DNA of 26,831 nt from a virus. Made by a program: the position numbers and the translations under genes. Each line of letters opens with the position of its first letter. Position 1 is the first letter of the stretch. Below, piece by piece: positions 1 to 26,831 of this stretch. Location: positions 1 through 26,831 of the IMG/VR virus record IMGVR_UViG_3300017763_000150. One strand, 5' to 3'. The notes beneath the pieces were generated by a model, which saw nothing but the letters and a program-made list of their open reading frames with translations, made no database searches and was not told the origin of the DNA.

Positions 1-356
1 AAGTGGAAGACTACGAGTTGGAAAGGACCACCGTTATACAGCCACTCGTCGAGCGATGCGGCTTCCCAGATGGGATAGAAGTGAAGACCGATTGCGTTAG
101 AAGAGGGAACAACTGCACCAGAGATGATGTTGTTACCATACATGAGAGAACCTGCAACAGGCTCACGGATGCCGTCGATATCGACAGGAGGTGCTGCTAC
201 GAAAGCGACTACGAAGCAGATAGTTGCTGCCAAGAGTGTCGGGATCATAAGCACACCGAACCAACCAACATACAAACGATTGTTGGTGGAGGTGACCCAC
301 TCGCAGAAATTTTCCCACGATGAGGTTGATTGTTGCCTTGAAAGTGTTGAAGCCAT
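1..356 (-). CDS. psbA: Photosystem II reaction-centre protein D1, 5' part only
   Basis: Reading the minus strand from the ATG at 356 gives a clear D1 N-terminus starting [20 protein letters not shown], followed by transmembrane helix 1 (about residues 32-54) and the lumenal loop up to PFQLVVFH. The window edge cuts the gene after codon 118; the last full codon is His118, known in D1 as the ligand of a peripheral chlorophyll. D1 is the fast-turnover core subunit of photosystem II, and cyanophages carry it to keep host photosynthesis running during infection. No Shine-Dalgarno sequence is visible just before the ATG. A leader of about 165 nt with a hairpin separates the gene from a strong promoter at 523-556. 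No intron is visible in the part seen. Identification is certain; completeness cannot be judged. Confidence 0.98.
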
Positions 357-408
357 TGAATTGAAAAAGGGTTATGTATAAGTGCGGGGAACACTAGGTA
401 AGATATTC

Positions 409-430
409 CAACTCTACCCTCCAGAGTTGG
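409..430 (-). promoter_or_regulatory. Hairpin in psbA 5' leader
   Basis: In the psbA mRNA sense, CCAACTC (430-424) can pair with GAGTTGG (415-409), giving a 7-bp stem around a 8-base loop that contains GGAGG-like sequence. It lies about 50 nt upstream of the psbA start, too far for the purine run to act directly as its ribosome binding site. No U-run follows, so it is not a terminator. It may stabilise the transcript or influence translation; this is inference. Confidence 0.5.
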
Positions 431-522
431 TATGAAAGACTCTTGTTTAGACACGCTGTTTAGTCTTGGTGAGGCGTGTTAAGAAGCGTTAAGAAATGTG
501 TTGGTCTCTTAACTTGCTGACT

Positions 523-556
523 TATTTATAATACTACGGTTTCCCAGACCTGTCAA
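523..556 (-). promoter_or_regulatory. Combined sigma70-type and late promoter for psbA
   Basis: On the minus strand, TTGACA (556-551) is followed after exactly 17 bases by TATTAT (533-528), a good host sigma70 promoter. The same place also reads TATAAATA (530-523), the T4-type late promoter motif. The two motifs overlap, so psbA could be read early by host RNA polymerase and late by the phage-modified enzyme. Transcription would start roughly at 515-520. Confidence 0.75.
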
Positions 557-584
557 GAATAAACTTTGAGCATATATACTCAAC

Positions 585-974
585 TTATGCCTGCCAGTGA
601 AAGTGAAAGAAGTTCCCTTTAGGATCGCACATCGGATCTTCCGATACTACGCGCCAAGGCAGTTGGGATTGCCCTTTAAAGCTGGTACGTGCTCCAATGA
701 TACTGTATGCTTCTAGCATCTTATCATTATCCATAAGACGCTTGACTACTGCTTGCTGAGCAGCAGGTCTCCTATAGAGGAAACCTTCGTACTGTCCAGG
801 AGCGTAAACAACATCAGCAACATTGTTAGGATAGTAAGGAGACATGACACGATTCAGGACAGATACTGCCACGCAGTATTCATCCATAGTGTTCGGTGCC
901 GCCTCTACCTGCACAGTGCGAGCCAAGTGATCGTAATCGACAGCACTGAGAGCTAGGAGTGTTTCTAAGATCAT
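585..974 (-). CDS. Cell wall hydrolase, SleB/Hydrolase_2-like
   Basis: The 129-aa product has the pattern LARTVQVEAAP...AVSVLNRVMSP...VVYAPGQYEGF, typical of the SleB-type cell wall hydrolases (Hydrolase_2 family), which cleave peptidoglycan glycan strands. Glu24 is the expected catalytic acid. The length fits a stand-alone catalytic domain. There is no convincing signal peptide, so as a lysis enzyme it would need a holin or another exit route; acting during virion assembly or entry is the alternative. An extended -10 promoter lies directly upstream (998-1006), so the gene may have its own start site. The family call is good; the exact role in lysis is inference. Confidence 0.8.
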   Translation of the reverse strand: MILETLLALSAVDYDHLARTVQVEAAPNTMDEYCVAVSVLNRVMSPYYPNNVADVVYAPGQYEGFLYRRPAAQQAVVKRLMDNDKMLEAYSIIGARTSFKGQSQLPWRVVSEDPMCDPKGNFFHFHWQA

Positions 975-997
975 AGCGGTTGAGTGACTACCCTCAT

Positions 998-1006
998 ATT
1001 ATAGCA
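998..1006 (-). promoter_or_regulatory. Extended -10 promoter for the cell wall hydrolase
   Basis: The minus strand reads TGCTATAAT, a perfect extended -10 (TGnTATAAT), 24 bases before the ATG at 974. The -35 position is poor (GGGCAC), which extended -10 promoters tolerate. It overlaps the last codons of the upstream ORF. Confidence 0.55.
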
Positions 1007-1196
1007 CAAATTTTCGGATCGTGCCCTTCTGACCAGACTCTTTCATGTATTTCCTTGCCTCTGATTGGGCATCGAACACCTTAGCAAACCTTTTGTCAGG
1101 GGACCAGGTGCTATGCGATACCAAGTATTCGATTTCTTTCTCATCAGTACGACGAGTTGCCACCCAGCGGGAGGTATTATTAGGATCTCTGGACAT
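999..1196 (-). CDS. Hypothetical protein, 65 aa
   Basis: A 65-aa soluble, charged protein starting MSRDPNNTSRW. It contains WVATRRTDEKEIEYLVSHS followed by a basic stretch ending in KGTIRKFVL. I do not recognise a family. It sits just after a terminator (1229-1267) and before the cell wall hydrolase, with no clear Shine-Dalgarno and no certain promoter of its own; a TTGACA at 1215-1210 lacks a matching -10. It may be expressed by read-through. The reading frame is intact, dense with charged residues and in the same direction as its neighbours, which supports it being real. Confidence 0.6.
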   Translation of the reverse strand: MSRDPNNTSRWVATRRTDEKEIEYLVSHSTWSPDKRFAKVFDAQSEARKYMKESGQKGTIRKFVL

Positions 1197-1228
1197 GATT
1201 TGATTCGCTTGTCAACATAATTATGTAT

Positions 1229-1267
1229 AAAAAAAAGGGACCTTCTGTTATGTGGCAGAGGTCCCTT
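1229..1267 (-). terminator. Rho-independent terminator after the hli/peroxiredoxin operon
   Basis: AAGGGACC (1235-1242) pairs with GGTCCCTT (1260-1267), and CTG/CAG extends the stem after one bulged base. The plus-strand A-run at 1229-1236 becomes a run of eight U on the minus-strand transcript. It lies 25 bases after the last stop of the operon (1292). Confidence 0.88.
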
Positions 1268-1291
1268 GCGGCGACGATATGAATCTATTTA

Positions 1292-1435
1292 TCAATTGGT
1301 AGGAACCACAATAGGTGTCATCATTCCGCCATCTCCACCACCATCATCACCATCATCAGATTGTTTTATTATGATCAGCATAAAGTTTGCTATCATAAAT
1401 CCAACTGTTAAGGCTAAGAAGTTAGGTGTATCCAT
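1292..1435 (-). CDS. Small membrane protein, 47 aa
   Basis: Starting at the ATG at 1435, the product begins MDTPNFLALTVGFMIANFML and has one hydrophobic helix (about residues 6-24), followed by a cytoplasmic or lumenal tail rich in Asp and Gly (DDGDDGGGDGG) and a hydrophobic end MMTPIVVPTN. The start codon shares one base with the stop codon of the 35-aa Hli gene upstream, so the two are probably translationally coupled. The longer in-frame version starting at 1513 overlaps most of that Hli gene and is not preferred. Function unknown; the coupling suggests a thylakoid membrane role together with the Hli protein. Confidence 0.6.
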   Translation of the reverse strand: MDTPNFLALTVGFMIANFMLIIIKQSDDGDDGGGDGGMMTPIVVPTN

Positions 1436-1542
1436 CACCAAATGCCAGGGATAATCTGACCCGTGGTTGCATAACTGCCCATAGCAGCGATGATTCCGAG
1501 CATTGCTGCCCAACCATTAATACGTTCTGCGTTTTCGTTCAT
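1435..1542 (-). CDS. hli: High-light-inducible protein, short form (35 aa)
   Basis: The product MNENAERINGWAAMLGIIAA plus GSYATTGQIIPGIW is a single-helix chlorophyll-binding Hli protein. The Glu and Asn of the conserved AERINGxxAMLG core, used for chlorophyll binding in this family, are present, as is the TGQIIPG end. The usual Arg after NG is absent here (NGWAAM). Hli proteins sit in the thylakoid membrane, bind chlorophyll and carotenoid and dissipate excess light energy. The start overlaps the previous ORF by four bases (ATGA) and the stop shares one base with the next start. It is one of two hli genes in this operon. Confidence 0.88.
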   Translation of the reverse strand: MNENAERINGWAAMLGIIAAMGSYATTGQIIPGIW

Positions 1543-1688
1543 TGCTTTTGCTCCAAAGTTTTGTTAGTGATAATAATTTTCTCTCCATCATGAGAGAATT
1601 GTAACTCGTCATCTGGATGCCAGAGAAGTTCTTCGTACATGTCATCCAGTTTTCTCATGTCTTCCCAGAGTTGATTAGGATTACTCAT
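1539..1688 (-). CDS. Hypothetical protein, 49 aa
   Basis: A 49-aa acidic protein, MSNPNQLWEDMRKLDDMYEE followed by LLWHPDDELQFSHDGEKIII and TNKTLEQKQ. It looks like a short helix plus a small beta segment. The ATG shares one base with the peroxiredoxin stop, and its stop overlaps the 35-aa hli start by four bases, so it is embedded in a coupled four-gene chain. I do not recognise a family. The tight coupling on both sides is the main argument that it is real. Confidence 0.7.
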   Translation of the reverse strand: MSNPNQLWEDMRKLDDMYEELLWHPDDELQFSHDGEKIIITNKTLEQKQ

Positions 1689-2179
1689 TACTTGGTTTTC
1701 AAATACTTAAGGACCGTCGAAGGATCGCTAACCATATATGGATCAGAGGGACAGTTACCCATCCTTCCTTCTTCCACCATGGTCATTTCAATTTCTCCAT
1801 TATCGACTACCATAGCATACCGCCAAGAACGGAATCCAAATCCCCTATTTGTTTTAGGAATTGACATTCCCATTGCATTAGTAAACTCACCATTCCCATC
1901 AGGAAGGGGTTTGACTTTTTCAATACCCATTTGCTCAAACCAAGCATTCATGACAAAGGTGTCATTGACAGAGAGACAATAGACTTCATCGATCATTTGA
2001 TTACGGATGTCATCATATGCTTCTTCATAGGCAGGAAGCATAAGGTTGCTACAGATAGGAGTAAATGCTCCAGGTAGTGCAAAGATAACGATTCTTTTAT
2101 CTTCGATGAGGTCAAGAGATGTGAATTGCTTCCACCCCTTGTCAAAGGATTGAAAAATAACTTCGGGAATTTGTGCCAT
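1688..2179 (-). CDS. Peroxiredoxin, Prx5/type II family
   Basis: The 163-aa product has the thioredoxin-fold peroxiredoxin active site PGAFTPIC, with peroxidatic Cys43 and Thr40, and the conserved Arg in SWRYAMVVD (Arg120). It reduces hydrogen peroxide and organic peroxides using a thiol donor. Length and motif order fit the type II (Prx5-like) group. The segment LSVNDTFVMNAWFEQM is also typical. It lies between two hli genes in one operon behind a strong sigma70 promoter, suggesting protection of the photosynthetic membrane against light-driven oxidative damage. The electron donor is not encoded next to it. Confidence 0.92.
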   Translation of the reverse strand: MAQIPEVIFQSFDKGWKQFTSLDLIEDKRIVIFALPGAFTPICSNLMLPAYEEAYDDIRNQMIDEVYCLSVNDTFVMNAWFEQMGIEKVKPLPDGNGEFTNAMGMSIPKTNRGFGFRSWRYAMVVDNGEIEMTMVEEGRMGNCPSDPYMVSDPSTVLKYLKTK

Positions 2180-2196
2180 AGTAACTGTCTAAAGGT

Positions 2197-2406
2197 TTAG
2201 AGAACTCCAAAGAACAGTTTACCAGTAAATGCGTAAGAAAGCAAGGCTGCTACGAAACCCATCATTGCTGTGCGTCCGTTCAACTTCTCTGCTCTCTCAG
2301 CATACGATTCATAACCGTAACGTTCTGCATCAGTTTGTGAAATATACATTGTAGGTTCAGTGGCATACATGTTTGTACGTCCGCCGTCTTCAGTTGTTAC
2401 AGTCAT
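2197..2406 (-). CDS. hli: High-light-inducible protein, 69 aa
   Basis: The C-terminal half reads AERAEKLNGRTAMMGFVAAL followed by LSYAFTGKLFFGVL, the standard Hli/Scp chlorophyll-binding helix (ExxNGRxAMxGF). The N-terminal 35 residues are polar and Tyr-rich. Hli proteins bind chlorophyll in thylakoid membranes and protect against excess light; cyanophages commonly carry several. It is the first gene after a near-consensus promoter (2462-2434) and has a GGAG Shine-Dalgarno seven to eight bases before the ATG. It is followed by peroxiredoxin after 17 bases. Confidence 0.93.
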   Translation of the reverse strand: MTVTTEDGGRTNMYATEPTMYISQTDAERYGYESYAERAEKLNGRTAMMGFVAALLSYAFTGKLFFGVL

Positions 2407-2433
2407 GTTACACTCCGTAATGTTTCTTTACAT

Positions 2434-2462
2434 ATTATATAGTAAAGATTAAGTTTTGTCAA
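2434..2462 (-). promoter_or_regulatory. Consensus sigma70 promoter of the hli-peroxiredoxin operon
   Basis: The minus strand carries a perfect TTGACA (2462-2457), a 17-base spacer and a perfect TATAAT (2439-2434). Transcription should start about 2427, giving a leader of about 20 nt before the hli ATG at 2406. This is the strongest promoter seen in the window and points to early expression by host RNA polymerase. Confidence 0.9.
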
Positions 2463-2494
2463 GCACTTTGAAATATTAAGATTTGAAATCCAAT

Positions 2495-2520
2495 AAAAAA
2501 GGACTCCTAATGAGTCCTTA
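2495..2520 (-). terminator. Rho-independent terminator
   Basis: AAGGACTC and GAGTCCTT (2499-2519) form a stem of about eight base pairs with a short CTAAT loop. On the minus strand it is followed by a U-run from the plus-strand A-run at 2495-2500. It lies 65 bases after the stop at 2585, closing the tRNA/small-ORF unit and insulating the promoter at 2434-2462. Confidence 0.88.
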
Positions 2521-2584
2521 GTATTGATATGTGCGTCTGTCATCCTGTGCAAACGCCATCTAGTTTAAAGTCTATTGGTAAAGA

Positions 2585-2851
2585 CTAAGAGAAGGTGATC
2601 ACATCCTGACCGACTGACGAAGGAAAGTTAACAGGTTGCCCTGCCACAATCCCATCATAATCAAATGAAATTGTATCAGTATCACTAGTAGAGATACTGT
2701 AGTTGGATGTACGACCGAGTTGCTTTGCAATCGCTTTCATACCCTGGTAGTGTCGCCAGATTTCGCTTTGAGTGCTGGCATTAACATCGTTTTCCATAGC
2801 GTCTTTGACGCAATTTTCGAGTGCTTTAATTGCTTTCTGATAAGGGTTCAT
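2585..2851 (-). CDS. Hypothetical protein, 88 aa
   Basis: The ATG at 2851 gives MNPYQKAIKALENCVKDAME and an 88-aa product with an N-terminal helical half and a beta-rich Ser/Thr/Asp C-terminal half ending in GQDVITFS. The start overlaps the stop of the upstream gene by four bases (ATGA), which decides it over a longer frame opening at 2908. I do not recognise a family. It is the last gene before the terminator at 2495-2520. Confidence 0.65.
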   Translation of the reverse strand: MNPYQKAIKALENCVKDAMENDVNASTQSEIWRHYQGMKAIAKQLGRTSNYSISTSDTDTISFDYDGIVAGQPVNFPSSVGQDVITFS

Positions 2852-3096
2852 GAGAAGGAAGTAACAGTATCGCGAGTGTAACAAGGAACACCAGCAGGGT
2901 CTAACCATTTGGTGTATTCAAAGTCCTCCATAGCATAATCCAATTGAAGTGAATTGTCTAGGAGATACATGTCTTTGTATCGCTTTGTCCATTCATCGAA
3001 CTTTTGAATTCGATAGTCGGGACGACCATTGATTTGGATCGTCCCAGACTGAACATAACGATAGGGGAAGCGTTCTAGAAGAACTTCAGGTTTCAT
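2848..3096 (-). CDS. Hypothetical protein, 82 aa
   Basis: Starting at the ATG at 3096 (MKPEVLLERFPYRYVQSG), this 82-aa protein is rich in aromatic and charged residues and contains RPDYRIQKFDEWTKRYKDMY. A longer frame from 3147 would overlap the upstream gene by 62 bases; the shorter start overlaps by 11 and is preferred. The gene ends in an ATGA overlap with the next one. Function unknown. Confidence 0.6.
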   Translation of the reverse strand: MKPEVLLERFPYRYVQSGTIQINGRPDYRIQKFDEWTKRYKDMYLLDNSLQLDYAMEDFEYTKWLDPAGVPCYTRDTVTSFS

Positions 3097-3298
3097 AATA
3101 AAATAGGTCCCGTTCAAGTTTGTTGATGAGAATGTCATAATCATCATCTACATCACCATAAAAGTCAACACCTTTCTCCTCGTAAAATTTCAAAACTTTA
3201 TTATAAAGAATAGGATACTCGATGTCGAGGGTCACTTGTCGATCAATGGCATCATAAAGAATACCAACAACAGACGAGAACTTTTGTGCTGTAGTCAT
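3086..3298 (-). CDS. Hypothetical protein, 70 aa
   Basis: The product MTTAQKFSSVVGILYDAIDR continues as an acidic, aromatic-rich 70-aa protein with DFYGDVDDDYDILINKLERD near the end. It is probably mostly helical. The gene follows tRNA-Arg by about 45 bases in the same direction and opens a run of three overlapping small ORFs. An AAGG lies about ten bases before the ATG. No family recognised. Confidence 0.6.
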   Translation of the reverse strand: MTTAQKFSSVVGILYDAIDRQVTLDIEYPILYNKVLKFYEEKGVDFYGDVDDDYDILINKLERDLFYYET

Positions 3299-3325
3299 AA
3301 GATTTTACCTTATAGTGGACCATAT

Positions 3326-3340
3326 GTTCCGAGAAGGAAC
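3326..3340 (-). other. Small hairpin immediately 3' of tRNA-Arg
   Basis: On the transcript GTTCC (3340-3336) can pair with GGAAC (3330-3326) around a five-base loop, starting two bases after the tRNA discriminator base. There is no U-run. It may help 3'-end processing of the tRNA from a longer transcript; evidence is structural only. Confidence 0.3.
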
Positions 3341-3342
3341 AA

Positions 3343-3530
<188 letters not shown>

Positions 3531-3556
3531 TGGAGGATTCCCTTGACTACCCCTGA

Positions 3557-3585
3557 ATTATAACAGAGGAATCAGCAGCGGTCAA
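3557..3585 (-). promoter_or_regulatory. sigma70 promoter for the small ORF and tRNA-Arg
   Basis: TTGACC (3585-3580), a 17-base spacer and TATAAT (3562-3557) on the minus strand. The -35 overlaps the last codons of the GIY-YIG gene. The start site should be near 3550, about 20 bases before the ATG at 3530. Confidence 0.85.
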
Positions 3586-4040
3586 GGCTTGTAATAATCT
3601 TTTCGCATGTACCGACCAAGGATGTTGCTGTTGTAGTATGCAGGTGTGCCATCGGCCATGCTCTCCGTTAGTACGTTATTGATAAAAAGTTGTTTGGTCT
3701 CTTCAAAGTTAGTAAGACCTTTAGATTTATGTAGGCTTAAAATGTCTCGCTTATAGGCAAGATTCCCGAGCCGCTTCCGCTCTTCAGATAATTCAGCAGA
3801 GCTTCCGTAGTATCTTTTCCAGTCGCTCTCAGACTTAACTCGCCTGCCTCCATTTCTAGGCTTTCGTAATTGGTTAAAGTATTTTCTACCGATGTACCTC
3901 TTACCAGTACAAACATTTGTAATGCAATAGACGAAACCGTAATGATCGTCAATGTCTTTAGATAAAAAAGGTTGTCCATCATAAATCCAGGGGTTTTCAT
4001 ATTCAGTTTCATTTTCATTAGTCGGTCCATCCGTCGTCAT
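3582..4040 (-). CDS. GIY-YIG family endonuclease, free-standing
   Basis: Starting at 4040, the 152-aa product has GFVYCITNVCTGKRYIGRKYF (about residues 35-55), which matches the GIY-YIG nuclease signature: the GIY strand is GFVY and the YIG strand is YIG, followed by catalytic Arg52. A downstream NFEETKQLFINN segment supplies the acidic residue expected to bind metal, and YYNSNILGRY near the end carries a late conserved Asn. SDWKRYYGSS is common in the T4 Seg-like group. It may be a homing endonuclease or a phage repair/exclusion nuclease. There is no split gene next to it. Start 4070 is possible but lies deeper in the upstream gene. Confidence 0.78.
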   Translation of the reverse strand: MTTDGPTNENETEYENPWIYDGQPFLSKDIDDHYGFVYCITNVCTGKRYIGRKYFNQLRKPRNGGRRVKSESDWKRYYGSSAELSEERKRLGNLAYKRDILSLHKSKGLTNFEETKQLFINNVLTESMADGTPAYYNSNILGRYMRKDYYKP

Positions 4041-4170
4041 CGTAAGTTTGTACTCGCTGCACAATCTCACTATCTAGGTAGGATTCTCTGTCAGAGTAAA
4101 CTTCTGCCTTAAGTTCTGCAATTGCAAACTCAAGATCGTGAATCAAAACTTTCAGATTCTTTTTATTCAT
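4018..4170 (-). CDS. Hypothetical protein, 50 aa
   Basis: ATG at 4170 gives MNKKNLKVLIHDLEFAIAEL and continues KAEVYSDRESYLDSEIVQRV to end in YDDDGWTD. The N-terminal half should form an amphipathic helix. It overlaps the GIY-YIG start by 23 bases and the upstream ORF by three, so it is part of a chain of coupled small genes. Function unknown. Confidence 0.6.
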   Translation of the reverse strand: MNKKNLKVLIHDLEFAIAELKAEVYSDRESYLDSEIVQRVQTYDDDGWTD

Positions 4171-4334
4171 ACTCGATATTCTTGTAGGACTTTTAGAACT
4201 TCGTTATAGGCATAATGAGCACCGTCACACCACTGACCAGTTTTGCCTGTTTGGTTTTCCATTTCATATAACTCTGTCTTCAGTTTATGAAGACGAGCTT
4301 CCATATCAATCTTAAGCATTTGCGATCTCGGCAT
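4167..4334 (-). CDS. Hypothetical protein, 55 aa
   Basis: The product MPRSQMLKIDMEARLHKLKT followed by ELYEMENQTGKTGQWCDGAH and YAYNEVLKVLQEYRV looks like a short helical coiled-coil protein. Its start codon shares one base with the talC stop codon, a sign of translational coupling, and its end overlaps the next ORF. Function unknown. A second possible start is the internal Met at residue 6. Confidence 0.65.
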   Translation of the reverse strand: MPRSQMLKIDMEARLHKLKTELYEMENQTGKTGQWCDGAHYAYNEVLKVLQEYRV

Positions 4335-4990
4335 TAGAGTTTCTCTTGTAGTGATGTCCAGTCTTGATTAAATTGTTCTAATCCCTTATCAGTAAGAACA
4401 TGGTTGTACATTTTATTAAAAATGGTAATAGGGATAGTACAAATATCAGCTCCCACTCTAAAAGCAGCGGATACTTGATGAACGTCTCTAATCGATGCAG
4501 CAAGGACTTGGGTTTTTGCTTGGTGTGTAGCATATACATCTGCGATCTCCTCAATTAATTGATTACCATCAAACGATTGATCAAATACTCTTCCCATAAA
4601 GGGTGACACATATGTTGCACCTGCCTTGGATGCAAGTATTGCTTGTGCTGAACTGAATATTAAAGTTACGTTAACACTAATTTCATTGTTTGCCAACTCG
4701 GAACATGCTTTAAGCCCCTCTACTGTACATGGAACTTTGATTGTGATGTTTGGTCCGATCTCGATAAATTCTTCTGCCATGTCTAACATTTCCTCAGCGG
4801 TCTCTCCGACCACCTCAGCAGATACCGAAGAGTTCCAAGGAAAGATCGCTGAGATCTCCTTGATAACACTCTTAGGGTCTTCGCCTGCTTTAAGCATGAG
4901 ACTGGGGTTAGTGGTCACTCCGTCGATTAGACCAGTCTCGAATGCTTGGGCAATAAGTTCAGGATCAGAACAGTCCAGAAAGATTTTCAT
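4334..4990 (-). CDS. talC: Transaldolase, TalC/fructose-6-phosphate aldolase-like
   Basis: The 218-aa product begins MKIFLDCSDPELIAQAFETG, has the family motif GVTTNPSLM (24-32) and the Schiff-base lysine in ITIKVPCT (Lys85). It is the short TalC-type transaldolase, which moves three-carbon units in the pentose phosphate pathway. In cyanophages it is thought to divert carbon from the Calvin cycle to NADPH and ribose production for nucleotide synthesis; NrdA and NrdB are encoded a few hundred bases upstream. The start at 4990 is chosen over 5059 because an AGGAGA Shine-Dalgarno lies just before it and the longer version would run through a promoter and terminator. Confidence 0.96.
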   Translation of the reverse strand: MKIFLDCSDPELIAQAFETGLIDGVTTNPSLMLKAGEDPKSVIKEISAIFPWNSSVSAEVVGETAEEMLDMAEEFIEIGPNITIKVPCTVEGLKACSELANNEISVNVTLIFSSAQAILASKAGATYVSPFMGRVFDQSFDGNQLIEEIADVYATHQAKTQVLAASIRDVHQVSAAFRVGADICTIPITIFNKMYNHVLTDKGLEQFNQDWTSLQEKL

Positions 4991-5013
4991 GACTCTCCTG
5001 TGTAGGTTTTCAG

Positions 5014-5024
5014 TATTTATTATA
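5014..5024 (-). promoter_or_regulatory. Composite -10/late promoter of talC
   Basis: The minus strand reads TATAATAAATA, which contains a perfect sigma70 -10 (TATAAT) fused to a late-type AATAAATA. No good -35 is present at 17 bases. It lies between a terminator (5029-5050) and the talC Shine-Dalgarno, exactly where a promoter is expected. The identical 11-mer occurs at 18897-18907. Confidence 0.6.
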
Positions 5025-5028
5025 CTAG

Positions 5029-5050
5029 AAAAGCACCCATAAGGGTGCTT
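5029..5050 (-). terminator. Rho-independent terminator after the DUF4278-like gene
   Basis: AAGCACCC (5031-5038) pairs with GGGTGCTT (5043-5050) across a four-base loop. In the minus direction a short UUUUC follows; in the plus direction the hairpin is followed by TTTG. It closes the riboswitch-peptide-DUF4278 unit. Confidence 0.75.
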
Positions 5051-5077
5051 TGTTATCATCTTAAGATATTTAAGATG

Positions 5078-5245
5078 CTATTTGGTGTAAGTACGACCAC
5101 GATAGCAGAAGGTGCCATGTGACTCCTTGTTCTCTACACAACGGGTAGAATACTCAACACCACGGTATGATGTGTGAGCAATCTGAGCATTGTGAAGACG
5201 TGCTGCTTTCTCAATTTGACCTTTGATCAAAGTAAGTGTGTTCAT
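5078..5245 (-). CDS. DUF4278-like small protein, 55 aa
   Basis: The product MNTLTLIKGQIEKAARLHNA followed by QIAHTSYRGVEYSTRCVENK and ESHGTFCYRGRTYTK has the paired YRGxxY patterns (SYRGVEY and CYRGRTY) that I associate with DUF4278, a small family common in cyanobacteria and their phages. Its biochemical role is unknown. A strong AGGAG Shine-Dalgarno precedes the ATG at 5245. It is the second gene behind the riboswitch-like leader and is followed by a terminator. The family name is from memory and was not checked. Confidence 0.75.
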   Translation of the reverse strand: MNTLTLIKGQIEKAARLHNAQIAHTSYRGVEYSTRCVENKESHGTFCYRGRTYTK

Positions 5246-5287
5246 GTGTTTTCTCCTGAAGTTAGGGTGGTTTATTCCCCCGTTCCT

Positions 5288-5455
5288 TCAGTCGTGTGCG
5301 TCCCAGTACCACTCACATTCGGGTGATGAGTCCTTAAGGGTCTCAATCAACTCAACTTTAATAGTATTATCAATATTACTATTCCTCTCAATCTTCAGCA
5401 TGATAGCATCAGTTTGAGTACAGGTGAGTGTTGTATAGAATAATAGTTCTAGCAT
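5288..5455 (-). CDS. Small protein (55 aa) downstream of a riboswitch-like leader
   Basis: ATG at 5455 gives MLELLFYTTLTCTQTDAIML followed by KIERNSNIDNTIKVELIETL and KDSSPECEWYWDAHD. The N-terminus is hydrophobic and could be a membrane anchor or a degenerate signal; the rest is acidic. The known Downstream-peptide RNA motif of picocyanobacteria and their phages is defined by lying in front of short ORFs of this kind, and the sequence before this ATG matches that RNA closely. The codons before the ATG are open for about 22 further codons (…DASKSRNGAVHP-M…) but offer no ATG, GTG or TTG start. No Shine-Dalgarno is seen. Function unknown. Confidence 0.75.
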   Translation of the reverse strand: MLELLFYTTLTCTQTDAIMLKIERNSNIDNTIKVELIETLKDSSPECEWYWDAHD

Positions 5456-5510
5456 GGGATGAACGGCTCCGTTCCGCGACTTACTTGCGTCCCCGAAGGG
5501 ATGAACGATG
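5456..5510 (-). promoter_or_regulatory. Glutamine riboswitch-like element (Downstream-peptide motif type)
   Basis: In the transcript sense CGUUC (5507-5503) pairs with GAACG (5474-5470) to form P1. Inside lies a CCC-UUCG-GGG hairpin (5500-5491), then the conserved-looking internal part GACGCAAGUAAGUCGCG. This strongly resembles the glnA/Downstream-peptide RNA class, which binds L-glutamine in cyanobacteria. A second CGUUC (5465-5461) right before the ATG can pair with the same GAACG, giving a competing hairpin, as expected for a switch controlling translation of the 55-aa peptide. A late promoter 25 bases upstream fits transcription of this leader. The match is from memory of the consensus; no covariance model was run. 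Confidence 0.75.
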
Positions 5511-5533
5511 ATGTGATGAATCCATCACAATAC

Positions 5534-5542
5534 TATTTATAG
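5534..5542 (-). promoter_or_regulatory. T4-type late promoter
   Basis: CTATAAATA on the minus strand is the T4-like late promoter core. It is preceded by TG, so TGCTATAAA could also act as a weak extended -10. It is 10-15 bases after the stop of the 51-aa ORF (5554) and just upstream of the riboswitch-like leader. Confidence 0.75.
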
Positions 5543-5553
5543 CACGGATTATT

Positions 5554-5709
5554 TTATTTGGTAGTTCGTGGTGATACATTACCAGATTTTCTCAATGCTT
5601 CTTTTTTAGCAGCAGCCCAGATCATATCTGTTACATCTGGACTCTGCTCATTACCTGCATCTAGCAGGTCATCATAAACTGAATCCAGCGAAGGTGTTTG
5701 CTTCGACAT
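5554..5709 (-). CDS. Hypothetical protein, 51 aa
   Basis: ATG at 5709 gives MSKQTPSLDSVYDDLLDAGN followed by EQSPDVTDMIWAAAKKEALR and a basic tail KSGNVSPRTTK. The gene overlaps the end of nrdB by 38 bases in another frame. An upstream in-frame start (5742) would overlap nrdB by 71 bases and is less likely. It is probably helical. Function unknown; its position next to nrdB may be only positional. Confidence 0.6.
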   Translation of the reverse strand: MSKQTPSLDSVYDDLLDAGNEQSPDVTDMIWAAAKKEALRKSGNVSPRTTK

Positions 5710-6802
5710 CTTGTTTGATTCCGCCGACGACATAACTTTCAATCTCCGTTTCTTGTGGTGCGTTTTGCTGACCCTTAGAGTTCAACCAGTGCTCAGTCCA
5801 GGGCAAAGGATTATTCTTAGCAGGAATATCAAAGATAGGATCAAAACCAATCGCTCTCATACGACGGTTAGCAATCCACTCCACATAGTTATGAAGTAAA
5901 CGATCATTCAAACCAATCATACTACCTCTCTTGAACAGATAGTTTGCCCAGAGTTTCTCTTCATCAACAGTCTTCCTAAACATTTCCATTACGAAAGGTT
6001 GTTCTTCTTTAGCAATGACTGCCATTTCTGGATCATCACCCTCACTCCATTTCTTTAGGATATTTTGCGTGATAACCAGGTGTTGGCTTTCATCTCTAGC
6101 AATAAGAGAGAGTATCTTAGCTGAGCCCTCCATAAGTTTGTTCTCGCCAAAAGCAAACGAGCATGCAAACGACACATAGAAACGAATGCCTTCGAGGATA
6201 TTGACATTTGCTACTGCTCTATAGAGTTTTCTCTTTAACTCCCGCCGATCATATTGACCTGTAGGGTGACCATCTTTTGCTAACTCCCACATCGTACCAT
6301 TATCATACTCATGTGCATGATCAATAAAATCATCATAAGATTGCGTAACAGATGCTGCACGAGACATTACATTCTCATCATCCAGGATTGTGTCAAACAC
6401 ATCTCCAGGATTAGAATATACATTCTTAATGATGTAGGTATAGGAGCGACTGTGAATCATCTCCATAAATTGCCATACATTCATACATGCTTCTAACTCA
6501 GGTAGTGAACAGTAAGGACTAAAAGCCATCCCAGGACCGCGCCCTTGTACGCTATCCAGCATGATTTGGTACTTAAGGTTACTAGTGAAGATGTGCTTCT
6601 GCTCTTCCGATAAAGTCTGGTAATCACTACGATCTTTTTGCAATGATACTTCCTCAGGTCTCCAGAAGTATCCCAACTGTTGCTGTGTAAGTTTATCAAA
6701 GACAGGATACTTGTATTCATCATACCTTTGCACCCCTAGAGGTTGACCAAAAAACATAGGTTGTTTCTTGGTGTTCACTTTGTTCTTGTTAAATACTGTC
6801 AT
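5672..6802 (-). CDS. nrdB: Ribonucleotide reductase class Ia, small subunit
   Basis: From the ATG at 6802 the product is 376 aa and all radical-site residues are present: Asp83 (LDSVQGR), Glu114 and His117 (EMIHSRSY), radical Tyr121, Glu204 (NILEGIRF), Glu238 and His241 (RDESQHL). It houses the diiron-tyrosyl radical cofactor and, with NrdA, reduces ribonucleotides to deoxyribonucleotides in the cytoplasm for phage DNA synthesis. It follows nrdA after 13 bases. An earlier start at 6841 would overlap nrdA and is not preferred. No nrdC-type glutaredoxin is seen next to it. Confidence 0.97.
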   Translation of the reverse strand: MTVFNKNKVNTKKQPMFFGQPLGVQRYDEYKYPVFDKLTQQQLGYFWRPEEVSLQKDRSDYQTLSEEQKHIFTSNLKYQIMLDSVQGRGPGMAFSPYCSLPELEACMNVWQFMEMIHSRSYTYIIKNVYSNPGDVFDTILDDENVMSRAASVTQSYDDFIDHAHEYDNGTMWELAKDGHPTGQYDRRELKRKLYRAVANVNILEGIRFYVSFACSFAFGENKLMEGSAKILSLIARDESQHLVITQNILKKWSEGDDPEMAVIAKEEQPFVMEMFRKTVDEEKLWANYLFKRGSMIGLNDRLLHNYVEWIANRRMRAIGFDPIFDIPAKNNPLPWTEHWLNSKGQQNAPQETEIESYVVGGIKQDVEANTFAGFSL

Positions 6803-6815
6803 TTTTGTAATCTCG

Positions 6816-9113
6816 TTAAACCTTGCAACTGTCACAGTCATCTTCCTCGGTGTTAAGTAATTCGTCTATTAGTGCATCAGCATTACCTTTCACTTCAACA
6901 TCATCTCCATCCTTCTTAGCATCATAGGTATTCTGATAGTAAGAAGTCTTCCAACCATACTTGTATGTGTTAAGAAGATCTTGCGCCATTACTGAGACAG
7001 GCACTTCGTTATCAGTATAGTTCTCTGGATTGTAACTCCAGTTACCACTGATTGCCTGATCAAAGAACTTCTGCATTACTGCAGCGACTTTGATATATCC
7101 ATCGTTATTATGCATATCCCAGAGCAAAGTGTAATTGTTCTTCAGGGTGGTGTATTGAGGAACAATCTGCTTAAGAGGCCCCTTCTTTGATTTTTTAATG
7201 GACAGGTAGTCTCTAGGTGGTTCGATTCCATTGGTTGCGTTTGACACAACGGAACTGCTCTCCGAAGGCATTTGTGCGGACAAAGTGCTGTGTCGGAGTC
7301 CGTATTCAAGGATTCTACCCCTAAGGTAATCCCAATCGCAAGCAAGGTCATTCGGTACTCTGTCATCAACTTCATTCTTATATGTATCAATAGGAAGAAT
7401 TCCATCAGAGTACTTAGTTTTACCAAAATATCCGCAAGGACCCTTCTCCATTGCAAGACGATTAGATGCTGTTAGAAGAGCGTATTGGAACCTCTCAGTG
7501 AGTTTATGAACTAGGTCATGTGCCTTCTGTGAATCGTACTTAGCACCATTCTTAGCAAGGTAGTGTGCAAGACCGATATAACCAATACCCAGAGAGCGAC
7601 GATTCTTCGTACTAACCTCTGCTGCTTTGACAGGATAGGACTGATAATCAATCAGAGCATCCAGACCACGAACAGCAAGCTCACAAAGTTCATCAAGTTC
7701 TTCAATGCCTTTAATCTTACCTATGTTGATAGCAGAAAGAATGCACAAAGCAATCTCACCATTACCATCAATATGTTGGATGGGATCAGTAGGTAGAGTG
7801 ATCTCCTGACAGAGATTACTCATGTTAACTTTGTCCTTAAAGGATGAGTGAGAATTACAGTGGTCAATATTCATCAGATAGATACGACCTGTCTCTGCTC
7901 TCTCCTTAAGGATGTTTAGAATTAGTTCCTGTGCTCCGACAGTCTTCCTCGGAACAGCGTCATTGAGTTCATGCATCCGATATAGAGTGTCAAAGTCATC
8001 AGTACCAAAAGCATCATACAAACCTGGTACGTCATGCGGTGAGAACAGGCTAATCTCTCCATTCTGGATGAAACGTTCGTAGAAAATCTTCGATAGTTGG
8101 ATTGAATAGTCAAGTTTCCTCACTCGATTGTCTTCTGTACCCTTATTGTTCTTAAGAACTAGGATGTCTTCTATTTCTTGGTGCCAGATAGGAAAGTGAA
8201 CTGTAGCAGAACCACCTCGGATACCGTTTTGTGTGCAGCATCGTACAGTTGATTCAAACTTTTTAAGGAAGGGGACAACACCTGTGTGCTGTACCTCTCC
8301 GCCTCTGATCTTAGCGTTGATCCCACGGATTCTGCCTGCGTTGATACCGATTCCAGCACGTTGTGCGACGTATTGACCAATAGCCATATCACTGCTAAAG
8401 ATACTATCGAGGGTGTCATCAACATCAACGAGAACACAAGATGCAAATTGACGCAGTGGTGTCCTGACCCCTGCCATGATTGGCGTTGGGATGTTGAGTC
8501 GGTGCTTGCTGATTGCGTCGTAGTATCTTCTGACATACTCTAATCTATAGAACTTATCATCATCTTGGAAGAGAGTTGCTGCCACCATCATATACATGAA
8601 TTGAGGCGTCTCAAAGATCTCTCCAGATGAACGATCTTGTACTAGGTATTTATCCGCTACCTGACGAATGCCAGCATATGTGAATAAGTAATCTCGGTCA
8701 TGATCGATATAACCATTTAGTTGTACCCATTCTTCCTCAGTATATTTTTTCATAATACCTGAGTCATATACTCCACGCTCAACACAATTAGTGACGTGCT
8801 CTATGAGGGGTGGATGACCGTTTGGATGCCCATTATATACTGCTTTCCTAAGACCAAACAGCAGTAGTCTTGCAGCAACAAACTGATAGTTAGGTGCATC
8901 TAAAGAAATTAGATCATTAGCAGAACGAATTAAAATCTCCTGAACATCAGAAGTCTTAATACCATCAAAGAATTGCAGGTTTGAATTCATTTCAACCTGA
9001 CTTTCAGACACACCAGCAAGACCATTGCAGGCATGCTCAACCATTGCATGTACCTTTTCTAGATTTAGGGACTCTCGTTCCCCATCACGTTTTACAACAT
9101 GAATTTCTTTCAT
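6816..9113 (-). CDS. nrdA: Ribonucleotide reductase class Ia, large subunit
   Basis: The 765-aa product has an N-terminal ATP-cone (VVKRDGERESLNLEKV), the redox-active Cys226 (ASCVLVD), the catalytic NLCQE loop (Asn433, Cys435, Glu437), the partner Cys457 (IALCILSAIN), the radical-transfer pair Tyr725-Tyr726 and a C-terminal CDSC shuttle (Cys760, Cys763). The enzyme is complete and should be active with NrdB. The start at 9113 overlaps the gp61 stop by four bases (ATGA); a start at 9125 is also possible. The presence of the ATP-cone suggests allosteric control by ATP/dATP. Confidence 0.97.
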   Translation of the reverse strand: MKEIHVVKRDGERESLNLEKVHAMVEHACNGLAGVSESQVEMNSNLQFFDGIKTSDVQEILIRSANDLISLDAPNYQFVAARLLLFGLRKAVYNGHPNGHPPLIEHVTNCVERGVYDSGIMKKYTEEEWVQLNGYIDHDRDYLFTYAGIRQVADKYLVQDRSSGEIFETPQFMYMMVAATLFQDDDKFYRLEYVRRYYDAISKHRLNIPTPIMAGVRTPLRQFASCVLVDVDDTLDSIFSSDMAIGQYVAQRAGIGINAGRIRGINAKIRGGEVQHTGVVPFLKKFESTVRCCTQNGIRGGSATVHFPIWHQEIEDILVLKNNKGTEDNRVRKLDYSIQLSKIFYERFIQNGEISLFSPHDVPGLYDAFGTDDFDTLYRMHELNDAVPRKTVGAQELILNILKERAETGRIYLMNIDHCNSHSSFKDKVNMSNLCQEITLPTDPIQHIDGNGEIALCILSAINIGKIKGIEELDELCELAVRGLDALIDYQSYPVKAAEVSTKNRRSLGIGYIGLAHYLAKNGAKYDSQKAHDLVHKLTERFQYALLTASNRLAMEKGPCGYFGKTKYSDGILPIDTYKNEVDDRVPNDLACDWDYLRGRILEYGLRHSTLSAQMPSESSSVVSNATNGIEPPRDYLSIKKSKKGPLKQIVPQYTTLKNNYTLLWDMHNNDGYIKVAAVMQKFFDQAISGNWSYNPENYTDNEVPVSVMAQDLLNTYKYGWKTSYYQNTYDAKKDGDDVEVKGNADALIDELLNTEEDDCDSCKV

Positions 9114-10096
9114 ACTTTTTTCCATTCGCTGAGTTTAACTAGGGCTTCTAAACCACTGTATGTGTTGAATTCTACCAGAGACTGAACATCATGTCCAGTA
9201 AGGAACATGTCATTAATATCTTTCTCGGGTATATTATTTGGCCAGATTACAATCTCGTAACCTTTATTGATTGCTTTCGTCATTCTATTAACAATCTCTG
9301 CATTCCTGCATTCATTATCATATACAAAAACTGCTTCTTTACCCTCTAGCAAGTTCCAATCAATGTCGGCACCTGCCATAGCAATAGCATTATCGATATA
9401 CAGACTGTCAAAAGGACCTTCTGTAATATAAACAGTTTTATTAAAATCGACCCTATCAAGTCCAAAGACTTTAGATCGATTCTCATCTAGCATGATAGTG
9501 ATGTAACGCATCTTATCATGCGGATCTAGGGACCTCCCTTGGAATCCAAACCATTCGCCGTTGCTGTCAATGAAAGGAATAATAATTCTTGGGTGATCCT
9601 TTTTGACATTCTTAAACGTAGGTTTCTGAGTATTGACCCATGTGCAGAATTTATCGACATGGTAGAGATCCTTATGATTTTCTTTAGGGATCTGACGACC
9701 GAGGATGTATCCTAATGCGGGGTGTGGAATATTTAGCTCTGAAATACTTTGAAGATGTCCCTTCTTTTTAAATTTGGGCTTTTCAAAACTTAGTGCTGGA
9801 TCAGCTACATTACGACCTCTCCCTGTGAGACCAGACTTGTATCTTTCCATGACATATTCGTCATACAAATCAGGTGTGTTGTCCCTTAGGAAACTCCCAA
9901 AGGATCTACCAACACCACAGTTATGGCACTTGTAAACTAGTCCGCTTTTCTTGGTAAAAAAATACCCTCGGGACTTGTTCCGATGTTTCTGTGAATCACC
10001 ACAGTAGGGGCAACGAAAGTTATAGATTCCGTTGCGTACTCTCTTAAAGTTTTCAAACCTAGCAGAGATTAATCTTGCATAATGTTCGTCAATCAA
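9110..10096 (-). CDS. 61: DNA primase, T4 gp61-like
   Basis: The 328-aa product has an N-terminal zinc-binding domain with Cys29/Cys32 (CPYCGD) and Cys57/Cys60 (CHNCG) and a TOPRIM domain with YITEGPFDSLYI (Glu226) and FVYDNE (Asp260). This is the primase that makes RNA primers for lagging-strand synthesis, working with the gp41 helicase encoded at 19297-20676. The length is close to that of T4 gp61. It overlaps both neighbours by four bases. Confidence in the primase role is high. Confidence 0.94.
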   Translation of the reverse strand: MIDEHYARLISARFENFKRVRNGIYNFRCPYCGDSQKHRNKSRGYFFTKKSGLVYKCHNCGVGRSFGSFLRDNTPDLYDEYVMERYKSGLTGRGRNVADPALSFEKPKFKKKGHLQSISELNIPHPALGYILGRQIPKENHKDLYHVDKFCTWVNTQKPTFKNVKKDHPRIIIPFIDSNGEWFGFQGRSLDPHDKMRYITIMLDENRSKVFGLDRVDFNKTVYITEGPFDSLYIDNAIAMAGADIDWNLLEGKEAVFVYDNECRNAEIVNRMTKAINKGYEIVIWPNNIPEKDINDMFLTGHDVQSLVEFNTYSGLEALVKLSEWKKV

Positions 10097-10485
10097 CCGA
10101 TAGACCTAGTGACCTCAATGTCTATACTAGCAGATGGGTCATCAGGTGTCAATGATCTCAGTAGAGATTGTCCTGGCACACTGACCAGGAAAGAGATCAC
10201 AGCGAGACCACCAAAGATGGACCACATCTTTTTCTCCATCATCCTGAGTCTATCATCTACAAGACGGATGTCTCTCTCACAACCTTTCTTGATTGTGTCC
10301 GTCTCTTTGTTGAGATCCGAATGAATTCTATCTATCTTTTCAAATAGAATTCCATCAACCTCACTTTGTGTGGATAACTTTTCATTATGAACAGCAAGCA
10401 ACTGACCCATCTTTACAGAATTTTCCTGTAATGAATCAACTACTTTTTCTAATCTTTCTAGAATTGCCGAATTAATGTCTGACAT
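10093..10485 (-). CDS. Coiled-coil protein with one C-terminal membrane helix, 130 aa
   Basis: MSDINSAILERLEKVVDSLQ begins a long amphipathic helix (about residues 1-85) with heptad-like Leu/Ile spacing, followed by a transmembrane helix MWSIFGGLAVISFLVSVPG (about 87-105) and an acidic tail. The layout resembles haemolysin XhlA-type membrane-associated phage proteins, but I cannot claim homology. It lies between a basic coiled-coil protein and primase with ATGA-type overlaps. It could be a holin-like or membrane-anchor protein. Function unknown. Confidence 0.7.
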   Translation of the reverse strand: MSDINSAILERLEKVVDSLQENSVKMGQLLAVHNEKLSTQSEVDGILFEKIDRIHSDLNKETDTIKKGCERDIRLVDDRLRMMEKKMWSIFGGLAVISFLVSVPGQSLLRSLTPDDPSASIDIEVTRSIG

Positions 10486-11039
10486 TATCTAGTAGCATCC
10501 ATTTCTGCACCTGCTCTTGCCTGCTTCTTAAGTTGTGAAGTCTTTGCTTGCAGTTGCTTTTGCAATTCTTGCTTCTTAAGCATGATCTTTTTCTTTTCCA
10601 TGTTGATCTTCATGGCAGCTTGCTGCTGTTTCATTTGAGCATCACCTGCTTCTTGTACATTAATATTCTTCAGGTGATTCGCACGCTTATCCATAAAGAA
10701 TTGCCCTGCACGACCAGGCATAATTCTTTCAATCTTAACATCACCTCTGTAACGAGGATTGATAAGAAGACGCATCTTCTGTGACAGTTCTGCAGGAGAG
10801 TTTGCAAAGATAACAGTCTCACCCACTTGAGGGATAGTCACCTTGTATTGAAATAAACGAGATGGCATCGTAGGATTCTCTTTGGATTCCCCAAGTTTGT
10901 TTCCAGGAGCTACCAATTTCTTAGCATCCTTGTTTTTAATTTTACCACGAAATTTCATCACTGGATCATACCCAGCATTAGGTCCTTTAGCGTCAGCGCT
11001 ACCGCTAAACCCCCCAGTACCAGCAGTCATAACTGTCAT
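10485..11039 (-). CDS. Conserved hypothetical, basic coiled-coil protein, 184 aa
   Basis: The N-terminal 60 residues are Gly/Lys-rich and look disordered. A small folded part follows (LFQYKVTIPQVGETVIFANS, about 63-82, then RYRGDVKIERIMPGRAGQFF). The C-terminal 60 residues are a long Gln/Lys-rich coiled coil (KKKIMLKKQELQKQLQAK). I do not recognise a named family. Its stop shares a base with the next start and its own start overlaps the upstream gene by four bases, so it is part of the coupled chain from the virion protein to nrdA. Confidence 0.72.
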   Translation of the reverse strand: MTVMTAGTGGFSGSADAKGPNAGYDPVMKFRGKIKNKDAKKLVAPGNKLGESKENPTMPSRLFQYKVTIPQVGETVIFANSPAELSQKMRLLINPRYRGDVKIERIMPGRAGQFFMDKRANHLKNINVQEAGDAQMKQQQAAMKINMEKKKIMLKKQELQKQLQAKTSQLKKQARAGAEMDATR

Positions 11040-11398
11040 ATCTTTGCAAGCTCCTCGGCAATGTCGGGATCGTCTTCCAATTCAGGAAGCATTCCTATTG
11101 GATATTTATTCAAATATATCAGTATGGTTTTTAGGATACACCAGTATTCCCTTTCTAATTTAAAAAATAGAAGTGGAGTTGCTGCTTCACCAAAAACATT
11201 ATATAAAATGATGAGATGGTTAATAATAAGATGAGTCCTCAAGGGACCCGATCTTACATAACGTTTGAGAAGACGTTTCAAATACTTGAAACGTTTCATG
11301 TCTTCATCAAAGTCATCGCGTGTTACGCAATGAGGATTTTCATAATGTTTCATGGCGAAGAGAATGTAGTTTCCTTCATTCAATTCGTCAAATTTCAT
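11036..11398 (-). CDS. Conserved hypothetical protein, 120 aa
   Basis: MKFDELNEGNYILFAMKHYE opens a 120-aa, mostly helical protein with a basic patch FKYLKRLLKRYVRSG and hydrophobic helices HLIINHLIILYNVFG and CILKTILIYLNKYP. It does not look like a true membrane protein. Proteins with this N-terminus are, from memory, widespread among T4-like marine phages, but their role is unknown. It starts four bases after the stop of the likely virion protein and is probably in the same late transcript. Confidence 0.72.
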   Translation of the reverse strand: MKFDELNEGNYILFAMKHYENPHCVTRDDFDEDMKRFKYLKRLLKRYVRSGPLRTHLIINHLIILYNVFGEAATPLLFFKLEREYWCILKTILIYLNKYPIGMLPELEDDPDIAEELAKI

Positions 11399-11402
11399 TT
11401 AG

Positions 11403-11993
11403 TTAACTAGCAGTGAATGTTGCTGTTGAACCAGAACCACCAGCACCAACAACGTCTCCTGCAGCGAATACAAGATCAGAGTTGGTAGCAGCACCTGCAT
11501 CCTTCAGAGTTCCACTATTTAGAGCAATTGTCTGTGCCTGAATAGCGTGTGCCTTACCAGTTGCAGCAGCAGTGAAGTCAAACTCAAGACGGTTTGTACC
11601 TGTGCCACGAGCATAAGTTGCTGCAATGTTTGCACTGTCAGTTGTATTGCGAACCTGCAGTGTGGGACTACCACCTGTAGTTACAACATCAACCTTCTCA
11701 TTGTAGATGACAACAACACTTCCTGTTGCTCCACCTTCATAACCCGTCTCTTCAAAGAAGACAGCGGTGATATCTGCGGCTGCAAGGGTGTCAGTACCAC
11801 GACCACCTTCACCTACAAGACCGTCAACTGCTACAAGAATTTCATCCCAAAATGCTGTTTTGGCAGCGTTCTTATAATGGCGCAGTACCCATCCTTGGTT
11901 AGTTGCAAAGATGTTAGAAGGGTCAACACCGCTTCCACGTACAGCCCACTTGGGTTTTGATTCATCAGCGTCGGTTACACCATAAAGCGCCAT
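11403..11993 (-). CDS. Probable virion structural protein, 196 aa
   Basis: MALYGVTDADESKPKWAVRG is followed by a Gly/Ala/Thr/Val-rich beta-type protein (GATGSVVVIYNEKVDVVTTG, then GDVVGAGGSGSTATFTAS at the end). This composition, the Ala-start, and its own T4-type late promoter with an AGGAGC Shine-Dalgarno point to a virion protein, perhaps a head decoration, neck or fibre component. Proteins starting MALYGVTDADESKPKW are, from memory, present in many cyanomyoviruses. The exact place in the virion cannot be read from the sequence. Confidence 0.65.
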   Translation of the reverse strand: MALYGVTDADESKPKWAVRGSGVDPSNIFATNQGWVLRHYKNAAKTAFWDEILVAVDGLVGEGGRGTDTLAAADITAVFFEETGYEGGATGSVVVIYNEKVDVVTTGGSPTLQVRNTTDSANIAATYARGTGTNRLEFDFTAAATGKAHAIQAQTIALNSGTLKDAGAATNSDLVFAAGDVVGAGGSGSTATFTAS

Positions 11994-12028
11994 GGTAATG
12001 CTCCTAGTTCGTCGATTTTCTACTTAAG

Positions 12029-12036
12029 TATTTATA
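12029..12036 (-). promoter_or_regulatory. T4-type late promoter of the virion protein gene
   Basis: TATAAATA on the minus strand, in the context TTTTTTATAAATACTT, 36 bases before the ATG at 11993. The T-rich part in front of it is also the U-run of the terminator at 12035-12058. Confidence 0.82.
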
Positions 12037-12058
12037 AAAAATAGGGTCTCTGAGACCC
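12035..12058 (-). terminator. Rho-independent terminator of the 18872-12071 late unit
   Basis: GGGTCT and AGACCC (12044-12058) form a six-base stem with a three-base loop; on the minus strand it is followed by UAUUUUUUAU. It lies 13 bases after the stop at 12071 and its U-run merges with the next late promoter. Confidence 0.85.
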
Positions 12059-12070
12059 CCACAAAAGACC

Positions 12071-12277
12071 TCAGGCAGCGTCTTCTCTAGACGCTAGTGC
12101 CGACTTGACAGCCTCTAATAGAGCGTCGTCTGCGGTCGTTTTAGTAAGCTTCACTGCCTTCTCTAAAACAAGGATACAGATATCTACAAGTTTCTCTCCA
12201 AGATCTGCATCATCAGGGATCTTGGAGACTGCATCAGCAACAATTTTTTTAGCAAAGGGTAGTAAGAATGCTAACAT
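12071..12277 (-). CDS. Hypothetical protein, 68 aa
   Basis: MLAFLLPFAKKIVADAVSKI followed by PDDADLGEKLVDICILVLEK and a helical Ala-rich end SALASREDAA. The protein looks like a small three-helix bundle with a hydrophobic N-terminus. It is the last gene of the late unit before the terminator at 12035-12058. The 36 bases before it contain a perfect 10-base palindrome CCTATATAGG (12303-12312). No family recognised. Confidence 0.65.
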   Translation of the reverse strand: MLAFLLPFAKKIVADAVSKIPDDADLGEKLVDICILVLEKAVKLTKTTADDALLEAVKSALASREDAA

Positions 12278-12313
12278 GATTTGATTCCAAAATAGGGTCT
12301 ATCCTATATAGGC

Positions 12314-12526
12314 TCAATCATATTTTTTCTTACCACCTTTCATATAACCAGAACCTTTCTTGTCATAAAAACGAACACCTTTAGTTCTAGTATCTGTAAA
12401 CAGTTTTTCCTTTGCTTTTTTGCCCTTGTCTAAGATTTCTTTGTAACGCTTGCCATATTTCATGCGAGCGTCACGTTCTTTATGCTCCTTTTCTTTTTCT
12501 AGATGAGCAAGTTCCTCATTGGTCAT
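12314..12526 (-). CDS. Small highly basic protein, 70 aa
   Basis: MTNEELAHLEKEKEHKERDA continues as a Lys/Arg/Glu helical protein (RMKYGKRYKEILDKGKKAKE) with a basic, Gly-rich end SGYMKGGKKKYD. Such composition suggests binding to nucleic acid. It starts four bases after the stop of the 178-aa protein and is preceded by AAAGG. It could be an internal (DNA-packaged) protein or a small late regulator. No family recognised. Confidence 0.68.
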   Translation of the reverse strand: MTNEELAHLEKEKEHKERDARMKYGKRYKEILDKGKKAKEKLFTDTRTKGVRFYDKKGSGYMKGGKKKYD

Positions 12527-12530
12527 GAAT

Positions 12531-13067
12531 CTAACCTTTCTTTTTGGTATTCATGATGGCACCTTTGCCATACTTAGCAGCAATGTCTGCTTTCACTCTG
12601 TCCATTGCAGAGGTGCCTGCACCATACTTAGCATCTGCTGCCTTCTGCAGTGGAGTCTTACCCTTAGGTTTTTTCTTACCAAATGTATTGGGTGTGTTGC
12701 TAACTGGTTTGTCGTAACGTTGGTTACCACCAACACCACCACGCTCCATGCGTCTGTCTTTGAGACGGTCTGCACCCTCTTCAGAAAAGTATTGATTAAA
12801 TGTCAGCATATTGGAAGTTTCCTTTTCTTCGACGCTTTGATCGCTTTCTTCTGAAACTTCTTCTTGACTGACATAGGCGGTTTCCTCCGTAGATACATCT
12901 GTTTCATCACCAAGTTCTTCCTTGCGACGTTTCTTTTCGCACTTTTTACAATCGCAGTCTTCACCACAATTGCTAGAGGAGTCGGAGCCACCCTCCATGA
13001 CCTCCTCTTTCTTAGGATTTATCTTGATTTTAGTTTTTTTCTCTTGCAGATCATTGAATGATAACAT
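12531..13067 (-). CDS. Late protein with Cys cluster and two leader-like segments, 178 aa
   Basis: ATG at 13067 gives MLSFNDLQEKKTKIKINPKK. Residues 34-43 hold a Cys cluster, CGEDCDCKKC, that could bind zinc. An acidic Ser/Glu/Val region follows, then at residue 87 a second segment MLTFNQYFSEEGADRL and a basic, Gly/Lys-rich C-terminus (KAADAKYGAGTSAMDRVKAD). The two segments MLSFNDLQE and MLTFNQYFSEE resemble each other and the T4 capsid-targeting type leader. The C-terminal YGAGxxAMDRVK resembles a segment of the 654-aa neighbour. An internal start at 12809 could give a 92-aa product. The TTG at 13073 is a less likely start. Confidence 0.72.
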   Translation of the reverse strand: MLSFNDLQEKKTKIKINPKKEEVMEGGSDSSSNCGEDCDCKKCEKKRRKEELGDETDVSTEETAYVSQEEVSEESDQSVEEKETSNMLTFNQYFSEEGADRLKDRRMERGGVGGNQRYDKPVSNTPNTFGKKKPKGKTPLQKAADAKYGAGTSAMDRVKADIAAKYGKGAIMNTKKKG

Positions 13068-13069
13068 AA

Positions 13070-15034
13070 TCAACCACCGTAATTAGAACGAGCTTTAACG
13101 TCTGCCATCTTATTGAAACGCTCCTTCTCTTTTTGAGAAGTGATAGCACTCACAATTTTACCAGACTTGTCCTGTGCCTTACTACCTTTCTTGGAATTCA
13201 ATCCCTTACTAAGAGCTTCACGACTCAGGTTACCTGCTCTGCGATACATTGCAGTTTCTTTTTTCTTGTCGATCTCCTTGTAACCTTCTTCGATTACATT
13301 CTCAATCTCTTGGATAGAGAAGAGTCCAGACTCATACAAGTGTGCAATCTGATCATAGTCTTCACCAAGACGTTTGGCAAGTTTGTCACTGCCCTTGGAT
13401 ACAAGACGTGATGTCTTACCAACTGCTTTCTTCAGACCACGCTTAATTGCACCACCAAGTCTTCTCAGAAGACCAGGCTTCTTAGCACCACCACTGCTGC
13501 TAGAAGAACTGCTGCTTTCCCCGCCACCACTAGAAGACGAACCGCTGTCGGAACTGCTACTAGAACTTGAACTTGTACCTTTAGACTTTCTGATGCTGCT
13601 CAGAACGCCATCCAACTTACCACCAGTGCCATCATCATCGCTAGATGAAGACTTAGGTGCTGGTTTTTTCTCAGCAGGTTTAGAAAGTTCTGCTCTCTTT
13701 GATTTGATTCTATTTGCTTGGAACGTACCAACTGCCTTACCAGCATTGGCAGCAGCAGACTTACCTGCTGCCTTGATACCTTGCTTAGCAGCAGCACCTA
13801 CTTTCTTAGCAGCAGCACCAACTTTGTCTCCTGCTTTCTTAGCAGCAGACTTGATGCGATCCATGCGAGAAGGACCAGCAGGCTTGTTGAGTTTTGCTCG
13901 TGCCATTGCACCAGCGTCACGCTCTTCCTCTGTTAACATCTCAACAGCGTCAAGGTGCTCACAGATCTCAATCAGGTCTTGATCATCTTGTGCAATCTCA
14001 AGAATGAAATCTTCCATGACATCAATGAGTTGCTCATCGGTCAGGGCATCGATCTCTTCACCATACTGCTCGAACAATTCAAGGTCTGCTTCTGAGAATG
14101 CAAATGATTCTTTACGAGCGGCACGTTTCTCATCACGCTCTTTCTTAGCGCGGTCAATAGCCGTTTGCTTACCACCAGCACCATAGTATGTGGCAAGAGT
14201 GCGGCGATCCTTACGACGCTCTGCAGCATTTCTACCACCACTATCAGCAGCAGAATTGCGGTCTACAGAAGACTTAGATCCAGTGAATTTACCTTCATCA
14301 ATCTCAACTTCTTCATTCTTAGGTTTCTTGATGTATGCAGGACCACCATAAACCTTCATCTTTTTATCAGCCTTTGCCTTCACTCTCTGCTCGGCTTCAT
14401 CAATCTCAACTTCTTCTTTCTTTAATGCTGCGGCACGTTTTGCTGCTTTGTTACCACTGCCTCTTTTGTCATCAGCACCATACTTACTGTAACCACCTTT
14501 CAACTGACGCTCATGTGCTGCTTTTGATCTATCTGCAACACCTTTAGAATAACGTGATCCACCAAATTCTTTTTGATCACTATCTGCTTTTGCACGAGTC
14601 TTCTTAAGAATTTGAGCCTTAGCAGAAGTGTCAGACTTTTCTGGACCAACATTATACTTCTTACGAAGTTGATCACCCCTACTCATGGGTTTTGCTGGTT
14701 CTTCTTTCTTCTTACCACCAAGAAGTCTCTTTACTGCAGAACGCAATCCTTCGTCTAAAGATTCATACTCCTCACACATATCATCCCAGGTGAGGTCAGA
14801 GCAGTCATACCCTTCAGTGACAAGAAAATCAATATACTCTTCTACCTCAACTTCTTCCTTACGGGTATCTTTACCGTCAGGTTTTAGTCCTTTCTTTTTC
14901 TGAATGGCATTATGCACTACACCAGCATGCTCTTTAGAGCCGCTTTCTACTTTGCCATCGCCATCATAATCCTTTAATTTTTCCTGCACCTGTTTATAGG
15001 CAGCAGACATATCAGGAAGTTCGTTGAGATTCAT
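13070..15034 (-). CDS. Large low-complexity, mostly basic late protein, 654 aa
   Basis: The product is built of disordered, Lys/Arg-rich stretches. It has an EF-hand-like DYDGDGKVE (22-30), three acidic repeats EEVEVEEYID, EEVEIDEAEQ and EEVEIDEGKF (about 60, 207 and 241), a helical acidic block (310-372), histone H1-like AAKK/GAAAKK repeats (395-437), a poly-Ser region (487-514) and a basic end. Several L/IxE sites fit the T4 prohead protease rule. I think it is an internal or core virion protein that is cleaved and binds DNA; this is inference. It overlaps the next gene's TTG/ATG region and follows the nucleotidyltransferase by four bases. Confidence 0.72.
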   Translation of the reverse strand: MNLNELPDMSAAYKQVQEKLKDYDGDGKVESGSKEHAGVVHNAIQKKKGLKPDGKDTRKEEVEVEEYIDFLVTEGYDCSDLTWDDMCEEYESLDEGLRSAVKRLLGGKKKEEPAKPMSRGDQLRKKYNVGPEKSDTSAKAQILKKTRAKADSDQKEFGGSRYSKGVADRSKAAHERQLKGGYSKYGADDKRGSGNKAAKRAAALKKEEVEIDEAEQRVKAKADKKMKVYGGPAYIKKPKNEEVEIDEGKFTGSKSSVDRNSAADSGGRNAAERRKDRRTLATYYGAGGKQTAIDRAKKERDEKRAARKESFAFSEADLELFEQYGEEIDALTDEQLIDVMEDFILEIAQDDQDLIEICEHLDAVEMLTEEERDAGAMARAKLNKPAGPSRMDRIKSAAKKAGDKVGAAAKKVGAAAKQGIKAAGKSAAANAGKAVGTFQANRIKSKRAELSKPAEKKPAPKSSSSDDDGTGGKLDGVLSSIRKSKGTSSSSSSSSDSGSSSSGGGESSSSSSSSGGAKKPGLLRRLGGAIKRGLKKAVGKTSRLVSKGSDKLAKRLGEDYDQIAHLYESGLFSIQEIENVIEEGYKEIDKKKETAMYRRAGNLSREALSKGLNSKKGSKAQDKSGKIVSAITSQKEKERFNKMADVKARSNYGG

Positions 15035-15038
15035 GTTA

Positions 15039-16196
15039 CTAAGCGTCCTTGTCCTTTTTATTTATCTTGCGAATGAATTCACCTGGAGTAAGTTTACGCA
15101 TATAATTTGTTAACTTATCCGTACCCATCTCTCCAGCAGGAGTAAAATTAAAATACTTAATGTCGTTTTTTTCAACTAAGTCTTTTAACCAAGACCGATA
15201 TACATTATCATGCTCATCAATATAGATGACATAATTGCTACCACGACTAACGACTTTACCAATGAGCCCTGTGCTAATGTTTTCAATGAAGCAACCTACT
15301 GCGAATAAATTATTGTCAAAGTATGCTTCCCTCAGACCTTGAGGATCTAATCTAGGAGCAATTTCATAAAGATCATATGATGCCTCTGCAAAATCATCGT
15401 ATGATTCCTGTACATTCATCGACTGTCGAAGTGTTAAGAACAATGCTTCAACATCCTTCTTAGAAAGATTCTTAGATAAACCTTCAGCGAAAGTATCTGC
15501 ATCACCTTCCATTGCTGCTTTACGCATCTTGGAAGCAGACATACCTTCTACACCATCTGAATCAGGATCTCTACCCCCTGCAGAGGTAACTTTAATATCA
15601 TCAAAGTTATATAATTTTCCATTGTATTTAGTTGCTAGCGAATTGAACTCGCTAACCCTGTCACCTCCCACCACCAAATTAACGCTGCTATACCCGTCAG
15701 CATCGAGTGCGGCGAGAACATCAAAAATAGTACGCATGTCGTCATTATCAACAACCGCGTTCGCGTGATCGGGATACGCCAACCGCATAAACTTAATTTT
15801 CGTTCCAGGGTCGAGGGGATTCTTTTTAGGATCCTGCGACCTTGAGGGGTATATTCTATACTCTCCTCCACTTGCTTTTGCCTCTCTAGATACTCGGTCT
15901 AGAAGTTTCTCGTGCCCAATAGTTGGTGGATTAAATCTTCCAAATGTAATACATATTTCACCTTGATCGACCGAACCTTCGCCGTCTGCAGTTTCTTCTC
16001 CGCCTGCTGATTGCTGTGGTCCTGGATCATTTTCTTTATCAATTCTTACTAGTTTTCCATCTTGAGACATATGGGTAATGTTCCCTCTCGGGTCCGCATA
16101 TCTACCATACCCAATATGCTTAAGTTTTAATTGTTCTGCACTCTTTGATGCAAAGGAACGTTCTGCTTCGTTTAGAAAAGCACTAAATTTTTTCAT
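15039..16196 (-). CDS. Nucleotidyltransferase (TxGH family) with capsid-targeting-like N-terminus, 385 aa
   Basis: Residues 83-100 read ITFGRFNPPTIGHEKLLD, the GRFNPPTxGH signature of cytidylyl-/adenylyltransferases (NMNAT, PPAT group); SASKMR (220-225) is the second signature, which binds the triphosphate. The class joins a nucleotide to a phosphorylated substrate; the substrate is unknown here. The N-terminus MKKFSAFLNEA resembles the T4 internal-protein leader MKTYQEFIAEA and has an LxE cleavage site (LNE). A Gly/Glu-rich linker (about 55-80) and an extra C-terminal domain of about 110 residues frame the catalytic domain. It overlaps the upstream ligase-like gene by 14 bases. Confidence 0.82.
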   Translation of the reverse strand: MKKFSAFLNEAERSFASKSAEQLKLKHIGYGRYADPRGNITHMSQDGKLVRIDKENDPGPQQSAGGEETADGEGSVDQGEICITFGRFNPPTIGHEKLLDRVSREAKASGGEYRIYPSRSQDPKKNPLDPGTKIKFMRLAYPDHANAVVDNDDMRTIFDVLAALDADGYSSVNLVVGGDRVSEFNSLATKYNGKLYNFDDIKVTSAGGRDPDSDGVEGMSASKMRKAAMEGDADTFAEGLSKNLSKKDVEALFLTLRQSMNVQESYDDFAEASYDLYEIAPRLDPQGLREAYFDNNLFAVGCFIENISTGLIGKVVSRGSNYVIYIDEHDNVYRSWLKDLVEKNDIKYFNFTPAGEMGTDKLTNYMRKLTPGEFIRKINKKDKDA

Positions 16197-17187
16197 TCGT
16201 CCAATTTTTATCTAGGTTGAAGTTTGCTTTGCTAAAAGTCAGTCTATCTACAATCTTGTAAGGTGTATCTGAAACAGTAACAAACCCTTCGTGTTGAGTA
16301 GGTTTGCCATTCAGAAAACATTTTACAGTACCATTAACAACAATATTTTCAAGTAAAGACTGTTTCAATAGGAAGATCATATACCACACTTTAAAAGTGC
16401 ATTGATTAACTTCACACTTATATTTATCAGGTAACGTATTGTACAAAACTTCTGCTGAGGGCAGAGATCCTGCGCGAATAAACTTATTGATATGCTTGTA
16501 TATATGAGGACGAGCAGAAACAGTAGGGATCTTACACTGAGTTAACATGTATAGAAACTTGATCCAATTGAATCTGGGATTCTTTCCAACCTTTGCATTT
16601 GCCTCATCGAGACCTACAAACTGAGTACCCATTGCAGACAATAGATTGACGCCGCCACTCCCCATAGCAATCGGAGAAACTTCGGTATAAGAAGTATGTG
16701 CAGCAAGGACAATATCCCTAGAAGTCGGAGTGGAAAAGCGATACTCCAGAGTATTAGGGCGATACACACTGCCGCCTCCGACTCCGATGAAGTCAGCCTG
16801 GAATATTCCACCGACACGAGGAAGATTATGAAGGCATAAACGAAGAATGTCCGCAACGTTGCCCTTGTAATACTGGTCAATATCTTCCTGAGAATAACAG
16901 ATCTTGACTTTGATCTTATTGAAAACGGATTTGGTTCCAACGAAGAACTTGCCATTAGTAGGATTAGTACCGAAAACGATAGCAGGAGCACCGTCCCACT
17001 TGACACTGAGTTTGGGTTTGCTGAGAGCAGTACGAACTGCTTTCAATGCTTCCTTACGACCTACGAAGATCAGATCTTCCAGGTGATCTAGGTGCTTGTT
17101 GGGCAAGTGTTCCTCTGTCTCTATACAGTTATTATAGCACATCAGGATCGAGTCGGCCATGATTTGGGACAGTTTGTCAGGTGTCAC
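16183..17187 (-). CDS. Putative polynucleotide ligase-like nucleotidyltransferase, 334 aa
   Basis: GTG start at 17187 overlaps the upstream stop (GTGA). The protein has KWDGAPAIVFG (motif I, Lys63-x-Asp65-Gly66), FQADFIG (129-135, motif III position), LEYRFSTP (148-155, motif IIIa-like), EGFVTV (300-305, motif IV) and KIVDRLTFSK (311-320, motif V position). In order and spacing these follow the covalent nucleotidyltransferase superfamily (DNA/RNA ligases, capping enzymes), with Lys63 as the expected AMP-bearing residue. I also associate the family with DUF6267 from memory. No extra OB-fold is obvious. If active it could seal RNA or DNA; this has to be tested. It lies in a late unit beside another nucleotidyltransferase. 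Confidence 0.68.
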   Translation of the reverse strand: MTPDKLSQIMADSILMCYNNCIETEEHLPNKHLDHLEDLIFVGRKEALKAVRTALSKPKLSVKWDGAPAIVFGTNPTNGKFFVGTKSVFNKIKVKICYSQEDIDQYYKGNVADILRLCLHNLPRVGGIFQADFIGVGGGSVYRPNTLEYRFSTPTSRDIVLAAHTSYTEVSPIAMGSGGVNLLSAMGTQFVGLDEANAKVGKNPRFNWIKFLYMLTQCKIPTVSARPHIYKHINKFIRAGSLPSAEVLYNTLPDKYKCEVNQCTFKVWYMIFLLKQSLLENIVVNGTVKCFLNGKPTQHEGFVTVSDTPYKIVDRLTFSKANFNLDKNWTNEKI

Positions 17188-18872
17188 CAGCGTTCAATAG
17201 TGTTCTGTGAAACATACTTTTTATACAGTTCCGAGAATCCATTCTTCTTTGTACTCATGAATACCTGGAACTGAGGTTCTGATGTTAATGCACCCTTGTA
17301 TCTTACCTCTAGCATTACAATACTATGCTCTCTATTCTTAGGTCCGATTGCCATCTCATAAAAAAGTTTTGCTGCTGTTGCACCTTCTTCAAATGCCATC
17401 TTTTTCATATCTGATGTATTAGTTCTATTGGGAATCAATCGGAACTGAGTATTATTAGAGTCTCCAAAAATTTGACGAAATACTTCAGAAGTAGTTCTAC
17501 CTTCTTTCTCACTAGGTGCAGTAACTTCTAAAATTTTACCATCCTTATAGTCACCACGACCAGTGATTAAACTAAAATGGAATGAAGCATCTTGCAGATA
17601 TGTTTGCAATTTAATTTTAAAGATAGTATCTAGAAACTCTTCAAAGAAGTCTCTATTATTATCAAACTTCATAAATGCCTTATGCATTTCTTCAAAGTAG
17701 ATGTTCTTATTGGGTTGATATTTACCACCTCCTGTTAACATCTCACTCTTTTCTTTTGTCTCAGTGAATAGATTGTTCGCTTCTTTCAATAGTTCTTTAA
17801 TTGGCATACTATCAATCTTCTTTTTCTTGATAGTTGTTGTTCCTGTCTTAATTTTTAGAGCACCAGCATAAAATTTCTTCTTAGCGTCCTCAACTTTCTT
17901 AAGTGAAGAGGGATCCATTTTCTTCTGAATGAATCCCTTTGAACCAAATGCAGGTTTGTTTAATAGTGTTGGTTCTGGATCACTAATACCTGCTTTCTTA
18001 AGTGACAATCCCCAGTAATGAGTAGCACCACTCTTCCCCTTTGTAGTAAATTTTACAATGATGTCAGAAGAGTTGTAATTTTTAATCGTGCTTGGTCCGA
18101 CATCATATTTTTTAATCTCCTGTGCCCACTTCGTTCCTGTCTGCCAGACTGCATCTATCGTAGCACTACCAATCAAATTGATTATATAGTTCGATACTGA
18201 TACTGCCTTTGCTAAGTTAATAAGATCAGGTTCTTGTTTAGTCTTAGGGTCAATATAAAATCCTCCTAATCCTGCAGCACCAACAACCTTAGGTGCTATT
18301 GCTGCCAAGTCATCTACAATTTTTTTGTATGCACCATACCTTTCACCATCTTTCTTGCCAGCAATACCTTTGAGATCAATCTTCATTTTTGAAAGAATCA
18401 AACATGCAGTCATCAATTCATGAGGATCTTCTCTCTTACCACCAGCACCATTAGAAAGACCTTTAGATGCAAATACAATCTTGATAGTGGGTTTTTTCCC
18501 TTCCTTAGCGCCACTGATAACATAGGATTGTAATCCAGACAAACTACCAATAACTTTTTCTTCAAAGCTCCACTCCCATACTCCTTCGAGTTTTAGAACT
18601 TCTCGAATATTAGTAATAATATTTTCTTGATTCTCTTCAACAAATTCTTTAATCTTTCCACGTAACCAATTTCTTTCAGTCTTTACTTTGATACGAGGAA
18701 TCAAACCTAGAGTAGTACCAGAAGGAATCTTCACCATTTCTGTAGATGATGAATCCCAAGTATCAATCTCTCTATCTCCAGATGTAGATACAGAATCAAA
18801 AAACTTTTTAAGACTATAAGGTCCCTTAAAAATCTTATCAAGATTGTCTTTTAAGTCTTGTGCGACAGTCAT
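17184..18872 (-). CDS. Large late protein with possible SxK nuclease core, 562 aa
   Basis: First gene of the late unit, 25 bases after a late-type promoter. The middle of the protein has EDPHELMTACLILSK (148-162), then SSDIIVKF (268-275) and HYWGLSLKKAG (285-295). Asp270 followed by S-L-K (290-292) resembles the PD-(D/E)xK nuclease fold in the variant seen in HaeIII-type enzymes, where the acidic residue of the last motif is replaced. The C-terminal 200 residues are a separate domain (IYFEEMHKAFMKF; FHFSLITGRGDYKDGKILEV). The N-terminus is helical. The nuclease call is tentative; a structural role is the alternative. The stop overlaps the ligase-like gene. Confidence 0.6.
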   Translation of the reverse strand: MTVAQDLKDNLDKIFKGPYSLKKFFDSVSTSGDREIDTWDSSSTEMVKIPSGTTLGLIPRIKVKTERNWLRGKIKEFVEENQENIITNIREVLKLEGVWEWSFEEKVIGSLSGLQSYVISGAKEGKKPTIKIVFASKGLSNGAGGKREDPHELMTACLILSKMKIDLKGIAGKKDGERYGAYKKIVDDLAAIAPKVVGAAGLGGFYIDPKTKQEPDLINLAKAVSVSNYIINLIGSATIDAVWQTGTKWAQEIKKYDVGPSTIKNYNSSDIIVKFTTKGKSGATHYWGLSLKKAGISDPEPTLLNKPAFGSKGFIQKKMDPSSLKKVEDAKKKFYAGALKIKTGTTTIKKKKIDSMPIKELLKEANNLFTETKEKSEMLTGGGKYQPNKNIYFEEMHKAFMKFDNNRDFFEEFLDTIFKIKLQTYLQDASFHFSLITGRGDYKDGKILEVTAPSEKEGRTTSEVFRQIFGDSNNTQFRLIPNRTNTSDMKKMAFEEGATAAKLFYEMAIGPKNREHSIVMLEVRYKGALTSEPQFQVFMSTKKNGFSELYKKYVSQNTIERW

Positions 18873-18896
18873 TCTACTCTAAAAGATCGTCCAAAC

Positions 18897-18907
18897 TATT
18901 TATTATA
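18897..18907 (-). promoter_or_regulatory. Composite -10/late promoter of the seven-gene late unit
   Basis: TATAATAAATA on the minus strand, identical to the talC promoter element at 5014-5024, and 25 bases before the ATG at 18872. It overlaps the mazG stop codon. No good -35 is present, which fits a late promoter. Confidence 0.62.
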
Positions 18908-19304
18908 CATCTCCTTCTTGACGATTTTCAGAATAGTGTGCGTCAAACTCTCCACCAGGATAGCGAGACTTGAGTTTGTCGATGTTCATTTCAATGATCT
19001 CATCTAGGTCAGTTCCCAAACCCATACATGCTTGCATAACATACCACATGATGTCACCCAATTCACGCTTCATATGAAACAGATTTTCATCATTGACAGG
19101 TTTGCCTTGGAAGACAATCTTCTTTACAATCTCAGTGAATTCACCTGCTTCTGCAGACATACCTACAGCAGCAGTAAGCAATCGCTCGGCAGGAAATCCA
19201 ACACCCTCCAACTCTTGAATACGATAAAGGAATGCTTCGTGGTCTTTGCTTTGTTGCGACGTGACCGCATCGACAAATTGTGCATACTTCTTAGGATCAA
19301 TCAT
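18903..19304 (-). CDS. mazG: MazG-type nucleoside triphosphate pyrophosphohydrolase
   Basis: The 133-aa product has the all-alpha MazG metal site: EAGEFTE (Glu52, Glu55, Glu58) and ELGDIMWYV (Glu81, Asp84). The enzyme hydrolyses nucleoside triphosphates to monophosphates and pyrophosphate. Cyanophage MazG was proposed to act on ppGpp, but published biochemistry on a cyanophage enzyme points to dGTP/dCTP, in line with recycling host nucleotides to AT-rich phage DNA. It is the last gene of the replication group and overlaps the gp41 stop by eight bases. Confidence 0.93.
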   Translation of the reverse strand: MIDPKKYAQFVDAVTSQQSKDHEAFLYRIQELEGVGFPAERLLTAAVGMSAEAGEFTEIVKKIVFQGKPVNDENLFHMKRELGDIMWYVMQACMGLGTDLDEIIEMNIDKLKSRYPGGEFDAHYSENRQEGDV

Positions 19305-20676
19305 ACTTAAGTTCTTGAAAGGATTTTTTTGCTGTGAAACGTTTTACTAGATCTGCTTTGTCTTGTTCTTGACCAGCATCAACTAGGTCCTCTTGTGCAG
19401 ATTCCTCTACATCATACAACCTCATCTTCGCTCTGTCAATCCCTATGCAGAATCGTTTGTTCATTGTCGGATCATTATAACGATTCTTAAGTTGCTTGAC
19501 CATAAGTTGATTCATGCCCTCAAGCTCCTCCGTGCTAATAAGGGCAAACATAAGATCAGCAGTAGCAGGGAGACCAAAGGATTCACTAGTGTCAGTAATG
19601 TCAACATCAGTGCTACCGAAACCTGAACGAGTGGTTTGCGTAGCAGATACAATAGGTACGTTACACTCAACTGCCATACCCCTAAGTTCTTCTGCGATCG
19701 ATTTAACGTAGGTGTAGGAGTTAACAACGCTTCCCTTATATCTCTGGGAAGCACAGATATTGAGGTAATCCACAAAGATAATATCGGGTTTAATGCTCCG
19801 CTTAAGAGCAAGATCAGAAATGAGAGACTTAAAATGTCCGACATGTGCAGATGCTGTAGGGTATTCTTTAATTATAAGTCTTCCTTCAGTCTTACTGGAA
19901 AGGTTTGCAATCTTCTTTTTGAACATTGACTTAGGAAGATCACCAAGTTTCTGAATATTAATATTCAAAAGGTTGGCGTCAATACGTTCTGCAATCTTTT
20001 CTTCTGCCATCTCACAAGTAATGTACAAAACATTCTTACCCTGTAGCAAACATGCAGATGCAACGTGACACATAAACAAAGACTTACCAACACCCGTGCC
20101 AGCAAGAGCAATGTTCAGTGACTTATTGACCATACCACCTTTGGTGATCTTATTAAAGAACTCAAGATCAAAGGGAATCTTATCCTCCTTTCGGTGATAG
20201 TAATCGAATCGATCTTCAGCATTGTCCATGTAGTCATGACCAACATTCTGATCAAATCCTACTGCTAACGCTTCCGAAAGAATCTGAGGAATAGCGCCTT
20301 TATCTTTCTGGGAGTCTTGCCCGTCAGCAATCTTGACACTCTCCATAAGAGATAGGTAGATCGCACGCTCTTGACACCACTTTTCTGTAGTATCAACGAG
20401 CCAGTCGTGGTCTGCGGGATCATCGGAAAGGACATTTAGAACCTGGATAACTTCTTTAAACTGCTCCTCAGTGAGGTCAGTTCGTTCCTGACATTCTATA
20501 CCAATTGCGTTCAGACTGGGACACGCATCATATTGACTTATGTATTCATGAACTTCTAAGAAGATAATCTTATACTCTCTTGCTTGGAAGTAATCAGATT
20601 TAATGAAAGGCAATACCTTTCTCATATATCTCTCATTGTAAATGAGATTGCTCAGGATTGTAACTTCTAGATTCAT
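19297..20676 (-). CDS. 41: Replicative DNA helicase, T4 gp41-like
   Basis: From the ATG at 20676 the product is 459 aa with a RecA-type core: Walker A AGTGVGKS (192-199), Walker B DIIFVDYLNI (298-307) and ATQTTRSGFG, a DnaB-family sensor segment. The N-terminal helical domain is shorter than in DnaB, as in T4 gp41. It unwinds the lagging-strand template and recruits gp61 primase. The start at 20676 overlaps the oxygenase stop (ATGA) and is preferred to 20751, which would overlap by 79 bases. Confidence 0.95.
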   Translation of the reverse strand: MNLEVTILSNLIYNERYMRKVLPFIKSDYFQAREYKIIFLEVHEYISQYDACPSLNAIGIECQERTDLTEEQFKEVIQVLNVLSDDPADHDWLVDTTEKWCQERAIYLSLMESVKIADGQDSQKDKGAIPQILSEALAVGFDQNVGHDYMDNAEDRFDYYHRKEDKIPFDLEFFNKITKGGMVNKSLNIALAGTGVGKSLFMCHVASACLLQGKNVLYITCEMAEEKIAERIDANLLNINIQKLGDLPKSMFKKKIANLSSKTEGRLIIKEYPTASAHVGHFKSLISDLALKRSIKPDIIFVDYLNICASQRYKGSVVNSYTYVKSIAEELRGMAVECNVPIVSATQTTRSGFGSTDVDITDTSESFGLPATADLMFALISTEELEGMNQLMVKQLKNRYNDPTMNKRFCIGIDRAKMRLYDVEESAQEDLVDAGQEQDKADLVKRFTAKKSFQELKYD

Positions 20677-21245
20677 AGGTAGTGCAGATAAGTTCCGAAA
20701 ATGTATTTGGATCCTATGGTTACGGGACGACCAGCATGGCGGTACATCCAAGTTGGAGGGAACACAAGTATTCTACCACACTTTGGAGTAATGGAAAGGT
20801 CTAGTTTTGGAAAATCTGTAGTTCCACCCTCTTCCACTGCATTAAGATACATCATGACTACCAGGAATCTTCTAGAAGAACTGTAGTCACCTACATCAAC
20901 GTGATCATCAAACTCGTCTTTACCATTATCCAAATATCTTTTGATTCTATACTCTTCAAAACAATACTTGGCAGGAAAGTCAACACGAAGATCTAATTCA
21001 TCCATGTACCTATTCACTACCTTGACAAATTTGTCTTGGGTTTTTTGTTGTATCTCCATCCAACGACTATTCCTATCATTATACTGTTGAGATACATTCA
21101 ACTCTGTAAATGTAGGACGCTTTGCCCTGTCTATAGGGTTATGATTATGACCTTCAAATTCAAAATTGGCAATAATATCAAGGCAAAACCCTATATCAAT
21201 TTCATCATCATAGACTTTGATATAGTCAGTAAGACTATTTGCCAT
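20673..21245 (-). CDS. 2-oxoglutarate/Fe(II)-dependent oxygenase
   Basis: The 190-aa product has the iron-binding HxD...H triad: His115-x-Asp117 in DDHVDVGDY and His170 in [10 protein letters not shown], with Lys180 ([12 protein letters not shown]) as probable 2-oxoglutarate anchor. [11 protein letters not shown] and [10 protein letters not shown] are typical of the prolyl-4-hydroxylase-like subgroup. Such enzymes are common in cyanomyoviruses between uvsX and gp41; the substrate (protein, nucleic acid base or other) is unknown. An AGGAG Shine-Dalgarno supports the start at 21245. Given its place among replication genes a nucleic acid or replication protein substrate is plausible, but this is inference. 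Confidence 0.92.
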
Positions 21246-22245
21246 AACGGAACTCCTGCCCTGCTGCTTCATCAAGTGCTTGCATCACTTCGGGGGTGAA
21301 ATATTTTTCGGGATCAGCAAGAATAGACTTAGGATAAACATTAGATCCACCAACACTGATACGATTCCCTGACTTCTCGAAGACTCCGTACTTGATACCC
21401 AGTTCCAATAATCCGTAATAGCGGTCAAGTCCACGATCGTAGTAAAGACGTGTTTCAACCTGTGAATTCTCCTTTGTCAATCTAGACTTGTGTGCTTTAC
21501 ATCGAATAATATTACCTACAACTTCTGTGCCATCCTTTTCTTTCTTCTTAGACAGATAGATAATCGTAGAAGATGCATACTTCAGACCACTACCACCACC
21601 CATTTCTTTCATAGGAACATAAGATCCAATCACATCATAGGTATGATTGGTGACTAGCATAGGCACATTTGCCTTACCTAGTTTCAATGTTAACACACGG
21701 AATGCCCCTTTAATCAACTGAGATTTTGTCATATCACGAACCTGCTTATCATTCGCAACATCCTCAACCTCTTTGTTGCTCGCAAGCATGCCCAAAGAAT
21801 CAAGAACAAACAGCATGGGTTGTCGATCTGCTTTGTCTTGCTCCATATACTTGTCAAGGATACGGCACGACTGAGTACGAAATTCTTCGATAGTAGATAC
21901 AGGTACGATCATCATACGATCAGATGGGATACCTCGGTCTTCAATCATCTGCCTAGAAATAGCAGACTCTGACTCAAAATAAATTACTCCAGCATCAGGA
22001 TTTGATTCAAGAAAATGTTGGACAATCCCAAGACAAAAGAAAGTCTTACCAGTAGAAGACTCCCCTGCGATAGCAGTGATCTTGTTAGAGGGGACACCTC
22101 CGTAGATTGAACCACTAACCAGAGCATTGAAAATGTAACTACCAGTATCAATGTAGCCAGAAGTATCTCCTGCTGCGACACCATCGCTAACAAGTCCTGC
22201 ATACTCATTGTCGATCTCCTTAACCACATCCTTTAAAAAATTCAC
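21235..22245 (-). CDS. uvsX: RecA-like recombinase UvsX
   Basis: The 336-aa product has Walker A GESSTGKT (61-68), Walker B PMLFVLDS (143-150) and a RecA-like loop region rich in Gly ([20 protein letters not shown]). UvsX forms filaments on single-stranded DNA and drives strand invasion for recombination-dependent replication and repair. The start is GTG at 22245, overlapping the upstream stop (GTGA); no ATG near the N-terminus fits better. Neighbours gp43 and gp41 are its partners in T4. Confidence 0.94.
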
Positions 22246-22397
22246 TCTTTGACCTCTAATAATGTTGTGATATGTTGCGAACGTTTCATGGCACGTTCAA
22301 ACCACTTGGCATCTTTCAAATCATCAAAAAGTTTTTCTTCTCTGGATGCACCAGCACCGAATGCTTTTTGATATGATACGATAAATTTTGTTGTCAT
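22242..22397 (-). CDS. Hypothetical protein, 51 aa
   Basis: [20 protein letters not shown] followed by [20 protein letters not shown] and [11 protein letters not shown]. It looks like a short helical protein. It overlaps the DNA polymerase stop by four bases (ATGA) and the uvsX GTG start by four bases, so translation of polymerase, this protein and UvsX is likely coupled. No family recognised; it may be a small replication accessory protein. Confidence 0.72.
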
Positions 22398-24892
22398 CCG
22401 AATAGGAACTCCAGTGATGGTACTTTCTCAGGTTGCCACCCAATAGTATCCATAATAACTTTGATAGGATCTAGGAAACTCTTTGAGAATTGTAAGTCAT
22501 AGTCCACCTGTTTGTCAAGTGCAAACTCCTTGGGAAACGTATTCAAATAACTGATTACGTTCTCACCAATTTTGTTAGGTGTTTTTAAATACACAAACTT
22601 AATCTTCTCTCCGTCCTGAATTAAAGGATACTTATGAGTTAGTTTGTTCTTCTTGTTATGGAAGTTGTATAGCAATGCTCCTCGGACATGAATGGGTGTG
22701 CCTTTGCTATAGATCGTCGTGGGATTCGACCACTTATTTATACCGTTGCATCCACGAGGGAATGATATATCTTCAACAGGCAATGATGAAAACTTATCTC
22801 TAAAGTCTGCAATAAACTTCTGTGCTGCCTCCTCATCCTGGTTCATAATCACGACCAGACAATCCTTAATGGATGTTCTACATGCAGCAGGAGTCGAGGA
22901 CTTAACTGCTTCAATACCCATCATCTTGAGTTTAGGTTTCTCATAACGAACACCTTCACTATCCCAGACATTAAGAATGTATCTCTTCTTAGCAGTCCAG
23001 ATTCCTTTCTCAGCGATGTTCTCTCGCTTCATGACCATCTTCTGATCATAAGCACCAACGTATGATGCTAGTTCTTGATACGATTTTTCAATGAACGGTT
23101 CTATTCTTTCTTTGCATGCTGAGTCGATGAAGTTAACGATTCTTTCTGCACGAACATCCTGTGAAGGGAATACAGAACTGACAAGTAAATCAAGACAGAT
23201 GTAAATGCTATCAGTATCAGAAGCGATAACATAATCATGATCCTCTGTTTTAAGTAATTTGTTTAGGTAAGTATTTACCTTGCTCTCAATCCATCTAATC
23301 GAGACTTGACCCGAGAGGGTAATTGCCTCAGCATTTGCCAGATTGTAATACCTGAAGTATTGGTTTCCGATAGCACCATAGGCAGAGTTGAGTTGGATCT
23401 TTCTTGCCATTTGGATATTGTTGAATTTTGATATATCCTTTTGTAGTGCCAGGGTTTCCTTAGGTGTGGTGGCATGCTCAAGAGCTTGCTTAGACTTAAG
23501 CATTCTCTTCTTGTATATGGTCCGTTCATCATAGATTTTCTGCATCATTTCTGGTAGGAACCCAAGTATATCCTTACGATACTGAGCACCGTTAGCACAT
23601 ACGCAATACTTCCCATCAATATCTAGTTCTTGATTAAGTATCTTATCAACAGTAGCCGATGGGTGCCTTGATTCGAGTAACGTCTCGGGTGAGATGTTGT
23701 ACTGCATAATGAGATGAGGGTAAAGAGAGTTAAGGTCAAAAGACACAACCCAATTATAGAGTCCAGGTTTCGGTTCCTTGACATATGCTCCTGCATATTT
23801 TTCATCTTTTTTCTCCCCCCGTTTCTGGGGAACAACGACATTGCGATCCTTTAGGTAGTTGTAGATCATAGTGTCCCACATACGGACCTGACTATAGACA
23901 TCTTCAAAATTTACTTTTGCATCATACGCCATCGTAATAGCGAGCTCAAGTAACTTCATCTTGTCTTCCAATCGGTCAATCAACTCAACGTCTTGGATGT
24001 TGTATTCCATGAACTTCTGCCAATCACTGGTGTAGAAGTCCTTGAAGTTTTCATATTCAGAGTGATCAACTTTTCTCTGCCCCAATTCGACGAAAGCGAT
24101 ATGGTCAAGTCTGTAAGACGCTTGATTTGAGTATGTAAACTTTCGATATAGATCCAGGTAGTCAAGGATATTGACACCAGAAATATCGTAAGCATAATTT
24201 TTACGACCTTGGACATAGATCTCCCTCTCATTTGCACGGTTCCAAGGAGACAGACTCTTCATCCATTTCTCCCCAAGCACACGATTAATCCTACGAGCAA
24301 TATAAGGAACGTCATACAGATTCACGTTCCAACCCGTCAAGATATCAGGTGTATTCTGCACCCACCACCCAATGAAGTGGTTCAGCATTTCATTCTCTGT
24401 CCAGAAGATGTGAGTCTCAACTCCCTCAGGTGCTTCAAACTCACGGGTTGCCCAACTGTAGTATTTCTTTGTCACCATATCTTTGATAGTGATAGACAGC
24501 ATTTCTTCTGCTGCCTCTTCTACATTAGGGAATCCATTCTCACACTGGACCTCAATGTCAAGTGCATAGATCTTCATCTGTTTAAGATCATAGTTTACTT
24601 CATCAGGAAACTCCTGAGAGATGAACTGATAGACATACCGTTCATATCCATGAACCTTAAACCCTTCTACTCCTTGGTATTGTTGGATGAAGTCTCTTGC
24701 TTCTCTAGCAGTGTCAAACTTAATAGGTCTAACATAATCACCATTCAGAGTACGATGCTTCTCCTTCTTATTAGAAGGGACAAACAACGTAGGCGAAAAA
24801 TGGGCACGAGATTGGACTGGTCGTCCGTTCTCATACCCACGATAAAGGATAGTATTTCCTGCTAGTTGAACATTCGTATAGAATCTACCCAT
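22394..24892 (-). CDS. 43: DNA polymerase, family B, T4 gp43-like
   Basis: The 832-aa protein has all exonuclease motifs: ALDIEVQCENG (Asp112, Glu114), NVNLYDVPYIARR (Asp194) and YNIQDVELIDRLE (Tyr297, Asp301); and all polymerase motifs: SFDLNSLYPHL (A, about 384-394), KIQLNSAYGAIGNQYF (B, about 498-513) and VIASDTDSIYI (C, Asp559 and Asp561). It is the replicative polymerase with proofreading. The C-terminus SLEFLFG is a likely sliding-clamp-binding peptide. It is uninterrupted: no intein or intron. Slightly shorter than T4 gp43. Confidence 0.98.
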   Translation of the reverse strand: MGRFYTNVQLAGNTILYRGYENGRPVQSRAHFSPTLFVPSNKKEKHRTLNGDYVRPIKFDTAREARDFIQQYQGVEGFKVHGYERYVYQFISQEFPDEVNYDLKQMKIYALDIEVQCENGFPNVEEAAEEMLSITIKDMVTKKYYSWATREFEAPEGVETHIFWTENEMLNHFIGWWVQNTPDILTGWNVNLYDVPYIARRINRVLGEKWMKSLSPWNRANEREIYVQGRKNYAYDISGVNILDYLDLYRKFTYSNQASYRLDHIAFVELGQRKVDHSEYENFKDFYTSDWQKFMEYNIQDVELIDRLEDKMKLLELAITMAYDAKVNFEDVYSQVRMWDTMIYNYLKDRNVVVPQKRGEKKDEKYAGAYVKEPKPGLYNWVVSFDLNSLYPHLIMQYNISPETLLESRHPSATVDKILNQELDIDGKYCVCANGAQYRKDILGFLPEMMQKIYDERTIYKKRMLKSKQALEHATTPKETLALQKDISKFNNIQMARKIQLNSAYGAIGNQYFRYYNLANAEAITLSGQVSIRWIESKVNTYLNKLLKTEDHDYVIASDTDSIYICLDLLVSSVFPSQDVRAERIVNFIDSACKERIEPFIEKSYQELASYVGAYDQKMVMKRENIAEKGIWTAKKRYILNVWDSEGVRYEKPKLKMMGIEAVKSSTPAACRTSIKDCLVVIMNQDEEAAQKFIADFRDKFSSLPVEDISFPRGCNGINKWSNPTTIYSKGTPIHVRGALLYNFHNKKNKLTHKYPLIQDGEKIKFVYLKTPNKIGENVISYLNTFPKEFALDKQVDYDLQFSKSFLDPIKVIMDTIGWQPEKVPSLEFLFG

Positions 24893-25139
24893 TGACTTTT
24901 TTGTACTCGTCTGCGATTTGTTCTGACGGTTCTACTATAGTAAAAAGTGCTTCACTTGTCAAGAACAAGTCACGTTGTGACGAATACAATGGATACTGCT
25001 CAAGAGCACCACCCTCTAGGACGCGATAACATCCCTCTATTAACACAGCAGGTTCTTCATCCAACTGCGTAACTGTACCAATTAAATAATCACTCAGATT
25101 CCCGTTCTTCAGCAGGATTATCTTCAGATTCGATTCCAT
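24885..25139 (-). CDS. Small conserved protein, possibly Sm-like, 84 aa
   Basis: ATG at 25139, with GGAGG seven bases upstream, gives MESNLKIILLKNGNLSDYLI and a mostly beta 84-aa protein ending in IVEPSEQIADEYKKVNG. The pattern (K-x-I-x(4)-NG, beta strands, then a Y-x-P-L/Y ... YKK end) lines up with the protein encoded just upstream (25090-25455), so the two look like tandem paralogues. An Sm-like small barrel is plausible but not shown. A longer frame to 25214 is rejected because it lacks a ribosome binding site. Confidence 0.65.
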   Translation of the reverse strand: MESNLKIILLKNGNLSDYLIGTVTQLDEEPAVLIEGCYRVLEGGALEQYPLYSSQRDLFLTSEALFTIVEPSEQIADEYKKVNG

Positions 25140-25455
25140 GAGTTGCCTCCACAAGTTCTTGATATTTTTTGAGTACATCGTCATGTGTTTCGTATGCACT
25201 AATGATCTCATCATATCGGATGATGAGTTTTTGCTCTTTCGCTAGAGGAGCGTATGGTTCCATAGTAATCTCAGGGTTACTGATCTTATGAATGTTACCA
25301 TCGTCATCCTCAGCAGTCATTCCTTCTGAGACCCAAACAATATAGGGACAGATTAATTGATAACCAAGAACTTTTGATTCTCCTTGTGCGGAGATTTCTC
25401 GAATGTCACAAATGACATCCTCACCGTTTCTTGTTCTTACGATTTTTACGCTCAT
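25090..25455 (-). CDS. Small conserved protein, possibly Sm-like, 121 aa
   Basis: MSVKIVRTRNGEDVICDIRE begins a beta-rich domain; a middle part reads ISNPEITMEPYAPLAKEQKL and the end is acidic (EDNPAEERESE). The start KIVRTRNGEDVI followed by strands and a MEPYAPLAKEQ...DDVLKKYQEL end matches the layout of the 84-aa neighbour. I infer a common small-barrel (Sm-like) fold, which would suit RNA or protein binding. It lies between ferredoxin and DNA polymerase genes and overlaps both adjacent small genes. Confidence 0.68.
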   Translation of the reverse strand: MSVKIVRTRNGEDVICDIREISAQGESKVLGYQLICPYIVWVSEGMTAEDDDGNIHKISNPEITMEPYAPLAKEQKLIIRYDEIISAYETHDDVLKKYQELVEATHGIESEDNPAEERESE

Positions 25456-25651
25456 AACTCCTCCGTGAAATTTCTGTTGCTGATTCTTTGATGATGTCTT
25501 TCAGGACTTTAAAGTCTGAGACTTCTTTTTGCTCAGCAATAGGTCTAACATAACGCATTATATCATCCAAGTAGTTTGCTGGCAAGTCTAATGTTAGGAG
25601 ATCTGATTCTCCATCGTAATTATTCGGTTTTAGGTTTAGGTAGATGTTCAT
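25421..25651 (-). CDS. Hypothetical protein with basic tail, 76 aa
   Basis: MNIYLNLKPNNYDGESDLLT is followed by a helical part (ANYLDDIMRYVRPIAEQKEV) and a very basic tail RRSYERKNRKNKKR, which suggests nucleic acid contact. It starts 13 bases after a terminator hairpin (25664-25686), with GAGG as ribosome binding site, and overlaps the next gene by 35 bases. Function unknown. Confidence 0.68.
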   Translation of the reverse strand: MNIYLNLKPNNYDGESDLLTLDLPANYLDDIMRYVRPIAEQKEVSDFKVLKDIIKESATEISRRSYERKNRKNKKR

Positions 25652-25663
25652 ACAAACCTCAAA

Positions 25664-25686
25664 TAAAAAAAGACCCCTCGGGGTCT
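25664..25686 (-). terminator. Rho-independent terminator after petF
   Basis: AGACCC and GGGTCT (25671-25686) pair around a CGAG tetraloop on the minus strand; seven U follow from the plus-strand A-run 25664-25670. It lies 25 bases after the petF stop. No clear promoter is seen between it and the next gene, so some read-through into the replication genes is probable. Confidence 0.88.
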
Positions 25687-25710
25687 CTTTAGTTGTATAT
25701 TATATAGCGA

Positions 25711-25998
25711 TCAATAAAGAGATTCTTCTTGCTCACTCACAATCACAACATCAGAAGTAGGATAAGCTACACACGTAAGGACAAATCCTGATTCAAGTTG
25801 ATCATCATCAAGGAAGGATTGATCTTCCTGGTTAACTGTACCACTTTCAATTTTACCAGCACATGTAGAGCATGCACCTGCGCGACAGGAGTATGGCATA
25901 TCTACCCCTGCTTCTTCAGCGCCATCTAAAATGTAGGTATCTTCGGCACATTCAAAACTAGTGACAGTGCCATCTGGCTGTTTAATAGTTACGTTCAT
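25711..25998 (-). CDS. petF: Plant-type [2Fe-2S] ferredoxin
   Basis: The 95-aa protein has the four cluster ligands Cys38, Cys43 and Cys46 ([13 protein letters not shown]) and Cys76 (LTCVAYPTS) in the exact spacing of photosynthetic ferredoxins. It accepts electrons from photosystem I and could feed phage or host reductases (bilin reductases, nitrogen and sulfur enzymes, thioredoxin reductase). It is complete, acidic and of normal length. A sigma70-type promoter lies at 26050-26022 and a terminator right behind, so it can be expressed as its own transcript. Confidence 0.97.
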
Positions 25999-26021
25999 TG
26001 GTTATGATTGACACAAGCATC

Positions 26022-26050
26022 ATTATATATCATACATCAGTAAGAGTCAA
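26022..26050 (-). promoter_or_regulatory. sigma70 promoter of petF
   Basis: TTGACT (26050-26045), a 17-base spacer and TATAAT (26027-26022) on the minus strand, about 25 bases before the petF ATG. The -35 overlaps the end of the upstream small ORF. Confidence 0.82.
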
Positions 26051-26268
26051 TAGTCCATGTTCCCACCATAACTTATACAGATCTTTTTGTTTTCTGCTGA
26101 TGACCTACACCACTGCCTCACATAAGAATCTGCATCCTTAGTCATTTCATAGTGAGCATGGTTATGCAATGCTCCTATTGTAATCAGAATTCCAATCGTG
26201 ATCAGATTATAGTGTGTCGCTGGATGGCACACTATCACTTTCAGGTAGTTGAGAATTTTTGATTTCAT
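26047..26268 (-). CDS. Small membrane protein, up to 73 aa
   Basis: ATG at 26268 gives MKSKILNYLKVIVCHPATHY followed by one hydrophobic helix (NLITIGILITIGALHNHAH, about 21-39) and a soluble tail with two Cys (WCRSSAENKKICISYGG). The first 21 codons overlap the end of hsp20; GTG codons at 26238 and 26232 are alternative starts with less overlap. The tail probably lies outside the membrane, where the Cys pair might be oxidised. No family recognised. Confidence 0.58.
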   Translation of the reverse strand: MKSKILNYLKVIVCHPATHYNLITIGILITIGALHNHAHYEMTKDADSYVRQWCRSSAENKKICISYGGNMDY

Positions 26269-26701
26269 AAACCTTTAACTGCTGATGCTCAGGAATGATC
26301 TTTCGTAATTCTACCACAAGTAATCCATTGTCAAAACTGACTGTGCCGATTTCTACATCATCTGAAAGGTTGAACCCTCTAGCAAACGTGCGAGTGGAGA
26401 TACCTCTATGTACATATTCATCCTCACCTTTATTCTTTGGTGCAATCGATCTGACTAAAAGAACATTACTCTCTGTAGTAACTTCAATTTGCTCTGGTGC
26501 CCACCCTGCCAATGCTAGTTCGATTCTCCACTTAACTTCTGATTCTTTAACAATGTTGTACGGAGGGTATGCTTCATTAACACTTCCCATCCCGTAGGAA
26601 TGCAGTCTGTAAAACAGATCATCAAATCCTACTGAGTATTTCTCTGCAGCATCTACCACTGCATTAAGATCTTTCGTCGTGAACTTTCTAAGTCCCGTCA
26701 T
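26207..26701 (-). CDS. hsp20: Small heat-shock protein, Hsp20 family
   Basis: The 164-aa product starts MTGLRKFTTKDLNAVVDAAE and has an alpha-crystallin domain (about residues 45-140): YNIVKESEVKWRIELALAGW, IEVTTESNVLLVRS, TRTFARGFNLSDDVEIGTVS and FDNGLLVVELRK, the last being the A-x-x-x-n-GVL element of the family. Hsp20 is common in cyanomyoviruses and is thought to be an ATP-independent holdase for virion assembly or thylakoid protection. AGGAG stands ten bases before the ATG. The tail overlaps the next small gene by 62 bases. Confidence 0.94.
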   Translation of the reverse strand: MTGLRKFTTKDLNAVVDAAEKYSVGFDDLFYRLHSYGMGSVNEAYPPYNIVKESEVKWRIELALAGWAPEQIEVTTESNVLLVRSIAPKNKGEDEYVHRGISTRTFARGFNLSDDVEIGTVSFDNGLLVVELRKIIPEHQQLKVYEIKNSQLPESDSVPSSDTL

Positions 26702-26831
26702 TTGTTATGCTCCTAATTAAAGCGAGATTGTATTGTGTGATCCCCGAAGGCAATCAATATTATTTAACAAAAACTGTTATGTTATATACCGAACCTCTTT
26801 GTAAAGAATACCCCACCTACATAGTATTAGG
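26702..26831 (-). other. Leader/upstream region of hsp20
   Basis: No gene is seen here. It contains a hairpin with a UUCG loop (26738-26756), TGAT...CC-UUCG-GG...ATCA in transcript sense, about 40 bases before hsp20, and an inverted repeat TAACA/TGTTA (26765-26779). TATAAC and TTTACA are present but not at proper spacing, so I cannot name a promoter with confidence. Confidence 0.35.

Follow-up and report, generated by a model that had tools for sequence, protein, structure and literature searches.

A small protein gene nested in a loop of a putative twin-core glutamine riboswitch is widespread in marine cyanobacterial phages

Background

Comparative sequence analysis places a small protein gene inside a loop of a putative glutamine sensor, an arrangement that is widespread in the phages of marine cyanobacteria. 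In the window, i.e. the whole stretch of 26,831 nucleotides that was analysed, the glutamine-riboswitch-related element spans about 5509 to 5256 on the minus strand. We consider it likely to be a cyanophage glutamine riboswitch with a twin core and a small gene in the loop of its hairpin P2b, in which glutamine would free the SD of the gene behind the element and close the start of the peptide gene. On any one RNA, synthesis of the small protein and formation of the sensor fold are probably mutually exclusive. The anatomy of the element is well supported by the comparison of its relatives; the ligand, the role of the peptide and which of the two proteins rises with glutamine are what we infer.

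Riboswitch aptamers are usually described as compact non-coding leaders, whereas the aptamer studied here is split by a gene. The known glutamine riboswitches are ON switches linked to DUF4278 genes (PMC6316151, PMC6698751), and the DUF4278 domain has been linked to the control of glutamine synthetase in the hosts (PMC6316151). Cyanophage matches to glnA RNA are already in print (PMC9964418, PMC10665884); Rfam scans list such phage RNAs for S-CREM1 (PMC9964418), S-H34 (PMC10665884) and Melnitz (tmRNA; PMC9004378).

Results and Discussion

Covariance models and single-sequence folding

At curated thresholds, an Rfam scan of the window found no glutamine riboswitch. A permissive scan of 5040-5600 placed glutamine-I (glnA RNA, RF01739) first with 28.9 bits (E 3.4e-4; gathering value 35) and glutamine-II (Downstream-peptide RNA, RF01704) second with 22.7 bits (gathering value 33). 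The original prediction had proposed these two models as a check and the lack of a hit as its refutation; matches were thus obtained at permissive settings, and both missed their gathering values. Sub-threshold matches of this kind nevertheless made a good first lead, towards an element that is divergent or incomplete. Indeed, the RF01739 threshold was passed by none of 19 loci, nearly all of them with the ORF, while ORF-free relatives scored 35.3-43.6 bits, five of them passing over the outer span with an insert at P3 (L101 with 43.6 bits). The window stays below the curated threshold because the gene splits its aptamer, and as the ORF-free relatives pass, the absence of a covariance-model hit would be misleading as a refutation. 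The ORF-bearing form, which occurs across T4-like cyanophages, is thus missed by Rfam thresholds. Two other RNAs were reported in the window at curated thresholds, a PhotoRC-II RNA near its end (395-491, minus strand, 65.6 bits) and a tRNA gene (3343-3416, minus strand, 75 bits).

Folding of single sequences was uninformative, the 5' half of the element giving a z of -1.14. Left unconstrained, the window sequence favoured other structures at -72.4 kcal/mol; enforcing the core gave -61.9 kcal/mol, in a model that leaves out tertiary contacts and ligand.

The complete RNA and its counterpart in the window

Among viral contigs, 200 relatives of the 55-aa peptide were found and 80 kept. Nearly all whose contig extends far enough carry the same 5' motif, which is also kept upstream of divergent peptide relatives; together with the permissive Rfam matches, this sets the motif apart from a chance resemblance. 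The earlier claim that a cyanophage carries a relative of the glutamine riboswitch was right. Scanning with a pattern of the 5' half led to ORF-free relatives that display the complete RNA. It opens with A (CGUUCAUC-P2a-GACGCAAGUA) and the P3 5' strand (AGUCG or AGCCGACN), continues with strand 1 (CGGAACGG) and B (CGUUCAUC-P2b-GACGCAAA), and ends with the P3 3' strand (CGACU or NGCCGACU), GAAG and strand 2 (GAACGG). In the window, this string is broken after B by an AUG, and GGGACGCACACGAC-UGA-AGGAACGG closes it at 5304-5280; since the conserved string resumes past the ORF, the 55-aa ORF lies inside hairpin P2b. The original prediction, by contrast, had a 5' leader in front of the peptide and let the element end at 5456, which leaves out half of the RNA. 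The idea that the 5' half forms an aptamer by itself was rejected, as a conserved 3' half lies past the ORF. In the 160 distinct full elements collected, P2b is short (22-37 nt) in 35 and long (150-205 nt) in 125.

All features described below lie on the minus strand of the window, as do the letters that had been named at the outset (late-promoter-like motif, CGUUC, UUCG hairpin, GAACG and second CGUUC). The T4-type late-promoter-like motif, TATAAATA (5541-5534), stands 5' of the RNA, and a perfect GUGAUG/CAUCAC hairpin (5528-5513) occurs between this motif and the riboswitch. Strand A, CGUUC (5507-5503), is the 5' strand of outer P1 and has its partner in strand 2, GAACG (5285-5281). It is followed by the P2a hairpin of the outer core, UCCC-UUCG-GGGA (5501-5490, with CCC-UUCG-GGG at 5500-5491), and by the segment GACGCAAGUAA (5491-5481). 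This segment holds C5487, paired over long range with G5280, and AAGUA (5486-5482), the 5' strand of a loop-E motif, which fits RF01739 and served as search anchor. The P3 5' strand AGUCG (5481-5477) then leads to the inner P1 hairpin (5474-5461), in which strand 1, GAACG (5474-5470), faces strand B, CGUUC (5465-5461), just 5' of the AUG; its loop is GAGC, with GGAG (5470-5467) as SD candidate.

The P2b 5' strand UCCCA (5459-5455) takes in the A of the start codon of the 55-aa ORF (5455-5288) and pairs with UGGGA (5305-5301), which is itself coding (Trp-Asp codons). C5298 forms the inner long-range pair with G5469, and the P3 3' strand CGACU (5294-5290) is followed by GAAG (5289-5286), the loop-E 3' strand. 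The UGA stop of the ORF (5290-5288) falls within P3/loop E.

Covariation and the twin-core topology

Unguided, RNAalifold recovered both P1 helices, P2a and P2b from 26 ORF-free sequences (alignment A1), in which the full nested structure has 94.8% paired cells. Its covariation score is 0.252; shuffles gave 0.083 (0 of 500) and sliding the structure no more than 0.075, relatedness of the sequences being ignored here as in the Fisher values and the other association tests.

Outer P1 is CGUUC/GAACG except in nine distinct elements, where A is CGUUU and its partner AAACG, and this variation is confined to one small clade; five rows with A as CGTTG are probably artefacts of a pattern that caught CGTTGA in the P2a loop (read for L143). 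Inner P1 switches jointly between GAACG/CGUUC and CAACG/CGUUG, with no mismatch in 201 elements. Changes on both sides were seen at every basal pair of P2a, and likewise at five of five basal pairs of P2b in the ORF-bearing elements, where the strands lie 150-205 nt apart and are paired in 93-100%. P3 covaries across the ORF; its pair 8 takes U-A, G-C and A-U forms in group II, which also has C-A and A-C mismatches. Loop E (AAGUA/GAAG) is invariant in alignment A1 but for GAAG/AAAG. Outer P1, P2a and P3, then, covary as the three-way junction P1/P2/P3 of RF01739.

C5487-G5280 is the equivalent of G23-C60 in the glutamine-I crystal, the long-range pair of the bound state (PMC5393176), with its identity swapped in most elements: it is C-G in 116 and G-C in 14 of 130 elements, and broken in none. 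The corresponding pair of glutamine-II is C19:G41 (PMC6698751). At the inner position, G-C (156) and C-G (2) leave two of 160 elements broken. Since long-range pairs are conserved in both halves, both cores look like glutamine-aptamer folds. Taken together, the comparative sequence evidence supports the helices, both long-range pairs and the position of the ORF, and describes the complete RNA as two glutamine-I-like cores set back to back with a common P3, where the inner core is a circular permutation.

Tandem glnA RNAs are on record (PMC2864571), and the element might hold two ordinary glutamine aptamers in a row, one with a P1 of A and strand 1, the other with a P1 of B and strand 2. Rfam does score single tandem-style units (L093 with 38.6 and 39.6 bits, L107, L115 and L191), and because the P1 strands are identical in most sequences, nested and tandem topologies can both pair. 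We nevertheless hold this reading to be quite unlikely. Covariation links strand 1 to B alone and A to strand 2 alone, the long-range pairs of the tandem topology are broken in 14 of 130 elements for A/strand 1 and in 19 of 160 for B/strand 2, against 0 and 2 for the nested pairs, and no unit has a P3 of its own, P3 being common to both halves. The A-1/B-2 topology, scored at 0.221 against 0.252 in alignment A1, is contradicted by the orthogonal P1 changes and was rejected.

Very unlikely, in our estimate, is the reading of the original prediction, a glutamine-II leader controlling the 55-aa peptide. It can point to the sub-threshold RF01704 match (22.7 bits), to GCA and GGAACGG identities as in that family and to a possible pseudoknot of A with strand 1, but mismatches in the CGUUU and CAACG lineages disrupt this pairing, a conserved 3' half lies beyond the ORF, and at both host type-II loci that were read a DUF4278 gene follows the RNA immediately, with no nested ORF between them. 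Glutamine-II membership was accordingly rejected: the CGUUC/GGAACG pseudoknot is at odds with CGUUU/AAACG and CAACG/CGUUG, and its long-range pair is broken in 14 of 130 elements. Likewise, the P1 that had been drawn between 5507-5503 and 5474-5470 gives way to two helices, these strands covarying with 5285-5281 and 5465-5461, respectively. The second CGUUC beside the AUG does pair with GAACG as had been foreseen, but as a real helix (inner P1) and not as one arm of a competing switch.

Genes nested in the aptamer

In the twin-core element, a P2b ORF is present in 120 of 160 cases, with its start in or near the P2b strand, at a distance of 9-16 nt from where B begins, and an in-frame stop U(G/A)A after P3; the peptides measure 49-66 aa. 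Their C-terminal D-A-(N/H)-D corresponds to the RNA element itself, translated in frame. The window peptide matches phrog_504 (5e-25), and a Pfam search with it gave no match; its family shows a pN/pS of 0.23 in frame, against 0.89 and 2.1 out of frame, and two cysteines are invariant in alignment A2. Third positions of codons 51-55 are without any variation in the family.

Phage peptide families are known (phrog_504, phrog_6471), and the ORF could be an ordinary peptide gene that overlaps by chance with riboswitch-like repeats. We give this next to no credence. It is contradicted because covariation spans the ORF (P2b covaries across 150-205 nt), and frame, start and stop are placed alike in 120 of 160 elements, with synonymous sites frozen in codons 51-55. 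As a separate observation, third positions of codons 13-23 (window 5419-5387) are nearly invariant (0-0.17) among 46 distinct family members and codons 24-48 mostly vary more; an additional constraint at the RNA level is possible for this stretch.

Other loops are occupied as well. An insert in P2a was found in 28 relatives, in 26 of which it is an ORF that begins directly behind CGUUCAUC and encodes 61-69 aa, and 19 of the 28 also have a P2b ORF. In L309 (2256-2834), the loop of inner P1, which joins strand 1 to B, carries a 192-aa ORF with a GIY-YIG-like motif by eye and no Pfam match, which is possibly a homing endonuclease gene in a riboswitch; inserts similar to it occur in L009, L311, L316, L317 and L319, L309 alone having been read through. 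The P2a loop of the twin aptamer in L073 encloses a gene for an HNH endonuclease (PF13392, 1e-10; 1057-1497, minus strand) in antisense orientation. Judging by the titles and abstracts of open-licence literature, we found no earlier description of ORFs inside aptamers.

The downstream gene and the expression platform

In nearly all cases the gene behind the element is DUF4278-like. In the window, it encodes 55 aa (5245-5078), follows the SD AGGAG (5257-5253) and starts 42 nt after the peptide stop. Its product matches phrog_545 (4e-34) and, over the C-terminal half, PF14105 with 21.3 bits (E 3.4e-4), which is below the gathering value of 25.3 and therefore leads us to the label 'DUF4278-like'; downstream proteins of relatives scored 25.0 and 19.3 bits against PF14105, and a YRG motif is present in 143 of the 145 recovered. 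The link to a DUF4278-like gene that had been foreseen is thus confirmed, but it is this gene, and not the peptide gene, that holds the usual place of a riboswitch-controlled gene.

The motif CUUYAGGAG follows 3' of strand 2, usually within 16-23 nt or about 41-48 nt, and CURAAG, i.e. the stop codon with the loop-E strand, can pair with its CUUYAG. The alternative anti-SD hairpin of the window (5291-5256) accordingly consists of an outer stem of CUGAAG (5291-5286) with CUUCAG (5261-5256) and an inner G-rich/C-rich stem, and the 3' region folded alone is predicted to adopt it at -15.8 kcal/mol. The second base of the stop codon and its anti-SD partner combine as A:U (46), G:C (44) and G:U (35), never as A:C: U is the sole partner of UAA stops (46 to 0), and a UGA stop faces either C (44) or U (35).

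At the other end of the nested gene, GGAG in the inner P1 loop is found in 86 of 91 ORF-bearing elements of group I versus 0 of the 8 without an ORF, the pattern one would expect of an SD for the nested ORF; it is mostly absent from the ORF elements of group II. As to the timing of expression, action late in infection had been suggested from the promoter motif, which can hold at most for the window phage; most relatives have a sigma-70-like -10, usually 7-9 nt 5' of the first helix of the RNA. In L013, L020, L030, L058, L062, L063, L075, L100, L162, L193 and L248, and in most of L306-L322, the stretch from strand 2 to the SD of the next gene contains a further conserved leader element, ACGGAUC-hairpin-RAAGGUU.

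Proposed mechanism

We propose that the outer core acts as a glutamine-I three-way junction, formed by outer P1, P2a and P3 with its loop E, and that the second, circularly permuted core (inner P1 hairpin, P2b and a long-range pair of its own) closes the far end of P3. L-glutamine, the presumed ligand, would stabilise the core, and the folded core would withdraw the CUGAAG strand from the anti-SD hairpin, so that AGGAG becomes exposed and the DUF4278-like protein is switched on. At the same time, the glutamine-folded core would close P2b over the start codon of the peptide. Without glutamine, P2b could open and peptide translation might start from the GGAG that lies in the loop of inner P1; a ribosome finishing at the UGA would sit on P3/loop E, and peptide translation would thereby open the aptamer. 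With the start codon in P2b and the stop codon in P3/loop E, aptamer folding and peptide translation would exclude each other. Phages may in this manner tie the expression of the DUF4278-like protein to glutamine.

A ribosome finishing at the UGA, on the other hand, would itself disturb the anti-SD hairpin too. The regulated product could then be the ORF, whose translation opens the hairpin so that DUF4278 follows, with glutamine in a minor part. The stop codon does lie inside the anti-SD strand and covaries with it, stop and next start are 42 nt apart, and GGAG goes with the ORF in group I. We still regard such translation coupling as unlikely, given that ORF-free relatives retain the same platform and the full aptamer, and that no exception to the bound-state long-range pair occurs among the outer cores.

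Returning to the ligand-dependent switch, we lean somewhat towards a more general proposal: that these RNAs form a riboswitch class whose core is interrupted by genes, with start and stop codons in core helices, where translation of the inner gene and ligand binding would compete on the same molecule and the RNA would thereby integrate the glutamine level with ribosome traffic. The scaffold could be loaded with different genes in different loops, including several peptide families and endonuclease-like genes. It offers a testable case both of competition between ligand sensing and translation within a single structure and of a back-to-back twin aptamer with a common helix.

Relation to known systems

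Structured RNAs with an ORF in a peripheral loop are known from group I introns, which are catalytic and self-excising and carry homing-type genes. By contrast, the element described here would be a gene-control aptamer, and the start and stop codons of its ORF are part of its helices.

With glutamine-I (RF01739), it shares the three-way junction, loop E (AAGUA/GAAG), the long-range pair and the position upstream of a DUF4278 gene, and its ORF-free relatives pass the threshold of that family. It differs in having a second, circularly permuted core to close P3, an outer long-range pair that is mostly C-G, and a protein gene in P2b and/or P2a, the window remaining below threshold. Likenesses to glutamine-II (RF01704) are the CGCA and GGAACGG identities, a C-G long-range pair, the DUF4278 gene downstream and the ON switch (PMC6698751) that we also propose here, whereas the pseudoknot of A with strand 1 is unsupported and the two host loci read lack an inner ORF. 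The published glnA RNAs are phage-borne like the element and, in the accessible portions of these reports, are given as single Rfam matches; those portions of PMC9964418, PMC10665884 and PMC9004378 yielded no mention of a twin topology or an internal ORF.

Occurrence

The window is a fragment of a T4-like cyanophage with nrdA, nrdB, the element, the DUF4278-like gene and transaldolase, and Syn33 has the same gene order. The nested peptide was found in 309 of 50,697 phage records, all names in the tally being those of cyanophages, and in the records examined these loci are annotated only as hypothetical proteins. Pattern scanning of 84,980 bacterial and archaeal genomes matched seven stretches; two of these were checked, both Prochlorococcus matches, and resemble T4-like cyanophage genomes. 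A host origin of the nested form was rejected, at least two of the seven stretches being cyanophage-like contigs. Finally, a record-wide search located the twin form without an ORF, ahead of a YRG gene, in cyanophage S-PM2, whose record is listed in the literature as a cyanophage homolog of RF01739 (PMC6806525).
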